Assembly (NCBI RefSeq): GCF_000732485.2
Contig: NZ_JAQV02000004.1
Location: 62,001 to 126,000 of the forward strand
From: Bacillus sp. SJS
Lineage (GTDB): Bacteria; Bacillota; Bacilli; Bacillales; Bacillaceae
Direction: 5' to 3'
DNA length: 64,000 nucleotides
The notes beneath the pieces are model-generated. The model made no database searches and was not told the origin of the DNA. It saw only the letters and a program-made list of their open reading frames with translations. The translations under genes were made by a program, and so were the position numbers. This document shows positions 1 to 64,000 of the stretch, in pieces. How positions within the stretch are numbered: the stretch's first letter is position 1; every line of letters begins with the position of its first letter.

Positions 1-2
1 GG

Positions 3-653
3 TTAATTGACCTGTATCAAATCTTTTAGCTTTTCATACGTCTTATCTCCGATTCCTGAAACCTCTTTTAATTCATCTTCCGATTTAAACTTCCCATTTT
101 CATCCCTGTATGCTAAAATGGCTTCCGCTTTAGACGGGCCAATCCCCGGAAGTGTCTGCAGATCTTCCAAAGCGGCAGTGTTCAGATTAACCTTTTTTGA
201 ATCTGGTGAAGCATTGCCGTGCGCAGTGCCGATTCCCTGAGACGGCTCTGCTTCAGCTGTTTCTCCCTTTGCCGGTATATAAATGGCTGTACCATCCTCT
301 AAAACCGCAGCTAAATTAATTAGCTTTCCATCTGCAGATTCCAATAATCCTCCTGCATGCTCAACCGCATCCTTCACCCTGGAGCCTTCCCATAATTCAT
401 AAACTCCCGGCCGCTGGACAGATCCTTTTACATCCACCATAAAACCTTCCTTTTTAGCGCTCGTTTTCTTTTGAGCTTCTGGCTCATTGAAGACTTCCGC
501 TTCACTGGCAGCCTGAATTTCAGCTTCTGCAGGAATCTCCTGAGCTTTTTCAGCCTTATCCGGCAGTTCTCTTGAAAACATAAAAAATACCCCGGCCAGC
601 AGAATGAGAGACCCTGCAATCAAAAGCACCTTATACTTCTGAATAAAATCCAT
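3..653 (-). CDS. comEA: Competence DNA receptor ComEA
   Basis: DNA-binding membrane protein of the natural transformation machinery; the family binds incoming double-stranded DNA outside the membrane. The 216-residue product has an N-terminal membrane anchor (about residues 8-27), an acidic, Glu/Ala-rich linker (31-66), an SLBB domain (about 70-128) and a C-terminal pair of helix-hairpin-helix motifs (LPGIGPSKAEAIL near 168-180 and VSGIGDKTY near 198-206). The start is backed by an AGAGGTG Shine-Dalgarno five bases upstream. It is divergent from comER, as in B. subtilis; the rest of the comE operon (comEB, comEC) would lie to the left of the window. No obvious ComK box was found in the short divergent region. 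Confidence 0.95.
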   Translation of the reverse strand: MDFIQKYKVLLIAGSLILLAGVFFMFSRELPDKAEKAQEIPAEAEIQAASEAEVFNEPEAQKKTSAKKEGFMVDVKGSVQRPGVYELWEGSRVKDAVEHAGGLLESADGKLINLAAVLEDGTAIYIPAKGETAEAEPSQGIGTAHGNASPDSKKVNLNTAALEDLQTLPGIGPSKAEAILAYRDENGKFKSEDELKEVSGIGDKTYEKLKDLIQVN

Positions 654-743
654 TCCATCACCTCTAATGATTATATTTGGTATAAGTAAAATAGGAGCTG
701 CATAATGTGTAGGAGAATAGGCAAGTGAAGGAGGGGAAAGCCA

Positions 744-1571
744 TTGAACATCGGTTTTATTGGAACGGGAAATATGGGAAGGATTCTTATCGAGGCTTTC
801 GTTGAATCAGCGGCGGTAAAACCCCGGGAGATCCATATTACGAATCGGACTTTAGAAAAAGCTCACCATATACAATCGCAGTTTCCAGGAATACATGTAA
901 GCGAAAACAGCGAAGAAATCGCGAGAATATGCTCTTTGATCTTCCTTTGCGTGAAGCCGCTTGATCTGCATCCTTTAGTGACGCGCCTTTCGCCTCAGCT
1001 TACAAAAGATCAATGTTTAATCTCAATAACGAGTCCGGTTTCAGCAAATCTTCTTGAATCCATTTCTCCCTGTCAGACGGCCAGAGTGATACCAAGTATT
1101 ACAAACCGTGCACTAAGCGGAATATCGCTCATTACTTTTGGAAAAACATGCTCAGAAGAGAACCGGGCTAAAATTCTTCAGTTATGCGCGCAAATATCAG
1201 AACCTGTGCTAATAGAAGAGGATGTAACCAGAGTTGCATCTGATATCGTGAGCTGCGGGCCTGCATTTTTCAGCTACCTCCTTCAGCGTTTTACTGATGC
1301 GGCCGTTCAGGAAACACAAATCAGCAGGGAAATGGCGGAACAGCTTGCAGCAGGAATGATAACGGGAATGGGGAAATTGATTGAAACCGGGCATTACACG
1401 CTGCCTGGTCTGCAGAAAAAGGTTTGTGTAAAAGGCGGAGTCACCGGAGAAGGAATCGGCATTCTTGAAAAGGAGCTTGGGAACGTATTTGAGCACTTAT
1501 TCAGGAAGACACATGAGAAGTTTGATGAAGATCTTTCGCTTGTCGGGGATCAATTCAGGAGCCATCACTAA
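744..1571 (+). CDS. comER: ComER, pyrroline-5-carboxylate reductase-like protein
   Basis: A 275-residue protein of the ProC (pyrroline-5-carboxylate reductase) fold, with an N-terminal Rossmann motif GFIGTGNMG and the C-terminal helical dimerisation segment of the family (VKGGVTGEGIG). In B. subtilis ComER is encoded divergently from comE and is linked to sporulation/biofilm entry rather than proven proline synthesis. Start is TTG with an AAGGAGGGG site at 728-736. It is the first plus-strand gene and runs convergently into yqeM, sharing a bidirectional terminator. The enzymatic substrate remains an inference. Confidence 0.92.
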   Translation: MNIGFIGTGNMGRILIEAFVESAAVKPREIHITNRTLEKAHHIQSQFPGIHVSENSEEIARICSLIFLCVKPLDLHPLVTRLSPQLTKDQCLISITSPVSANLLESISPCQTARVIPSITNRALSGISLITFGKTCSEENRAKILQLCAQISEPVLIEEDVTRVASDIVSCGPAFFSYLLQRFTDAAVQETQISREMAEQLAAGMITGMGKLIETGHYTLPGLQKKVCVKGGVTGEGIGILEKELGNVFEHLFRKTHEKFDEDLSLVGDQFRSHH

Positions 1572-1621
1572 TTCAAATTCGTCATCGTTCTGTATAATCC
1601 TTCTATAAATTTTTAAAAAAG

Positions 1622-1651
1622 AAAAAAGGACGCAACTACGCGTCCTTTTTT
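1622..1651. terminator. Bidirectional terminator between comER and yqeM
   Basis: GGACGC/GCGTCC stem with a six-base loop, flanked by six A on the left and six T on the right, so it can end transcription from both converging genes. Confidence 0.88.
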
Positions 1652-2402
1652 AGTTCCTGGTTTTTTTGGCAGCAAAAAATATGCGCTCTGCCTCTTCACT
1701 TATCTCACCGGGCTGAAAATCACCAAACGACTCCAGCACTTCAAAGCCCGCATGATTGAGCCAAAGAATAAGTTTTTCAATTTCATATGTCCGCTGCTGA
1801 TGAAATTCATCAATTCGCCTGTAGCACTCATCATCCTCTTTGACGAAAAAGGTAAGCTCATGCTCAACTGAATGCTCTTTTTCCCCTTCAAAGCACTGCC
1901 AAATCAAACTCACATCATCACCGGCATCAGCAAATGTTGACCCCGTAAATATGTGTTTCATTTTATATATGGAGTGAATGTCAAAAAGGAAAAGCCCATC
2001 ATCATTCAGCATTTTGGCTGCCGCTCTGAAGGTGCTTTGCACATCTTGTTCTTCAAGCAAATAGTTTAGTGAATCGCAGGTAATGATAACAGCATCATAG
2101 GCAAGATCATGGCCCTCCATCTCTCTCATGTCCTGCTGAAAGAAACGAATGGGCATCTTCTTTTCTTCAGCTTTTTGGATGGCGAGAGCGAGCATGTCCT
2201 CACTTAAGTCTGCACCTGTCATCTCATAGCCTTTTTCATGAAGCAGCAAAGTGATTTCCCCAGTCCCGCAAGCAAGATCCATTACTTTTCTGCCTTTATT
2301 TCCGTACTTTATTATTAAGGAATCAAGCAAGTCTGCCCAATCCTGATAAGGAACATCCTCCATCAGATGATCATAGACACCCGCAAAGCCCTGATACATC
2401 AT
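1650..2402 (-). CDS. yqeM: Class I SAM-dependent methyltransferase YqeM
   Basis: 250-residue methyltransferase with the SAM-binding glycine loop VMDLACGTGEITL at about 40-52 and an acidic residue at the end of the next strand (GADLSEDM). Last gene of the yqeG-yqeM operon; its ATG overlaps the rsfS stop by four bases, which implies translational coupling. The same gene follows rsfS in B. subtilis. Its substrate is not known to me; the operon context (YqeH, RsfS, YhbY) suggests RNA or a translation-related target, which is only inference. Confidence 0.9.
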   Translation of the reverse strand: MMYQGFAGVYDHLMEDVPYQDWADLLDSLIIKYGNKGRKVMDLACGTGEITLLLHEKGYEMTGADLSEDMLALAIQKAEEKKMPIRFFQQDMREMEGHDLAYDAVIITCDSLNYLLEEQDVQSTFRAAAKMLNDDGLFLFDIHSIYKMKHIFTGSTFADAGDDVSLIWQCFEGEKEHSVEHELTFFVKEDDECYRRIDEFHQQRTYEIEKLILWLNHAGFEVLESFGDFQPGEISEEAERIFFAAKKTRN

Positions 2403-2755
2403 GCTTCAAGCAGCTTGGCCACATCTTCAGACGGGGCGTCTCCCCAAAGTTTTTCAAGATTGTAATAAAGGCGTTCATCGCGGTGAAAAACATGCGCTAT
2501 TACATCGCCAAGGTCCACGAGAATCCAGCGTGCTTCATCGAATCCTTCCATTTTTTTAACCTGAATTCCATGCTCGTCCGCTTTATCTTTAATTTCACGG
2601 GCAATCGCCTGAACTTGTTTATCTGAATTACCATGGCAAATTAAAAAATAATCCGCAATGAGTGATAATCCTTTCATTCGCAATGCGACCATATCTTCTG
2701 CTCTTTTATCATCTGCAGCAGCTGCAGCCAGTTTTAAAATGTCTTTTTCATTCAT
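2399..2755 (-). CDS. rsfS: Ribosome silencing factor RsfS
   Basis: 118-residue member of the RsfS/Iojap family (DUF143), which binds ribosomal protein uL14 and blocks 30S-50S joining under nutrient limitation. Family hallmarks seen are the DYFLICHGNSDKQVQAIA segment and the later ARWILVDLGDVIAHVF block. Four-base ATGA overlaps at both ends (with yqeK upstream and yqeM downstream) tie it tightly into the operon. Length is normal for the family. Confidence 0.96.
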   Translation of the reverse strand: MNEKDILKLAAAAADDKRAEDMVALRMKGLSLIADYFLICHGNSDKQVQAIAREIKDKADEHGIQVKKMEGFDEARWILVDLGDVIAHVFHRDERLYYNLEKLWGDAPSEDVAKLLEA

Positions 2756-3333
2756 TCTGAATTCAAATCCTCCCGTTTTGCTAAGATCAAATCGTTATAA
2801 GCTTCAATTGTCATTGGATAAACAGCCTGATTTTTCTTAAGCAAAAACATAATTGTGTTTTGCAATGATAGAATCATCGCTTCATTCAAGTCCCTTTTAG
2901 CAGCTTCTCTTGCCTCTTCTGCACCCGGAAACCTTCTTCCGGGTTCAATATAATCCGCAACATATATGACCTTTTCAAGCACGCTCATACCAGCCTTGCC
3001 TGATGTATGGTAACGGATTGCGTCAAGTACTTCCAGATCTTCTATACCCGCTTCTTTTTGGACAAGGTAAGCGCCTGCGGGTGCGTGCCATAATTCTTCG
3101 TTATGGATAAGCAGGTCTCTTCTCATGTTCTGATCGAGAATAATCTGCCTCATTTCTTCCTTTTGCCTGAACTTTGCATAGTCGTGGAAAATAGCAGCCA
3201 TTTCTGCCTTCCTAAAGTCCGCGCCATATTTTCCCGCAAGTTCAATAGCCGTTTCCATAACACCAAGGGTGTGCTGATAGCGATGGTCTGTCAGCTGTTC
3301 CTTTACAATAGCTAAAGCTTGCTTACGTTCCAT
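2752..3333 (-). CDS. yqeK: HD-domain Ap4A hydrolase YqeK
   Basis: 193-residue HD-domain phosphohydrolase; the family hydrolyses diadenosine tetraphosphate symmetrically to ADP. Visible metal-ligand residues are the early His (HTLGV, about 21), the HD pair in AAIFHDYAKF (about 50-51), and the later IRYHTSG and VIYVADYIEPGR segments. It overlaps the end of nadD by 11 bases and the start of rsfS by four. The GAAGGGG site before the ATG supports this start. Confidence 0.94.
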   Translation of the reverse strand: MERKQALAIVKEQLTDHRYQHTLGVMETAIELAGKYGADFRKAEMAAIFHDYAKFRQKEEMRQIILDQNMRRDLLIHNEELWHAPAGAYLVQKEAGIEDLEVLDAIRYHTSGKAGMSVLEKVIYVADYIEPGRRFPGAEEAREAAKRDLNEAMILSLQNTIMFLLKKNQAVYPMTIEAYNDLILAKREDLNSE

Positions 3334-3892
3334 ACAGCCCCTTCTCCTTAATAAAGTCCATTATTTTATCCTGCATCAGATAACTCGTTGTTATGCCTTG
3401 TTCAATCCGGTTCCTGATCATCGATGATGATACGTCAAATTGAGGAACGTCGACCATAGTTAAATTGTAGTTTGTAGCCGGAGAATAGCCCGGCCTGCCG
3501 ACACCCACAAACCGAACCATAGATAAAAGCTGATCGACCCGGTTCCATTTTGGCAAATACTCAATCATATCTGCTCCTATAATAAAAGAAAAATGATAGT
3601 CCGGGTATTTTTCCTTTAACAGCACAATCGTATCATATGTATAGGAAGGACCGGTCCTTTCAAGTTCAATGGGTTCCACCAGGAATCCTTCTTTTCCGCT
3701 GACAGCAAGCTTGAGCATTTCGCACCGGTCGATAGGACTTGAATGCTCTTCATCCTGTTTATGAGGAGGAAGGCTGTTTGGCAAAAACCATATTTCATCC
3801 AATGACAGGGCAGCCTTTACTTCGCTGGCCATAAGCAGGTGACCGTAATGGGGCGGATCAAAAGTTCCGCCAAAAACGCCAATTTCCTTCAT
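3323..3892 (-). CDS. nadD: Nicotinate-nucleotide adenylyltransferase NadD
   Basis: Makes nicotinate adenine dinucleotide from NaMN and ATP in NAD synthesis. The nucleotidyltransferase signature GGTFDPPHYGH lies at the N-terminus, and SSSMIRNRI is the ATP-binding (S/T)xxxIR motif near the C-terminus. I place the start at the ATG at 3892 (189 aa): it has AAGGGG upstream and matches the family's N-terminus; the open frame extends to 3973, but that extension would overlap yhbY and has no family counterpart. Confidence 0.96.
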   Translation of the reverse strand: MKEIGVFGGTFDPPHYGHLLMASEVKAALSLDEIWFLPNSLPPHKQDEEHSSPIDRCEMLKLAVSGKEGFLVEPIELERTGPSYTYDTIVLLKEKYPDYHFSFIIGADMIEYLPKWNRVDQLLSMVRFVGVGRPGYSPATNYNLTMVDVPQFDVSSSMIRNRIEQGITTSYLMQDKIMDFIKEKGLYGT

Positions 3893-3908
3893 CCTTAAAT
3901 CCCCTTCG

Positions 3909-4202
3909 TCAGTTAGGAAGCTTAATCTGCTTATTCTCCCGTGATTCTTTATAAAGGACAATCGTATTACCAATAACTTGAACTAGCTCCGCTCTTGCTC
4001 CTCTGGATAGTCTGTCGGCAACTTCATCTTTATCTTCATCACAGTTTTGAAGAATGCTTACCTTAAGAAGTTCTCTTCCCTCTAAAGCTTCTTCAATTTG
4101 CTTAATCATATTATCATTGACGCCGCCCTTTCCTACTTGAAAAATAGGGTTAAGATGGTGTGCTTCCGCACGTAAAAAACGTTTTTGTTTACCTGTAAGC
4201 AT
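3909..4202 (-). CDS. yhbY: Ribosome assembly RNA-binding protein YhbY
   Basis: 97-residue CRS1/YhbY (CRM) domain protein that associates with pre-50S particles. The hallmark GKGGV loop is seen in FQVGKGGVNDNM, preceded by the LTGKQKRFLRAEAHHL start typical of the family. ATG follows GGAGG by eight bases; aroE ends one base upstream, so the two are coupled. B. subtilis calls this gene yqeI. Confidence 0.95.
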   Translation of the reverse strand: MLTGKQKRFLRAEAHHLNPIFQVGKGGVNDNMIKQIEEALEGRELLKVSILQNCDEDKDEVADRLSRGARAELVQVIGNTIVLYKESRENKQIKLPN

Positions 4203-4203
4203 G

Positions 4204-5040
4204 TTAATTACCTCCTAATTTTTCCATAACCACTGATTCCATAATTTGAATGTCGGGCATTATACCTGTCCAGTAACGGAAGGAAAGCGCAGCCTGATAA
4301 ATAAACATCCCAACCCCCGTAACAGTGCGGCAGCCACGCTGCTCCGCATCCTTCATAAAAGCTGTTTTTACCGGGTTGTATATAATATCACTTACGAGCG
4401 TTCCTTCTGTAATATTTTCCAGGGAAATCGGCTGATCATTCAATTTCGGTGCCATTCCAATAGAGGTTGTCTGAATGACAAGCTGGTATTCACCAAGATG
4501 GTACTCAGCTTCCTCCAAACTTAATGGCCGGCCAGGAACAGACAAATCACATTCCCGGATGATCGCCTCCGCTTTTTCTTTTGTTCTGTTCGCCAGATCT
4601 ATTCTTCCCGTTTGAGCGTGTGCCAGTGCCGTATAGATCCCTCTTGCAGCTCCGCCTGCTCCAATAATTAAGCAATTCATTTCAGACAGCGGGGATGCTA
4701 AATATGGTTTGATGGACTCCAAATACCCGGGTCCATCTGTATTATATCCGGTCAAAACTCCGTTGCGGTTTACGATGGTGTTGACCGCTCCCATTTCTGT
4801 AGCGGTTTTATCCACATGATCTAAATAGGCGAGTACGTTCTCTTTATGGGGAATGGTTACGTTCACTCCCTTTATGCCAAGAGCCCTCATTCCGTTTATT
4901 GCTGCACCAAGCTGGTCTTTTTCAACATGAAACCTGTGATAGACTGCATCCAATTTCTGGTCCGAAAAGGAACGGTTATGGATTTCAGGTGACATGGAAT
5001 GGCCAACGGGACATCCGATTATACCATATAAATCTGACAT
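4204..5040 (-). CDS. aroE: Shikimate dehydrogenase AroE
   Basis: 278-residue NADPH-dependent 3-dehydroshikimate reductase of aromatic amino acid synthesis. The shikimate-binding GHSMSPEIHN, catalytic Lys in NVTIPHKENV, the NTDG motif and the nucleotide-binding GAGGAARG loop are all present. Start ATG is preceded by AAAGGGGGA. The gene sits between yqeH and yhbY, the B. subtilis arrangement. Confidence 0.97.
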   Translation of the reverse strand: MSDLYGIIGCPVGHSMSPEIHNRSFSDQKLDAVYHRFHVEKDQLGAAINGMRALGIKGVNVTIPHKENVLAYLDHVDKTATEMGAVNTIVNRNGVLTGYNTDGPGYLESIKPYLASPLSEMNCLIIGAGGAARGIYTALAHAQTGRIDLANRTKEKAEAIIRECDLSVPGRPLSLEEAEYHLGEYQLVIQTTSIGMAPKLNDQPISLENITEGTLVSDIIYNPVKTAFMKDAEQRGCRTVTGVGMFIYQAALSFRYWTGIMPDIQIMESVVMEKLGGN

Positions 5041-5066
5041 TTAAGCTCCCCCTTTAAAGAAGTGCT

Positions 5067-6170
5067 TCAGATAAGCGAAGTTCTTAAGCCTACATACACA
5101 CCTTTTGGTGCATAGGCAACAATTTTCTTATTGGGTTCGTTCACTGTAACCCAGCCTAAGCCTGAAAATACAATGTCCGTTTTTTCGTTCTTTATTGTAA
5201 ACGTATGCGGAACAAGCTCTGGAAACTCTTCAAGCTGATCAGGTCTTGGCGGAGATAAAAGTTCTCCTCGATGGGTCTCATATAGAGTATCCGCCTGCTC
5301 GAGCTTAGTACGGTGAATATAGAGCTCATTCGGGATGTAGCAGGTGAAAGTACTCCTTCCTCCCTGAATAAAATCGAACCTTGCCAGGCCTCCAAAGAAC
5401 AAAGTCTGTTCTTCATTCAGCTGGAATACTTTGGGCTTGATTTCTTTTTTGGGGGATAGGAGCTTCAAATCGTCCTGATTCACAAAATGAGCCATCTGAT
5501 GATGATTAATAATCCCAGGAGTGTCATAAAGTGCAGATCCGTCATCTAGAGGAATTTCTATTAAATCAAGGGTCGTTCCAGGGTAGTGAGAGGTTGTAAT
5601 CAGATCCTGCTCTCCAGCCACTTCTTTAATGATGCGGTTAATAAATGTAGATTTCCCTACATTCGTACAGCCAACCACATAGACATCTTTTCCATCACGA
5701 TAATGTTCAATCGCTTCGGCCACTTCTTTAACGCCCTGCCCTCTCGATGAACTCACTAAGAAAATATCGATTGGTTTCAGCCCGTTTTCTTTCGCTTCCC
5801 GCTGCATCCATTGAATCAGCTTTTGTTTCTTGACTGATTTAGGCAGAATGTCAGCCTTATTAGCTACCAGCAAAATGGGATTGTTTCCTGCAAAACGCTG
5901 TATCCCGCTAATCCAGCTCCCGTTAAAATCAAAGATATCGACAATCTTAACGATCAGTGAGTCTGTTTCTCCAACTCCATGAAGAATTTTTAAAAAATCA
6001 GCATCAGTCAGAGCCACGTCCTGAATTTCATTATAATTTTTCAGCCTGAAGCAACGCTGGCATATAACTGGTTCTCTCAGCAGTGCGCTTGGAGGGGTAT
6101 ATCCAACTCCTTCAGGATTCTCTGTTTGAATAACGGCTCCGCAGCCAACACAGGTAATTTCTTCTCTCAC
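5067..6170 (-). CDS. yqeH: Circularly permuted ribosome-assembly GTPase YqeH
   Basis: GTPase needed for 30S biogenesis. It has an N-terminal zinc finger (CVGC ... CQRC), followed by a circularly permuted GTPase domain in which NKAD (G4) precedes TNVGKST (G1) and DTPG (G3), then the C-terminal domain. I choose the GTG at 6170 (367 aa): GGGAGG lies seven bases upstream and the GTG overlaps the yqeG TGA as GTGA. The in-frame ATG at 6185 sits on top of that Shine-Dalgarno and is unlikely to be used. Confidence 0.95.
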   Translation of the reverse strand: MREEITCVGCGAVIQTENPEGVGYTPPSALLREPVICQRCFRLKNYNEIQDVALTDADFLKILHGVGETDSLIVKIVDIFDFNGSWISGIQRFAGNNPILLVANKADILPKSVKKQKLIQWMQREAKENGLKPIDIFLVSSSRGQGVKEVAEAIEHYRDGKDVYVVGCTNVGKSTFINRIIKEVAGEQDLITTSHYPGTTLDLIEIPLDDGSALYDTPGIINHHQMAHFVNQDDLKLLSPKKEIKPKVFQLNEEQTLFFGGLARFDFIQGGRSTFTCYIPNELYIHRTKLEQADTLYETHRGELLSPPRPDQLEEFPELVPHTFTIKNEKTDIVFSGLGWVTVNEPNKKIVAYAPKGVYVGLRTSLI

Positions 6171-6688
6171 TTCTTTTCCTCCCATTGAATCATGCCTTTT
6201 TTCTTTAAAGTATCCATGATTCGGCGCTCAATTTTACGGTTGAATTTCGTCATGGCTCCATCTGTAGAAGCTACAGGAACTACAAGAATTGTATGGAATC
6301 CGTTCCGGTTTCCTCCAAGTACATCCGTAAGGAGCTGATCTCCGATCACAACTACTTCCTCTTTTTTTAGCTGCATATCATTAATGGCTTTCCTGAATGC
6401 ACGGCCCATCGGCTTCCTGGCTTTATAGATGAACGGAATACGCAGAGGATCTGAAAAATCCTTCACGCGTTTTTCCACGTTATTTGATACAATGGTAACT
6501 TTAATTCCGCTGTCGTTCATCTCTTTGAACCACTCGATCAATTTGGGCGTTGCACTGGGCCTGTCCCATTCAACAAGTGTGTTATCCAAGTCCGTGATAA
6601 TGCCTTTTATATTGCGTTCCTTAAGCTTGTAAGGGTTAATCTCAAAAATACTCTTAACAAATTCGCCTGGTAAAAACATTTTTAACAA
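6167..6688 (-). CDS. yqeG: HAD-family phosphatase YqeG
   Basis: HAD IIIA phosphatase; motif I is DLDNTLVEWD, with VTIVSNN as motif II and VVIGDQLLTDV as motif III/IV. I choose the TTG at 6688 (173 aa), because AGAGGTG lies eight bases upstream and the product then begins LLKMFLPGEFV, matching the family; an ATG at 6721 gives 11 extra residues but has only a weak, too-close site. First gene of the operon, divergent from sda. Substrate unknown. Confidence 0.93.
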   Translation of the reverse strand: MLKMFLPGEFVKSIFEINPYKLKERNIKGIITDLDNTLVEWDRPSATPKLIEWFKEMNDSGIKVTIVSNNVEKRVKDFSDPLRIPFIYKARKPMGRAFRKAINDMQLKKEEVVVIGDQLLTDVLGGNRNGFHTILVVPVASTDGAMTKFNRKIERRIMDTLKKKGMIQWEEKK

Positions 6689-6830
6689 GGGGCTCACACC
6701 TCTAAGTTCATATTTAGCCATTCTCCATCTTACCCAATTTCGACAAATCTTTCAAAAAAATCTTCAAAAATCGCGGATTAATGGTAATATAAAGAAAATT
6801 TTTCGACAGATACCGGCTCTTTCCTACACC

Positions 6831-6929
6831 TGTGGATAACTATATACACATTATCCACCCTTTTATTTCAAAATTTTCCAGGTTTATAAACAACCTACTA
6901 ACAGGTTATCCACTTTTACTTGTGGATAA
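6831..6929. promoter_or_regulatory. Cluster of four DnaA-box-like sites upstream of sda
   Basis: Two perfect copies of the DnaA box (TTATCCACA, read on the minus strand as TGTGGATAA) at 6831-6839 and 6921-6929, and two plus-strand copies with one final mismatch, TTATCCACC at 6851-6859 and TTATCCACT at 6906-6914. In B. subtilis DnaA binds between yqeG and sda, activates sda, and the same cluster is a chromosomal DnaA reservoir; the position here is identical. Confidence 0.9.
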
Positions 6930-7064
6930 CAGAACGATTGTTCCTCTACCTTAAACATGTTAGATTTAAGTCAGTCATAAAGAAACTACTATCCTATGCA
7001 CAGGGACAAGCATTTAGTCCATTTTTTCCAGGGAGGTGACCTGCCAATCATTTGGCCAGCCAGT

Positions 7065-7202
7065 ATGCGTAAATTATCCGATGAGCTGTTGATTGAATCT
7101 TATTATAAAGCAACAGAATTAAAACTCAGCCACGATTTTATCGAGTTAATCGAATCTGAAATAAAGCGCCGCTCTCTTGCCCACATGCTGAGAAACTCAT
7201 GA
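7065..7202 (+). CDS. sda: Sporulation checkpoint protein Sda
   Basis: 45-residue (from this ATG) histidine-kinase inhibitor that blocks KinA autophosphorylation and so delays Spo0A activation while replication is active. The product begins [20 protein letters not shown], near-identical to the B. subtilis protein, and forms the antiparallel helical hairpin of the family. The only strong Shine-Dalgarno (GGGAGGTGA, 7031-7039) lies 25 bases before this ATG; translation may instead begin at an in-frame ATC/ATT at 7047/7050, six residues upstream, as in the longer B. subtilis annotation. DnaA boxes precede it. Confidence 0.93.
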
Positions 7203-7334
7203 GGCAGGGGGTTGAGCGCTTTTCTTTTATTAAGCCATACCCTAAATCACAGAGCTCAAAATCATGAATGCATGCTATTATAACATGCCTGAACCCCTAA
7301 CCTCCACCCGGCCTGCAAGAAGACCTGAAGCAGA

Positions 7335-7354
7335 CACCTCAAGTAAATGAGGTG
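7335..7354. terminator. Hairpin after the YjcZ-like gene
   Basis: CACCTCA/TGAGGTG inverted repeat with a six-base loop, three bases beyond the stop of the small gene at 7357. There is no clear U-tract, so termination is uncertain; it may only protect the 3' end. Confidence 0.4.
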
Positions 7355-7356
7355 CC

Positions 7357-7530
7357 TTATCTGCAAGCTCCGCCATAGAACCAGTAATAGCCTCCAAAGA
7401 TCAGCAGCAATATGAAGGCGATAATGAGGACAGCATACCAGAATCCGTACGAAGCATTAGGGGGAATGTACGGGTATGGATAGGGCAGCGGACCACAGCC
7501 GGGACTGCACGGGTAAAATCCAACGGACAT
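7357..7530 (-). CDS. Small YjcZ-like sporulation membrane protein
   Basis: 57-residue protein: a Cys/Pro/Tyr/Gly-rich N-terminus (YPCSPGCGPLPYPYPY) followed by one hydrophobic segment (WYAVLIIAFILLLIFGG) and an aromatic tail. This resembles the YjcZ/YhaL class of tiny spore-associated membrane proteins, though the match is by composition and layout rather than a diagnostic motif. Start chosen at 7530 because of a near-perfect AGAAGGAGGTC site; the frame stays open to 7617 but those residues lack a ribosome binding site. It sits between sda and yqeF, all sporulation-era genes. Confidence 0.75.
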   Translation of the reverse strand: MSVGFYPCSPGCGPLPYPYPYIPPNASYGFWYAVLIIAFILLLIFGGYYWFYGGACR

Positions 7531-7625
7531 AAAATAGACCTCCTTCTGCGCGTTCTCCTTAGCATTGTATGTATGTACTATGCCAAGGTATAGGCTGCTG
7601 TCCGGACGTCTAATCAAATCGTCTA

Positions 7626-8348
7626 TTATTTCAATAAGCCGCTATCAAGAATTGCCTGATATAGAATCCTTGCGCCCTTTGGTGTCATATGATTGCCAGA
7701 TGGGTCAATTAATCCCGATGCAATTAAATCTGAATCTGTGTCTCCTCCCGCTGCCCTCACCATATTCCTCCAATGGTCAATAAGCGGGAGCTGTTCCCTC
7801 TTCGCAATCTCTCTTACAATATCGTTATAGGAATTATGCCAATTCCTTGCGCCTTTTCCTGCGTCATAATAGATTTTTTCATATCTGGAATAGTAAAGCT
7901 TGTCTTTCCCGTTTCCTTCAACAATTGGCAGGCATGTGATCAGAACTGGATGGCCGCCGTTTTTTCTTATTTCATCTATAAAATAAAGGAGATTCGCTTC
8001 AAACCGTTTTTTTTCAACCCTCGGCTCTCCGCTTTGCAAAACCACCGCATCATTAGTACCGAACATGATAAAGACAGTTTCAGGATGACGATTTAATACA
8101 TCCTTTTCCAATCGCTTTCTCGCATCCTCAGTTGTTTCTCCGCCTATACCCGCATTGTAAATAGTAACTTTCCCCTGCTGTGATAAATTGAGCAAGTTCA
8201 CCCACTTTTCATTTTCAGGATAATCTCTTATGGGGTAATTCGCTCCCCTTGTATTACTGTCTCCAAACGCCACCGTATTGTATTCGTTATTTCCTGCACC
8301 GCACCCGGCAGCGAGTAAGAGACATATGATAACCAAAAGCTTTTTCAA
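7626..8348 (-). CDS. yqeF: SGNH/GDSL-family lipoprotein YqeF
   Basis: Putative secreted esterase/lipase anchored as a lipoprotein. It has a hydrophobic signal ending in the lipobox LLAAGC, block I FGDSN with the nucleophile Ser, the block II Gly in NAGIGGET, block III GTNDAV and a C-terminal GNHMTPKG carrying the catalytic His. TTG at 8348 (240 aa) is preferred, six bases after GGAGGTG; a GTG at 8357 overlaps that site. B. subtilis yqeF has the same position next to sda. Substrate unknown. Confidence 0.88.
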   Translation of the reverse strand: MKKLLVIICLLLAAGCGAGNNEYNTVAFGDSNTRGANYPIRDYPENEKWVNLLNLSQQGKVTIYNAGIGGETTEDARKRLEKDVLNRHPETVFIMFGTNDAVVLQSGEPRVEKKRFEANLLYFIDEIRKNGGHPVLITCLPIVEGNGKDKLYYSRYEKIYYDAGKGARNWHNSYNDIVREIAKREQLPLIDHWRNMVRAAGGDTDSDLIASGLIDPSGNHMTPKGARILYQAILDSGLLK

Positions 8349-8464
8349 CTCCTGCACCTCCGTAAGCTATAAAACACTATAATATAGAACTGACTGTGTT
8401 TCAACCAGCTAAAGCATGTTCAGCTTGCCGGTTTCACTATTCTCAACTTTATGATGGTAAACAG

Positions 8465-8495
8465 ACACGGGCAGGCCCTCTCTTACATACACATA
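8465..8495 (+). promoter_or_regulatory. Possible sporulation-sigma promoter of sigK
   Basis: ACAC at 8465-8468 and CATACACA at 8486-8493, 17 bases apart, resemble the -35/-10 pair of a sigma-E/sigma-K promoter about 50 bases before the sigK start. The -35 is poor for sigma-E, which is the known first activator of sigK, so this is a weak assignment. Confidence 0.3.
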
Positions 8496-8540
8496 ATTAA
8501 ATAGGCGATTGCCTACATAACGACCCTTGGAGGTGCTTAT

Positions 8541-9266
8541 TTGTCCGGATTATTCACAGCGCTGGCCTATGTCATGAGGGAAATGGTTTTTCTTGTAAGC
8601 TATGTAAAGAACAACGCCTTCCCGCAGCCACTGTCATCAAGCGATGAAAAAAAATACCTTCAATTAATGGCAGAAGGCGATGAACATGCCAGAAATCTTC
8701 TGATTGAGCATAATCTAAGGCTTGTCGCGCATATTGTCAAGAAATTCGAAAACACAGGAGAGGATGCGGAGGACCTGATTTCAATCGGAACAATCGGATT
8801 GATCAAGGCGATTGAGAGCTATTCACAGGGAAAAGGTACGAAACTCGCAACGTATGCCGCAAGATGTATTGAAAACGAAATCCTGATGCATTTAAGAGCC
8901 TTAAAAAAGACCAAGAAAGATGTGTCCCTTCATGATCCAATTGGACAGGATAAAGAAGGAAATGAAATATCGCTTATTGACGTCCTAAAATCCGAAAGCG
9001 AAGACGTTATTGATACCATTCAGCTGAATATGGAGCTAGAGAAGGTCAAAAAATTTATCGATGTTTTAGATGAGCGGGAAAAAGAGGTCATTGTCGGCCG
9101 TTTTGGACTCGACTTGCAGAAAGAAAAAACGCAAAGGGAAATCGCAAAAGAACTGGGCATTTCAAGGAGCTATGTTTCCCGCATTGAGAAAAGAGCGCTC
9201 ATGAAAATGTTCCACGAATTTTATCGTGCTGAAAAAGAGAAAAACAGCAAAAAAAAGAAAAGATAA
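8541..9266 (+). CDS. sigK: Sporulation sigma factor K precursor (uninterrupted)
   Basis: 241-residue pro-sigma-K, the late mother-cell sigma factor. The membrane-associated pro-sequence (residues 1-20) ends at [12 protein letters not shown], the site cut by the SpoIVFB protease in B. subtilis. Region 2 ([14 protein letters not shown] ... [18 protein letters not shown]) and region 4 helix-turn-helix ([21 protein letters not shown]) are complete. TTG start with GGAGGTG before it. In B. subtilis this gene is split into spoIVCB and spoIIIC by the skin prophage; here it is one frame with no recombinase gene in the window. Confidence 0.97.
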
Positions 9267-9303
9267 GGAAAAAGGGTATCTTCCCCTATCCTTATCTATT
9301 TTC
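9261..9303 (+). terminator. Terminator of sigK
   Basis: AGATAAGGA/TCCTTATCT outer stem with an inner GGG/CCC pairing, overlapping the sigK stop codon and followed by a T-rich stretch (CTATTTTCTTT). Confidence 0.6.
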
Positions 9304-9398
9304 TTTAACTAACCGCTATCCTTCTCCACAGTGAGGTAGTTCATTATTTCGCTTTTCATCATAATTATCGCTCCCTTCATGATATTCAATGAGCTTTC

Positions 9399-9527
9399 TT
9401 ACAGCATAAGCTGGCGGTTCTGCACTTTCTCCATCAAATTTCTGACACGTTTGTCGTCATTCATTTCTTCTTTTGTTTTCATGTTCCTTTTAAAAGTTAC
9501 CGTTACAAATAGTAAATGGATGGTCAT
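9399..9527 (-). CDS. yrzI: YrzI-type small sporulation-associated protein
   Basis: 42-residue product beginning MTIHLLFVTVTFKRN, then a charged helix (KTKEEMNDDKRVRNLMEK). The short hydrophobic start ending in Thr/Lys/Arg followed by an amphipathic charged tail is the layout of the Bacillus YrzI family, often found as tandem small genes. Translation signal is excellent: AAGGAGGTGATACC before the ATG, near-complementary to the 16S end. Function unknown. Too short for routine ORF calling. Confidence 0.68.
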   Translation of the reverse strand: MTIHLLFVTVTFKRNMKTKEEMNDDKRVRNLMEKVQNRQLML

Positions 9528-9569
9528 GGTATCACCTCCTTAAAAGGCGAGGCGCCCTGGGTTCTCTAC

Positions 9570-9603
9570 GCAAAAAAACACCGCAGGAAATACCCCGGGC
9601 GTC
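9570..9603 (-). terminator. Possible terminator upstream of yrzI
   Basis: Read on the minus strand, an imperfect GC-rich stem (CGCCCGGGG / CCTGCGGTG) is followed by seven T. It would end a transcript coming from the tiny ORF at 9694-9771 before yrzI. Confidence 0.45.
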
Positions 9604-9623
9604 TGTCTTGTTTTAACTAGTAA

Positions 9624-9660
9624 ACGCCGCAGAGTAAGCAAATCGCTTAGCCTGCGGCGT
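9624..9660. terminator. Strong hairpin downstream of a 25-codon ORF
   Basis: Nine-base perfect stem ACGCCGCAG/CTGCGGCGT extended inside by TAAGC/GCTTA. The T-run on the minus side is short (TTTACTAG), so it may act as a terminator together with the next hairpin, or as a stable RNA fold. Confidence 0.6.
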
Positions 9661-9693
9661 ATAATCCAATCATTATTGAAAAAAGGACATACG

Positions 9694-9771
9694 TTAGCTG
9701 TAAACCGGCCAATGAGATTTGATTACTTTATTCAATTGTTTTAGCTGATCCGCTTTAACAGTCATCGTCAT
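9694..9771 (-). CDS. Hypothetical 25-residue ORF with strong RBS
   Basis: Product MTMTVKADQLKQLNKVIK plus seven residues, no recognised family. The AAGGAGG site lies nine bases before the ATG and the reading frame is followed 34 bases later by a strong hairpin, so it looks like a small transcription-translation unit. No hydrophobic segment; mildly basic. Without homologues it cannot be told from a chance ORF. Confidence 0.4.
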   Translation of the reverse strand: MTMTVKADQLKQLNKVIKSHWPVYS

Positions 9772-9949
9772 TTTAACCGGCCTCCTTAGAAATAATTTTA
9801 ATTACATGGTAATTATATCCACAACACACATGAAAGTAAACCAATTTTTTAACTTTTTTGAAAAATAATCCAAATGCCTATAAAAAAAACGAATCGATTA
9901 TACTGGATTTTTAAAACTTAGGCTCGCTTAAAGTCTGGTGCTGATTTTT

Positions 9950-10092
9950 AACGTCTATGATTGGAGCGGAAGGCGCTAGACTTCTGCTTAGAGCAGCGGG
10001 ACAGGTGAGAGCCCGCAGTGGTGTAGCGAGGGGCAGGCTCACCGCCCGACTAAGAATTAGCGAGCGCCTGCTAGCTGCAATTAACAACTACG
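9950..10092. repeat. Bacillaceae-type dispersed intergenic repeat
   Basis: GC-rich, non-coding block of about 120-140 bases. It starts around GGAGCGGAAGGCGCT and ends around AGCGAGCGCCTG, with arms AGGCGCT (9971-9977) and AGCGCCT (10063-10069), and an internal pair around GGTGAGAGCCCG / CGGTGAGCCTGC. Elements with this GGAGCGGAAGGCGC...GCTCACCGCCCG layout recur between genes of many Bacillus-group genomes. The remaining DNA between 9772 and 9950 is AT-rich and shows no gene. Confidence 0.7.
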
Positions 10093-10102
10093 TTTAACAG
10101 AG

Positions 10103-10142
10103 CTAAAAATTAAAAAACAACCTGCAGAATCATCTGCAGGTT
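10103..10142 (-). terminator. Terminator of the yrrT-yrhC operon
   Basis: AACCTGCAGA/TCTGCAGGTT stem with a four-base loop followed on the minus strand by GTTTTTTAATTTTT. The stem overlaps the yrhC stop codon. Confidence 0.9.
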
Positions 10143-10362
10143 ATTCGGCTTCTTTTTGAAGTTTTTTATGAAAGGTAAGAGAAATGTTAAAACAAATAAG
10201 TGCGCCGGCCAGCATAAAGGCTGAGGCCCCCATCATGGTAGATTGCTCTGATACCTTGCCGGATTCAACAAATACTCCTATATAGAAAAATGTCCCTAAC
10301 GCTAACAGGACGAACGCATAATTTTTGAAATCAAGAACTAAATCCTGCAACTGTTTCTTCAA
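10141..10362 (-). CDS. yrhC: YrhC family small membrane protein
   Basis: 73-residue protein with two predicted membrane helices (YAFVLLALGTFFYIGVFV and ASAFMLAGALICFNISL) and a basic C-terminus. It closes the methionine-to-cysteine operon after mccB, as yrhC does in B. subtilis. TTG start with AGGTGA six bases upstream. No biochemical function is known to me; co-transcription suggests a role in sulfur amino acid traffic, which is inference. Confidence 0.87.
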   Translation of the reverse strand: MKKQLQDLVLDFKNYAFVLLALGTFFYIGVFVESGKVSEQSTMMGASAFMLAGALICFNISLTFHKKLQKEAE

Positions 10363-10445
10363 GCTATATCACCTGCCAGAAAATGTTTTGACAATTACTA
10401 GGTTAACATAGTCTGGCAGGCTATCTCACTTGTAATATCAGGAAA

Positions 10446-12505
<2,060 letters not shown>

Positions 12506-12523
12506 CCAAACACCTTCTTTATG

Positions 12524-12555
12524 ACGCAGCAGGATGAAATCATTCTGCTGTGCGT
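12524..12555. other. Stable hairpin between mtnN and mccA
   Basis: ACGCAGCAG/CTGCTGTGCGT stem with an inner ATGA/TCAT pairing in the 54-base gap. There is no U-tract on the minus strand, so it is more likely a processing or stability element than a terminator. Confidence 0.5.
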
Positions 12556-12559
12556 TTAA

Positions 12560-13255
12560 TTATTTTAAGTTGCGGACAATGCGTAGAACATGCTCTGCTG
12601 AATGAAGACCCGCTTTTTCAAGGAATTGATCAAACGATAGATCTGATTCCTTGCCTGCAATATCCGATAGTGCACGGATGATGACAAACGGCACCTTGAA
12701 TTGGTGGCAAACTTGAGCAATAGCTGCTGCTTCCATTTCTACGGCATACAGGTTATCAAATTTAGTGCGGATGTATTCAACCCGTTCAGGATCGTTCATA
12801 AAAGAATCACCTGTTGCAATCATTCCTGTAACCACTTGGATTCCTTCAATATTTTTGGCCTGTGCTTCCGCAATTTCCAATAGCTTTGGATCTGGTAAAT
12901 AAGCCGGAGGAAGTCCAGGCACCTGACCGTATTCGTATCCAAACGCTGTCACGTCAACATCGTGATGGCGAACCTCTGTCGAAACCACAACGTCGCCAAC
13001 ATTTAACGATTGATGAAATCCGCCGGCAGATCCCGTATTGATTACATAATCAGGCTTATAGCGGTCAAGCAGAAGTGCTGTGCTTAAAGCAGCATTCACT
13101 TTTCCGATTCCTGATTTTAGAAGGACGATTTCTTTTCCTTCGAACATTCCTTCAGTAAATTCACTGCCTGCAATCAGCTCGCTGTTTTGACCTTCAAGCT
13201 TTTCTCTTAATATATTTACTTCTTCTTCCATTGCTCCAATAATAGCTATTTTCAT
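12560..13255 (-). CDS. mtnN: MTA/SAH nucleosidase MtnN
   Basis: 231-residue nucleosidase that removes adenine from S-adenosylhomocysteine and methylthioadenosine. Family features are [11 protein letters not shown] at the start, the INTGSAGG loop, the [11 protein letters not shown] substrate-binding block and the catalytic Asp in RALSDIAG. It feeds the mccA-mccB pair and stands after the methyltransferase yrrT in the operon. Confidence 0.97.
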
Positions 13256-13280
13256 TGTGACAACCCTCTTTACTCTAAAA

Positions 13281-13922
13281 TTACTGTTTTACTGCTTCCA
13301 TAATCCATACGAATGGATTCATTTGTGTAAAGGTTACATGGAATCCATGCTTTTCGTATATTGACTTCATCACAACATGGGTTGTGTAATATTCTGTCTC
13401 AAGATCCAGAGCGAGGCTTAAATACTGCCTTCTTCTCGATTCTTCAATCTTCTTTATATACGCATCCCGGTCAGTGAAAACAGTATCAGCAAAGATTATT
13501 TTACCACCTTTGGCAAGCATGCTTCCATAAATCCCGACGGCTTTATCTTTTTCTTCATCCGTAAGGTGATGAAAAGCATAAGTACTTACTATTGAATCAA
13601 TCTGCTCTGCAGGCTTTGGGAAATCAAGAAAGTCTCCATCTGAAATGAAAATGTCTGCAGGCAGCTTTTCAATTGCCTTTTCTCTCATAGCATTCGAGGG
13701 TTCAATGCCATATACCTTTTTGCCCGCAGCGTGCAGAAGAGCTGTCAGGTTCCCGGTACCCAGTCCGAATTCCAATACGGAGGATCCTGATCTTTTTGTA
13801 ACTTCTTCAAGAATACCGCTGTAGTTTTGAAATACTTCTTTATATTCAACGTCATGTCCGCTGACGGTTGTATCATAATCAGAGGCCCATCCTTCAAACA
13901 ACTCCAAAAATTCTCTGCCCAT
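13281..13922 (-). CDS. yrrT: Putative SAM-dependent methyltransferase YrrT
   Basis: 213-residue class I methyltransferase with motif [15 protein letters not shown] and the motif II segment YGIEPSN. First gene of the yrrT-mtnN-mccA-mccB-yrhC operon; in B. subtilis it is proposed to consume SAM at the head of the methionine-to-cysteine route. Its acceptor is unknown. The ATG has AAAGGGAG upstream and the promoter carries a 27-base palindrome. Confidence 0.92.
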
Positions 13923-13949
13923 GACGACACGCTCCCTTTGAAAACTTAA

Positions 13950-13976
13950 TAATTCCTATGAGTATAGTATGAATTA
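13950..13976. promoter_or_regulatory. 27-bp palindrome, probable CymR operator
   Basis: TAATTC at 13950-13955 and GAATTA at 13971-13976 are inverted and enclose a partly symmetric AT-rich core. It overlaps the -10 of the yrrT promoter, as a repressor site would. CymR represses this operon in B. subtilis through an AT-rich 27-base motif, and cymR itself lies at 35585 in this window. Confidence 0.6.
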
Positions 13977-13994
13977 AAATAAATAACTGTTCAA
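13966..13994 (-). promoter_or_regulatory. Candidate sigma-A promoter of yrrT operon
   Basis: On the minus strand TTGAAC (13989-13994) and CATACT (13966-13971) are separated by 17 bases, about 45 bases before the yrrT start. Each hexamer matches four of six consensus positions; overlap with the palindrome strengthens the call. Confidence 0.5.
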
Positions 13995-14100
13995 AGATTA
14001 TCATATTCCTGCAGTAACCTCAACCTAAAAGTTTTTGCCTATGCGCTGCAGCAGTGTTTTTGGTAAACTGAGAGAGGAGAACAGAGGAGGCAGACATGGA

Positions 14101-14307
14101 ATGAATTTTCAGCTTGATTATCTTAAAGATAAAGTAGAATTTTTTGAAGCTTCGAGCATAAAAGATCTGGAAACAAAAATTGCCGAGCAGATTGACCATA
14201 ATAAAGCCATTATGATGGAGGTTCACTCGGTTACCCATCAAATGCATGTCCTTGAAGACGGGCGGAGATTTTACAGTGCCGTCGTTCATTTTAAAACGAA
14301 CATGTAA
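14101..14307 (+). CDS. yrzA: DUF2536 family protein YrzA
   Basis: 68-residue protein starting MNFQLDYLKDKVEFFEAS, typical of the small DUF2536/YrzA family found next to yrrS/yrrT in Bacillus. No signal or membrane segment. The ATG at 14101 follows GAGGAGG by ten bases; the longer open frame from 14035 has no ribosome site. Transcribed divergently from yrrT and convergently with yrrS. Function unknown. Confidence 0.85.
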   Translation: MNFQLDYLKDKVEFFEASSIKDLETKIAEQIDHNKAIMMEVHSVTHQMHVLEDGRRFYSAVVHFKTNM

Positions 14308-14324
14308 TTTCGCTTCCTGCAAAA

Positions 14325-14355
14325 AAGAACGCTGCCGTGAATCGGCAGCGTTCTT
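14325..14355. terminator. Bidirectional terminator between yrzA and yrrS
   Basis: 13-base perfect stem AAGAACGCTGCCG / CGGCAGCGTTCTT with a five-base loop; A-run before it serves as the U-tract for the minus-strand operon. Confidence 0.92.
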
Positions 14356-14359
14356 ATCA

Positions 14360-14974
14360 TTATTTCGGTTCAACTGTAAGGGGTTTCCATCCTTCATTTT
14401 CTATAAACTGAAGGGTTACTTCATATTTCTCATCCGAGTTCTTAGCAGAAACGGTTCCTTTTGCATCGTTCGGAGAACCATTATTTCCAAGGAACCAGAT
14501 CGTCATATTATCTTCCGGGATTCCAGTTGCTACACTCATCGCCTTGGTCATTTCCTGCCAATCCGCTGAGCCTTTATCATAAACTGTGGTATGTTCCCCT
14601 TTTTGTGAGGTACCGACAGGCTCCCATTCGGAGCTTTTTGTTTCCTTGTCCGCTTCTGCTGCTTTGTCTTCCTCGCTCTGCTTATTGTCATCAGCAGGTT
14701 TGGCTTCTTCCTTAGATGCCTCATCACCGGATGTATTTTGTGATTCTGTATCTTCTTTGTCTGTTTGCTCAGACGCAGTTTCTTCGCTTGTCTCTTCGCT
14801 TTGTGACTGCTGGTCAGAGATTTTGCTGCTGGAAGTCTGCTTCTTTTCGCCTCCAGTAATAAGCTGGTAGCCGACGGCCGCAATGAGAATGAGCACGACA
14901 GCGATCATGACATTCAATACGACATTAGTTTTTCTGCGCTTATCGCGGTTGCCATAGCGGGTTCTATTCATCAT
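14360..14974 (-). CDS. yrrS: DUF1510 membrane-anchored protein YrrS
   Basis: 204-residue protein: a short basic N-terminus (RYGNRDKRRKTN), one membrane helix (about 20-40), a long acidic Ser/Glu/Asp/Lys low-complexity linker (about 45-115) and a conserved C-terminal DUF1510 domain (EWEPVGTSQKGEHTTVY onward). Encoded just upstream of pbpI in the same operon, suggesting an envelope or spore-cell-wall role. ATG at 14974 lies five bases after AGGAG; a GTG at 14992 is inside that site's upstream region. Confidence 0.88.
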   Translation of the reverse strand: MMNRTRYGNRDKRRKTNVVLNVMIAVVLILIAAVGYQLITGGEKKQTSSSKISDQQSQSEETSEETASEQTDKEDTESQNTSGDEASKEEAKPADDNKQSEEDKAAEADKETKSSEWEPVGTSQKGEHTTVYDKGSADWQEMTKAMSVATGIPEDNMTIWFLGNNGSPNDAKGTVSAKNSDEKYEVTLQFIENEGWKPLTVEPK

Positions 14975-15052
14975 CTTCACTCCTCTTCCCACTTTCTTTC
15001 TGTACTATTCTATCAAAGGAGTATGAATCTAGCCAGTTTTGATTCAATAGAA

Positions 15053-16795
15053 TCATTTCAGGCCGGCCGCTATATCATAAAACACCTGATTTGCAGCAGC
15101 TTTGCTGGCAATTGTATCAGCATCAACAACCACTAGAGCATACCTCGGGCTGTCTGATGGAAAATACCCGGCAAACCATTTATTGATCAAATTATGTCCT
15201 TCTGCGTCCTTTCTTCCTGTTTCTGCCGTACCTGATTTCCCGGACACTTCAAACGGCAGCGTCCTGAATCTAACTCCTGTGCCTTTTTCGTCAGATACCA
15301 CCAGGCGGAGAAGCTTCTGGAGCTTTTGGACTGTATAATGATCAATGGATACGTTCGCAAGCTCTGAATCCGGAAAACGGTACATGGATGTTCCATTTTT
15401 ATACAGGATTTCCTCAGCCGTTTTTACTTCCATCCCTTTACCTCCTCTTGCAATCGTCGCCATCATATTCGCAATTGCAAACGGGGTAACCTGGACATCT
15501 TTTTGACCGATGGCGGTTTGGGCAACAGCTTTAGGGGAGCCTTTGTCTCTGTTATCAGACCACACAGTTCCCTGTTTTTCTTCTGGAAACTGCTTGAAGG
15601 CGCTGTAATGGAACACTGTGCCCTGCCATCCCACAGGGTGGACTAACCCCATTTTTTCAGCAGTCGCTTCCATATAATCCGGCACCTTTTTTATAAGCTG
15701 ATTGGAAAGGACGTTAAAGGTATAATTGCAGCTTCTTGAAAAACTTTGATCAAAGCTCAGAGAACCCAGCTGGCGGTCTTCTTCAGCGCCGCCGTATGGA
15801 TTCAGATTGCAATTATACCGGGCGGAGGGATGATCAAGCCCGTTCTCTATCGCTGCCGCAGCAGTCACAATTTTAAATATTGAGCCTGGCTTCATGCTCT
15901 CAAGCATATAGTTGCTTAAGCTTGAAGACGACCCGTTCACATTGAGATCCGGCTTGCTCGCCATTGCCAGAAGGGAACTGGACTGGATATCTATTAGAAC
16001 GGCTCCTCCTTTTTTGATGCCAGCCTGTGTAAGAGCTTTTTCCGTAAGCTGCTGCATGTCTGAATCAAGAGTAGTTTTAATTTTCACCGGATAGTGTGCG
16101 CTGGAATCGGCGATGTATTTGACGTTCACGCCAAAAAGAGGATTGTTATTCGCATCAACATGATACAGCAGCTTTGTCTCTGATTCCGGCAGCAAAAACG
16201 CATCAAAGGCCTTTTGCAGCCCCGCTGCGCCTATTTTCATAGTGAGCGGAAGCTTTTTATCAGGGTACCGCTTTTTCGCCGTCTCAGGCATTTCAGCTGT
16301 ATATCCAATGATGTGGGACGCTGATAATTCACTTGGCTTCTCTTGCACCATTACCCCATAAACACCAGGAAACTTAAATTCATTAATTTTTGTTAAATCA
16401 GATTGGGTAAGCTCCGCGCCATCCTTTTTTGACAAGATAACCGGTTTTTTTGCTCTGGAAACAAGGGAATGAATAATTCCCTCTGACATCCCGGTTATGG
16501 AGGCAACTTTTTCGCTCGGCCAATTTAAGCTCTTAATAAACGGAAACAGCACAACGGATGGCTCAACCCCTGCAGAAAGCGGTTCACCCCTCCGATCGAC
16601 AATGCTCCCCCTGCCATCATCAATTAATACGGATTGCGTTCGCTGTTTCACGCTCTCTTCAATCAAATTGATATGATGGCTTCCGAACGATTCAGTCCGA
16701 AAAAGCTGGAGTTCAGCAAGTCTTGCTGTCAAAATCAGCAGAAAAATGGTGATTACCACGCAAACAGATACGATTCTTTTTTTAATTGCACGCAT
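15053..16795 (-). CDS. pbpI: Class B penicillin-binding protein PbpI (PBP4b)
   Basis: 580-residue transpeptidase anchored by an N-terminal helix (about 8-26), with a dimerisation/pedestal region and a transpeptidase domain. Active-site motifs are SIFK (S305/K308), SCN (355-357) and KSGT (520-523). B. subtilis PbpI is a sporulation-time enzyme; position between greA and yrrS is the same. Its ribosome binding site (AGGTGG) is formed by the 3' arm of the greA terminator, see the terminator entry. Confidence 0.93.
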   Translation of the reverse strand: MRAIKKRIVSVCVVITIFLLILTARLAELQLFRTESFGSHHINLIEESVKQRTQSVLIDDGRGSIVDRRGEPLSAGVEPSVVLFPFIKSLNWPSEKVASITGMSEGIIHSLVSRAKKPVILSKKDGAELTQSDLTKINEFKFPGVYGVMVQEKPSELSASHIIGYTAEMPETAKKRYPDKKLPLTMKIGAAGLQKAFDAFLLPESETKLLYHVDANNNPLFGVNVKYIADSSAHYPVKIKTTLDSDMQQLTEKALTQAGIKKGGAVLIDIQSSSLLAMASKPDLNVNGSSSSLSNYMLESMKPGSIFKIVTAAAAIENGLDHPSARYNCNLNPYGGAEEDRQLGSLSFDQSFSRSCNYTFNVLSNQLIKKVPDYMEATAEKMGLVHPVGWQGTVFHYSAFKQFPEEKQGTVWSDNRDKGSPKAVAQTAIGQKDVQVTPFAIANMMATIARGGKGMEVKTAEEILYKNGTSMYRFPDSELANVSIDHYTVQKLQKLLRLVVSDEKGTGVRFRTLPFEVSGKSGTAETGRKDAEGHNLINKWFAGYFPSDSPRYALVVVDADTIASKAAANQVFYDIAAGLK

Positions 16796-16831
16796 AAAAA
16801 AACCACCTCGTCACCATTGTCGACGAGGCGG
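16796..16831 (-). terminator. greA terminator that also carries the pbpI RBS
   Basis: On the minus strand the stem pairs CCGCCTCGTC with GACGAGGTGG (one G-U pair), followed by seven T and then directly by the pbpI ATG. The 3' arm therefore supplies the AGGTGG ribosome site of pbpI. Confidence 0.85.
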
Positions 16832-16849
16832 TCATTCTTTAATCGGATC

Positions 16850-17326
16850 TTACTTAATTTTTACAATTTTAACCTGCATTTCACCGCCAGGCGTTTGCAC
16901 AGTTACTTCATCGCCCACTTGTTTGCCAAGAAGACTTTTAGCGATTGGTGAGTCATTGGAAATCTTTCCTTCAAAAGGATCTGCTTCCGCACTTCCCAAA
17001 ATTGTGTAAGATTCTTCTTCACCATTTGGAAGTTCCTGGAACGTAACGGTTTTGCCAAGCGCTACTGAATTTGAATTCGATGTATCCTCGACAATGATTT
17101 TCGCATTGCGGATCATGTTTTCAAGCGTTGTAATTCTTCCTTCAACAAACGCCTGCTCTTCTTTAGCGGAATCATACTCGGAGTTTTCAGAAAGATCACC
17201 GAAACTGCGCGCAATTTTAATCCGCTCGACTACTTCTTTACGACGTACAGTTTTCATGTACTCCAATTCTTGTTCGAGCTTTTCTTTTCCTTCTTTCGTC
17301 ATCGGAAATTCTTTCTCTACTGCCAT
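16850..17326 (-). CDS. greA: Transcription elongation factor GreA
   Basis: 158-residue factor that stimulates RNA cleavage by stalled RNA polymerase. The N-terminal coiled coil carries the acidic tip in [16 protein letters not shown] (about 42-57), followed by the FKBP-like C-terminal domain. Length and sequence are typical. Ends in a strong terminator before pbpI. Confidence 0.98.
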
Positions 17327-17393
17327 CGATACTCACTCCTTCTGAAACAGCTGTCCCCCGAAATTTGGTATGTAAGACCTGTTAATAATACAA

Positions 17394-17422
17394 GAGCGAG
17401 GGCAATGATGCCCTCACACTCT
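17394..17422 (-). terminator. Probable terminator downstream of udk
   Basis: GAGGGCA/TGCCCTC core extended by AGAGTG-type pairs with CGCTCT on the minus strand, followed by TGTATTATT. It lies about 110 bases after udk and before greA. Confidence 0.55.
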
Positions 17423-17532
17423 TCTTTCATATCGAGAATTGGCGTTCAATCTGCCTGAGCGCGTCTTTTACATGAAACGTTTAACAATCTATACATAATA
17501 TGGGCACAGTGCTCTATATCTATGCTATGTTA

Positions 17533-18168
17533 TTACAAAATAGCGTTTTGTTCAAGAATTGTTTGAATTTTTGTTACCATTAAATCGATAGCCACGTGAT
17601 TTTGGCCGCCTTCAGGGATGATAATATCTGCATAGCGCTTTGTAGGCTCGATGAACTGGTTATGCATCGGTCTTACAACGGACACATATTGTTCGATTAC
17701 TGAGTCAATGGAACGTCCGCGTTCCTTGATGTCGCGGAGGATGCGCCGGATAATTCGAATATCTGCGTCTGTATCCACATACATTTTAATATCCATAAGA
17801 TCTCTCAGGCGTTCATCTTCCAAAATGAGAATTCCTTCAAGAATGATGACATCCTTCGGTTCGACCTCGATGATTTCCTCAGATCTTGTATGAATTTTAT
17901 AATCATACACCGGTTTTTCGATCTTTTCATAATGGAGAAGCTTCTTCAAATGCTCAATGAGCAAATTGTTATCAAATGCCAAAGGATGATCATAGTTGGT
18001 GTTGAGGCGCTCCTCATAAGGAAGATGACTTTGATCCTTGTAATAATAATCCTGTTCAAGCATCATAATGGAATGTCCTTTAAAATGCTCGTAAATCGCT
18101 TTCGTTACACTAGTTTTTCCTGATCCGGATCCTCCGGCAACCCCGATTACAATAGGTTTTTTTACCAT
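17533..18168 (-). CDS. udk: Uridine kinase Udk
   Basis: 211-residue uridine/cytidine kinase of the pyrimidine salvage route. P-loop [13 protein letters not shown] near the N-terminus, catalytic DYYYKD, and the [13 protein letters not shown] lid region are present. Starts five bases after trhP2, so it is the last gene of the trmR-trhP1-trhP2-udk operon. Confidence 0.97.
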
Positions 18169-18173
18169 TTATC

Positions 18174-19442
18174 CTAGAACCCCTTTCTCATCATGTTGTA
18201 AGGATAAACAGGCCGGTCCAATGTAAATGTCACCGTTTGAAGAGGATGGCGTGCAGCATCCAGTTCATTGCCTTTTTCATCGTATACCGCTTCAATTACA
18301 GTACGGAAATTCTCAAGCTCAGGTCCGAAAAATTCAACTTCATCTCCCGGCTTAAAGTAGTTCCGCTGCTGGAGTGTTACCTTCTTGGTTTCAGGATCGT
18401 AATCCAGTACCATTCCGACAAAATCGTATGCCGTCTTTTTTCCATGTATGCCAAACATTTGCTCTTTGTGACCCGGCACTCCTTCAAAAAATGCCGTTGC
18501 TGTATCGCGGTTCGCACATTTATCAAGCTCTTCCAGCCATTCCTGCTGAATGACAAAATTGTCCGGATCTGCGCAATAGGCATCAATTACTTTGCGATAC
18601 ACGCTGACCACCGTTGCGATATAGTGAATGGATTTCATGCGGCCTTCAATTTTCAGGCTGTCAATGCCCATTTCAATCATTTTAGGGATAGACTCCACTA
18701 GTTTAAGATCTTTTGGACTCATGGCAAATGGAGAATCGCCGTCCCCGAACAATGGAGTTTCCAGACCATCTTCCTGTTTGTAAAGATCATAATCCCAGCG
18801 GCAGGACTGGCAGCAGCCGCCGCGGTTTGAATCGCGGGCTGTCATATGATTTGAAAGAGTACAGCGTCCAGAGTAAGCGATGCACATCGCCCCGTGAATA
18901 AATGTTTCGATTTCAATATCCACTTTTTCCTTCATTTCGCGGATTTCATCTCCGCTTGTTTCACGTGCCAAAACAACCCGCTCAAGACCTTCTTCCTTCC
19001 AAAACTGAACAGCCTTCCAGTTGGATAAGGATTGCTGGGTGCTCAGGTGAATTTCAAGCTTTGGCGCAGCAGTTTTACATGTCTCTATAATGAGCGGATC
19101 AGCTACGATAATCCCTGTAACCCCTGCTTCTTCAAGTCCTTTTAAATAATCGGCAAGTCCGTCCATATTTTCATTGTGAGCAAAAATATTCGTTGTCACA
19201 TAAATTTTGGCATTGTACTGATTGGCAAACTGTACGCCTTCTGCCATTTCTTCCTGTGAGAAATTATCGGCATTTGAACGAAGTCCATATTCGCGTCCGC
19301 CGATAAAAACGGCATCCGCTCCATAACGGACAGCAATTTTTAATTTTTCCAGGTTTCCGGCCGGTGCCAGAAGCTCTGGCTTTTTAATAATGACCCGTTT
19401 TCCGTCAACGATCTTGGAAATTGAATCTTTTAAGGCGTCCAT
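18174..19442 (-). CDS. trhP2: U32 peptidase-like tRNA hydroxylation protein TrhP2
   Basis: 422-residue member of the U32 'peptidase' family. It carries the family signature HGAMCIAYSGRCTLSNH and a following cysteine cluster (GGCCQSCRWDY), the expected ligands of an iron-sulfur centre. In B. subtilis YrrO together with YrrN is needed to make 5-hydroxyuridine at tRNA position 34 from prephenate-derived chemistry; the order trmR-trhP1-trhP2 is the same here. Not a real protease as far as known. The C-terminal beta-barrel (from about 330) is complete. Confidence 0.9.
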   Translation of the reverse strand: MDALKDSISKIVDGKRVIIKKPELLAPAGNLEKLKIAVRYGADAVFIGGREYGLRSNADNFSQEEMAEGVQFANQYNAKIYVTTNIFAHNENMDGLADYLKGLEEAGVTGIIVADPLIIETCKTAAPKLEIHLSTQQSLSNWKAVQFWKEEGLERVVLARETSGDEIREMKEKVDIEIETFIHGAMCIAYSGRCTLSNHMTARDSNRGGCCQSCRWDYDLYKQEDGLETPLFGDGDSPFAMSPKDLKLVESIPKMIEMGIDSLKIEGRMKSIHYIATVVSVYRKVIDAYCADPDNFVIQQEWLEELDKCANRDTATAFFEGVPGHKEQMFGIHGKKTAYDFVGMVLDYDPETKKVTLQQRNYFKPGDEVEFFGPELENFRTVIEAVYDEKGNELDAARHPLQTVTFTLDRPVYPYNMMRKGF

Positions 19443-19487
19443 CTGCGTGCCTCCCTATTTATTTTCATAGCTGAAAACGAGGTTTCC

Positions 19488-20420
19488 TTAATAGACGGTT
19501 TCTTTAAAGAAGAATCCAGTATCCAGCGGACGGTGCCCGGGCTGAATCTGCTCAATTTCTTCAAGAAGGGCGCCCTTCACCTCTTCATATTGGTCCCTTG
19601 CTTCGATGCAAAGGTCGATGGCTTTTCGATATTTTTTAGTTACTTCAATTATATAGTCACTCTTCTGGAGTATCCCATCAATCTTGAAGGAATCCACTCC
19701 TGCATCGATCAGCTCCGGCAATTCATCAATGATGCACATATCATTTGGACTCATAATATGTGTGCCATTCTCATCTTCAAAAATAGGATATTTATTTTCC
19801 CGTTCTTTATCATGCAGCAAGAGGCCGGAATCGACTTTGCTTTTATTCACAACTTCCATTTCTTTTCCCTGGTACAAATAGTAGTTGCCTATAAGTGAGC
19901 GTTTGGATTGAAACATACACGTCATGCCGTGAACCTGAATTTCAATTTCAACCTCTGCATTTTCCTTTGTTTCCACTATTGCATCCATATTCAGCTCTCT
20001 TGCAAGCACGGCTCTTTTTGCACCTTTCCGGCCCCAGTAATTGCATGTATACCAGTTCGTTGCCGTTGTTTCTGTGTTCCAGTGAAGTTTCATTTGCGGT
20101 ACCGTTTCACGTGCAATCATTAAAACAGCCGGATCGCCAAACACAATCGCGTCAGCACCAGCATCCTTAAGAAACAGCATATAATCAGCTAGTTCATCAA
20201 TTTTGTCATTATGGAAAATGGCGTTCATAGCAGCGTATACTTTTACCCCTTTTTCATGGGCGATTCTAACCGCTTTTTTAAAATCTTCGCCTTTAAATTC
20301 ACCTGCGAGACGAAGTCCGAATTTCTGTTCCCCAATAATAAATGCAGTTGCTCCCGCCTCAGCGAGCGGCTCCAAATCGTGAAGGCTTGAAGGCGTAACC
20401 AGCAATTCCGGTTTTTTCAT
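19488..20420 (-). CDS. trhP1: U32 peptidase-like tRNA hydroxylation protein TrhP1
   Basis: 310-residue shorter U32-family partner of TrhP2. The signature region is present as HGMTCMFQSKRSLIGNYY but lacks the cysteine cluster seen in TrhP2 and the C-terminal barrel, so it is likely the non-iron-sulfur subunit. Its ATG overlaps the trmR stop by four bases. B. subtilis name yrrN. Function by homology: 5-hydroxyuridine formation in tRNA. Confidence 0.88.
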   Translation of the reverse strand: MKKPELLVTPSSLHDLEPLAEAGATAFIIGEQKFGLRLAGEFKGEDFKKAVRIAHEKGVKVYAAMNAIFHNDKIDELADYMLFLKDAGADAIVFGDPAVLMIARETVPQMKLHWNTETTATNWYTCNYWGRKGAKRAVLARELNMDAIVETKENAEVEIEIQVHGMTCMFQSKRSLIGNYYLYQGKEMEVVNKSKVDSGLLLHDKERENKYPIFEDENGTHIMSPNDMCIIDELPELIDAGVDSFKIDGILQKSDYIIEVTKKYRKAIDLCIEARDQYEEVKGALLEEIEQIQPGHRPLDTGFFFKETVY

Positions 20421-21073
20421 TTTTGTTCACCTCTTTTAATGCTCACGGCAATGCCATCGCCGACTGGTATGATACACGTTTCATAAGAAGGATGGGACAT
20501 AAGCCAAGTGTTGTAGCCCGCTATCTTTTTAACGAGACTCCGTATCCGTCTATTATCAATCTGGTCCTGTTCTTCTGCTACAAGACCTTTAAATAAAATA
20601 TTGTCGGTAATAATCATACCGCCTTCAGTCAGCATCGGCTCATACAGTTCAAAAAAGCGCTGATATTGGCCTTTTGCCGCATCAATAAAAAGTGCGTCAT
20701 AAGGTCCCTCGCTTTCTATTGCATCAGAAAGTTCAAGGGCATCCCCAAAATGAACTCGGATTCTGCTGCTTAGACCCATTTGTTCAATTCGTAAAAGTGC
20801 CTGATCATATCTCTCCTGATCTCTTTCTATACTGACAATAGAGGCTTTTGGAACAGCAGATGCCATGCGGATGGCTGAATAGCCAATGGCAGTTCCAATT
20901 TCAAGTATATGATGGGGAGAATGAATCCGAAGAAATTGAAGCAATACTTCCATTCCCGCCGCTTCCATAATCGGAACTCCATGCTCGCTTGCATAGGCTT
21001 CCATTTCCTGAATAGCTGGTGGGCGATCGGGTATCATGCTTTCCATGTAGGTTTGAAGCTTTTGGTCAAGCAC
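20417..21073 (-). CDS. trmR: tRNA 5-hydroxyuridine methyltransferase TrmR
   Basis: 218-residue O-methyltransferase family 3 enzyme that methylates 5-hydroxyuridine to 5-methoxyuridine at the tRNA wobble base. Motif I HILEIGTAIGYSAIRMA and the metal/substrate segment FIDAAKGQY, then ITDNILFKG are visible. I choose GTG at 21073, eight bases after AAGGAGG; the TTG at 21094 lies over that site. Product name from B. subtilis YrrM. Confidence 0.92.
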   Translation of the reverse strand: MLDQKLQTYMESMIPDRPPAIQEMEAYASEHGVPIMEAAGMEVLLQFLRIHSPHHILEIGTAIGYSAIRMASAVPKASIVSIERDQERYDQALLRIEQMGLSSRIRVHFGDALELSDAIESEGPYDALFIDAAKGQYQRFFELYEPMLTEGGMIITDNILFKGLVAEEQDQIDNRRIRSLVKKIAGYNTWLMSHPSYETCIIPVGDGIAVSIKRGEQK

Positions 21074-21098
21074 TAATTTTGCCTCCTTGCGCAAAAAG

Positions 21099-21121
21099 AA
21101 GAGTTCCTGTTAAGAACTCTT
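21099..21121 (-). terminator. Leader hairpin before trmR
   Basis: AAGAGTTC/GAACTCTT stem followed by CTTTTTG on the minus strand, ending 25 bases before the trmR start. It resembles a small intrinsic terminator within the leader of the tRNA-modification operon. Confidence 0.5.
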
Positions 21122-21177
21122 GCCTTTATTTAACACCATAGTCCTGTTCTTCATATAACCTGATATATTTTAGCATA

Positions 21178-21215
21178 AAAAAACGGGGAATGAAAATAAA
21201 ATTCACTCCCCGTTT
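21178..21215. terminator. Terminator of mltG
   Basis: AAAACGGGGA..TGAA / TTCA.TCCCCGTTTT stem with one mismatch and seven T on the minus strand immediately after the mltG stop. Confidence 0.92.
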
Positions 21216-21219
21216 TCAC

Positions 21220-22356
21220 TTATGATCCTTTTCTCGGACCGGTTATATGCTTTTCCTTCAGCTGGTTATGCTCTTTCAGCGTTCTGGAATAATAAACGGT
21301 TCCATCCGGTGCTGCGAGGAAATATAGATAGTCGGTGTTATCCGGCTTCAGTGCCGCTTCCATGGACATATTCCCGCTGTTTGAAATAGGTCCTGGCGGA
21401 AGGCCTTTGATTACATACGTATTATATGGAGAGGAGACCTTCAAATCTTTATAAGTAACCCGGTCTTTGTGCTCTCCGAGTGCATACAGTACCGTTGGAT
21501 CTGTCTGCAAAGGCATGCCTGACTTTAAGCGATTAAAGAAAACACTCGCAATCTTTTTTCTGTCTACCTTTCCTGTTGCCTCCTCTTCGATAATCGAGGA
21601 CATGGTCAGGAAATAATGAACACTCCATTTTTTCTCTTTCATTTGTGGCAGATAAGGCTTTATCCTCTCATCTGTCTCGCTGATCATCTTTTCAAGAATG
21701 GTGTCCAGAGATGTTTTTGGGTCCGCAAATGGATAAGTTGCTGGATATAAATAACCCTCAAGCTTATATTTTGCTGTTTTTTTATCAATTTCATTGGTTA
21801 CGGTATTGGGGTATTTCTTTTTCATTGCTGCAATGAATGCTGGATCCTGGATCTTCTTTAAAACATCCTCTTTTGAGTATTCACTGTTATTTTCAATGAT
21901 TGCCGCGATTTGCTTCATTTGATGGCCTTCAGGAATGGTAAACTGCATGGCAATGTTTTCTGCCATTTTTCCTGTTTTAAGGAGCTGAATCATGTCATCC
22001 ATCGTCATAGATTTACTTAGCAAATAATCTCCGGCCTGAAAATTGGTTTCATTTTTAAATTTCACATAATATTTAAACACCCTGGCATCTTTAATGATTC
22101 CTTCTTCTTTAAGCTCCGCAGCTATCCCTGAAAGAGATGATCCGAGAGGAATGGATACTTTTACTTGTTTTTTATCAGAAGGGTCCACTGGACTCAATGC
22201 GTTCTGAATATATATGATGCCTGCAAGAGCGATCGCAGCAATTGCGATCCCAGCCACAAGGACAATTCGCCATACAATTTTCCGGATTGATTTTGCCTCT
22301 TCCTGTTTTTCAAGCAGTGTTTTATGTATGGATGGTTTGTTTTGTTTTTGCTTCAT
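21220..22356 (-). CDS. mltG: Endolytic murein transglycosylase MltG
   Basis: 378-residue single-pass membrane enzyme (helix about 26-48) of the YceG/MltG family that cuts nascent peptidoglycan strands and sets glycan length. A LysM-like region (VSIPLGSSLSGIAAELKEEGII) precedes the catalytic domain with SSIIEEEATGK, where a Glu is catalytic, and GMPLQTDPTVLYAL. Start placed at 22356, seven bases after AGGGGG; the frame is open for 19 more codons without support. Confidence 0.95.
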   Translation of the reverse strand: MKQKQNKPSIHKTLLEKQEEAKSIRKIVWRIVLVAGIAIAAIALAGIIYIQNALSPVDPSDKKQVKVSIPLGSSLSGIAAELKEEGIIKDARVFKYYVKFKNETNFQAGDYLLSKSMTMDDMIQLLKTGKMAENIAMQFTIPEGHQMKQIAAIIENNSEYSKEDVLKKIQDPAFIAAMKKKYPNTVTNEIDKKTAKYKLEGYLYPATYPFADPKTSLDTILEKMISETDERIKPYLPQMKEKKWSVHYFLTMSSIIEEEATGKVDRKKIASVFFNRLKSGMPLQTDPTVLYALGEHKDRVTYKDLKVSSPYNTYVIKGLPPGPISNSGNMSMEAALKPDNTDYLYFLAAPDGTVYYSRTLKEHNQLKEKHITGPRKGS

Positions 22357-22420
22357 CCTTTTCCCCCTTTCACTTCCGTATATTATACTACAAAATTCTA
22401 CCCCATTCGTCACTATCTGA

Positions 22421-22461
22421 ACAAAAAAAGAAGCCGGGAATACATCCCCAGGCTCCTTTTT
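22421..22461. terminator. Terminator of yrzL-ruvX-yrzB operon
   Basis: AAAGGAGCC/GGCTTCTTT stem plus inner GGG/CCC, followed by a T-run on the minus strand. Confidence 0.85.
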
Positions 22462-22469
22462 ATTTGCAT

Positions 22470-22763
22470 TTAGTTTTCTTCTTCTTCCTCGTTATCGAAG
22501 AATGTGTTCATCATTTCTTCAATCATGTCCCACTCTTCTTCTGTTTCAATTGGCTGAAGCTCGCCATCTTCGCCATTTTCGCTTGGCGTGAAGCTTGATG
22601 CATGAATTTCTACATCCTCTTCATCCTGATCTTCACTGCTGATTGGGTAGTAAAGAACGTAGGATTTTTTGAATTCATCTGACTCAAATGTAAAAAGGAT
22701 CTCGCAAAGCTGTTCGTTTCCGTTTTCGTCTACTACTGTAATCTGTTTTTCACCATGTTCCAT
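22470..22763 (-). CDS. yrzB: DUF1292 family protein YrzB
   Basis: 97-residue strongly acidic protein of the DUF1292 family (start [24 protein letters not shown]), encoded after ruvX as in most Bacilli. The C-terminus is a run of Glu residues. GAGGTGA precedes the ATG. Function unknown. Confidence 0.92.
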
Positions 22764-22791
22764 GTCTATTCACCTCGTTAAGTAATCTCCG

Positions 22792-23208
22792 TTATCGGAG
22801 GCTGTCAAGATATCCTTGAAGGATCATGACAGCTGCCATTTTATCAATGACTTTTTTGCGTTTTTTTCTGCTTACATCCGCTTCAATGAGCATCCGTTCT
22901 GCAGCCATTGTCGTTAATCTCTCGTCCCAGAGAACAACGGGAAGCGAAAATGTCTCTTCCAGCAGGGAAGCGAATCTTTGACACGCTTCCCCTCTCGGAC
23001 CAATTGTGTTATTCATATTTTTCGGAAGACCGACGACAATTTTGTCCGCCTCTTCCGTTTTAATGATTTCAGAAAGCCTAGTCAGACCATAGTCTCCGCC
23101 TTCTTCATTAATTTTAACCGTTTCGAGTCCTTGAGCTGTCCAGCCCATAAGATCACTGACTGCTACTCCGATTGTTTTCGTTCCGTAATCCAAACCTAAT
23201 ACTCGCAT
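22792..23208 (-). CDS. ruvX: Holliday junction resolvase-like RuvX/YqgF
   Basis: 138-residue RNase H-fold nuclease family protein; catalytic acidic residues are in [13 protein letters not shown], in VVGLPKNMN and WDERLTT regions. The family processes the 5' end of pre-16S rRNA and has been proposed as a Holliday junction resolvase. Middle gene of yrzL-ruvX-yrzB; three bases after yrzL. Confidence 0.95.
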
Positions 23209-23211
23209 CTA

Positions 23212-23478
23212 TTACTCCTCACGATGATTTTGCAGGTACGATTTAACAAGCTCTTCAATCAGCTCATCTCTCTCAAGCTTGCGGATCAAGCTTCTTGCAT
23301 CACGGTGACGGGGAATATAAGCCGGATCTCCTGAAAGCAAATAACCGACGATCTGATTGATCGGATTGTATCCTTTTTCCTTGAGTGCATCATGTACCGT
23401 AAACAAAACTTCGTTCACATCTGTTTGAACGGAATCGTCCGAAACGTTGAATTTCATTGTTTTATCGAATGAGCTCAC
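23212..23478 (-). CDS. yrzL: IreB family regulatory phosphoprotein YrzL
   Basis: 88-residue protein of the IreB/DUF965 family, a substrate of PASTA Ser/Thr kinases in Enterococcus. The conserved block [20 protein letters not shown] is present. GTG at 23478 is chosen, six bases after GAGGTG, giving the family's MSSFDK-type start and exact usual length; a GTG at 23487 overlaps the ribosome site. Confidence 0.94.
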
Positions 23479-23565
23479 TGTCTGCACCTCTTTCTCAAGT
23501 TCGCGCTCGAGGACTTGATCCTGCTCGTCCTGACTCTTATCACCATTCTACACTAAGAATGAGAA

Positions 23566-26202
23566 TTATAAAACGGATTTAACCCATTCCTCTGCATAGT
23601 TTAGAGCAGATTCGAGTTTTTCAGGGTCTTTTCCTCCTGCCTGAGCCATATCCGGACGGCCTCCGCCGCCTCCGCCGCAGCGCTCTGCGACTTCTTTTAC
23701 GAGCTTGCCGGCATGCAGGCCGCGGTCAATAAGATCCTTCGAAACACCGGCTGCAATATTTACCTTATCACCATTTGCAGCCCCTAAAACGATTACTGCA
23801 GATCCAAGCTTTTCCTTCAAATCATCCAAAATGGCACGAAGACTGTTCATATCCTTTGCGTTCACCTTGCTTGCAAGAAGTTTAACGCCATCGATTTCTT
23901 TTACCTGGTCCGTTAAAGAAGAGGCTTCAAGATTGCCAAGCTTGGAAGTAAGAGACTCGTTTTCGCGCTGAAGATCTTTCAGTTCGCCTGTAAGAGCATC
24001 AATACGGGCTGGAACCTCTTTACTGTTTGTTTTAAGCTTAGCAGCGGCCGCTTCCAGAATGGCAATTTGCTCATTCATCGTTTCATAAGCCGTTTTTCCT
24101 GTTACAGCTTCGATCCTTCTTGTACCTGCACCGATACCGGATTCAGATACAAGCTTGAACAAGCCGATTGAAGAAGTGTTATCCACATGGCAGCCTCCGC
24201 ATAGTTCAAGACTGTACTCTCCAATTTGAACAACACGGACAATTTTGCCGTACTTTTCACCGAATAAAGCCATTGCTCCCATTGCTTTTGCTTCATCAAT
24301 TGGTTTTAAGTCAATGTTTACACCAATGCCTGCCCAGATTTTTTCATTCACGATCTGCTCAATTTGTTTTAGCTCGCTATCTGTAATCTGGCCGAAATGG
24401 GAGAAATCAAAACGAAGACGGTTTTCCGTCACCAATGATCCAGCCTGATTGACGTGTCCTCCGAGAACATCCTTCAATGCCTGATGCAGCAGATGAGTCG
24501 CAGTATGGTTCTTCACAACACCTTCTCTTACTTTACGGTCAACCGCAGCTGTGACGGAATCATTTGCTCTTAATGTTCCTTTTTCAACAATCACGCGATG
24601 CAGATTTTGCCCGTTTGGAGCTTTTTTAACGTCTTTAACGCGTGCGGTGAAATTTGCATTGGAAATGGTTCCTTCATCTGCAATCTGTCCGCCGCTCTCC
24701 GCATAAAACGGTGTCTGTACAAGGATAAGCTGGATTTCGTCCCCTTTAGATGCTTCTGAGACAAGTTCGCCATCTTTCACAAGGGCAGCAGCTTCAGTTT
24801 CAACAGTAAGGTGCTCGTAACCGACAAACGTACTTTCCGTTGTGAGATCACCAAGTACTCCTCCCTGAACCTGCATGGAATCGACTTCCTGGCGAGCCGA
24901 TCTTGCCCGTTCGCGCTGCTTTTGCATTTCAGACTCAAAGCCCTCTGCATCAATCTTCATTTCTTCTTCTTCTGCATATTCTTCTGTCAATTCAACCGGG
25001 AAGCCATAGGTATCATAAAGGCGGAAAACGTCAGTGCCTGGAATGACATCGTGTCCCGCTTCTCTTTGCTTTTTAATCACTTCAGATAAAATAGCCAGTC
25101 CATCATTTAACGTTTCATGGAAACGCTCTTCCTCGTTTTTAATGACTTTTTGTATAAACTCGGTCTTTTGTTTAACTTCCGGATAGAAGGCTTCCATAAT
25201 TTCACCAACTACCGGTACAAGCTCATACATAAATGGGCGGTTGATATCAAGTTTTTTTGCATAGCGCACAGCCCGTCGAAGCAGACGGCGGAGAACATAG
25301 CCGCGGCCTTCGTTGGACGGAAGAGCTCCATCCCCTACTGCAAAGGATACGGTACGGATATGATCGGCAATAACCTTAAATGCCTCATCCTTCTCTTTGC
25401 TGTCATGGTACTCCATACCGGCAATTGCTGCAGTTGCTTCAATAATCGGCATAAAGAGATCCGTCTCATAGTTGGTCGGAACATTTTGAATAACGGAGCA
25501 CATCCGCTCAAGTCCCATCCCTGTATCAATATTTTTCTTAGGAAGCGGAGTATAGGTTCCATCCGAATTATGGTTAAATTCAGAGAAAACAAGGTTCCAT
25601 ACTTCTAAATAACGCTCATTTTCGCCGCCTGGATACAGCTCGGAATCTTCCGGATCGTTCCCGTAAGCCTCACCGCGGTCATAAAAAATCTCCGTGTTCG
25701 GTCCGCTCGGGCCTTCGCCGATATCCCAGAAGTTCCCTTCAAGCCGAATGATGCGCTCTTCCGGAACGCCTACTTTAGCCGTCCATATGTCGAAGGCTTC
25801 ATTGTCTTCAGGGTGAATCGTAACAGAAAGCTTTTCAGCGTCAAAGCCGATCCACTTCTCGCTTGTAAGGAACTCCCAAGCCCATTCAATTGCTTCTTCT
25901 TTGAAGTATTCTCCGATTGAGAAGTTTCCAAGCATTTCGAAGAACGTATGATGTCGTGCCGTTTTCCCTACATTTTCAATATCGTTGGTGCGGATGGATT
26001 TCTGCGCGTTGCAAATTCTTGGGTTCGCAGGAATCACACGTCCGTCAAAATATTTTTTCAGGGTAGCAACCCCGCTGTTAATCCACAAAAGAGAAGGATC
26101 TTCATGCGGAACAAGTGATGCACTTGGTTCTACTGAGTGGCCTTTTTCTTTGAAAAAATCAAGAAACATTTGGCGTACTTCTGCAGACGTTAAAAATTTC
26201 AT
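23566..26202 (-). CDS. alaS: Alanyl-tRNA synthetase AlaS
   Basis: 878-residue class II synthetase with the catalytic domain, the editing domain ([11 protein letters not shown] and CGGCH zinc ligands) and the C-terminal DHHA1/C-Ala domain ending in a glycine-rich [16 protein letters not shown] block. Complete and of usual length. Controlled by the T-box leader immediately upstream. ATG preceded by GGAGGAG. Confidence 0.98.
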
Positions 26203-26505
26203 TCATTTCTCCTCCTTAATATGTATGCCGGGCGGCTCCGAAAAACAAAAAACTCCCGTTCCTGTACAAATCCTTTAGATTTGCACAGGGACGAGAGTTG
26301 CTCGCGGTACCACCCTGATTATGGATTCCAAAATATCCATCAGCTTCATTGGACCTTAACGCGGTCTCAGGACGGCAGGACTTTTACCTGCACTCAGGAA
26401 TAGCGTTCCGTCACCCTTCATTAAACACCCTTTCAGCCTTGGGGCATTCTCTCTGGAAATGGACTGTGACCTACTCGTTTCCATCAGCGTTTATTACCTA
26501 TTATA
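26203..26505 (-). promoter_or_regulatory. T-box riboswitch of alaS
   Basis: About 300-base leader that senses uncharged tRNA(Ala). The T-box sequence GGGTGGTACCGCG is at 26303-26315 (minus strand); the terminator stem pairs AACTCTCGTCCCTGTGCAAA with the matching arm at 26251-26270 and ends in a T-run. A GCT alanine triplet (26402-26404) lies in the expected specifier region, flanked by GGAAC and ATTCC; the AGAGAG motif of stem I is also visible. Confidence 0.93.
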
Positions 26506-26511
26506 CCGTAG

Positions 26512-26540
26512 ATTATAGACAATGCCCGCCCGCCTGTCAA
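26512..26540 (-). promoter_or_regulatory. Consensus sigma-A promoter of alaS
   Basis: Perfect TTGACA (26535-26540) and TATAAT (26512-26517) with 17-base spacing on the minus strand; the -35 overlaps the yrrI stop codon. Confidence 0.9.
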
Positions 26541-27592
26541 TCATGCCGGAGAAGCCGGACTCCATGCTCCAAAACGACCCTCAGGACAGCGGTGACAGGT
26601 ACGGCGATAATCAGTCCGAAAATTCCTGCAAGCTCACCGCCAGCAGCGAGCGCCAGCATAATAACAATGGGATGCATATGCAGGCTTCTTCCAACAATCA
26701 GAGGACTGATTACGTTTCCTTCAAGAAATTGCAGAACCAAAATGATAATAACCACGGTTATCACCGTTTGGGTCGACATCGCTGCCGCCAAAATTAAAGC
26801 CGGAATAGCACCGATCACAGGGCCAAAGTAAGGGATCACATTTGTAATCGCTATAATCATTCCAAGCACAAGCGGATATTTTACCCCAAAGAACCATAGA
26901 GAGAGAAACGCCAGCAGACCCATAATGACACAAACAAAAAACTGGCCCCGAATGTAGCTTCCGAGAGACTCATCTGCATCCCTCAGCAGCTCCTTCCCCC
27001 TCCTTCTCCACTTTTTCGGAGTCAAATACCAGGCCGTTTTTTTCAACAGTGAAAAATCCTTCAGCATATAAAAAACCAAAAATGGGATAAGCGTTAAAAT
27101 TACCGCATTATCAAACAGTGACCGGATCGAGTAGATAATGCCGTCAATCATCCCTGAGATCCACTGCTCCGCCTCGCCAAGCAACCCCTCCACCCGATGA
27201 TGCAGCCCCATCGGCCAATGATCCGTCTGATCCCTGATCATCGTAAGCCAGCCCTCATAAAGCTTCACCATCCGCGGCGCATTAGCCGACAGCTCCATCA
27301 GCTGATTAATAAGCAGCGGAATGCCCCGATAAAAACCATACCCAATCGAACCGAAGAACAGCAAATAAATAATGAGAATCGAAAGCGTCCTCGGAAGCCC
27401 CGTTTCATGCAGCTTCTCTACAATCGGATGAAGCAAATACGTGATAAAGGAAGCAATCACAAACGGCACGATAATGGCCTGCAGCATAATCCAGACTGGA
27501 TTCCACACTACCCGCAGTTTAAGAAATAAATAAAGGGATAATAAAGACAGCAGAATAATTCCCGCTCTTAGCAGGATCTTTTTTTCTTTCAC
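26537..27592 (-). CDS. yrrI: AI-2E family transporter YrrI
   Basis: 351-residue polytopic membrane protein of the AI-2E transporter (UPF0118) family, with seven or eight hydrophobic segments and the conserved PYFGPVIGAIPA loop. Some family members are Na+/H+ antiporters or AI-2 exporters; the substrate here is unknown. GTG start with GGAGGGG. Sits upstream of alaS as in B. subtilis. Confidence 0.9.
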   Translation of the reverse strand: MKEKKILLRAGIILLSLLSLYLFLKLRVVWNPVWIMLQAIIVPFVIASFITYLLHPIVEKLHETGLPRTLSILIIYLLFFGSIGYGFYRGIPLLINQLMELSANAPRMVKLYEGWLTMIRDQTDHWPMGLHHRVEGLLGEAEQWISGMIDGIIYSIRSLFDNAVILTLIPFLVFYMLKDFSLLKKTAWYLTPKKWRRRGKELLRDADESLGSYIRGQFFVCVIMGLLAFLSLWFFGVKYPLVLGMIIAITNVIPYFGPVIGAIPALILAAAMSTQTVITVVIIILVLQFLEGNVISPLIVGRSLHMHPIVIMLALAAGGELAGIFGLIIAVPVTAVLRVVLEHGVRLLRHD

Positions 27593-27653
27593 GGGGCATC
27601 CCCTCCGGAGATTAGTTTGGGGGATTTTTGGGGGGATTATGCAGGGAACGAAA

Positions 27654-28622
27654 CTAATTCATCTCAAGTTTGTAAATACGGGATTTATGATTACCATATG
27701 TTTTACTTTCCATTGAATTTAATAAATTTTTTACAACTGAGTTAGAAGTGAGCTGCAAAAAATTTCTTGCGTCACGATTAGTGATGGTTTGATTTATTAG
27801 TAACGAATAATCCATTAAAGTTTCTCTATAGGCGTCTTTTGACATAAATCCGCACAATGTACATTTCCATCCTCGCCTGCTCATATACATCATTGGCAAA
27901 TTGAAACATTTCAAACAATGTACCCCGGAACGAATATCTGCTTTAGGAATCTGGTGCATGTTGCGTATATCTGAAAAAATAGGGGTATGTGATTTCGAAA
28001 CGGTTTCACTAAGGGTATAAAACTCCTGATCAGAAATATTCGGGCTGGCATATTCGTTTTCTAACTGGGCTATTTTAAACGGAATTTGAGGATTTTGTAG
28101 AATTTTTTCATGTGAAGTTTGATTTTTAGGAGAAGCTTGAAGAATTGTCCGAGGATTGCTGATTACAACGAATGCTTTTACAGGGAAATGAGGATAACCT
28201 CGAAGATTTATCCATTTAATTAATTGTGCTTGTTGACGCCTTATTTGAATTAGAGGGTCAGGAAAAGAATCTTTCACCTCATTTTGAACCCTAATCATCT
28301 GATTAAAATCGGAATCAAAATATAATGTTCCTGAGATATTCTTTACTTCAAGAATAACAATAAAACTTGTTGAAAGGATCAAAGTATCAATTTGAAAATA
28401 ATGGGTGCCATCAAACATCCTAATATCATGAAAAATATGATACTTAACGGGATCCAAAAAACTTAGAGGATACTCCAGGCTCTTTTCTCCCATATAACCA
28501 ACATTTCTGATTGCAAAGTTTTGAATGACTGAATCCATTTTTGGATGTCCAGGAGCAATCCTGCGTTTTAATGCTTCCAGCTGCTTTAAAGCTTGAGGAC
28601 TTGTAAGAGGTTTGATGATCAT
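27654..28622 (-). CDS. NERD domain protein with C-terminal zinc ribbon
   Basis: 322-residue protein. The N-terminal half has a NERD (nuclease-related) domain: GYMGEKSLEYPLSFL, then DTLILSTSFIVILEVKN, whose D...EVK pattern resembles a PD-(D/E)XK nuclease core. A zinc-ribbon-like CLKC/CTLCG pair lies near 233-255, then a helical tail. No nearby partner gene. AAGGAGA site before the ATG. It breaks the yrrI-to-yrrD backbone and is AT-richer than its neighbours, so it may be an accessory gene. Activity is unknown. Confidence 0.8.
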   Translation of the reverse strand: MIIKPLTSPQALKQLEALKRRIAPGHPKMDSVIQNFAIRNVGYMGEKSLEYPLSFLDPVKYHIFHDIRMFDGTHYFQIDTLILSTSFIVILEVKNISGTLYFDSDFNQMIRVQNEVKDSFPDPLIQIRRQQAQLIKWINLRGYPHFPVKAFVVISNPRTILQASPKNQTSHEKILQNPQIPFKIAQLENEYASPNISDQEFYTLSETVSKSHTPIFSDIRNMHQIPKADIRSGVHCLKCFNLPMMYMSRRGWKCTLCGFMSKDAYRETLMDYSLLINQTITNRDARNFLQLTSNSVVKNLLNSMESKTYGNHKSRIYKLEMN

Positions 28623-28712
28623 AATAATCTCCTTTCCAAGTTGTAAATTCTACAAGACGTCTCGGTTTCCTGCTACGAAATACGACTTTTTTTGAAGAAA
28701 TTGAGTGATGGT

Positions 28713-28817
28713 TGTCGAATATAAACGGAAATATGTCGAATATAAACTAGGGTATGTCGAATAGCGACCTCAATATGTCGAATATAAACTCCAGTTTGTC
28801 GAATAGCGACCTATCGA
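28713..28817. repeat. Five tandem 21-bp repeats
   Basis: Units begin at 28713, 28734, 28755, 28776 and 28797, an exact 21-base period. Every unit starts TGTCGAATA; units 1, 2 and 4 continue TAAAC and units 3 and 5 continue GCGACCT. The remaining seven or so bases vary. Both strands contain stop codons within the array, so it is non-coding. It lies between the NERD gene start and yrzQ. Confidence 0.92.
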
Positions 28818-28860
28818 CAATTTTACACAATTTTCGCCCCTTCTCTTTAGTTTAAATCCA

Positions 28861-28893
28861 ACAAAAAAAACCCCCGCAACACGCGGAGGTTTT
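28861..28893 (-). terminator. Terminator of yrrD-yrzR-yrzQ
   Basis: AACCTCCGC/GCGGGGGTT stem with a five-base loop and eight T on the minus strand, just past the yrzQ stop. Confidence 0.88.
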
Positions 28894-28905
28894 CACCAAC
28901 TGCTA

Positions 28906-29037
28906 TTAAAACATTTTCTTCATCTGGCGCTGCCAGTTTTTTTTCATTTTGCGGGTGTTCATGCGTTTGCCGCTCATTGCGTAGGTTGCGGCAGCGCCGA
29001 TTCCCATTGAAATTATTGAGGTCATGGTGCGGTTCAT
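28906..29037 (-). CDS. yrzQ: DUF3918 small basic protein YrzQ
   Basis: 43-residue protein, start MNRTMTSIISMGIGAAATYA, followed by a very basic tail (KRMNTRKMKKNWQRQMKKMF). This short hydrophobic helix plus basic tail is the DUF3918/YrzQ family pattern. AAAGGAGG lies nine bases before the ATG. Function unknown. Confidence 0.78.
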   Translation of the reverse strand: MNRTMTSIISMGIGAAATYAMSGKRMNTRKMKKNWQRQMKKMF

Positions 29038-29062
29038 GGCGTTTTCCTCCTTTAATTTCGAT

Positions 29063-29251
29063 TTAGCTTACGGTACGGTCATGTTCGTCAAACAAGTCAT
29101 CTAGTGAGCTTAAGGTACCGTCTTCTTCAACCTGATGGGTTAAAATCATTCCTTTGGATACTGAAAGCTCGATAAAGCAGCCCCAGCAGTAATACTGGTT
29201 TACTCCTATTTTTCCAAGGTCCTTGCATTGACAGTTCGGGCATTTTAACAA
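29063..29251 (-). CDS. yrzR: Small zinc-ribbon protein (YrzR-like)
   Basis: 62-residue protein with two CxxC-type pairs (CPNC and the later YYCWGC) forming a zinc ribbon and an acidic C-terminus (GTLSSLDDLFDEHD). TTG at 29251 is preferred because GAGGTG is seven bases upstream; the GTG at 29260 overlaps it. Lies between yrrD and yrzQ. Gene name from remembered B. subtilis order and the shared C-terminal pattern, so it is tentative. Confidence 0.72.
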   Translation of the reverse strand: MLKCPNCQCKDLGKIGVNQYYCWGCFIELSVSKGMILTHQVEEDGTLSSLDDLFDEHDRTVS

Positions 29252-29263
29252 ACCGGGCACACC

Positions 29264-29746
29264 TCACTCTTGAATCACATCCATGACGATGGCATCCTTG
29301 CTTACCATTAGTTCCTCGCTTAGGGGGTTTACTTTTTTCCGCCCTTCGGTTAAATCAGCGAAGAATCCGTCTGTCAGTTCGTATGCTACGATTGTGCCCA
29401 GTTGTTCTGTAAAATATACGTCTTCCAGGAGACCGAGCTGTTCGCCGGTTTTCGAGTAGACGGTTTTGTTAAACAGCTGCCCATTGCCGCGGAATCGATA
29501 ATCTTCTTTTGCAGCAGCTGCAGGCTGCAGCTGTTCCGGATCTTTGACCATCACTCCGTCTTCTCCCACTGAATCTATACAGGCCAGCGGAATGAAGCGG
29601 TCTTTCTTGAATAGACCTTTGCCATCCAAGATAAGTCCGGAAACGTGCCCGTCTGTGCTGATGACTAAATCCGTAATTTTGCCTATGCAGGCAGCGTTTC
29701 TTGCATCAAAAACCGGAAGTCCCTTTAATGTTCCGTATGTCCGCAA
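29264..29746 (-). CDS. yrrD: PRC-barrel domain protein YrrD
   Basis: 160-residue protein with two PRC-barrel-like halves: RTYGTLKGLPVFDARNAACIG onward and FNKTVYSKTGEQLGLLEDVY onward. Such domains mediate protein or RNA contacts. TTG at 29746 follows GGTGGGAG by six bases; the frame is open to 29773 but unsupported. Function unknown; may be sporulation-related by family context only. Confidence 0.82.
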   Translation of the reverse strand: MRTYGTLKGLPVFDARNAACIGKITDLVISTDGHVSGLILDGKGLFKKDRFIPLACIDSVGEDGVMVKDPEQLQPAAAAKEDYRFRGNGQLFNKTVYSKTGEQLGLLEDVYFTEQLGTIVAYELTDGFFADLTEGRKKVNPLSEELMVSKDAIVMDVIQE

Positions 29747-29850
29747 GATGATCTCCCACCTTTCCGAACACACTTAGGATTCTTCCTCCAGCATTAAGTC
29801 ATACAGCGTAACGTTTTCCATTCCGCTAAAAAGTTCTTTAGGGAAAAGGT

Positions 29851-29878
29851 TTGACATTTTCCAAATGTGGTATTTAAT
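29851..29878 (+). promoter_or_regulatory. Sigma-A promoter of the 49-residue membrane protein
   Basis: TTGACA at 29851-29856 and TTTAAT at 29873-29878, 16 bases apart, about 37 bases before the start codon. Confidence 0.7.
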
Positions 29879-29914
29879 AACAAGCAATCATACCAATATC
29901 GAGGACGTGATTTT

Positions 29915-30064
29915 ATGAATGAACATAAAGATGTCGAGGTTAGAGAGAAGAGAAAGGATTCAAGTCTTGTTGCATCTACATTTATTAAATACGCAGCGTA
30001 TTTGATCATCTTTTTTGGAATCATTTGGTTTTTAATCAGCTATATTTTACCGATGTTTAATTAA
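29915..30064 (+). CDS. Small single-span membrane protein
   Basis: 49-residue protein: charged N-terminus (NEHKDVEVREKRKDSS) and one membrane helix (about 24-45, YAAYLIIFFGIIWFLISYIL). Start supported by GAGGACG and a good promoter. Similar short proteins occur near recD2 in related bacilli, but I cannot name a family. Convergent with recD2. Confidence 0.72.
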   Translation: MNEHKDVEVREKRKDSSLVASTFIKYAAYLIIFFGIIWFLISYILPMFN

Positions 30065-30072
30065 TAAAAGCC

Positions 30073-30110
30073 AAAAAGCCGCCTGTCATCCAGCAGGCGG
30101 CTTTTTTTTA
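30073..30110. terminator. Bidirectional terminator before recD2
   Basis: AAAAAGCCGCCTG/CAGGCGGCTTTTT 13-base perfect stem with T-runs on both sides. Confidence 0.93.
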
Positions 30111-32480
30111 CATAAAATCAAATGGTGTTATATTTTCCATTCCAATATTCGCATCGCTTACATCAAACGGCAGGAGCTTCTGAAGTTCATCTTCTTCTTC
30201 TGTAAATTTATTCAGCCTCTGTTTTAATGAAGTTTGGCGCTCAAGCTGATCTCTGTTTTCAATTCCGCGTATAAAGGCTTCTTCTTCCCCGCACATGATC
30301 AGGAATTTTTTGCTTCTAGTGATCGCGGTGTAAATCAAATTCCTGCGCAGCATACGGTAATAGCTCTTTACAACAGGCAGAACGACGATTGGAAACTCGC
30401 TTCCCTGCGATTTATGGATAGAACAGCAGTAGGCATGGGTGAATTGCGAAAAATCGGACCGGGTATAGGTGACTTCGTTTCCATCAAAGGAAACGACAAT
30501 CATATCTTCTTTTTCCGTATTCTCTTTCGCGTAAAAGATGGATTCAATTTCGCCCATATCCCCGTTAAAAACGTTGCTTTCCGGCTGATTGACAAGCTGG
30601 AGCACTTTATCGCCGATCCGGTAGATGAGGTCGCCGAATTTCATTTCCCGCTTCGTGCTTGAGGCCGGATTAAAAATATCCTGCAGCAGAATATTGAGCT
30701 GGTCGATTCCCGCTGGTCCTCTGTACATTGGCGCCAGCACCTGAATATCCCGGGCCGTAAAGCCCTTTTTCTTCGCATTCTCGACCACTTTTCGAACAAC
30801 TTCTTTAACCTGGCCGGAGGCGCATTTAATAAAGGACCGGTCTGAGGTCGGGGTTTTCAAGTCAGACGGGGTTTTCCCATCTTTTATGTGGTGAGCGAGC
30901 TCGATGATCGATGAACCTTCCGCTTGGCGGTAAATATCAGTCAGCCTGACAGTCGGCACTTCCTTTGAGGCAAGCAAGTCCCTTAAAACCTGACCGGGGC
31001 CGACAGAAGGAAGCTGGTCTTCATCGCCTACCATGACAACCTGGATCTGCTTAGGCAGTGATTTAAAAAGCTGATTGGCGAGCCAGATATCGACCATGGA
31101 CATTTCATCAATGATTAAAAGTTTTCCTTCAATCGGATTGTCCTCATTGCGGTCAAATCCCTCCGATCCGTTCCAGCCAAGAAGCCTGTGGATGGTGACG
31201 GCGGGCATTCCGGTTGATTCGCTCATTCTTTTTGCAGCCCGGCCTGTGGGCGCGACGAGCAAAATCGGAAAAGGCTCATCCTTTTTATATTCGCCTGGAT
31301 CCAATGAGCAGCCGTGCAAATCAGAGTATAGTTCGACAATTCCCCGAATGACGGTCGTTTTGCCGGTACCGGGTCCGCCTGTTAATAGCAGCATCGGTGT
31401 CATAAGCGCTCTTTGAATTGCTTCCTTTTGGCTTGGTGCATATGTAACCTTCATTCGTTCCTCGAGATTGCCGAGGGAAAGAAGGAATTCAGATTCCGGG
31501 AATAAGTCGTCATATTCCGTTTGCTCCAGGATTTGCTGGATGTGCTCGGCTACCTTCTTTTCAGAGTAGTAAAGGATTGGAAAGTAGATCCTTCCTTCAT
31601 CCGCAATGAGCTGTTTGCTTTCAGCAAGAGCGGCAATTTGAGCAGAAATGCTTTCAGCGTTTACCTGTCCTTTATTTGAGGCACTAAGGAGCTGTCTTGT
31701 CTTCTCAACCAGCTGGTTCTCGGTGAGGTAGACATGTCCTTCCTGTGAACTGGACTGTTCAATGGTATATAGACAAGCGGCGTTGATCCGTTCAGGACTG
31801 CTGCCTGATATTCCTAAATGATGCGCCAGTTCATCTGCTTTTCCAAAGCCTATTCCCTCAACGTCTTTCACAAGCTGGAAGGGATTTTCCTGGATCTTTT
31901 CAAGCGTCTGATCCTGATATTGCTGGTAAATTTTCATCGAAAGCTGCGGGCCGAATCCAAATTGGGACAGGGAAATCATGATTTGCTCCAAACCCTGGTG
32001 CTGCTTTAACGTTTTGGCAAGGATATCGGCTTTTTCCTTGTTTACCTTAGGAATTTTATGAAGGACAGACGGATCCTGCATGATTTTTGAAATGGCGGAT
32101 GTTCCAAGCTCCCCCACAATGATTTCAGCCGTTTTTTTTCCGATCCCTTTAAACAAATCGCTGGACAGGTACTGAATGATTCCTTCTTCTGTATTGGGGA
32201 TATCTTTTCTGAAGTGGTCGGTCTGAAACTGCATGCCGAACTTCGGATGATGCTTGACGGCTCCATAAAAAAGGTAGGTCTCTTCTTCAGCAAGGAGAGG
32301 AAAATATCCGGTTACAGTGATTTCTTTCTCATCAAATTCCAGATTGGACTCCAGCAATTTTGCCTTCAGAACGGTATAGAGATTCTGTTCATTATGGAAA
32401 ATAACCGCCCTGATGACCGCTTTAACATAAGGCTTTTCCTCATGATTAGCGCTGGAAAGCTCATCCATCGATATTTGCAT
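30108..32480 (-). CDS. recD2: RecD2 family 5'-3' DNA helicase
   Basis: 790-residue SF1B helicase (RecD2, B. subtilis YrrC) involved in replication fork progress and mismatch repair. N-terminal OB/helix-hairpin-helix region (GIGKKTAEIIV near 115; later GIGFGKADELA), Walker A LLLTGGPGTGKTT, Walker B IIDEMSMVD and the C-terminal AYCCSIHKSQGSEF motif V are present. ATG follows GGAGG by eight bases. Confidence 0.95.
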   Translation of the reverse strand: MQISMDELSSANHEEKPYVKAVIRAVIFHNEQNLYTVLKAKLLESNLEFDEKEITVTGYFPLLAEEETYLFYGAVKHHPKFGMQFQTDHFRKDIPNTEEGIIQYLSSDLFKGIGKKTAEIIVGELGTSAISKIMQDPSVLHKIPKVNKEKADILAKTLKQHQGLEQIMISLSQFGFGPQLSMKIYQQYQDQTLEKIQENPFQLVKDVEGIGFGKADELAHHLGISGSSPERINAACLYTIEQSSSQEGHVYLTENQLVEKTRQLLSASNKGQVNAESISAQIAALAESKQLIADEGRIYFPILYYSEKKVAEHIQQILEQTEYDDLFPESEFLLSLGNLEERMKVTYAPSQKEAIQRALMTPMLLLTGGPGTGKTTVIRGIVELYSDLHGCSLDPGEYKKDEPFPILLVAPTGRAAKRMSESTGMPAVTIHRLLGWNGSEGFDRNEDNPIEGKLLIIDEMSMVDIWLANQLFKSLPKQIQVVMVGDEDQLPSVGPGQVLRDLLASKEVPTVRLTDIYRQAEGSSIIELAHHIKDGKTPSDLKTPTSDRSFIKCASGQVKEVVRKVVENAKKKGFTARDIQVLAPMYRGPAGIDQLNILLQDIFNPASSTKREMKFGDLIYRIGDKVLQLVNQPESNVFNGDMGEIESIFYAKENTEKEDMIVVSFDGNEVTYTRSDFSQFTHAYCCSIHKSQGSEFPIVVLPVVKSYYRMLRRNLIYTAITRSKKFLIMCGEEEAFIRGIENRDQLERQTSLKQRLNKFTEEEDELQKLLPFDVSDANIGMENITPFDFM

Positions 32481-32513
32481 TGCTTTTTCCTCCCCTCCTG
32501 CATGATTGCTTCT

Positions 32514-33176
32514 TTAAGATTTCCCCAGTGCATTTGCCATTAGCTTTTTGCCGTTCAATGCCAATACATGATCAGGCTGAATGGAAACAGCCTTTGAAAA
32601 CATTTCATAGGCTTCCTGTCCTTTTTCTTCAAAGGAATAGGCTACTCCAAGGTTATAGTAGGCATCTGCGTGATTGGGCTCAAGCTCGATTACGTGCCGG
32701 AATTCTTTTGCAGCATGCTCGATTTGTCCTTGTGATGCCAGGCACAATCCGTATTGGAAACGTGCATCCGCATCTTCTCCGTTCATTTCAACCGCTCTCA
32801 TAAAGTACGGAAGTGCTAATTTCTCTCTGCTGAGCTGGACGAGGGACATTCCTGTCATAAAATAAGCATCTGCTTCTTCAAGCCCATCATTCATTGCTGA
32901 TGTAAATGATTTTGCTGCTTTATCAAATTCGCCTTTCTCGTAATAAACATTGCCTTTACCGTATTGGGCAGTAGCCAATTTAGGATCCAGCTCAAGGGCT
33001 TTGCTGAAAAAGTTTTCCGCTTTGCTGAATTCATTAATGGAAGCCAGAAGGTTGCCAAAATTTACATATAAAACCGGGTTGGAAGGGTCTTCACTGATTG
33101 CTTCCGTAAAATATTTAGCTGCCTGCTCCAACTCTCCCTCCTGCATGGATTGAATGCCTAACTGATTTTTATCCAT
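32514..33176 (-). CDS. yrrB: TPR-repeat protein YrrB
   Basis: 220-residue protein of tandem tetratricopeptide repeats, about six, with the usual W/Y-G-Y-A-P pattern at 34-residue spacing. The B. subtilis homologue YrrB has the same place between recD2 and mnmA and is thought to be a protein-interaction scaffold. The third of three consecutive ATG codons (33176) is best spaced from AGGAG. Partner unknown. Confidence 0.9.
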   Translation of the reverse strand: MDKNQLGIQSMQEGELEQAAKYFTEAISEDPSNPVLYVNFGNLLASINEFSKAENFFSKALELDPKLATAQYGKGNVYYEKGEFDKAAKSFTSAMNDGLEEADAYFMTGMSLVQLSREKLALPYFMRAVEMNGEDADARFQYGLCLASQGQIEHAAKEFRHVIELEPNHADAYYNLGVAYSFEEKGQEAYEMFSKAVSIQPDHVLALNGKKLMANALGKS

Positions 33177-33204
33177 CATCATTCTCCTAACGTTATGTAA
33201 AGTA

Positions 33205-33284
33205 AAAAGGACTGCTCAAATTTCGCCAGACCCATTCATACAGCGCTAGGCTGATTGGCCGAACATCCTTCGAGACAGTCCTGC
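33205..33284 (-). terminator. Large hairpin terminator after mnmA
   Basis: AGGACTG..CTCGAA pairs with TTTGAG-CAGTCCT across a long structured loop with an inner GGC/GCC stem; five T follow on the minus strand. Confidence 0.6.
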
Positions 33285-33290
33285 TGTGCA

Positions 33291-34412
<1,122 letters not shown>

Positions 34413-34423
34413 TCACCTCTATT

Positions 34424-35566
34424 CTAAGCTGTAATCCTTTTTACGATATCGGCTATTTTATGAGCAGCCTGCTCAACCTCTTCAACGGTATTCCCAAGTC
34501 CAAAGCTAAAGCGAATGGACGATGCCGGACGTTTGGAATTTTTTCCATACATAGCTGTAAGCACATGGGAAGGATCGATTGAGCCTGCCGTGCATGCAGA
34601 TCCGCTTGACGCTGAAATTCCTGCTAAATCCAGGTTAACGAGAAAGGATTCAACATTTGTACCCGGAAAATATACATTCAGGACATGCGGGAGGCCTTTT
34701 TCAAGTGACCCATTCACTTCAAATGAAACCCCGTTGCTGCGAAAAACTTCAGCCATCTTATTTTTCATGGCCGTAAATTCCCGCACCTTGTTTTCCCTGG
34801 AATCTTCCGCCAGTAAAGCTGCCTTATGCAATCCCGCTGCTCCTGCTGCATTTTCAGTCCCTGCCCGTCTTTTAAGCTCCTGCTCACCGCCGAAAACACG
34901 GGGCTTCAGCTTAAGTCCGGTTTTAACATACAAAAAGCCAATCCCTTTAGGTCCATTAAGCTTGTGACCCGAAACTGACATCAAGTCGACCTGCAGCTCC
35001 TGTACGTTCAAGCTTAATATGCCGAACGCCTGAACGGCATCTGTATGGAAGACTGCCTGATGATTTTTAAGCCGTTCGCCGATTTCCTTTATCGGCTGAA
35101 TGGTTCCAACTTCATTGTTTCCGTACATAACGGTAACAAGAATGGTTTCTTCGGTAAGCGCCTGATCGAAATCCTGCATGGAGATTTCTCCAGCTTCATT
35201 AACCGGAAGATACGTAACCTGGAATCCTTCCTTCTCCAAAAACTCACATGTGTGAAGAACAGCATGATGCTCAACAGACGTCGTGATAATGTGATTTCCT
35301 TTGGAGCGGTTTGCGTATGCGCTGCCGAGGATGGCGAGGTTATCGGCTTCTGTTCCACCGCTTGTAAAAATAATTTCGTTAGCCCTCGCACCGATTATTG
35401 AGGCAATCTCCTCTCTTGCTGTATCCAAAATACGCCGGCTTTCTCTGCCATGCGCATGGATGCTTGATGGATTGCCATATGTTTCGGCCATAAATGAAGT
35501 CATCGTATCTATTACAGCTGGATGCATAGGTGAAGTCGCTGCATGATCCAGGTATATTCGTGACAT
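34424..35566 (-). CDS. yrvO: Cysteine desulfurase for tRNA thiolation (YrvO type)
   Basis: 380-residue NifS/IscS-like PLP enzyme. PLP lysine in SVSGHKLNGPKG and the catalytic cysteine loop SSGSACTAGS are present, plus HTDAVQAFG. In B. subtilis YrvO partners MnmA next door. Its gene is preceded by the cysteine regulator cymR, linking cysteine supply with use. GAGGTGA site before the ATG. Confidence 0.95.
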   Translation of the reverse strand: MSRIYLDHAATSPMHPAVIDTMTSFMAETYGNPSSIHAHGRESRRILDTAREEIASIIGARANEIIFTSGGTEADNLAILGSAYANRSKGNHIITTSVEHHAVLHTCEFLEKEGFQVTYLPVNEAGEISMQDFDQALTEETILVTVMYGNNEVGTIQPIKEIGERLKNHQAVFHTDAVQAFGILSLNVQELQVDLMSVSGHKLNGPKGIGFLYVKTGLKLKPRVFGGEQELKRRAGTENAAGAAGLHKAALLAEDSRENKVREFTAMKNKMAEVFRSNGVSFEVNGSLEKGLPHVLNVYFPGTNVESFLVNLDLAGISASSGSACTAGSIDPSHVLTAMYGKNSKRPASSIRFSFGLGNTVEEVEQAAHKIADIVKRITA

Positions 35567-35584
35567 GTTCTCACCTCTTACAGG

Positions 35585-36001
35585 TTAAATGTAAAACATA
35601 TAGGATTCCTGCTCGCCATCGGAATAGCTCGCAAGGTCTTCAAGAGTCGTACTGTCCAGGACATCCTTGACAGCATCCCGGATCCGGATCCATAACTGCC
35701 GTTTAGCCGGCTCTTCATCCTCCAAAACTTCTACAGGGCTGATCGGCCCTTCCAAAACCCGGATGATGTCCCCGGATGTGATGTTCTCAGGCTCATCTCC
35801 AAGTACATATCCGCCGTATGCGCCTCTGATGCTTTTGACAAGTCCTGCATTTCTTAAAGGAGCAATCAGCTGCTCTAAATAATGCTCGGACAAATCATTT
35901 GTCTGAGCGATGCTTTTAAGCGAGGTTGGTCCTTCGCCGTGTTTTTTTGCTAATTCAATCATAATCGTCAGACCGTATCTGCCTTTTGTCGATATTTTCA
36001 A
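35585..36001 (-). CDS. cymR: Rrf2-family cysteine metabolism repressor CymR
   Basis: 138-residue winged-helix Rrf2 regulator that, in complex with CysK, represses cysteine and methionine-conversion genes when cysteine is plentiful. Start TTG at 36001, six bases after AGGGGTG, gives MKISTKGRYGLTIMIELAKK and the exact B. subtilis length. No cysteine at all in the product, so it cannot hold an iron-sulfur cluster, unlike IscR. Probable target in the window is the palindrome at 13950. Confidence 0.96.
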   Translation of the reverse strand: MKISTKGRYGLTIMIELAKKHGEGPTSLKSIAQTNDLSEHYLEQLIAPLRNAGLVKSIRGAYGGYVLGDEPENITSGDIIRVLEGPISPVEVLEDEEPAKRQLWIRIRDAVKDVLDSTTLEDLASYSDGEQESYMFYI

Positions 36002-36305
36002 CCAAAACACCCCTAATCCGGTATCGTTCAAATTAATCAGACTGCTATATATCACAAAAAATCTATATAAATTCACACATCAAGCAATAATTTACTGTTT
36101 ATGCATATTTGTAATTCCATGAAAACCTATGTCATTATACCATATTTAAGAGGGTGTCCGCTTGAAAACCGCAGGACCGATTGGAATATTATAATGAATT
36201 CAAGCTGCCATTGCAAAAATTCCGTACCGCAAATCAGCTGCCTGCAAACAAAGTGAAAACGTACTATAATAGGGAGCACACATGATACTTTTGGGAGAGA
36301 TTGAA

Positions 36306-37577
36306 TTGAAGCCTCTTGCTTATCGAATGAGACCAAGAAAATTGGATGGAATAATTGGACAAGAGCATTTAGTTGGTGAAGGCATGATCATTTCCAGGAT
36401 GGTCAATGCCAGACACCTAAGTTCGATGATTCTTTATGGACCGCCCGGGATTGGGAAAACCTCCATTGCAACAGCGATTGCCGGAAGCACAGAAACGGCA
36501 TTCCGGACATTAAATGCGGTCATTCATAATAAAAAAGATATGGAAATTGTCGTTGAGGAAGCGAAGATGTCAGGCAAAGTCATCCTGATTCTCGATGAGG
36601 TCCACAGGCTGGATAAGGCGAAGCAGGATTTTCTATTGCCTCATTTAGAAAACGGGAGAATTGTGCTGATTGGAGCTACTACGAGCAATCCCTATCATGC
36701 CATTAACCCTGCGATCCGGAGCAGATGCCAAATATTTGAACTGAAGGCTTTGACGGAGGCAGAAATTAAGGAGGCACTGTCAAATGCGATAGAGGATAGG
36801 GAACGGGGTTTTGGAGAAAAACACATTTCCATTTCTCCCGAAGCCCTGGATCACCTGGCTGCAGGAAGCGGCGGAGACGTAAGGTCATCTCTTAACGCAT
36901 TGGAGCTTGCGGTTCTTTCAACCCCTGAAAATCCGGAAGGCGTCATCTCGATCGATTTAAAAACGGCCGAGCAGTGCCTGCAAAAGAAGGCATTTGCTCA
37001 TGATAAAGACGGCGATGCCCACTATGATGTCCTCTCAGCTTTTCAAAAATCCATCCGCGGCTCAGATGTTAATGCAGCCCTTCATTACTTAGGCAGATTA
37101 ATAGAAGCCGGCGATTTGGTGAGCATTGCAAGAAGATTGCTCGTCATTTCTTATGAGGACATTGGGCTGGCGAGTCCTCAAGCTGGTGCAAGGACGCTCG
37201 CAGCAATTGAATCAGCTGAACGTCTCGGATTTCCTGAGGCAAGAATTCCCCTTGCGAATGCAGTCATTGAATTGTGCCTGTCTCCGAAATCCAATTCTGC
37301 TTATAAAGCATTGGATGAGGCGCTTGCAGATATCCGATCCGGCAAATCCGGAGATGTTCCGGCACATTTAAAGGACGCCCATTATAAATCTGCGGGAAAA
37401 CTCGGCCGCGGAATCGGCTATCAGTACCCGCATGACTTTGAAAACGGCTGGGTCAAGCAACAATACCTGCCGGATTCCATTAAAAATAAAACCTATTACA
37501 CCCCAAAAACAACCGGGAAATTTGAACAGGCTCTTGCACAGGTCTACAAAAAGCTAAATGGACAGCAGCTTAAATAA
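36306..37577 (+). CDS. rarA: Replication-associated recombination ATPase RarA
   Basis: 423-residue AAA+ protein (MgsA/WRNIP1 family) acting at stalled forks. Walker A GPPGIGKTS, Walker B ILDEVHR and sensor 1 GATTSNP are visible, then the lid and tetramerisation domain. TTG at 36306 follows GGGAGAGA by five bases and matches the family's MKPLA start; the ATG at 36282 would lie almost at the predicted transcript start (TATAAT at 36265-36270). Confidence 0.95.
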   Translation: MKPLAYRMRPRKLDGIIGQEHLVGEGMIISRMVNARHLSSMILYGPPGIGKTSIATAIAGSTETAFRTLNAVIHNKKDMEIVVEEAKMSGKVILILDEVHRLDKAKQDFLLPHLENGRIVLIGATTSNPYHAINPAIRSRCQIFELKALTEAEIKEALSNAIEDRERGFGEKHISISPEALDHLAAGSGGDVRSSLNALELAVLSTPENPEGVISIDLKTAEQCLQKKAFAHDKDGDAHYDVLSAFQKSIRGSDVNAALHYLGRLIEAGDLVSIARRLLVISYEDIGLASPQAGARTLAAIESAERLGFPEARIPLANAVIELCLSPKSNSAYKALDEALADIRSGKSGDVPAHLKDAHYKSAGKLGRGIGYQYPHDFENGWVKQQYLPDSIKNKTYYTPKTTGKFEQALAQVYKKLNGQQLK

Positions 37578-37730
37578 CAAGGGGCTGTCCAGAAAGTAGT
37601 TTTCAAAGCTGCTTTCGCTTTTGAATATGGATTGGTTGGGCTACTATTAAACTAAAACAGGGAAACGCTTAAAATGCGTCTCCCTGTTTTAGTTATTTTA
37701 GTTATTGTACTTTTCAGACGACCCCTTGTT
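37576..37730. repeat. Nested inverted-repeat element after rarA
   Basis: Imperfect 24-base terminal inverted repeats (37576-37599, starting AACAAGGGGCTGTC; and 37707-37730, ending GACCCCTTGTT) enclose a 13-base perfect hairpin AACTAAAACAGGG (37650-37662) / CCCTGTTTTAGTT (37682-37694) with an inner ACGC/GCGT. The left arm shares the last two bases of the rarA stop codon; the right arm ends ten bases before the SDR stop. No ORF inside. Confidence 0.75.
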
Positions 37731-37739
37731 CCCTAACAC

Positions 37740-38489
37740 TTAAGCCTGGTTCACCGGCCGCACAATCACTTCATTCACATTCACATGATCCGGCTGGGAC
37801 ACGGCATAAAAAACAGCCTCTGCGATGTCTTTCGCTTCAAGCACCTTCATATCTTCAGGAATCATTTTCTTAAACATCCCTTGAACTTCCTCATCCGTAA
37901 TATGGGTTGTCAATTCAGTCTGCACGGCTCCAGGAGATATATTTGTCACCTTAATAGCCGTTTCCGCCAATTCCTTTTCCATTCCCATGGACAGAGCCCG
38001 AACAGCATATTTTGTAGCACTGTAAACAGCGGATGTCGGGAATACTTCATGCCCTGCTACAGAGGAAACGTTCACTACATGTCCTCGTCCGGCTTCAAGC
38101 ATTTCCGGAAGTACAGCATGCACTCCGAACAATACTCCTTTAATGTTCACATCCACCATCTGCTCCCATTGATCAACAAGGTCATTTTTAAGGAAAGACA
38201 GCAGCATGACTCCTGCATTGTTAATAAGGATATCCACTTGTCCGAATTTTTCTTTCGCCTGTTTCACAAGCTGCTCTACATCTTCCCTTGATGTTACATC
38301 CGTTGAGATAGCAAGCACTTCCGATGAAAAGGATTCTTTCAGCTCGTTTGCCAATGTGGAAATACGGTCTTCGCGGCGTGCTGCCAGAACAATATTTGCT
38401 CCTTCAGAAGCCAATTTTTTCGCGATCGCTTCTCCGATCCCGCTGCTTGCACCCGTAATAATTGCTGTTCTTCCTTTAATTGAATTCAT
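37740..38489 (-). CDS. Short-chain dehydrogenase/reductase
   Basis: 249-residue classical SDR. TGASSGIG cofactor loop (about 13-20), NNAG (about 89-92), catalytic Ser in VVNVSSVAG and YSATK with Tyr/Lys are complete; ARREDR after strand 2 suggests NADP(H). Closest in style to the YdfG/clavulanate-dehydrogenase-like group. Not part of the B. subtilis rarA-tcdA order, and flanked by the inverted-repeat element, so probably an insertion. Substrate unknown. Confidence 0.88.
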   Translation of the reverse strand: MNSIKGRTAIITGASSGIGEAIAKKLASEGANIVLAARREDRISTLANELKESFSSEVLAISTDVTSREDVEQLVKQAKEKFGQVDILINNAGVMLLSFLKNDLVDQWEQMVDVNIKGVLFGVHAVLPEMLEAGRGHVVNVSSVAGHEVFPTSAVYSATKYAVRALSMGMEKELAETAIKVTNISPGAVQTELTTHITDEEVQGMFKKMIPEDMKVLEAKDIAEAVFYAVSQPDHVNVNEVIVRPVNQA

Positions 38490-38560
38490 GATTATCTCTC
38501 CCTTATATTCGACTCCCTATCTTTACCCTTTTTCAACTGGAAATAACAAAAAGGAGAGCA

Positions 38561-38590
38561 TTAAAAAAAGCAGCATCAGTGGCTGCTTTA
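38561..38590 (-). terminator. Terminator of tcdA
   Basis: AAAGCAGC/GCTGCTTT stem followed by seven T in total on the minus strand, overlapping the tcdA stop codon. Confidence 0.85.
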
Positions 38591-39355
38591 ATCATTTACC
38601 CGGCTTATTTTAATATCTTTAAGCAATTTCATAATCACATGGCCGCCCATAATGAGGCCTGCAACAGAGGGAACCCAAGCGTTGGAAGAAGGCGGCATTT
38701 TTGCTTTGCGGATAGGGGCATCCTCTTTACCAACCACCTTGCGGACATCCTCGCGGATCACAATTGGGCTTTCATCCGAAAACACAACCTCAATCCCTTT
38801 GTGAATTCTTTCTTTTCTCAGTCTCGTGCGGATGACTTTGGCTATTGGATCCGTATGGGTTTTTGAAATATCCGCTACTTTAAACCTTGTCGGATCGGTT
38901 TTGTTTGCAGCACCCATACTGGAGATAATCGGAATGTCTCGTTTCAAGCATTCTTTCATTAAATGAATTTTGTATGAAATGGTGTCTGATGCATCAATCA
39001 CATAGTCGAGCCCATAGCTGAAAAATTCCTCATAGGTTTCTTCCGTATAAAACATTTTCAGTGAGATTACTTCACACTCAGGGTTAATTTCCTTTACGCG
39101 GTCTCTCATTAAATCCGCTTTCGGCTTGCCCACTGTAGACACAAGCGCGTGAATCTGGCGGTTTACATTGGTGATATCCACATCATCTTTGTCCACTAAT
39201 ATTAAACGGCCAACTCCGGAGCGTGCGAGAGCTTCTGCCGAAAAAGAGCCGACCCCGCCAATTCCGAGTACAGCAACCGTACTGTTTTTTAAGATTTCAA
39301 TGCCTTCCTGGCCAATCGCTAGTTCGTTTCTGGAAAACTGGTGCAGCACATTCAT
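38588..39355 (-). CDS. tcdA: tRNA threonylcarbamoyladenosine dehydratase TcdA
   Basis: 255-residue E1-like enzyme that cyclises t6A to ct6A at tRNA position 37. ATP-binding GIGGVGSFSAEALARSG and the DKDDVDITNVNRQIHAL block are typical; a C-terminal helix-rich segment ends with a hydrophobic stretch. B. subtilis yrvM. Sits downstream of 6S RNA and aspS in the same orientation. Confidence 0.94.
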   Translation of the reverse strand: MNVLHQFSRNELAIGQEGIEILKNSTVAVLGIGGVGSFSAEALARSGVGRLILVDKDDVDITNVNRQIHALVSTVGKPKADLMRDRVKEINPECEVISLKMFYTEETYEEFFSYGLDYVIDASDTISYKIHLMKECLKRDIPIISSMGAANKTDPTRFKVADISKTHTDPIAKVIRTRLRKERIHKGIEVVFSDESPIVIREDVRKVVGKEDAPIRKAKMPPSSNAWVPSVAGLIMGGHVIMKLLKDIKISRVND

Positions 39356-39395
39356 TCACTCCATTGCTGTATGTTTTATTGGTTTTTTACCTCAT

Positions 39396-39427
39396 AAAAA
39401 ACTGCATGAGCACCCTTGCCCATGCAG
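39396..39427 (-). terminator. Terminator of the 6S-1 RNA gene
   Basis: CTGCATG.GCA / TGC.CATGCAG stem followed by six T on the minus strand. Confidence 0.85.
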
Positions 39428-39439
39428 GTTATTGATTAT

Positions 39440-39643
39440 TTCGATGGGCTAAGTCCCAATCGTGCCGTCGTGTTTATCCTTTGTTTTGAACCCGCTCTCA
39501 GCAGGTGGGTGCCCTGTTTTGAAAGTTCGCAAGTCCTTACAAAAGGCGTTTGCTCATTTCAAAAACGCGAGCTCCCAATCAAAAAATTGTTCGGTCAAAA
39601 TGCAAGGTATCCAACGAACACATCAGGACTTTTCCCCGTCTTT
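39440..39643 (-). ncRNA. bsrA: 6S-1 RNA
   Basis: RNA that mimics an open promoter and sequesters sigma-A RNA polymerase in stationary phase. It lies between aspS and tcdA, where B. subtilis has bsrA. Conserved segments recognised are AAGTCCTGATGTGTT at the 5' side, GATTGGGAGCTCGCG in the central region, GGACTTGCGAACTTT, and ACGGCACGATTGGGACTT at the 3' side. AAGTCC pairs with GGACTT to close the rod. Ends are approximate: start from promoter spacing, end from the closing stem (about 200 nt). Confidence 0.88.
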
Positions 39644-39649
39644 TAGAAG

Positions 39650-39678
39650 ATTATACTATATGGATTTTCCGTTTTCAA
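39650..39678 (-). promoter_or_regulatory. Sigma-A promoter of 6S-1 RNA
   Basis: TTGAAA (39673-39678) and TATAAT (39650-39655) with exact 17-base spacing on the minus strand, seven bases before the inferred RNA start. Confidence 0.85.
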
Positions 39679-39680
39679 GG

Positions 39681-39710
39681 GAAAACAGGAGGGGCAGTCC
39701 TCCTGTTTTC
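39681..39710. terminator. Terminator after aspS
   Basis: GAAAACAGGAGG/CCTCCTGTTTTC 12-base perfect stem six bases beyond the aspS stop; the U-tract is part of the stem. It directly abuts the 6S promoter. Confidence 0.7.
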
Positions 39711-39715
39711 TGTGT

Positions 39716-41485
39716 TCACTTTGTCTTTCTGGCAATATGAAGATCGTCAAGCTGGGCGTCGCTTGCCTGGCCAGGAGCATCCGTCATCATGCAGCTCGCA
39801 CTCGCTGTTTTAGGAAAGGCAATGGTATCGCGCAAATTGGTTCTACCCGCAAGCAGCATTACAAGGCGGTCAAGACCGAGTGCAATTCCGCCATGCGGAG
39901 GAACGCCATACTCAAAGGCTTCAAGTAGGAATCCGAATTGATCCTCTGTCTGTTCCTTGCTCATGCCTAGCAGGGTAAACATTTTTTCCTGAATTTCTTT
40001 TTCAAAAATACGGATGGATCCTCCGCCAAGCTCATAGCCGTTCAATACTAAATCATATGCTTGTGCGATCATTCCGGCAGGATCGCTTTCAAACTTATCC
40101 AGATGCTCGCGCACAGGCATCGTGAACGGGTGATGGGCAGCGTAGTATCGGTTTTCTTTTGCATCGAATTCCAGAAGCGGCCAGTCCACTACCCATAGGA
40201 AGTTGAACTTGCTTTCATCAATCAGTTCAAGTTCTTTCCCCAGTTTTAGACGGAGCGCGCCTAGAGAATCGGCTACTACTGATTTCCGATCTGCAACGAA
40301 AAGCAGCAAATCGCCAATTTCTGAATCAGCCGTTTGAATTAAAGCCGCTTGCTCTTCCTCTGAGAAGAACTTCGCGATTGGTCCTTTTAAGCCGTCCTCT
40401 TCCTGTTTCAGCCAGGCAAGCCCTTTTGCGCCGTATGGCTTAACGAATTCAGTAAGGGCGTCGATATCTTTTCTGGAATATTTTGAAGCACCGGCTTTCA
40501 CGGTAATCAGCTTCACTTCTCCTCCAGATTCCACAGCGCTGCTGAATACTTTAAAGCCGCTGTCTGCCACAAGCTCTGAGACATTTACAAGTTCCATTCC
40601 GAAGCGCGTATCAGGCTTGTCGGAACCGAAGCGGGACATGGCTTCATCAAAGCTCATTCTTGGAAGAGGAAGAGAGATTTCCATACCCTTCGCCTCTTTC
40701 ATCACGTGAGCCATCATGTGCTCTGCCATTTCCATAATTTGATCCTGGCTCATGAAGGAGGTCTCAATATCCACTTGGGTAAATTCAGGCTGGCGGTCTG
40801 CACGCAAATCTTCATCACGGAAGCAGCGGGCAATTTGATAATACTTTTCAAACCCAGATGCCATCAGCAATTGCTTGAAAAGCTGCGGAGATTGAGGAAG
40901 CGCATAAAATTCCCCTTCATGGACACGGCTTGGTACAAGATAATCACGTGCACCCTCTGGTGTGCTCTTCGTCAAAATCGGGGTTTCAACATCCAGAAAA
41001 CCATCATTGTCAAGGAAAGAACGAATGGCCTTTGTCACATCATGACGCATTTTAATTGTATTGAATAATGCAGGTCTTCTTAGATCTAAGTAGCGGTATT
41101 TGAGACGAACATCCTCTGATACTTCTTCCGATTTATCCTCGATCATAAAAGGAGGGGTTTTAGAAGCGTTTAGTATGGAAACGGATGAAGCGTGCACTTC
41201 AATGCTCCCTGTTTTTAAATTCGGGTTAACGGTTCCCTCCGCTCTTCCCGTTACAGTCCCTTCAATATCAAGGACATATTCACTGCGTACATTGTTTGCC
41301 GTCTCCCAGGCTCCTTTTGCCTCTTCAGGATTGACAACAATTTGGACGATGCCCGTTCTGTCGCGCAAATCAATAAAAATCAGTCCGCCAAGATCGCGTC
41401 TCTTCTGAACCCAGCCTTTCAAAACTACTTTTTCGCCAATGGCTTCCGGTGCAACTTCCCCGCAATAATAAGTCCTTCCAAACAT
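39716..41485 (-). CDS. aspS: Aspartyl-tRNA synthetase AspS
   Basis: 589-residue bacterial-type class II synthetase: N-terminal OB-fold anticodon domain, catalytic domain with motif 2 ([16 protein letters not shown]), the GAD insertion domain and motif 3 (GLDRLVMLL). Second gene of the hisS-aspS operon under the T-box at 42941. AGGAGAGG site before the ATG. Confidence 0.98.
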
Positions 41486-41532
41486 GTAAACCTCTCCTTA
41501 CTTTCAATTAAAATCGTTTTAATCAGTGAAAC

Positions 41533-42810
41533 TTATTTCCCGTTCTTTCGGGATAAAATGACTTCCGCAAGGTCTGATATGGAAACTTCCTGCTGCTCTC
41601 CTGATTCCATATCTTTTAGCGTAATCGCTTCTCTTTCAAGCTCATCTTCACCAAGAACCGCGACAAATCGAGCCTGTAAACGGTCTGCTGATTTGAACTG
41701 GCCTTTCAGTTTTTTGTTCTCGTAGTCTCTTTCAGCGGACAAGCCCGCTTTTCTCAGATGATTTAGAATCAAAACGGAACGGTCTTTTGCCTTGTCGCCC
41801 ATGTATGCAACATAACAATCAATTGCGGACTGTATAGGAAGCTCTGCCTGTTCAGCATCAATCGCTGCGAGGAACCGCTCCAGACTCATCGCAAAACCGA
41901 TTCCGGGAATTTCCGGTCCGCCCATCTCTTTTACGAGACCGCTGTAGCGGCCGCCGCCGGCAAGAGTCGTTATAGCACCGAATCCTTCCGCGTTGCTCAT
42001 AATTTCAAAAGCGGTATGATTGTAATAATCAAGCCCGCGTACAAGGTTTTTATCAACCGTATATTCAACGTCCAGTTCTTTCAGGTAAAATTTCACCTTT
42101 TCGAAATACGCTGCGGACTCTTCATTTAGATATTCAAGAATGGATGGCGCCGATTGAACAAGCTCATGCTCCCGGTCTTTTTTGCAGTCAAGAATTCTAA
42201 GTGGATTTTGAGCAAGACGCTTTTGGCAGTCTGCACAGAACTCCCCTATTCTTGGCTGGAAATGCTGAACAAGCGCTTCTCTGTGTGCCGAGCGGCTATC
42301 CTGATCCCCAAGGCTGTTAATGACAAGCTTTAAGTTTTTCAAACCGGCTTTTTGATACACGCTCATTGCCAAAGAAATAACCTCTGCATCAATTGCTGGA
42401 TCCTCGCTGCCAATCGCTTCGATACCGAATTGAACAAATTGACGGTAGCGGCCTGCCTGTGGTCTTTCATAACGGAACATCGGTCCAATGTAGTAAAGCT
42501 TGACAGGCTGCTGCGCTGCTGCATGCATTTTGTTTTCTACAAAAGATCTTACAGCAGAAGCTGTTCCTTCCGGACGAAGGGTAATGCTCCTTCCTTTGCG
42601 GTCTTCAAAGCTGTACATTTCTTTTTGTACGATGTCCGTTGATTCGCCGACGCTTCTTAGAAATAATTCTGTGTGTTCAAAGATTGGGGTTCTTATTTCC
42701 TTGTACTGATAAATGCTGCATACTTCTCTTGCAATATTTTCAATAAATTGCCACCGCTCAGATTGTCCCGGCAAAATATCCTGTGTCCCTCTTGGAACTT
42801 GAAATGCCAT
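41533..42810 (-). CDS. hisS: Histidyl-tRNA synthetase HisS
   Basis: 425-residue class II synthetase. Motif 2 (MFRYERPQAGRYRQFVQFG), the histidine-A LVRGLDYYNHTAFE block, motif 3 (GIGFAMSLERFL) and the C-terminal anticodon-binding domain are complete. First gene of the T-box-controlled hisS-aspS operon. Confidence 0.98.
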   Translation of the reverse strand: MAFQVPRGTQDILPGQSERWQFIENIAREVCSIYQYKEIRTPIFEHTELFLRSVGESTDIVQKEMYSFEDRKGRSITLRPEGTASAVRSFVENKMHAAAQQPVKLYYIGPMFRYERPQAGRYRQFVQFGIEAIGSEDPAIDAEVISLAMSVYQKAGLKNLKLVINSLGDQDSRSAHREALVQHFQPRIGEFCADCQKRLAQNPLRILDCKKDREHELVQSAPSILEYLNEESAAYFEKVKFYLKELDVEYTVDKNLVRGLDYYNHTAFEIMSNAEGFGAITTLAGGGRYSGLVKEMGGPEIPGIGFAMSLERFLAAIDAEQAELPIQSAIDCYVAYMGDKAKDRSVLILNHLRKAGLSAERDYENKKLKGQFKSADRLQARFVAVLGEDELEREAITLKDMESGEQQEVSISDLAEVILSRKNGK

Positions 42811-42940
42811 TTTTCATCACTCCTGCGTTCTTAAAAATAATGATTCTGATAAAATCCGCTTCCAGCACTCTTTTTTCAGCGGTAACTCCCGAAATCACAT
42901 CGCGTTCCAATCAGCTTCGAACTTTAATGAGCTAAAATAA

Positions 42941-43226
42941 AAAAACTCCCATCCCTGCATTATCGCAGGGACGAGAGTTAATACCCGTGGTTCCACCCTA
43001 GTTGAAGCCTCATGATTCAGGCTTCCGCTCATAACCTTTAACGCCGGCTGCGTCCTTATCCTACTAAGCTCCTGCTTTTCAGAAAGAAACCTAAGGAGTG
43101 TTCGTTCATTGGATCATCATGGAGAAATGCTTTCAGCCAAGGCATTTCATCTCTTTCCACGTGTAGTTCCAGCTACTTTTCTCCCTCACTGGTTGTTCAT
43201 ATGTATAACCTTCAAGATTCGAATTT
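42941..43226 (-). promoter_or_regulatory. T-box riboswitch of hisS-aspS
   Basis: Leader of about 285 bases. T-box sequence AGGGTGGAACCACGG at 42985-42999 (minus strand); terminator stem AACTCTCGTCCCTGCG pairs with GCAGGGATGGGAGTT and ends in seven T. A CAC histidine triplet lies in the GAACGAACACTCC segment of the probable specifier region, but the reading of the specifier is uncertain. The gap 42811-42940 shows no gene. Confidence 0.9.
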
Positions 43227-43232
43227 TATCTT

Positions 43233-43261
43233 ATCATACGCATGCACGCTTGTCATGTCAA
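43233..43261 (-). promoter_or_regulatory. Sigma-A promoter of hisS-aspS
   Basis: TTGACA (43256-43261) and TATGAT (43233-43238) with 17-base spacing on the minus strand. The -35 overlaps the stop codon of the small gene at 43258. Confidence 0.85.
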
Positions 43262-43434
43262 GATTGGTGTAAATGTTTTTTCAAATCTCTTACCTCTCTT
43301 AATGTTAAACCAAATTCCGAAGCAAGCTCCATTGGGGCGCTATCCTTCTCCACCTTTGAGAGGGCATGCAGGTCGGCTGAAAACAAATTTCCCGGTGACT
43401 GATGGGCCCATTCTCCTTTTTCACTGTATCTCAT
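43258..43434 (-). CDS. yrzK: Small helix-turn-helix-like protein (YrzK position)
   Basis: 58-residue protein; the C-terminal half (APMELASEFGLTLREVRDLKKHL) looks like a sigma region-4 or HTH helix pair. ATG at 43434 follows AAAGGGG by eight bases. It is upstream of hisS, where B. subtilis has yrzK; name assigned mainly by position. Function unknown. Confidence 0.7.
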   Translation of the reverse strand: MRYSEKGEWAHQSPGNLFSADLHALSKVEKDSAPMELASEFGLTLREVRDLKKHLHQS

Positions 43435-43553
43435 TCTGAAAGCCCCTTTCGTAAGATTCATTTTAGCTTGCCCAAATTGACGAAAAATTATTTCAAACGA
43501 ACCAGGGATTTGACGATATAATGATAGAAGTGAAGGTTAAAAAGGGGGTTCTT

Positions 43554-45269
43554 ATGTATAAAAAAATAGTTAGCGCAGCTTTGTGTGCGATTCTGCTCTT
43601 CTCACTCATTCCAGCAGAGCCGTTTTATGCAGAGGCTGCTCCGAAGGAAACGGCGAAAATTTTAAATGACACCCTTAATATTCGCAAAGGACCAGGATTA
43701 AGCTATGGAATTGAGGCAATTGCACGCAAAGACGAAAAGTATGGTGTTCTTGAAAAAAACAAGGAATGGGTAAAACTTGATCTGCCTGGAAACCGGACAG
43801 GCTGGGCGGCCACTTGGCTTGTGGAAATTCAGTCCCCATCACAAGTAAAAACCGTATACTCAAATGCCGAAGATGTCAGGATTCGCAAGGGACCGGGAAC
43901 CGGCCATGCAATCGTCGGCACCTTCCCTTATGGAAAACAGGCTGTGCTTCTGAAAAAAGAAGGGGAATGGACAAACATCTCGTTTAACGGGGTAACTGGG
44001 TGGATTTCCTCCCGCTATGCTTCTTCATCCATTAAGGATTCGAAAGAAAAAACGGACGTTAAAGGACCATCAGGATACATAACTGCGACCTCCCTAAATG
44101 TAAGATCCGCCCCTTCTTCTGCAAGCTCATTGCTTGGTTCAGTAACAAAAGGGACTAAGGTTGCCATTTTGAAGTCGGAGGGCAGCTGGCTTAGAATTTC
44201 CTATAGCGGAAAGACAGGCTGGGTAAGCCGGGATTTTGTAAAAAGCGGCAGTCTTGAAAGCCAGATTAAAACTGGGAAAACAGGGATCGTTACAGCTGCA
44301 TCCTTAAACGTCCGGAATGCTCCTTCCCCTACTGGCGGGTTATCTGGAAAAGTCGTAAAAAATGAACAGGTATCCATCCTTGAAGAAAAAAACAGCTGGA
44401 CGAAAATCCGATTTAACGGAAGTCAGACAGGCTGGGTTTCATCGCTTTATATTAAAGCTTCAGAAACAGGATCACAACAGGATACAGCTCCCAAAAACAG
44501 CGGAGCAATCCGGCTGATCTCAGACGGGACGAATATTCGCTCCTCCGCTTCTGTGAACAGCTCTGTCATTGCCAGAGGGACAACAGGTCAGACATACACC
44601 GTCCTTTCACTGCAAAACGACTGGTACAAAATTAAGCTGCTTGATGGCAGGACAGGCTATGTGGCAGGCTGGCTTGCTGAGGATGCGGAATTTGGCAAAA
44701 CCGTCAATCGGCCAGGAGAGTCAAAGTCCCTCAAGGGAAAAACGATTGTAATTGACCCAGGACACGGAGGTATAGACGGGGGTACGTCAGGATCCGGCGG
44801 AACCCTTGAAAAATCTCTGACGATGAAAACAGCCGGCTACCTTTCAGGCGAGCTGCAGTCAGAGGGCGCCAATGTCGTCATGACTAGAAGCTCTGATCTG
44901 TATATCAGCCTAAGCTCAAGGGTCAATTCAGCTCAGTCGAGGTCAGCGGATGCCTTTATCAGCCTCCATTACGACAGCAGCTCGAATAAAGCAGTTAGAG
45001 GGATGACGGTTTATTATTATCATTCATCCGGCCAGAAATTAGCTCTCCCGGTAAAAGAGGAATTGATTAAGAATACAAGATCAGCAGATCGCGGTGTCCG
45101 TTTCGGGGATTACCATGTCATACGGGAAAACAGCAGGCCATCCATCTTAATCGAGCTCGGATATTTAAGCAGCATCACAGATGAAATGACGGTCAACTCA
45201 AGCTCCTTTCAGAAAAATGCCGTTCACGGCATAACGGAAGGACTTAAAGACTATTTCAGCCAGCAATAA
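43554..45269 (+). CDS. yrvJ: Secreted N-acetylmuramoyl-L-alanine amidase with five SH3b repeats
   Basis: 571-residue cell-wall hydrolase. Signal peptide (about 1-30, YAEAA), five bacterial SH3 repeats between residues about 35 and 390 (each with an LNIR/LNVR...GWVS pattern) and a C-terminal amidase_3 domain with IDPGHGG, GTLEKS, SLHYDS and LIELGYLS supplying the zinc His/Glu/His and catalytic Glu. ATG preceded by AAGGGGG. B. subtilis YrvJ has the same place beside dtd. Confidence 0.94.
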   Translation: MYKKIVSAALCAILLFSLIPAEPFYAEAAPKETAKILNDTLNIRKGPGLSYGIEAIARKDEKYGVLEKNKEWVKLDLPGNRTGWAATWLVEIQSPSQVKTVYSNAEDVRIRKGPGTGHAIVGTFPYGKQAVLLKKEGEWTNISFNGVTGWISSRYASSSIKDSKEKTDVKGPSGYITATSLNVRSAPSSASSLLGSVTKGTKVAILKSEGSWLRISYSGKTGWVSRDFVKSGSLESQIKTGKTGIVTAASLNVRNAPSPTGGLSGKVVKNEQVSILEEKNSWTKIRFNGSQTGWVSSLYIKASETGSQQDTAPKNSGAIRLISDGTNIRSSASVNSSVIARGTTGQTYTVLSLQNDWYKIKLLDGRTGYVAGWLAEDAEFGKTVNRPGESKSLKGKTIVIDPGHGGIDGGTSGSGGTLEKSLTMKTAGYLSGELQSEGANVVMTRSSDLYISLSSRVNSAQSRSADAFISLHYDSSSNKAVRGMTVYYYHSSGQKLALPVKEELIKNTRSADRGVRFGDYHVIRENSRPSILIELGYLSSITDEMTVNSSSFQKNAVHGITEGLKDYFSQQ

Positions 45270-45283
45270 CAAAACTGTAAAAT

Positions 45284-45324
45284 GCATCAAAAAAGGAAGC
45301 CGCAGAGGCTTCCTTTTTTGATGC
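45284..45324. terminator. Bidirectional terminator between yrvJ and dtd
   Basis: 18-base perfect stem (45284-45301 with 45307-45324) around GGAAGCC/GGCTTCC, with A- and T-runs inside the stem; it touches the dtd stop codon. Confidence 0.93.
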
Positions 45325-45779
45325 TATTTCTTTCCTCTTTCAGAGCTGTCCACAATCAGGGTTACAGGCCCATCGTTTATAAGCGAAACATCCATCATCG
45401 CCCCAAACGTTCCGGTCTCAACCACCAGACCGAGCTGTCTCAGTTCATCGTTAAACTGCTCATATACCGGTTCAGCTATGTCCGATTTGGCTGCAGCCAT
45501 AAAATTCGGTCTTCTCCCTTTTCGGCATTCTCCATAAAGGGTAAATTGCGATACGGATAAAACCTCCCCTTTTATATCAAGAAGCGAGTGGTTCAGTTTT
45601 TCCTCATCATCTTCAAAAATTCGAAGGTTCGCAAGTTTATCAGCCAAGTATTTCGCATCATCTGCCGTGTCATCATGTGTGACACCGACAAGAACCATAA
45701 TCCCCCGGCCAATCTTCCCTGTGGAGCTGCCGCCGACAGTAACCTCTGCTTCCTTTACACGCTGAAGAACAATCTTCAT
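45324..45779 (-). CDS. dtd: D-aminoacyl-tRNA deacylase Dtd
   Basis: 151-residue enzyme that removes D-amino acids (and glycine from tRNA-Ala) from tRNA. Conserved [17 protein letters not shown] and the Gly-cisPro-type NDGPVTL motif are present. Follows relA by 17 bases, as in B. subtilis. Confidence 0.96.
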
Positions 45780-45796
45780 TGAAAAGAACCCTCACT

Positions 45797-47995
45797 TTAG
45801 TTCATCAATCTTCTAACAGAGTAAATATCTGAAATTTGTTTAATTCTTTCAACCACCTTATGAAGGTGGTTGATGTTTGCAATGGAAAGAGCCATATGAA
45901 TGGTTGCGACCTTATTCCGGTCCGATCTGCCGGAGACCGAAGAAATATTGGTTTTTGTTTCATTCACTGCCTGAAGCACTTCATTCAGAAGCCCTCTGCG
46001 GTCATAGCCCATGATTTCAATTTCAACGTTATATTCTTTCCTGCCGTCAATCTGATGCTCCCATTCAACCGGGATTAGCCGGTCCTTTGCATCATCTGCC
46101 TGGATATTCGTGCAATCGTCACGATGAACGGATACGCCCCGCCCTTTCGTAATAAATCCGACAATTTCATCTCCAGGTACCGGATTGCAGCATTTGGACA
46201 GCCTGATTAAGAGGTTGTCAATGCCTTTGACTCTTACACCGGCATCCCTCTTCTTCTGAGAAGGATACTGCTTTGATTCAGTCACCACTTCTTCAACGGC
46301 TTTTTCCTGCTCCTCAAGGTCGCGCTTTTTGCGCCATTTTTCCGTCAGGCGGTTCGCTACTTGCAGAGCTGTAATTCCGTTGTAGCCTACTGCTGCAAAC
46401 ATATCTTCATCATTGGCAAAATTGAATTTTTCATAAACCCGTTTAACGTTGTCGGAAGCAAGGATCTCTTTCAAATCAAAATCCATGTTCTTGATTTCTT
46501 TTTCGACCCATTCCTTCCCTTTTTCAACGTTTTCTTCACGGCGCTGTTTCTTGAAAAACTGTCTGATCTTATTTTTAGCCTGTGAAGTCTGGGCAAGCTT
46601 TAGCCAATCCTGACTCGGTCCGTACGAATGCTTGGAGGTCAGAATTTCAATAATGTCCCCTGTTTTCAGTTTATAATCAAGGGTCACCATTTTGCCGTTT
46701 ACTTTTGCACCAATTGTTTTATTGCCGATTTCTGAATGAATTCGGTAGGAGAAATCAATCGGTACAGATCCGGATGGAAGCTCAATAACGTCTCCTTTTG
46801 GCGTAAATACAAACACCATATCAGAAAATAAGTCGATTTTCAGGGATTCCATAAATTCTTCCGCATTTGTGGATTCATTCTGGAACTCAAGAATTTCTCT
46901 GAACCATGTCAATTTCTTTTCGAGAGAAGCATGGTCATCCAATTCTTTTCCTTCTTTGTATGCCCAGTGGGCGGCAATCCCGTATTCAGCAATGTGGTGC
47001 ATATCCATCGTACGGATTTGGACTTCCAAAGGATCGCCTTTAGGGCCGATCACGGTCGTATGAAGGGATTGATACATGTTTGGCTTCGGCATTGCAATAT
47101 AATCTTTAAAGCGGCCGGGCATTGGTTTCCAGCACGTATGAATGATTCCCAGAACGGCATAGCAATCCTTAATGCTGTTAACTACGATCCTGACTGCGAG
47201 CAAATCGTATATTTCATTAAATTGTTTATTCTGGAGAACCATTTTTTTATAAATGCTGTAAATATGCTTTGGCCGGCCGGAAAATTCAGCTGCAATCTGA
47301 ACTTCCTGCACACTGTTTTTAACGTCATTAATGACCTCGTCCAAATATTCCTCGCGCTCTGCCCGTTTCTTTTTCATCAGATTCACAATCCGGTAGTACT
47401 GCTGAGGATTTAAATATCTGAGAGCTGTATCTTCAAGCTCCCACTTAATCTTGGAAATCCCGAGTCTATGGGCTAGAGGAGCAAAAATTTCCAGCGTTTC
47501 ATTTGAAATTCTCCGCTGCTTCTCCTGCGGCAGATGCTTAAGAGTTCTCATGTTGTGAAGACGGTCCGCAAGCTTTATCAGGATCACCCTGATATCCTGG
47601 GCCATTGCAACAAACATTTTCCGATGGTTCTCTGCCTGCTGCTCTTCATGGGATTTGTATTTAATCTTTCCGAGCTTTGTCACTCCATCAACCAGCATGG
47701 CCACTTCATCGCTGAATGCCTTGCGGATATCGTCCAGAGTCACATCTGTATCTTCAACCACATCATGCAAAAAACCGCCGGCTATAGTGGAGGGGTCCAT
47801 ATCAAGATCCACTAAAATACCCGCTACTTGAATAGGATGAATTATATAGGGTTCACCGGATTTACGGTACTGCTCACGATGTGCTTCCTCTGCAAAATCG
47901 TAAGCTCTCCGGATAAAATCAAGATTGTCGTCAGCCAAATACCGCTTCGCCCGTTCGATCACCTGTTCAGCGGTTAGGACTTGTTCATTCGCCAT
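45797..47995 (-). CDS. relA: Bifunctional (p)ppGpp synthetase/hydrolase RelA
   Basis: 732-residue long Rel protein. HD hydrolase domain with FLHDVVEDT, synthetase domain with RIVVNSIKDCYAVLGIIH and PMPGRFKDYIAMPK, TGS domain (DVIELPSGSVPIDFSYRIH), zinc-finger/CC domain with CCNPVPGD and C-terminal ACT (RRM) domain. The stringent response controller. ATG preceded by AAAGGTGA. Confidence 0.98.
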   Translation of the reverse strand: MANEQVLTAEQVIERAKRYLADDNLDFIRRAYDFAEEAHREQYRKSGEPYIIHPIQVAGILVDLDMDPSTIAGGFLHDVVEDTDVTLDDIRKAFSDEVAMLVDGVTKLGKIKYKSHEEQQAENHRKMFVAMAQDIRVILIKLADRLHNMRTLKHLPQEKQRRISNETLEIFAPLAHRLGISKIKWELEDTALRYLNPQQYYRIVNLMKKKRAEREEYLDEVINDVKNSVQEVQIAAEFSGRPKHIYSIYKKMVLQNKQFNEIYDLLAVRIVVNSIKDCYAVLGIIHTCWKPMPGRFKDYIAMPKPNMYQSLHTTVIGPKGDPLEVQIRTMDMHHIAEYGIAAHWAYKEGKELDDHASLEKKLTWFREILEFQNESTNAEEFMESLKIDLFSDMVFVFTPKGDVIELPSGSVPIDFSYRIHSEIGNKTIGAKVNGKMVTLDYKLKTGDIIEILTSKHSYGPSQDWLKLAQTSQAKNKIRQFFKKQRREENVEKGKEWVEKEIKNMDFDLKEILASDNVKRVYEKFNFANDEDMFAAVGYNGITALQVANRLTEKWRKKRDLEEQEKAVEEVVTESKQYPSQKKRDAGVRVKGIDNLLIRLSKCCNPVPGDEIVGFITKGRGVSVHRDDCTNIQADDAKDRLIPVEWEHQIDGRKEYNVEIEIMGYDRRGLLNEVLQAVNETKTNISSVSGRSDRNKVATIHMALSIANINHLHKVVERIKQISDIYSVRRLMN

Positions 47996-48031
47996 GGAAT
48001 CACCTTTTTTGAAGAAAACTTTATTGTACCT

Positions 48032-48060
48032 ATTATCGTGAAAAAAAAGAGTTCTGTAAA
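48032..48060 (-). promoter_or_regulatory. Candidate sigma-A promoter of relA-dtd
   Basis: TTTACA (48055-48060) and GATAAT (48032-48037) with 17-base spacing on the minus strand, about 35 bases before the relA start; lies in the 260-base relA-apt gap, which otherwise shows only the apt terminator. Confidence 0.6.
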
Positions 48061-48210
48061 GGGTAAGGAAAAGAATTCGATTGGATATCCGGTTTACGGG
48101 GGTAGTAGATGGTTGTATTTCACCTTATTTTCAGGCTTTGTCTGCGCTTACATTGTATTTTTAAAAAAGATTTTTATCATTGAATTATTTATCCATCTTT
48201 TTTAGCTATT

Positions 48211-48243
48211 CGAAAAAAAACTGACCGCAGGCGGCCAGTTTTC
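48211..48243 (-). terminator. Terminator of recJ-apt
   Basis: AAACTGGCCGC/GCGGTCAGTTT stem with one G-U pair and eight T on the minus strand, 13 bases after apt. Confidence 0.87.
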
Positions 48244-48255
48244 CTCAAATAAATT

Positions 48256-48768
48256 TTAATATTGCATTAATGTCATAACATCGTAGCCATCAAGCTTTTT
48301 GCGGCCATCAAGATAGGAGAGCTCGATAAGGAATGCCATTCCCGCAACTACTCCACCAAGCTCTTCAACAAGCTTAATCGTCGCTTCTATTGTTCCGCCT
48401 GTTGCAAGCAGATCGTCCGTAATCAGCACTCTTTGACCAGGCAGGATGGCATCTTTATGAATAGTGAGAACATCTTTGCCGTATTCAAGGCCGTAATCTA
48501 CTTTAATTACGTCGCGCGGAAGCTTTCCTTCTTTTCTCACAGGGGCAAATCCTACTTCCAGTGCATATGCCACTGGACATCCGATAATAAATCCGCGCGC
48601 CTCAGGACCGACAACGATATCAATTTGCTTTTCACGGGCAAATTCAACAATCTGATCTGTAGCATATTTATAGACTTCGCCTTTATCCATAAGTGTCGTA
48701 ATGTCCTTGAAACGGATTCCGGGTTTCGGATAGTCCTCGACGATCGTTACATATTGTTTTAAATCCAT
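48256..48768 (-). CDS. apt: Adenine phosphoribosyltransferase Apt
   Basis: 170-residue purine salvage enzyme making AMP from adenine and PRPP. PRPP-binding motif [13 protein letters not shown] and the adenine-binding [10 protein letters not shown] are clear. Follows recJ by 16 bases. GAGGAGG site. Confidence 0.97.
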
Positions 48769-48784
48769 CTTTCGTTTTTCCTCC

Positions 48785-51139
48785 TCAAACTTGAACAGGC
48801 TTAGAAGATCTGCTTATCCGTTCATCAAACCACTCGAGTAACTCACGGTAAGAGGAATACAGCAGCCTGTTTTCCAGCTCCATTTGATCTTTTTTCTTTT
48901 TATAGGCAATCGATTCACTTAAATCGCGTTTTCCACCTTGTCGATTAATTGAAATCAGACCATTAGTTATTGTAACAAAATCCAGCTCAAAAAACACCTT
49001 AGACATAAAATCTATTGTATCTGCTGTCCAGCCCTTGTGCTTTGCAAGCTCCGCACCATGCCTTTTCAAGTCAAAATTGTCTCTTTTTGCAAGAAATCCA
49101 TAAAACCATTTAAAATGCTCCCGTGTTGGCAGCGTGGAAAAAAAGTGGTCTTCTGTCTGGATGAAGAAAGCATATATTCTCTCAGGCATGCCTTGTACAA
49201 AAAGAGCTGTCAGGGCATCAAGATCTTCCGGAACATCCATAAACACAGCGTATCGTCCGGTAAGATCTATTTTTTCCGCTTCTTCAGCGCTTTGAACGAA
49301 GAGACAGTCAGATGCAGCCCCATCCTTGATGAGCTGCTGCCTCGTTGCTTCTTTAAACGCAATTAACTGAGCCTTTGAATTTGATATCCGGTCCAATACG
49401 GTTTTCAGCTGGCGGGCACCGCGATGATCAAATAGCTGCCATCCGTCGACTGCGGCATCCTGCAGCATAAATTGAGGCTTGCGGAAATTATTCCATTCGT
49501 TCACGGAAAGCTGGCCAACGACAGACACTTTGGAGACGGGCGAAATTTCGTCATGCAAGTACCCAAAACCGAAGCCTACACAATCGACCTGAGAAGCATC
49601 CTGTTCAAGGGTAAGCTTCAGATGATTCTGGTTCGAGCCGATTTTCCTCATCCCGGTCACTGTTAAATCCTCGATCATAACAACGGGCTTGGGATTGTTC
49701 ATTCCAAATGGAGCGAGCAAATTCAGTTCTTCAATCGTTGAAAGAGTCACATCTTCCAATTTGCAGGAGAGATCGACCTTTGTTAAAGGTATGAAATCTT
49801 CTTCTTTCAGCTGATTTTTCGCAAGCATGTTCAGCCTTTCCCGGAGCTCGTCTATATCCTCTGCAGCAAGCGTCATTCCTGCCGCCATCGGGTGCCCCCC
49901 GAAATGAGGAAGCAGCTCACGGCATTCCGAAAGATTTTTAAAAAGATCAAACCCGGCAATGCTTCTTGCCGAACCCTTCGCTTTCATCCCTTCTTCATCC
50001 AAACAAAGAATAATCGCCGGCCGGTAAAATTTATCTACAAGCTTTGAGGCAACGATTCCCACTACACCGGGGTTCCATCCTTTATTCGCAAGAACAAGAA
50101 CGGGATATTCCTCCGGAGGATAGTGTGTTTCAGCCATCTCAATTGCCTCTTGGGCAATATCCTGAACAATTTTTTGCCTTTCGCGGTTGAGACCGTCAAT
50201 TTCAGCAGCAAGTTCCGAAGCTTTAAGAGAATCAGCTGTGCGCAGCAGTTCTACAGCAGGGTCTGCCGATTGGAGCCTGCCGACTGCGTTGATTCTCGGA
50301 GCAATGGCAAAACCAACTGTTTCTTCGGAAAGCTGGCTGTCCTTCGAGGCGGCCTGCTGAAGCAGCGCTTTGATCCCGGGACGAGTCGTCTTTTTCAATA
50401 ATTCAATGCCTTTGAACGCAATCAGCCGATTCTCTCCATGCAGAGATACTAAATCAGCGATTGTCCCAATGGCTGCCAGCTCTAGAAATGAATCCTGGAC
50501 CGTCCCAAGGAGAGCTTGAGAAACCTTTAACGCGACCCCTACTCCCGCAAGCTCTTTAAATGGATACTCGCTGCCAGGCAGCTTTGGATGCACTAGAGCG
50601 AGGGCATCAGGCAAAACCGGACCTGCTTCGTGGTGATCCGTGATAATTAAGTCTACTCCGATTTCTTTTGCATACTCTGCCTCATCTACAGCAGAAATCC
50701 CGGTATCGACCGTAATAATCAGCGAAACGCCTGCTTCCTTTTGTTTGAAAAATGCCTCTTTATTCGGACCATACCCCTCTGTAAACCGGTTCGGTATGTA
50801 GAAGTCTGCGTCAGCTCCGATTTGCTTCAGCGTCTCCAGCATCACAACGGTTGAGGTCACACCATCTGCGTCATAATCACCGTACACGCAGATCTTTTCC
50901 TTATTTTCAACGGCTCTTTTTATTCTTGCAGCAGCTTGTTCCATTCCATTCATTAAAAATGGATCATGAAATTCCTGGTCTTCCATATATAAAAATGCTT
51001 TTGCAGCCTCGGGTTCTTCGATTCCCCTGTTTACAAGCAAAGAAGCAACCAAATTCGTGATTCTCAAGCTGTCTGCTAACTTTTCTGCCTTATCGGCATC
51101 CGCACCTGTGACGGACCATCGGGCTTTAGGTTTTAACAT
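48785..51139 (-). CDS. recJ: Single-strand DNA 5'-3' exonuclease RecJ
   Basis: 784-residue nuclease with DHH motifs: [13 protein letters not shown], the DHHEAGP motif and the DHHA1 domain ([13 protein letters not shown]), followed by the OB-fold and a C-terminal Bacillus-type domain. ATG at 51139 lies five bases after GGGGTG; the TTG at 51154 would start inside the ribosome site. Confidence 0.95.
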
Positions 51140-51323
51140 TTCTTCACCCCTCAATTACTCTATTATACTTGAGGCAGGTAGCCGATACAAACTGGATGTG
51201 GGCTGAAGATGGAGTAGAATGAATAGCCAGCCGTTAAAGCAGTTTATGAAAATTGGAAAAAAATTCATGACTGCTGTACAATAATTCATTATAGAGTTAT
51301 AGAAATATTGGAGGTTCTTTCAA

Positions 51324-51431
51324 ATGAAGAATAAGGATCAGTCAGCAAAAAAAGAGATAACTGAAACATGGTGGTTCCTCATGGTATGCGTATTCATAGC
51401 AGGATTTATTTCTGTCTTTATTCTAAGATAG
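51324..51431 (+). CDS. Tiny single-span membrane protein
   Basis: 35-residue product: charged N-terminus (KNKDQSAKKEITE), then one membrane helix (WWFLMVCVFIAGFISVFIL) and a final Arg. GGAGG lies nine bases before the ATG. Convergent with the phosphatase gene, two bases apart. No family recognised; size, RBS and topology make a real small membrane protein likely. Confidence 0.62.
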   Translation: MKNKDQSAKKEITETWWFLMVCVFIAGFISVFILR

Positions 51432-51433
51432 AT

Positions 51434-51985
51434 CTATAAAAGATCATCAGCTTGCTCCTTTACAAAAACGATCCTTTCTCCATTTCTCAGGCGAACGGCT
51501 CTTTTTCCGGTATAGCCATGTTTAAGCAGTCTCCTTGATAAGACAGAGATGAAGAATCCGTGGGACACAACTAGAACATGCCTGCTGTTTTGAGATTCCA
51601 GCTCAGAAATGTATTGATCTGCCCTGTCAGCAGACTGTTTTCTCGTTTCGGATTGAGAAGAATGTGAGAAAAACCAGGCGAGCCTGCCGAAGACGATCCA
51701 CAGGAAATATGGAAGCGTGAAAGATGTCTGCAAGAAAGGTGAAAGCGGAATTTCCCTCAAGCATGGAGTGATATGAGCCGGGCCGTAAAGAGCAGCGGCG
51801 GTATCGGAGGCTCTTGTCATATTGCTTGAGTGGCAGCTGTCCCAGTTTTCTGCAGTCTTTATGCTATAAGGCTCGCATATAGGAGAATGATCGTAGCGGA
51901 TGCACCATTCAGAAAACTCTTTTGATGTCATCATTTTTTTAGGCGGACAATCTACTTTAAAATGTCTAATAATCGTTACCTTCAA
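51434..51985 (-). CDS. Histidine phosphatase (phosphoglycerate mutase-like) protein
   Basis: 183-residue histidine phosphatase superfamily member. The usual RHG is RHF here (TIIRHFKVDCPPK), but the second His motif VVSHGFFISVL, MTRASDTA and EIPLSPF are present, so it may still be active with an altered first motif. TTG at 51985 follows GGGAG by nine bases; the longer frame to 52054 has no RBS. A hydrophobic stretch (LPYFLWIVFGRLAWFF) is unusual for the family. Substrate unknown. Confidence 0.8.
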   Translation of the reverse strand: MKVTIIRHFKVDCPPKKMMTSKEFSEWCIRYDHSPICEPYSIKTAENWDSCHSSNMTRASDTAAALYGPAHITPCLREIPLSPFLQTSFTLPYFLWIVFGRLAWFFSHSSQSETRKQSADRADQYISELESQNSRHVLVVSHGFFISVLSRRLLKHGYTGKRAVRLRNGERIVFVKEQADDLL

Positions 51986-52075
51986 ACCAATCAATCTCCC
52001 AAGCTCTTTTTTTGAAATTTTACCATAATAAGGGAGAGTGCGGACTGTTTCCAAAAAGATTCTTTAATGCCCCTT

Positions 52076-52111
52076 AAAAAAATAATCCTTCCAGGAAAGG
52101 AAAGGATTATT
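52076..52111 (-). terminator. Terminator of the carbohydrate operon
   Basis: AATAATCCTT/AAGGATTATT stem extended by CC/GG, with seven T on the minus strand, overlapping the end of the ROK gene. Confidence 0.88.
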
Positions 52112-53012
52112 CCTTAAGAGAATGCAGAAGCATAAGACCCGCTCCAGTTAAGCCGGCGGTATCGTTTAAAGCACTTACTGATATCCGCTTTGAAATCGGT
52201 TCATTCCGAAGGGAGCGGTACCCATCCAGCTCACGGCAAATTTCGGCAGCAAGCCTGCGGTTCCGGTTCATAACGCCGCCCCCAAGGACAATTCGGTGAG
52301 GATCAATCAAACAGATGATGGAATAAACGGATTTGGCCAAACGGGCAATCATTTTCTCCGTTTCCTTTGCCTGCTCCCCTGCAAGAAGGTAATCAAACAG
52401 CTCCATTTTCTCCTCCATTAATTTTCCGCTGAAAGCTTTAACCTTTTCGGAAATGGCTGATCCGGAAGCCACCTCTTCCAGAGTTCGGTAAACGAAAGTG
52501 CCGTCACCTGCCTCTTCCTCCACATACATTCCAATTTCCCCGGCCATTCCTGCCCCTCTAAAAAAAGCTCCGTTATGAATGATGCTGCATGCAATGCCTG
52601 TACTTACTGTCATAAAAACAAACGTTTCATTTTTTTCCCCGCCCAGATTGTACCACTCCGCATAAGACGCCATACAAACATCGTTATCAAGCAGGACCGG
52701 CATGCCGAAGTCTTCCTGAAGTTTTTCTGAGAGAGGAAAGCTCCTCCATGGAAGGTTATTGGAAAACAGAGCAAGCCCTTTTTCTCTATCAATTAAACCA
52801 GGTGAGCCTGCCCCAATGCCGGCAATCCGCTCCAGTTGAATATCAGATTTGGCGATGACTTCGCCAATGCACTCCCTAACCCGCTCATACATTTCTGATT
52901 CGCTGGAGGGAGCAGAAGGGCGAATGGTCACTGAACCGCACTTCCCAGACTCAAATACGAGTCCCGCCGCTATCTTGGATCCGCCAATGTCCAGTCCGAT
53001 TGCGCAATCCAT
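52107..53012 (-). CDS. ROK family sugar kinase-like protein without zinc motif
   Basis: 301-residue ROK (repressor/ORF/kinase) protein lacking the DNA-binding N-terminus, so a kinase rather than a NagC/XylR repressor. ATP loop DIGGSK (8-13), catalytic Asp in LLDNDV (D111), and GEIG (158-161) are present. The residue after GEIG is Met instead of the sugar/zinc-binding His, and the CxCGxxGC zinc cluster is absent (only EEEAGDGTF). Likely phosphorylates a sugar from the locus, perhaps with a different active site. Last gene of the operon. Confidence 0.85.
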   Translation of the reverse strand: MDCAIGLDIGGSKIAAGLVFESGKCGSVTIRPSAPSSESEMYERVRECIGEVIAKSDIQLERIAGIGAGSPGLIDREKGLALFSNNLPWRSFPLSEKLQEDFGMPVLLDNDVCMASYAEWYNLGGEKNETFVFMTVSTGIACSIIHNGAFFRGAGMAGEIGMYVEEEAGDGTFVYRTLEEVASGSAISEKVKAFSGKLMEEKMELFDYLLAGEQAKETEKMIARLAKSVYSIICLIDPHRIVLGGGVMNRNRRLAAEICRELDGYRSLRNEPISKRISVSALNDTAGLTGAGLMLLHSLKE

Positions 53013-53028
53013 ACCATTTTCCTCCCAG

Positions 53029-54063
53029 CTATAATGGAATGTGAACCACTTGTGTTAAGTTTTTCGGCAGATCCGGATTTAGATTAAGAAATCTCGCCCT
53101 ATAATAAGCTATTTTCTGAACATAAGGCATGGCGAGAACCGAATGATGATCCGCTGTTCCGGCAGGCAGGGCGAATGATTCTGTTACCCTCTCCCTGTCC
53201 TCTTCCGTGAGGTCCGGTCCGAGATAATACACCGCTGCTCCAAGCTTCCTGCAGTCTTCGAGAAGAGGCAAATCATATTTCACCGTAGACCTGGAGCCAA
53301 GGAGAATGATCGCTGTTTTCGTACCCGCTATCGAGATCGGACCGTGCCGGAATTCTAGAGAACAATAGCTTTCACATACCGTTTGTGTCATTTCCTTCAG
53401 CTTTAGAGTGGCTTCCTTGGCCAGGCCGTTGTACATTCCGCTGCCTAAGTAGATTACATTCTCCCATTCATTACTCTCAGAAAATTTCTTCACCTTTTCT
53501 GAAAGGCTTAAAGCCTCTTTCATTTTTTCAGGAAGAGTTTTTAATTCGTTCCATGCAGCAGGGTCACCGGCGATATGTGCAGCATAAAGCTGAAGAGAAT
53601 ACAGCATGGCAGAAAAGCTTTGGGTCATCACTACACTCTTTTCATTCACGTGAGAGAGAATAATCGCTTCATCACAGCTTATGCAAAGGGGAGAATCCTC
53701 ATTGCACGTTACCGCTATAGTCGATATATTTTTCCTGCCGCGTACCGTTTTCACAGCTTCTACTGCCTCAGATGTGGTGCCGGATCTTGATATGACCGCA
53801 ATCTGATAGTCTGAATCGTTGGCTAATGCTTCGTCTGGACAGAGAATCAGCTCAGAAGCCGGAACTGCTGCTGCAGGTCGGCCTGTTATTTTCTGATAAT
53901 ATTTAGCTGCACTGTGGGCTAAATAAAAAGAGGTTCCGCACCCTGTAAAAAGAAGAATCGTTCCGGGTTTTAATTCTTTAAGGGACCTGTCGCTGACAGA
54001 ATGAAAGGTTTTTTCCATTATTTCCGGCTGATCGTTTATTTCATCCAGCGTATAGCTATTCAT
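53029..54063 (-). CDS. SIS-domain sugar isomerase (AgaS/FrlB-like)
   Basis: 344-residue protein of two SIS domains in the GlmS-isomerase arrangement: first with GCGTSFYLAH (41-50) and SRSGTTSEA (92-100), second with GSGMYNGLAKEAT (208-220) and EFRHGPIS (237-244). It lacks the GlmS glutaminase half, so likely interconverts or deaminates a sugar phosphate. ATG at 54063 is five bases after AGGAGGGG; the frame is open 40 more codons without an RBS. Follows pfkB by 28 bases. Confidence 0.87.
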   Translation of the reverse strand: MNSYTLDEINDQPEIMEKTFHSVSDRSLKELKPGTILLFTGCGTSFYLAHSAAKYYQKITGRPAAAVPASELILCPDEALANDSDYQIAVISRSGTTSEAVEAVKTVRGRKNISTIAVTCNEDSPLCISCDEAIILSHVNEKSVVMTQSFSAMLYSLQLYAAHIAGDPAAWNELKTLPEKMKEALSLSEKVKKFSESNEWENVIYLGSGMYNGLAKEATLKLKEMTQTVCESYCSLEFRHGPISIAGTKTAIILLGSRSTVKYDLPLLEDCRKLGAAVYYLGPDLTEEDRERVTESFALPAGTADHHSVLAMPYVQKIAYYRARFLNLNPDLPKNLTQVVHIPL

Positions 54064-54091
54064 GCTAACCCCTCCTAAATAAATGGGTGAA

Positions 54092-55033
54092 TTACAGGTT
54101 ATAAACCTGAACCGTATGTTTAATATGTTCATAGTTTTCAATCCGGACCGTACCGGCTGTCCATTCCATCGCATTTGCAGCACCCGCGGCTGTCCCGCTG
54201 ATTATGGCTTCTTTCCAGCAGCGCCCTTTGTAAAGCGCCGCTGTAAACCCTGCCAGAAATGCATCACCGCATCCGGTCGGATTAACGGCATGAACCTTTG
54301 GGGCCGTTGCAAATAGAGTGATTCCCTTGCTGTGAAAAATTGAGCCCCTGCTGCCAAGCGTAAGAGCGACCGCATTTGCACCACCATCGGATGCCGCTTT
54401 AACATCCTTTGCAATCTCTTTCACATCAATCGCGTCATAATCCCTGCCAAATAAACTGCCCAGCTCCCCGAGATTTGGTTTTATTAGAAAAGGCTTTGTC
54501 TGGAGTGCTTTTTCCAGTGTCTTCCCGCCCGTATCAAAAATAATCCTGGCTCCCTTGGCAGCAGCTCTTTCTGCAGCTTCGATGTACGAGTCCTCATTGA
54601 GGCCGCCAGGAAGACTTCCGGAAAATAGAACATACTGACTTTCAGCTGCAAGCTCCGTTAAATCTTTTTCTAAAAACCGATGCCATTCAGCAGGGGTTAT
54701 TTCGGGACCCTTTTCCAGCAGTTCCGTTTGGATGCCGGCACAGCCTGGATCAGCGATGGAGTGACAGGCCCTGCTTTCATCTTCTATTTCTGTGAAGCGG
54801 CTATCAATAGAGCGCCGAAGCAGGGAATCTACGATAAACCGGCCATTTTCTCCCCCTGCAAAGCCTGCAGCTGTAACGGGAATTTGAAGTGCGTGGAGTA
54901 CTTTGGCAGCATTTACTCCTTTACCGCCAGGCTCTTTGAAAACCTGCTGAATCCGGTTAATCTCATTTTTCCTGAACCCCGGAATGAGATAGGTCAGATC
55001 GGCAGCTGCATTCAGCGTAATCGTTGTGATCAT
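54092..55033 (-). CDS. PfkB-family phosphofructokinase/tagatose-6-phosphate kinase-like
   Basis: 313-residue ribokinase-fold kinase of the FruK/LacC type. Signature 1 GGKGVNAAKVL (36-46) and signature 2 NPTGCGDAFLAGF (251-263) with catalytic D257 are present. Normally makes ketose 1,6-bisphosphates. Its TAA overlaps no downstream gene, but its own ATG shares one base with the aldolase stop (TAATG), so it is coupled to the aldolase that would cleave its product. Confidence 0.9.
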   Translation of the reverse strand: MITTITLNAAADLTYLIPGFRKNEINRIQQVFKEPGGKGVNAAKVLHALQIPVTAAGFAGGENGRFIVDSLLRRSIDSRFTEIEDESRACHSIADPGCAGIQTELLEKGPEITPAEWHRFLEKDLTELAAESQYVLFSGSLPGGLNEDSYIEAAERAAAKGARIIFDTGGKTLEKALQTKPFLIKPNLGELGSLFGRDYDAIDVKEIAKDVKAASDGGANAVALTLGSRGSIFHSKGITLFATAPKVHAVNPTGCGDAFLAGFTAALYKGRCWKEAIISGTAAGAANAMEWTAGTVRIENYEHIKHTVQVYNL

Positions 55034-55893
55034 TATAAAACCCGCTGTTTTTCTATCAATACCGAGATTTTTTCTTTCACCAGCTCCTCGACATTTTCCC
55101 TTGCTGACATAAAATATTTTCTAGGATCCGATGCAGTTGGATGACTTTGCAAATAGTGTCTAAGCTCGGCTGCAAACGCAAGCTTTAACTCGGTTGAATA
55201 ATTAATTTTTGCAATTCCGCAGTTTATTGCTTTCCTAATGTCCTCATTACTTACACCTGATGCACCGTGCATCACCAGCGGAATTCCTGAGGCATCCTTA
55301 ATGGCCTCAAGCAGCTGGAAATCCAAATCAGGTTCGTCTGCATATACACCGTGTACCGTGCCAAAGGATGGGGCGAGGAAGTCGATTCCCGTACGCTTTG
55401 CAAACTCTCCCGCCAAGGAAGGATCTGTGTACATTAGCCGGTCTGTTTTTTCTCCGTTCCCTTCGTTTCTCGCAATGGACCCAAGCTCTGCTTCAACCGG
55501 AATGCCCATCGCGTGGGAAGCCTCGGTTACTTTCTTTACCAGGTGGACATTTTCTTCAAAATCAAGGGATGAACCGTCAATCATGATAGACGTATAGCCC
55601 GCCCGGAGGCACTGCATCGCGATGTGAAAGGTATCCCCGTGGTCAAGATGAAGAGCTACAGGGATCTTCGCCTTTTCAGCTAAATTTTTAACTGCCGCAA
55701 CTGTGTAATCAAGACCCATATAACGGACCGTATCAGGTGTTGTCTGAAGGATCACAGGTGAATTCATACGCTCTGCACCATGAATAACAGCCTTCATGAT
55801 TTCAAGGTTATGAACAGCAAAGGCCCCAATCGCATACCCATTTTCAAAAGCATCCATTACGATTTCTTTTGGCGTCACAAAAGACACGTTCAT
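55033..55893 (-). CDS. Class II ketose-bisphosphate aldolase
   Basis: 286-residue zinc aldolase of the FbaA/GatY/KbaY/IolJ group. Zinc and catalytic residues are in LHLDHGDT (D84, H85), E136 in VEAELGS, H181 in GTVHG and H209 in VMHGASG. It yields dihydroxyacetone phosphate and an aldehyde. The exact ketose (fructose, tagatose or other bisphosphate) cannot be told. 15 bases after the aminotransferase gene. Confidence 0.92.
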   Translation of the reverse strand: MNVSFVTPKEIVMDAFENGYAIGAFAVHNLEIMKAVIHGAERMNSPVILQTTPDTVRYMGLDYTVAAVKNLAEKAKIPVALHLDHGDTFHIAMQCLRAGYTSIMIDGSSLDFEENVHLVKKVTEASHAMGIPVEAELGSIARNEGNGEKTDRLMYTDPSLAGEFAKRTGIDFLAPSFGTVHGVYADEPDLDFQLLEAIKDASGIPLVMHGASGVSNEDIRKAINCGIAKINYSTELKLAFAAELRHYLQSHPTASDPRKYFMSARENVEELVKEKISVLIEKQRVL

Positions 55894-55908
55894 TCCTCCT
55901 GTTGCCCA

Positions 55909-57150
55909 TTATTTTTTGTAATACGCAGCTACTTTTACAATGGCTCTTCCTGTTTCCTCCATATCCTGATTTGTGAAAAATTCGCTCATCGGCAGCTTAA
56001 TAGCCGTTTCCAGGATTTTTTCCGCCTCAGGACAGCTTCCGGCCTCATACGTTTGCTCCGTTAAGCTGAATGGGTACTCGGTTCCCGGATAGGCTGACCG
56101 ATATGAAAAAAGAGGCTGCTTGTAAAGGACTTCTGCTATATAACCAGCCTGATTGGGAATTCCTTCTTCCCTTAAAGCTTCAGAGAATTCTTCCCTCGAG
56201 CAGGTCAGCAAATCCAGGTCAAGCCTGAACATGTAAAACCAGTAGGTCGACACGCTATTTGCCGGGACTTCGGGAGGAAAGATTCCTTGGATTCCCCCGA
56301 TCATTTTCGTGAGCATCTCCCCGAGCTCCGTCCTTCTTGCGCATAAGCCGGGAAGTTTTTTCAGCTGTGCGATTCCTACTGCCCCCTGCAGCTCTGACAT
56401 TCGATAGTTCGGAGCAAGCGAGCTGATTTTCCGGGTAACAGATGAATCAAAACGGGAGTAATTTTTATCGGCAAACGCATGCGCGCGCATGAATACTTCC
56501 TCACCCTGATGATTGACAGCGACCATCCCGCCGTCGCCCGTTGATATATGCTTGAAATCGTTCGTACTAAAGCACCCAAAATGGCCGATTGTTCCCGTCA
56601 GCCTGCCGTTTTGCTTTGCCAGATAGCTTTGTGCACAGTCTTCAATCACGATCAGACCATGCTTATTGGCGATCGCCATAATCTGATCCATCCGGCATGG
56701 AGTTCCAGCGAGATGGACCGCTATAATAGCTTTCGTTTTAGCGGTGATCATACGCTCAATGGAAGCCGGATCCAGATTAAAGCTATAAGGCTCTAAATCT
56801 GCGAAGACGGGTATTGCGTTTTGATAAAGAATTCCAACGACCGTCCCCTGGTCGGTAATCGGGCTTGTAATCACTTCATCTCCTGCGGTAATTCCAGCAG
56901 CTCCCAGAGCTACATGAATGGCTGCTGTGCCAGAGGAAGCCGCAACGCTATGCTGTATTCCATACAGAGCATTAAAATGCTGCAAAAAGGTTTTCACCTT
57001 TGTACCGAAGTGATAAAAAAGGGTATCCTGTTCCAGCGCTTCAAGCAATTCCTTTGCCTCTTCAAGACCAAAGCGCTTGCCTGTGCCAAAGGGTGCCGTT
57101 TTTGTTTTTTTTCCTCCATGAATGGCAAGGAAATCCGTTTGAATGCCCAT
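55909..57150 (-). CDS. DegT/DnrJ/EryC1/StrS-family PLP aminotransferase
   Basis: 413-residue sugar aminotransferase-like PLP enzyme. PLP lysine K200 in STNDFKHISTGDGG, D171 in IEDCAQS and ASSGTAAIHVAL (phosphate binding) are intact, and the RMSELQGAVG block is typical of the family. DegT enzymes usually make amino sugars (or 3-amino-5-hydroxybenzoate); beside transport, aldolase and kinase genes a reversed, catabolic deamination is possible. Sits between the deacetylase (12 bases) and the aldolase. Confidence 0.88.
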   Translation of the reverse strand: MGIQTDFLAIHGGKKTKTAPFGTGKRFGLEEAKELLEALEQDTLFYHFGTKVKTFLQHFNALYGIQHSVAASSGTAAIHVALGAAGITAGDEVITSPITDQGTVVGILYQNAIPVFADLEPYSFNLDPASIERMITAKTKAIIAVHLAGTPCRMDQIMAIANKHGLIVIEDCAQSYLAKQNGRLTGTIGHFGCFSTNDFKHISTGDGGMVAVNHQGEEVFMRAHAFADKNYSRFDSSVTRKISSLAPNYRMSELQGAVGIAQLKKLPGLCARRTELGEMLTKMIGGIQGIFPPEVPANSVSTYWFYMFRLDLDLLTCSREEFSEALREEGIPNQAGYIAEVLYKQPLFSYRSAYPGTEYPFSLTEQTYEAGSCPEAEKILETAIKLPMSEFFTNQDMEETGRAIVKVAAYYKK

Positions 57151-57162
57151 TGAATTCTCCTT

Positions 57163-58863
57163 TCAGGACGTTTGTGCTTGTGTATGCGAGAAGATTTTCT
57201 TCAGGCATAAGTGACCGTAGCGGATCTCGGCTGCCTCTTTCTCCCAATGTGCCTCCTTTGGCACCGGTACCCATATGACTGTATCTGCTCCGGTCACCGC
57301 CCCAGATACGGCCGGTTCACCTGAATCCGAAATTCCTTCAATTTTCATCTTTCTTCTTTCCCGTTCCCAAATCGCAATTTGTTTGGATGTCCAAAATTCA
57401 AATCGGCGGTCACGGGCCGTTTTCACTAATTTTCTGAAAGCCTCCGACACCTTTGGCTGCTCGAGGAAATGAAGCTGATGAAAAAGAAAATGGGCAACCC
57501 CGCCGATTCGTTTCACTTCTTCCAAAAAAGGATCAATCACGGATGTATCTGCAAGGGCATGATGATTAAGGTCCTGTGTTAAAAAGCCGAGCTCGAGAAC
57601 GTTATACTGCCGGTTATTTTCGGTATGCCAGGCAATCGGGTAATAAGGGAGGCACGTTCCAAATAAAAAGCCGATGTTTCCCTTTTTGCTTGGTCCTCTG
57701 GACTGATCAACTTGAATGCCCTCGTTTTCACACCACTCAAACAGCTCTCCCCAGCCTTCAAAGCGGGTATAGTGATTTTTATTTGTATAAACCGTTTTCA
57801 AATCTGCCTTGCTTTTCAAGTCCTGCAGCTGCCGCTTAAACTCTTTCTCGCTCCACAGGCCATTCTCAAGCTCAAGCGCGTTGTAATGGAAGGCAAGCTC
57901 ATGGCCCTCCTGCTTAATCCTTTCATATAAGGGCCTCTCATACCCGGGCTCGATCATGCACCAAGTAGAATGAACTTCGCATTCTTTTAACAGAGAAAGT
58001 GTGATGTCAGCCGATTCTTCCAAATTAAAATCACTGTCATGAGAAATGGTCGCAATATGCTCAATTCCTTCAGGCCATCTTCCCGCGAAAGGGACTGTCA
58101 GCCCTTTTTCCAAAGCCATTTCGGCAAGCTTATGAACGAGCACTTCTCTCCATTTATCCGCATGAGCTTCAGAAAAATAGTTCATCCCTGTTTCGGTCTC
58201 TGCCCTGTCAAAGCTCCAGTCCAAAGTAAAGCTATCGTCCGCCTTCAGCTGGCCATCATCAATACCGGCCGTTCCGTCCGGAGCCGGCTCCCCATCTTTC
58301 CAAATCGGTTCAATCCCCTGCTGTATTCCCACGATGGAGTACGGAATGTCAGCCTGGCAGTGAACAATTTTTCCACTCCCTGAGTGTATGACCGTCCAGA
58401 GCTCTGACAGCACAGGCCCTTTAGGGGATCCGCTCACTAAAAATCCTGATTTCGCGTTCCATCCCGATGGAGCCCCTTTATACCAAGTATTTGTTTTTAA
58501 AAACCGGAGAGGCTTTGGATGCCCCAGACCTTTTGGCGTGTAGCCGTATCCATTTCCCCCGGACTCCGTCTTGTATCCAGCCCAGCTTGCAAGTTTAGGA
58601 GAATCCGATAAATGAATCACCGTTCCCCCTGCCTCCACAAATGAGAGGAGGCCATCAAGTGACTGCCGTGATTCATTCAGCAATCCCGCTATTAATAGAT
58701 CCATCTCTTTTAACGAATCGGTTTGATTTGATAGAACCTGATAGGGAATTCCTAAATGGTCCAGTACTTCTCTAATATAGAAAGCGAAAACATTTTCCTG
58801 TTTTGTCCATTTATCCGCTGCGGCTTGCTCATCAAGCAGCAATCCGATTTTTGCCATCCTCAT
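57163..58863 (-). CDS. Two-domain protein: GATase-like fold plus NodB-type deacetylase
   Basis: 566-residue cytoplasmic protein (no signal). Residues about 1-260 look like a class I glutamine amidotransferase-type fold (MDLLIAGLLNESRQSLDGLL, VEAGGTVIHLS), as seen next to glycoside-active domains. Residues about 265-510 look like a polysaccharide deacetylase barrel: ISHDSDF (D276, D278), GHELAFHYN (H321, H326) and a late LFHQLHF His motif. I infer removal of an N-acyl or similar group from a sugar. ATG overlaps the oxidoreductase stop (ATGA). Confidence 0.72.
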   Translation of the reverse strand: MRMAKIGLLLDEQAAADKWTKQENVFAFYIREVLDHLGIPYQVLSNQTDSLKEMDLLIAGLLNESRQSLDGLLSFVEAGGTVIHLSDSPKLASWAGYKTESGGNGYGYTPKGLGHPKPLRFLKTNTWYKGAPSGWNAKSGFLVSGSPKGPVLSELWTVIHSGSGKIVHCQADIPYSIVGIQQGIEPIWKDGEPAPDGTAGIDDGQLKADDSFTLDWSFDRAETETGMNYFSEAHADKWREVLVHKLAEMALEKGLTVPFAGRWPEGIEHIATISHDSDFNLEESADITLSLLKECEVHSTWCMIEPGYERPLYERIKQEGHELAFHYNALELENGLWSEKEFKRQLQDLKSKADLKTVYTNKNHYTRFEGWGELFEWCENEGIQVDQSRGPSKKGNIGFLFGTCLPYYPIAWHTENNRQYNVLELGFLTQDLNHHALADTSVIDPFLEEVKRIGGVAHFLFHQLHFLEQPKVSEAFRKLVKTARDRRFEFWTSKQIAIWERERRKMKIEGISDSGEPAVSGAVTGADTVIWVPVPKEAHWEKEAAEIRYGHLCLKKIFSHTQAQTS

Positions 58864-59798
58864 GTCTCACACCTGCCCATGCCGGTTCTCTCTTTCTTTG
58901 TTTGAATAACGACTTTTTCGCCACCGCGGTTCCTGCTCAGATTTACCGCTTCAATAAAGTGTATAATTTCAAGCGTCTCTTCATTCTCCGGAACTGGTCT
59001 TCCTGTTTTTGAAAAATTCACGACTTGGTCGAGAAGGGAAGCATAATACGGTTTTTGAGTCCTGCTCAAATTCAAATGCTTCTCACTGTCTTTCATCGTA
59101 ATAACCGCTTCAAAATCAGCCTGTTCGGTTTTCATGCCGAAAAGAGTTCCTGTCCTGCCCCCGCTCCACTCGCACATGACCATTTCCATCTCATCTCTTA
59201 CGGCTGCCTGAACGCTCTCACACCCTTTTCCTAAAATGGAAAAGAGCATTTCAGCCAGATGAATTCCATACCAGAAATAACCAGGCTGTGTCATCTCAAA
59301 AGTTAGCGGACCGATGCATTCCGCATGGTCAATGCGCCCCTTGTATGCAGATAAAAACGTCTGAAGGTTTTCGCCAAACCTCAGTGAAGAGCTGCTCATC
59401 AGCGGAACGTTCCATTTCTTTGCAAGATCGATTATTCTTTTGGCAGAATTGGAGCTGACTGAAAAAGGTTTATCAATAAATACAGGAATTCCATAAGGAC
59501 AAATTTTACGGAACAGCTCCTCGTGCATTCGCCCGTCAACCGACGTTATCCAAACCGCATCACATTTGCCTGCCGCTTCTTCCGGTGTTTCTGTCATTTC
59601 AATGTGATATCTATCTCTTAATAACGATGTATAACGCTCCACCCTATTTATACTTAATGGAAAATCACCTGTGCCTCCCGGATAGGCCGCCTTAATTAAA
59701 ACACGTTCAATAAAGTGAGGATTTTCAGGATTCATAACAAGATCAGTAAAAATTTCTGCGTGGGACGTATCAAGTCCGATCATCGCAATGTTCAGCAT
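58860..59798 (-). CDS. Gfo/Idh/MocA-family oxidoreductase
   Basis: 312-residue NAD(P)-dependent sugar dehydrogenase family protein. The start MLNIAMIGLDTSHAEIF replaces the usual GxGxxG loop by GLDTSH, a variant; the catalytic Lys region is VFIDKPFS (K110, family EKP). The later substrate domain is complete. ATG at 59798 follows AAGGGGTGAGGGG; the longer frame is unsupported. Coupled to the deacetylase by a four-base overlap. Probably oxidises or reduces the imported sugar. Confidence 0.86.
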   Translation of the reverse strand: MLNIAMIGLDTSHAEIFTDLVMNPENPHFIERVLIKAAYPGGTGDFPLSINRVERYTSLLRDRYHIEMTETPEEAAGKCDAVWITSVDGRMHEELFRKICPYGIPVFIDKPFSVSSNSAKRIIDLAKKWNVPLMSSSSLRFGENLQTFLSAYKGRIDHAECIGPLTFEMTQPGYFWYGIHLAEMLFSILGKGCESVQAAVRDEMEMVMCEWSGGRTGTLFGMKTEQADFEAVITMKDSEKHLNLSRTQKPYYASLLDQVVNFSKTGRPVPENEETLEIIHFIEAVNLSRNRGGEKVVIQTKKERTGMGRCET

Positions 59799-59885
59799 CC
59801 CCTCACCCCTTCCAGCAAAAATCAACTTTCCACAGCTTTTTTGTTTCATGTTCCAGAGAGGCTTACATGTCAATTGCATGTATAG

Positions 59886-59932
59886 GAAGAAAAAGGGGCT
59901 CGGGATTCATAAAAACCCAGCCCCCTTTGCTC
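59886..59932 (-). terminator. Intra-operon terminator between lipoprotein and oxidoreductase
   Basis: AAAGG.GGCT.GGG / CCC.AGCC.CCTTT stem with two bulges, then TTTTTCTTCC on the minus strand. Placed between the transport and the enzyme genes, so some readthrough must feed the latter. Confidence 0.65.
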
Positions 59933-61486
59933 TTACTTCCAGTGCTCCCCATCTTTAATTTGAGAATTGTACTCCTCAATCATTTTCTGTCCGCCCATAT
60001 TCAAAAATTCCTCAACCATCTTATCCCATTCAGAAACAGGACGCTGACCTGCAATCATTTTTGCCTGTTCATCAAAAAGGAACTGATCAAATTCTTCTTT
60101 TTTCTGCTGTGCCGTTTCAGAGACAAGACCATTTACAGGATTCATGTAATGCTTTGTAGACTTGTGCATTTCTTCAAGCTCTTTCGCAAGCTTGGAGACT
60201 TTTTCATTTTTATAATCTTTGTAGAACTCATTCACATCTTCATTTGGAGGCCACATTGCATTATCTACATAGTACGTAGAAGGCGTTTTTCCTTCTGTGG
60301 CAAAATTCGGGTCAAGTACCGCTGTTCCATCCTGCATTGTGTATCCTTTTCCTTCATTTCCCCACCACCAGTCAAACTCTTTATTCTCAGGTGTCCGTTG
60401 TTCACGCGGATAGAAGGTGCGCCCAAATTCCATCATTTCAAGGATTTTTTTAATTTTGCCCGGATCCTTTGCCAGGTCAGCTGAAATGGCAGTAATACCG
60501 CCGTAGCCTGAAGTGGCTGTATATCCCGTGTTTCCATCAGGATCAGCAAATGGGTATAGCGGAGCGAATTCTGCATTCGGCTGAAGCTCCAATAATCCGG
60601 CATAATAAGGTTCGGACATTCCTCTCGGCGCCCCAACGAAAATTCCCGCTTTGCCTGAGAAGAACTCCTTATTCGTATCTGGCCATGTTAGAACCGCATA
60701 ATCCTGCGTGATGGCTTTTTCTTTGTAAAGATCGGCAAAAAACTGAATCATTTCTTTGCGTGCATCAGAGATCATTCCCGGAATATATTTGCCGTCTTTA
60801 TCTTTGTGCAGCCAGGACTCTGCATTCCAATAAGCCCCCATGTCAAAGTCCGGGTTGATTTTCTCTCCCATTGCAAATCCGTACGTATCATTTTTTCCAT
60901 TTCCGTCTGGATCATTTTTGGTGAAAGCTAACGCTACTGCTTTTAGCTCTTCATAGTTTTTCGGCATTTCAAGCCCAAGTTTATCCAACCAATCCTTACG
61001 GATAATCGGAGTCAGGTCCGCTTCAGGGTAATAAGTAGGAATCCCGTAGATTTTTCCGTTTACCTTCATGGATTCCCAAATGTGATCTGGAACATTTTTC
61101 AGGGTCTCATATTTCCCGATGTATTCATCAAGAGGCAAAAATGCACCTTGTCCGGCCCATTTTGCAAATCTTGTGTCCACAGCTTCAAATCCAACCATGT
61201 CCGGTACATCCCCAGAAGCTACCACTGCAGAAAGCTTTTCCTGATAATCAGCCTGCGGAACGAATTGAACCTGATAATCCACATTGAATTTTTCATTAAT
61301 CATTTTCAGTCCGGCGCCATCTTTTGGAGGCGGATCCCCAAAACGAAAATCAATGGCGGTTACCGTATATTTTTTATTCGGATCCTTTTCGTTCTCTGCC
61401 GGTTTAGAAGCGGTATCATTTGACGTACAGCCTCCTGCCAGAAGAATGCCTGCTAATATAAGACTTAACCCTTTCGCTCTCTTCAT
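59933..61486 (-). CDS. ABC transporter sugar-binding lipoprotein (LplA-like)
   Basis: 517-residue extracellular solute-binding protein of the large CUT1/LplA group. Signal peptide ends at the lipobox LLAGGC with lipidated C20. Body segments such as SGYGGITAISADLAKDP and FAKWAGQGAFLPLDEYI fit family 1 binding proteins for oligosaccharides. It works with the two permeases at 61545 and 62443. ATG preceded by GGAGGGA. Confidence 0.9.
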   Translation of the reverse strand: MKRAKGLSLILAGILLAGGCTSNDTASKPAENEKDPNKKYTVTAIDFRFGDPPPKDGAGLKMINEKFNVDYQVQFVPQADYQEKLSAVVASGDVPDMVGFEAVDTRFAKWAGQGAFLPLDEYIGKYETLKNVPDHIWESMKVNGKIYGIPTYYPEADLTPIIRKDWLDKLGLEMPKNYEELKAVALAFTKNDPDGNGKNDTYGFAMGEKINPDFDMGAYWNAESWLHKDKDGKYIPGMISDARKEMIQFFADLYKEKAITQDYAVLTWPDTNKEFFSGKAGIFVGAPRGMSEPYYAGLLELQPNAEFAPLYPFADPDGNTGYTATSGYGGITAISADLAKDPGKIKKILEMMEFGRTFYPREQRTPENKEFDWWWGNEGKGYTMQDGTAVLDPNFATEGKTPSTYYVDNAMWPPNEDVNEFYKDYKNEKVSKLAKELEEMHKSTKHYMNPVNGLVSETAQQKKEEFDQFLFDEQAKMIAGQRPVSEWDKMVEEFLNMGGQKMIEEYNSQIKDGEHWK

Positions 61487-61544
61487 CCCAATCCCTCCGT
61501 TTACGGTAATTGACCCATGAAATCAACTTGAATGCAGCCTTTCT

Positions 61545-62420
61545 TCACCCTTTAACAGATCCAAGCATCACCCCTTTAGCAAAATGTTTTTGAAGAAATG
61601 GATACACAAGCAAAATTGGCAATGTGGCAAGCAGGATTGCCGCCATTTGTATGGTTTCAGGAGGCGGGGGACTTTCAAGCATTGCCGCTGTACTTCCAAG
61701 CGCCGAGTTCGGTTCATTGATGACAACAATCTGCCGCAAAACCACTTGAATCGGCCAAAGCGACGGATCATTCAAGTAAAGAATTCCAGTAAAGTAGTTG
61801 TTCCAATGCATCACTGCATAAAACAAGCCAAACGCAGCAAGAGCAGGTTTGGATAGCGGAAGGACAATTTTCCAGAACACCTGCCCTTCATTCGCTCCAT
61901 CAATTAAAGCCGCATCGTGAAGCTCTTCAGGGATGTTCAGGAAAAACTGTCTCATGACAATTAAATAAAAAGGACTGATTGCAACCGGAATAATCAGCGA
62001 CCAAATCGAATTCAGAAGGCCGGTAGCTTTGACCACAAGGTAAGTTGGAATCATTCCGGCACTGAATAGAATGGTAAAGAGCACGAACAGAATGAAGAAT
62101 CTTTGACCGGCAATCGGACGGGCAAGAGCATATGCCATAGTGGCTGTAAAAAATAAATTCACGATTGTCCCTGCGACCGTTATAAAAACCGTCACTCCAA
62201 GCGACCTTAAAAAGTTTTGGGAGCTGAGGATGTATTCATAAGCATCTGTTACCCATTGCTTTGGCCAAAGCAGAAAGTCATTGTTTAAAAAATCGGATAA
62301 GGAAGAAAAGGAGACTGTAAAAATATAAAGAAAAGGAAAAATCATCACAAATCCTATCAGGAGCAGTGCGAGCATATTGAACCCTTCCAGAATCCGGTCA
62401 GGTATTGAGCGATGGTGCAT
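61545..62420 (-). CDS. ABC sugar permease, LplC/YtcP type
   Basis: 291-residue membrane permease with six helices and the EAA loop EELHDAALIDGANEGQVFWKIVLPLSKP. LplC-like ones end with the FAKGVMLGSVKG tail. ATG at 62420 is favoured by GGATGTGA five bases upstream; ATG at 62435 lacks a site. Follows the LplB-like gene closely. Confidence 0.9.
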   Translation of the reverse strand: MHHRSIPDRILEGFNMLALLLIGFVMIFPFLYIFTVSFSSLSDFLNNDFLLWPKQWVTDAYEYILSSQNFLRSLGVTVFITVAGTIVNLFFTATMAYALARPIAGQRFFILFVLFTILFSAGMIPTYLVVKATGLLNSIWSLIIPVAISPFYLIVMRQFFLNIPEELHDAALIDGANEGQVFWKIVLPLSKPALAAFGLFYAVMHWNNYFTGILYLNDPSLWPIQVVLRQIVVINEPNSALGSTAAMLESPPPPETIQMAAILLATLPILLVYPFLQKHFAKGVMLGSVKG

Positions 62421-62442
62421 ATCGTTCACATCCATTCATGGT

Positions 62443-63420
62443 TTAATAGAGGCCTTCCTGACCAAATCTCTTCGCAAGCCGATTGGCAGTGACCACAAGG
62501 ATCAATCCGACCACTCCTTTAAACAGTCCGACGGCAGTGGCAAAACCGTAGTCCGCCTGCTGAATGCCTTTAAAATACACAAACGTATCCAAAACATTTC
62601 CAACATCCATATTAAATGGATTCAGCATGAGGAAAATCTGCTCAAAACCGCTGTCCAGAACGTTTCCCAGTCTCAAAATCAGCAAGATCAAAATCGTGCT
62701 CTTTAGAGCAGGCAGCGTAATATACCATATTTGCTTTAAACGTCCGGCACCATCCATAATCGCCGCTTCATATAGCTGCGGATTAATTCCAGACAGCGCT
62801 GCAAGGAAAATAATCGTTCCCCAACCGGCCTCTTTCCAAATCACCTGAAGGACGATAAGCGGCTGAAAAAAGGCAGGATTGGTCAGGAAAGGAATCGAAT
62901 CAAGACCTGCCGCCATCAGCATACTGTTGATGAGGCCTTCACTTCTCAAGAAAATAACGGTAATGCCGACAACCACCACCCAGGATAAAAAGTGAGGCAG
63001 ATAAATGACTGATTGAACAATTCGTTTAAACGTTTGGCTTCTTACCTCATTAAGCATAATGGCTAAAATAATCGGAACTGGAAAAGCGAATACGATCTGG
63101 AGAAATGAGAGACTTAATGTATTCCAGATTACTTGCAGAACATCACTGTTTGAGAAAATTTTCTCAAAGTGTGCGAAGCCGACCCATGGACTTTCGATAA
63201 TCCCCTGAAACGGATTATAATCCTTGAACGCAAGCACCAAACCAAGCATCGGAATGTATTTATAAATCAGGAAGTAGAGAAATCCCGGAAGCAGAAGCAG
63301 GTATAAATAACGCTGTCTGAGAAATGATCGTTTCGCCTTAGCAGCCAGTGATATTTTTTGCACCGGCAGTTTTTCATTCAATTTAGGCACGACTGGGGTT
63401 TGTACGGGCTGATTTTCCAT
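62443..63420 (-). CDS. ABC sugar permease, LplB/YteP type
   Basis: 325-residue permease with a long cytosolic N-terminus, six membrane helices and the EAA loop LYEAAIMDGAGRLKQIWYITLPAL. Pairs with the LplC-like permease. No ATPase gene is in the locus; related Bacillus systems share the MsmX ATPase encoded elsewhere. GGAGGGA site. Confidence 0.92.
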   Translation of the reverse strand: MENQPVQTPVVPKLNEKLPVQKISLAAKAKRSFLRQRYLYLLLLPGFLYFLIYKYIPMLGLVLAFKDYNPFQGIIESPWVGFAHFEKIFSNSDVLQVIWNTLSLSFLQIVFAFPVPIILAIMLNEVRSQTFKRIVQSVIYLPHFLSWVVVVGITVIFLRSEGLINSMLMAAGLDSIPFLTNPAFFQPLIVLQVIWKEAGWGTIIFLAALSGINPQLYEAAIMDGAGRLKQIWYITLPALKSTILILLILRLGNVLDSGFEQIFLMLNPFNMDVGNVLDTFVYFKGIQQADYGFATAVGLFKGVVGLILVVTANRLAKRFGQEGLY

Positions 63421-63476
63421 GTGATCCCTCCTTATATACCTGTATAGAACTTGTATTTTATTATTCAGAGAGGGTC

Positions 63477-64000
63477 TTACCCTGCTCTTGACGGATGCAG
63501 CTTATGAAACCTTCTGCTGCAAGCCCATTCAATAAAGAAAATCGGTCCGGATATAGCGAAGAATGGCAAAAGTCCAGGGATATAGAACAAGATAACCGCT
63601 ATTAATAAAAGTCCGGCTGCCAGCAGAAAGAAAGTAGCGGGGTACCCTAACAAAAGATAGATGGAATTTTTTACGTATCCAAAGCTTTTCATATCATAAT
63701 GAACATAAAGTGAAAAAACAGTAATGAATCCAAAGAGCCAGACAGCAAGCAGGATAAAGCATAAATATGAGGCTAGCAGTGCGTAAATGGAGGGAAATGA
63801 CCGAAAAAAACTATAATCAATATAAAGAATGGCTCCTATTGAAAAAAAGAGGTATCCCAGCTTGTTTGTATTCTTCCATTCTCTCCTGTAATATTCCCTG
63901 AACACCTTGCCTGCCTTCTGATCTTCGCCTTTGATTAAAGTCCTGACTGTATGGTGGGCAGCTGCTGTAGCAGGGAAAATCCCAAGTACCACAAGCCCGG
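63477..64000 (-). CDS. DUF624/YesL-like membrane protein (5' end outside window)
   Basis: At least 174 residues; the frame remains open to the window edge, so the start is missing. DUF624 hallmark FPATAAAHHTVRTLIKGE and four membrane segments are seen. YesL-type proteins accompany LplABC-type oligosaccharide transporters in Bacillus operons. Stop lies 56 bases before the LplB-like start. Confidence 0.85.
   Translation of the reverse strand, partial: GLVVLGIFPATAAAHHTVRTLIKGEDQKAGKVFREYYRREWKNTNKLGYLFFSIGAILYIDYSFFRSFPSIYALLASYLCFILLAVWLFGFITVFSLYVHYDMKSFGYVKNSIYLLLGYPATFFLLAAGLLLIAVILFYIPGLLPFFAISGPIFFIEWACSRRFHKLHPSRAG

Follow-up and report, generated by a model that had tools for sequence, protein, structure and literature searches.

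Operon organization and genomic setting

The window, a stretch of 64,000 nucleotides from Bacillus sp. SJS, carries on its minus strand, between positions 52107 and 64000, eleven co-oriented genes with intergenic gaps of -4 to 134 bases. From 52107 towards 64000 the order is ROK, SIS, PfkB, class II aldolase, DegT, a 566-aa protein, Gfo/Idh, a binding protein, two permeases and DUF624. The preliminary description had reported eleven co-oriented genes with overlaps or short gaps, which was borne out, as were the domains it named (LplABC importer, Gfo/Idh, DegT, SIS, PfkB, class II aldolase and ROK), all with Pfam matches. Five further operon genes lie upstream of position 64000, beyond the window. 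Their products are a heparinase II/III-type protein, an esterase-like hydrolase, a GntR regulator that is joined to a solute-binding domain, and two large proteins of unassigned family. The whole operon comprises 16 genes and 21.6 kb, of which 9.7 kb extend past the window end. Its annotated features are:

52107..53012, minus strand: ROK-family sugar kinase, 301 aa, last gene of the operon (PF00480, 153.5 bits)
53029..54063, minus strand: SIS-domain protein, 344 aa (PF01380, 84.4 bits)
54092..55033, minus strand: PfkB hexose-phosphate kinase, 313 aa, 1-PFK/tagatose-6-P kinase subfamily (TIGR03168, 285.5 bits, cut-off 216.4)
55033..55893, minus strand: class II ketose-bisphosphate aldolase, 286 aa (TIGR00167, 292.5 bits, cut-off 215.6)
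55909..57150, minus strand: DegT/DnrJ/EryC1/StrS PLP aminotransferase, 413 aa, core (PF01041, 270.6 bits)
57163..58863, minus strand: CE4-like deacetylase with an extra N-terminal domain, 566 aa, core (CE4 fold matches; D276, D278, H326)
58860..59798, minus strand: Gfo/Idh-family oxidoreductase, 312 aa (PF01408, 36.5 bits; Gfo/Idh fold)
59933..61486, minus strand: solute-binding protein of an LplABC-type ABC importer, 517 aa (SBP_bac_1, 61.9 bits; lipobox-like start judged by eye)
61545..62435, minus strand: ABC permease, LplC type, 296 aa (BPD_transp_1, 51.7 bits)
62443..63420, minus strand: ABC permease, LplB type, 325 aa (BPD_transp_1, 51.4 bits)
63477..64000, minus strand, frame continuing to window position 64091 (L009:12477-13091): DUF624 (YesL-like) membrane protein (PF04854, 83.3 bits)
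L009:13151-15325: heparinase II/III-type protein (Hepar_II_III_C, 53.3 bits, cut-off 24)

The starts of two genes were corrected, the best ones being the ATG at 54063 for the SIS protein (344 aa) and that at 59798 for the Gfo/Idh protein (312 aa), whose gene overlaps that of the deacetylase by 4 bases. By its score the heparinase II/III-type protein carries the Hepar_II_III_C domain and is a putative lyase.

The operon is flanked by yrvD and recJ, and the same site is empty of it in the congener G003. In three other congeners order and strand are the same, save for inserted genes and, in one of them, a split PfkB frame. Gene content, order and conservation are those of a 16-gene glycan-utilization operon, the chemistry of which we infer. 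An association with a tRNA island was ruled out, with zero tRNA genes in L009, and so was a GC island, since 2-kb blocks of the operon have 42-48% GC versus 43-47% in the preceding 12 kb. Directly ahead of the operon, at L021:5882-5904, a hairpin of 10 pairs is accompanied by a run of T. Over L021:1-7000, promoter-like matches showed no excess (9 versus 10.7 in shuffled sequences) and terminator-like matches were about equal (9 versus 7.1), while the search for CcpA cre sites in L009 and L021 yielded two candidates with one mismatch each, both intragenic.

Sequence and structural features of the encoded enzymes

The SIS protein is probably an amino-sugar-phosphate deaminase/isomerase of the GlmD/AgaS/GlmS-isomerase type, with the E[FY]RHGP motif kept in all ten aligned rows and 156.7 bits against NCBIfam GlmD, below the cut-off of 580. 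The PfkB protein reached 147.4 bits with the Pfam PfkB model and scored below cut-off with the LacC and 1-PFK equivalog models; the aldolase gave 329.4 bits with F_bP_aldolase (Pfam) and 331.7 with GatY, below the cut-off of 383. A motif scan of the ROK protein gave no match to CxCGxxGC.

The DegT protein belongs to its family (270.6 bits versus a cut-off of 19.8), and the PLP lysine K200, within FSTNDFK, is kept in 20 of 20 rows. Outside the genus of the window its relatives show 62-67% identity. Among solved structures the best match was 7b0m (6e-61), with perosamine synthetase (1e-44; a C4 enzyme), WbpE (3e-29) and NtdA (8e-25) among those lower down. As judged from this ranking, in which perosamine synthetase stands above WbpE and NtdA, the protein is not especially close to C3 enzymes. 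The comparison with the kanosamine enzymes NtdA/NtdC made in the preliminary description holds as a likeness between Gfo/Idh plus DegT pairs, while close kinship with NtdA was rejected, its value, like that of WbpE, reflecting family-level similarity only. The Gfo/Idh protein can likewise be assigned to its family (36.5 bits, cut-off 24; fold matches with E about 1e-15). GxGxxG is the dinucleotide motif of Gfo/Idh/MocA oxidoreductases; here it is replaced by GLDTSHA in 4 of 4 aligned sequences, and cofactor use is putative. Fold matches of its model were nearly flat: GenD2 and KanD2 were among them at 14-18% identity, with many others scoring alike.

The 566-aa protein, described earlier as a two-domain deacetylase, stays below the curated Pfam cut-offs (Polysacc_deac_1 reaches 15.2 bits over residues 284-359, cut-off 23.1), and because a sequence look-up among solved structures was empty at E 1, a structure model was made with AlphaFold (mean pLDDT 67; below 50 in residues 132-150, 181-233, 363-373, 387-437 and 562-566). 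Foldseek matched this model to 2vyo, PdaC, BC1974 and other CE4/NodB proteins (E 2e-5 to 3e-3; TM scores by target of at most 0.66), with PelA and NDST1 also among the matches, as well as to a GH42 galactosidase and Op5Man5. From the positions of the motifs, the Foldseek output giving no aligned ranges, the CE4 match would correspond to the C-terminal half and the GH42/Op5Man5 match to the N-terminal half. In CE4 enzymes motif 1 holds a TFDDG-like Asp pair and the metal motif is HxxxH. The model shows the NodB-type deformed barrel, and the Asp pair of motif 1 (D276 and D278, 'DSD') and the first His (H326) are kept in all 24 rows of an alignment including the window, but the position of the second His is never His in those rows, and for this reason we call the protein CE4-like and not a CE4 member.

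A conserved deacetylase-aminotransferase core

In 20 of 24 deacetylase loci the DegT gene directly adjoins the deacetylase gene and shares its strand, with gaps of -131 to 167 bases (computed on first-start frames, so that overlaps are upper limits). A co-oriented Gfo/Idh gene with at least 40% identity accompanies them in 18 of these 20, whereas the stretches of L050 and L053 yielded none. Viewed within stretches of at most 21.7 kb, the 20 core loci include ROK in nine cases, SIS in seven, aldolase in six and PfkB in four, all four of the latter belonging to the genus of the window. On this comparison the conserved unit is deacetylase plus DegT, usually with Gfo/Idh; the larger set of DegT, deacetylase, aldolase, PfkB and SIS, previously proposed for a neighbourhood search, is not conserved as such. 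In a sample of 398 genomes of the class, that of the window included, 18 had the deacetylase and all of these also had DegT, in 15 of them at 62-100% identity and in three at 44-45%, on the same contig and 13-17 kb off; one extra DegT, at 40%, was found outside these genomes. A deacetylase at 34% identity in a Chloroflexota MAG lacks both partner genes within 21.5 kb.

These counts bear on the possibility of ordinary GalNAc catabolism, in which the CE4-like enzyme would free galactosamine from GalNAc or its oligosaccharides, ROK, SIS, PfkB and aldolase would run the tagatose route, and DegT and Gfo/Idh would trim a minor side substituent. The four enzymes could indeed form a complete hexosamine route within one operon, which lacks a NagA of its own (although a NagA over cut-off is encoded on contig C19 of the same genome). 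However, within the stretches viewed, SIS is missing from 13 of the 20 core loci and PfkB from 16, and the deacetylase is therefore not dependent on an adjacent hexosamine route. In addition, L047 contains in the stretch of the core a NagA-like protein (174 bits, cut-off 225.7, truncated by the stretch edge) and a NagB-type protein, and L048 and L051 encode proteins related to each of these; plain N-acetylhexosamine therefore seems to have its own route in these loci. A role of the deacetylase as simple replacement of NagA was rejected because of these NagA-like and NagB-type proteins, and we regard GalNAc catabolism as an unlikely explanation.

The neighbours of the core include GH123 (Pfam) in four and GH20C in five of the 20 loci, either one being present in nine, Hepar_II_III in six (three by similarity to scanned ones) and importers, which points to a catabolic setting. 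The operon in the window is itself without GH20C or GH123, and GH88-type matches do not separate operon carriers, since they occurred in all five genomes searched (its own and four congeners), G003 included. Together with the importer, kinases and aldolase, GH20C or GH123 in nine loci favors the route degrading an N-acylated amino sugar or oligosaccharide that had been put forward from the window. To our knowledge, all characterized Gfo/Idh plus DegT pairs are biosynthetic. Examples are WbpB/WbpE (PMC10622841) and GenD2/GenS2 (PMC4340712), and the core might by analogy make a kanosamine-like amino sugar or one serving as glycan precursor, sharing its operon with uptake genes for precursor supply. 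The deacetylase, importers and heparinase-like, GH20C and GH123 proteins around the core argue against this, and glycosyltransferases or nucleotidyltransferases are absent among the identified neighbours, many frames in the stretches being left unassigned; a biosynthetic core is, in our opinion, very improbable.

Association with a DHDPS-like aldolase and an SDR

A DHDPS-like gene is present in 13 of 15 core genomes (G154 and G350 lack it) versus 29 of 383 others, as raw counts that ignore kinship. In the genome of the window DHDPS-like and SDR genes lie elsewhere, outside the operon, and in M. kandeliae they are inside it, between DegT and aldolase. All 28 aligned rows, two of them the same protein, retain the DHDPS lysine. 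Gfo/Idh relatives were found near the SDR-DHDPS pair at 46-47% in L100 and L104, from genomes without the deacetylase, and at 36-38% in L109, L115 and L118, and hence the Gfo/Idh protein may not be exclusive to the core and may belong to the SDR-DHDPS module. Also beside this pair, in genomes without the core, are other genes for nitrogen removal, in keeping with loss of an amino group from the substrate: a class III aminotransferase and two M20 proteins (L101) and serine-dehydratase-like subunits with M20 (L109, L117). Muconate-cycloisomerase-like genes of the enolase superfamily lie nearby in L054, L056, L057, L058, L060 and L102, and the enolase-superfamily protein scored best with the muconate cycloisomerase model of NCBIfam, below cut-off; SDR and DHDPS-like proteins had no NCBIfam match at 1e-5.

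This module could indicate that the core acts on C2 of a hexosamine that is not 6-phosphorylatable (a 6-deoxy-HexNAc or HexNAc-uronate), deacetylation and transamination giving a 2-keto sugar, Gfo/Idh and SDR a sugar acid, and the DHDPS-like lyase pyruvate. The co-occurrence with the core, the position inside the M. kandeliae operon, the retained lysine, the Gfo/Idh relatives and the enolase-superfamily genes are consistent with such a route, and serine-dehydratase-like genes would suit a 2-amino-3-hydroxy acid. Against it, 29 genomes carry DHDPS-like genes without the core and no sugar-acid dehydratase was recognized in the operon of the window; we consider action at C2 rather unlikely. SDR, enolase-superfamily and DHDPS-family proteins stand together in L102 and L056-L058 as in the Agrobacterium Udh-Gci-KdgD uronate route, from which they differ in the model scores just given.

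Proposed pathway and comparison with known systems

The explanation we favor, possible although short of probable, is that the core strips an N-acetylated amino group off an unusual imported sugar, most likely at C3, followed by hexosamine catabolism; substrate, sugar position and direction are all elements that we infer. A polysaccharide with amino sugars would be cut by the heparinase II/III-type protein and other secreted and cytoplasmic proteins, and the oligosaccharides taken up by the LplABC-type importer. The CE4-like enzyme would then deacetylate the extra N-acetylated amino group, DegT would pass the free amine to a keto acid, leaving a keto sugar, and the Gfo/Idh enzyme would reduce the ketone to a hydroxyl, the biosynthetic step of NtdC/NtdA or WbpB/WbpE being run in reverse. 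The resulting hexosamine would be phosphorylated by ROK, deaminated and isomerized by SIS, phosphorylated again by PfkB and split by the class II aldolase. That PfkB and aldolase are dedicated to the operon suggests entry into the galactosamine/tagatose branch, and the DHDPS-like aldolase with the SDR probably handles an acidic or further product. GH20 and GH123 enzymes use the 2-acetamido group, with which an amine further to it would fit.

The choice of C3 rests on the Gfo/Idh plus DegT partners NtdC/NtdA, which serve kanosamine synthesis in B. subtilis, GnnA/GnnB, WbpB/WbpE and GenD2/GenS2, all of which act there. For WbpB/WbpE, PMC10622841 gives C3 as the site of action and UDP-sugars as substrates. 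NtdC/NtdA and WbpB/WbpE/WbpD resemble our system in placing a dehydrogenase and a PLP aminotransferase on one sugar carbon, but they are biosynthetic, whereas our core is set among importers, hydrolases and lyase-like proteins, and in the Wbp synthesis of 2,3-diacetamido sugars the attached N-acyl step is an acetyltransferase instead of a deacetylase. The aminoglycoside 3'' amination enzymes GenD2/GenS2 and KanD2 work naturally in the direction of amination, and the fold likeness of GenD2 and KanD2 to our Gfo/Idh model is unspecific; nevertheless, GenS2 plus GenD2 deaminate in vitro as proposed here, converting 3''-NH2 into 3''-OH in essentially quantitative yield (PMC4340712, section 9). Aga (GalNAc/galactosamine) operons share the logic of SIS deaminase/isomerase, tagatose-6-P kinase and class II aldolase; PfkB (TIGR03168) and aldolase (TIGR00167) are above the subfamily cut-offs, while these two and SIS are below the listed equivalog cut-offs, and the ABC importer, ROK kinase, CE4-like deacetylase and DegT/Gfo pair set our operon apart.

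A more specific proposal, about which we are somewhat doubtful, is a novel catabolism in which deacetylase, DegT and Gfo/Idh take the 3-acetamido group off diamino sugars after import and so yield ordinary hexosamines, reversing the WbpB/WbpE/WbpD logic. Bacterial envelope glycans may supply its substrates, for example 2,3-diacetamido-2,3-dideoxyhexoses or the corresponding uronates. In the open-access PMC literature, judged by titles and the starts of abstracts, the gene set was never named (many matches lacked the word DegT), and neither a characterized locus with this set nor a published pathway with this enzyme use was found, which is weak evidence of absence.

Rare amino sugars are numerous in bacterial envelopes and, as far as we know, there are few descriptions of how they are broken down; most DegT aminotransferases carry a biosynthetic annotation. 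If the core is indeed catabolic and conserved, it would mark organisms that eat rare amino-sugar glycans, correct DegT annotations and supply enzymes that take amino groups off sugars. If 3-acetamido groups are indeed removed in this way, it would mean that bacteria feed on the rare sugars of other bacteria.

Extent, gene content and site of the operon

The preliminary description of a co-oriented gene set is sound: in the 4.15-Mb draft genome that holds the window, eleven genes occupy the minus strand from position 52107 to the window end. When the sequence was extended past this point, five further operon genes were found upstream, the full operon having 16 genes and 21.6 kb. It is flanked by yrvD on one side and by a histidine-phosphatase gene adjoining recJ on the other.

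Operon genes located beyond the window end
Past the window end: Hepar_II_III_C protein, 724 aa (Pfam)
Past the window end: Big_2-domain protein, 980 aa, signal-like start by eye
L021:1573-3009 (window genome), roughly 5.6-7.0 kb beyond the window end, inside the operon: fusion of a GntR DNA-binding domain with a complete ABC solute-binding domain
Past the window end: AXE1/DLH-like hydrolase
Past the window end: 576-aa protein without Pfam match

No signal peptide was visible on inspection of the 724-aa protein. The 980-aa and 576-aa proteins are putatively propeller-like, judging only from the appearance of their sequences. The GntR fusion, with relatives in L050 and L053 (49%) and L061-L063 (41-50%), is a regulator, apparently sensing sugar through the binding-protein fold.

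The same operon is present in Metabacillus kandeliae, on a contig that codes for the same proteins as that of G004, and genome G004 groups within the genus of the window genome. In the congener G003 the histidine-phosphatase and yrvD frames are contiguous, ~230 bases apart (L125:4734-5902), where the other congeners hold the operon, so that the insertion site is empty in this genome. The PfkB kinase of G001 (L022:4272-5212) appears as two separate open frames of 113 and 144 aa, and may be broken or reflect an assembly error. In G002 an additional Hepar_II_III_C protein of divergent sequence (598 aa; L023:9964-11760) is encoded between the Gfo/Idh and binding-protein genes.

Conservation of the core

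The 566-aa CE4-like deacetylase was found, own genome included, in 4 of 60 genomes in a first search (87% in G001, 74% in G002, 47% in G004) and in 18 of 398 in a class sample. Scanning the genome collection by pattern yielded four loci, in P. puerhi, P. cisolokensis, M. kandeliae and one Chloroflexota MAG. Among the 24 distinct deacetylase loci compared, the DegT aminotransferase gene adjoins that of the deacetylase on the same strand in 20 (gap of -131 to 167 bases), 18 of which also have a Gfo/Idh oxidoreductase of at least 40% identity on the same strand within the fetched stretch. In three other loci the deacetylase has 36% identity and a DegT of 44-45% lies 13-17 kb off; the Chloroflexota locus has neither DegT nor Gfo/Idh in the fetched stretch. 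Searching the class sample with DegT (E <= 1e-75) returned hits in all 18 genomes that carry the deacetylase and, in addition, one match at 40%. Beyond the genus, conservation is highest for DegT (62-67%) and lower for Gfo/Idh (42-47%) and the deacetylase (43-49%), a pattern suggestive of one fixed substrate.

The deacetylase residues D276/D278/H326 are kept in 24/24 aligned rows, the PLP lysine of DegT in 20/20 and the E[FY]RHGP motif of the SIS protein in 10/10. The predicted structure of the deacetylase (pLDDT 67) has CE4 enzymes among its fold matches. That of the Gfo/Idh protein (pLDDT 82) matches its family in general, GenD2, KanD2 and GnnA being among near-equal matches, so the fold does not pin down a substrate.

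A second DegT protein, 33-34% identical to the first, adjoins the core in three loci (L056:11947-13479, L057:12491-13717, L058:12489-13715) and lies farther away in L059 (18453-19730), hinting at sugars that bear more than one amino group.

Variable neighbours of the core

The DegT-deacetylase-aldolase-PfkB-SIS set does not hold as a conserved unit: in the 20 deacetylase-DegT loci SIS occurs in seven, aldolase in six, PfkB in four and ROK in nine, although true presence may be higher given stretches of at most 21.7 kb (the ROK gene of G175, in L111, lies just outside the counted one). The 2-acetamido group is what GH20 and GH123 act on, and Pfam-checked GH123 and GH20C proteins occur in 4/20 and 5/20 loci. 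Hepar_II_III proteins occur in 6/20, four of them Pfam-scanned (L009, L022, L053, L059) and two (L023, L045) orthologous to that of the window genome. The stretches of L047, L048, L051 and L052 contain NagA-like proteins besides the core; the one in L047 scores 174 bits versus a cut-off of 225.7 and is truncated by the stretch edge. NagB-type PF01182 proteins were present in the three stretches scanned (L047, L048, L051). A GalNAc route with a new deacetylase is, in our estimate, quite unlikely. With varying partners around a constant centre, the core is a module joined to differing depolymerising and hexosamine genes. The catabolic reading proposed earlier is well supported, and a biosynthetic core appears improbable.

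A second module

M. kandeliae has two genes between DegT and the aldolase that encode an SDR and a member of the DHDPS family; neither protein has an NCBIfam match at 1e-5, nor the SDR a PDB sequence match at 0.001. The window genome, G001 and G002 have DHDPS orthologs (64-67%) elsewhere, with SDR and regulator, and G003 lacks both core and DHDPS gene. Ignoring relatedness, this gene is present in 13/15 core genomes of the class sample versus 29/383 others (Fisher p 2.8e-12), and in one order in 10/12 versus 1/25 (p 1.9e-6, leaving out five members of the order that fell outside the DHDPS sample). The lysine of the DHDPS-like protein is kept in 28/28 rows, two being the same protein. In L051 and L054-L058 the core has relatives of the module's regulator nearby, the one in L056 showing a GdpP-type GGDEF match below cut-off.

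In core-less genomes the SDR-DHDPS pair is found near other nitrogen-removing genes: a class III aminotransferase, two M20 proteins and a GH20C relative (L101), M20 and serine-dehydratase-like subunits (L109, L117), or a heparinase protein and such subunits (L112). SDR, DHDPS-like protein and regulator form a module at L068:8431-11821. A Nramp-type metal transporter recurs near the pair in L104 and L105 (Pfam) and L100, L111, L116 and L118 (clustering).

Proposed chemistry

According to a published report (PMC4340712), GenS2 and GenD2, run in reverse with 2-oxoglutarate and NADH or NADPH, act on kanamycin B and tobramycin and convert their 3''-amino group to a hydroxyl essentially quantitatively. 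Another places WbpB/WbpE action at C3 of UDP-GlcNAcA (PMC10622841). From these precedents we infer position, substrate and direction for the core, which possibly strips an N-acetylated amino group, C3 being the most likely position. A 3-acetamido group would first be deacetylated, the freed amine transaminated and the product reduced, leaving in place the 2-acetamido group on which GH20/GH123 act. That the pathway strips this group from imported diamino sugars, by WbpB/WbpE/WbpD logic reversed, is rather unlikely. The ranking of DegT against known enzymes did not favour C3 enzymes. Moreover, Gfo/Idh relatives (46-47%) lie near the SDR-DHDPS pair in L100 and L104, from genomes lacking the deacetylase, which argues against a closed deacetylase-DegT-Gfo/Idh trio; Gfo/Idh may also serve the second module. 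This weakens both the C3 and diamino-sugar readings and strengthens the alternative, still doubtful, that the core does C2 chemistry on non-phosphorylatable hexosamines. Removal of a C3 amino group being our tentative preference, the core represents a credible pathway that has so far had no assigned role.
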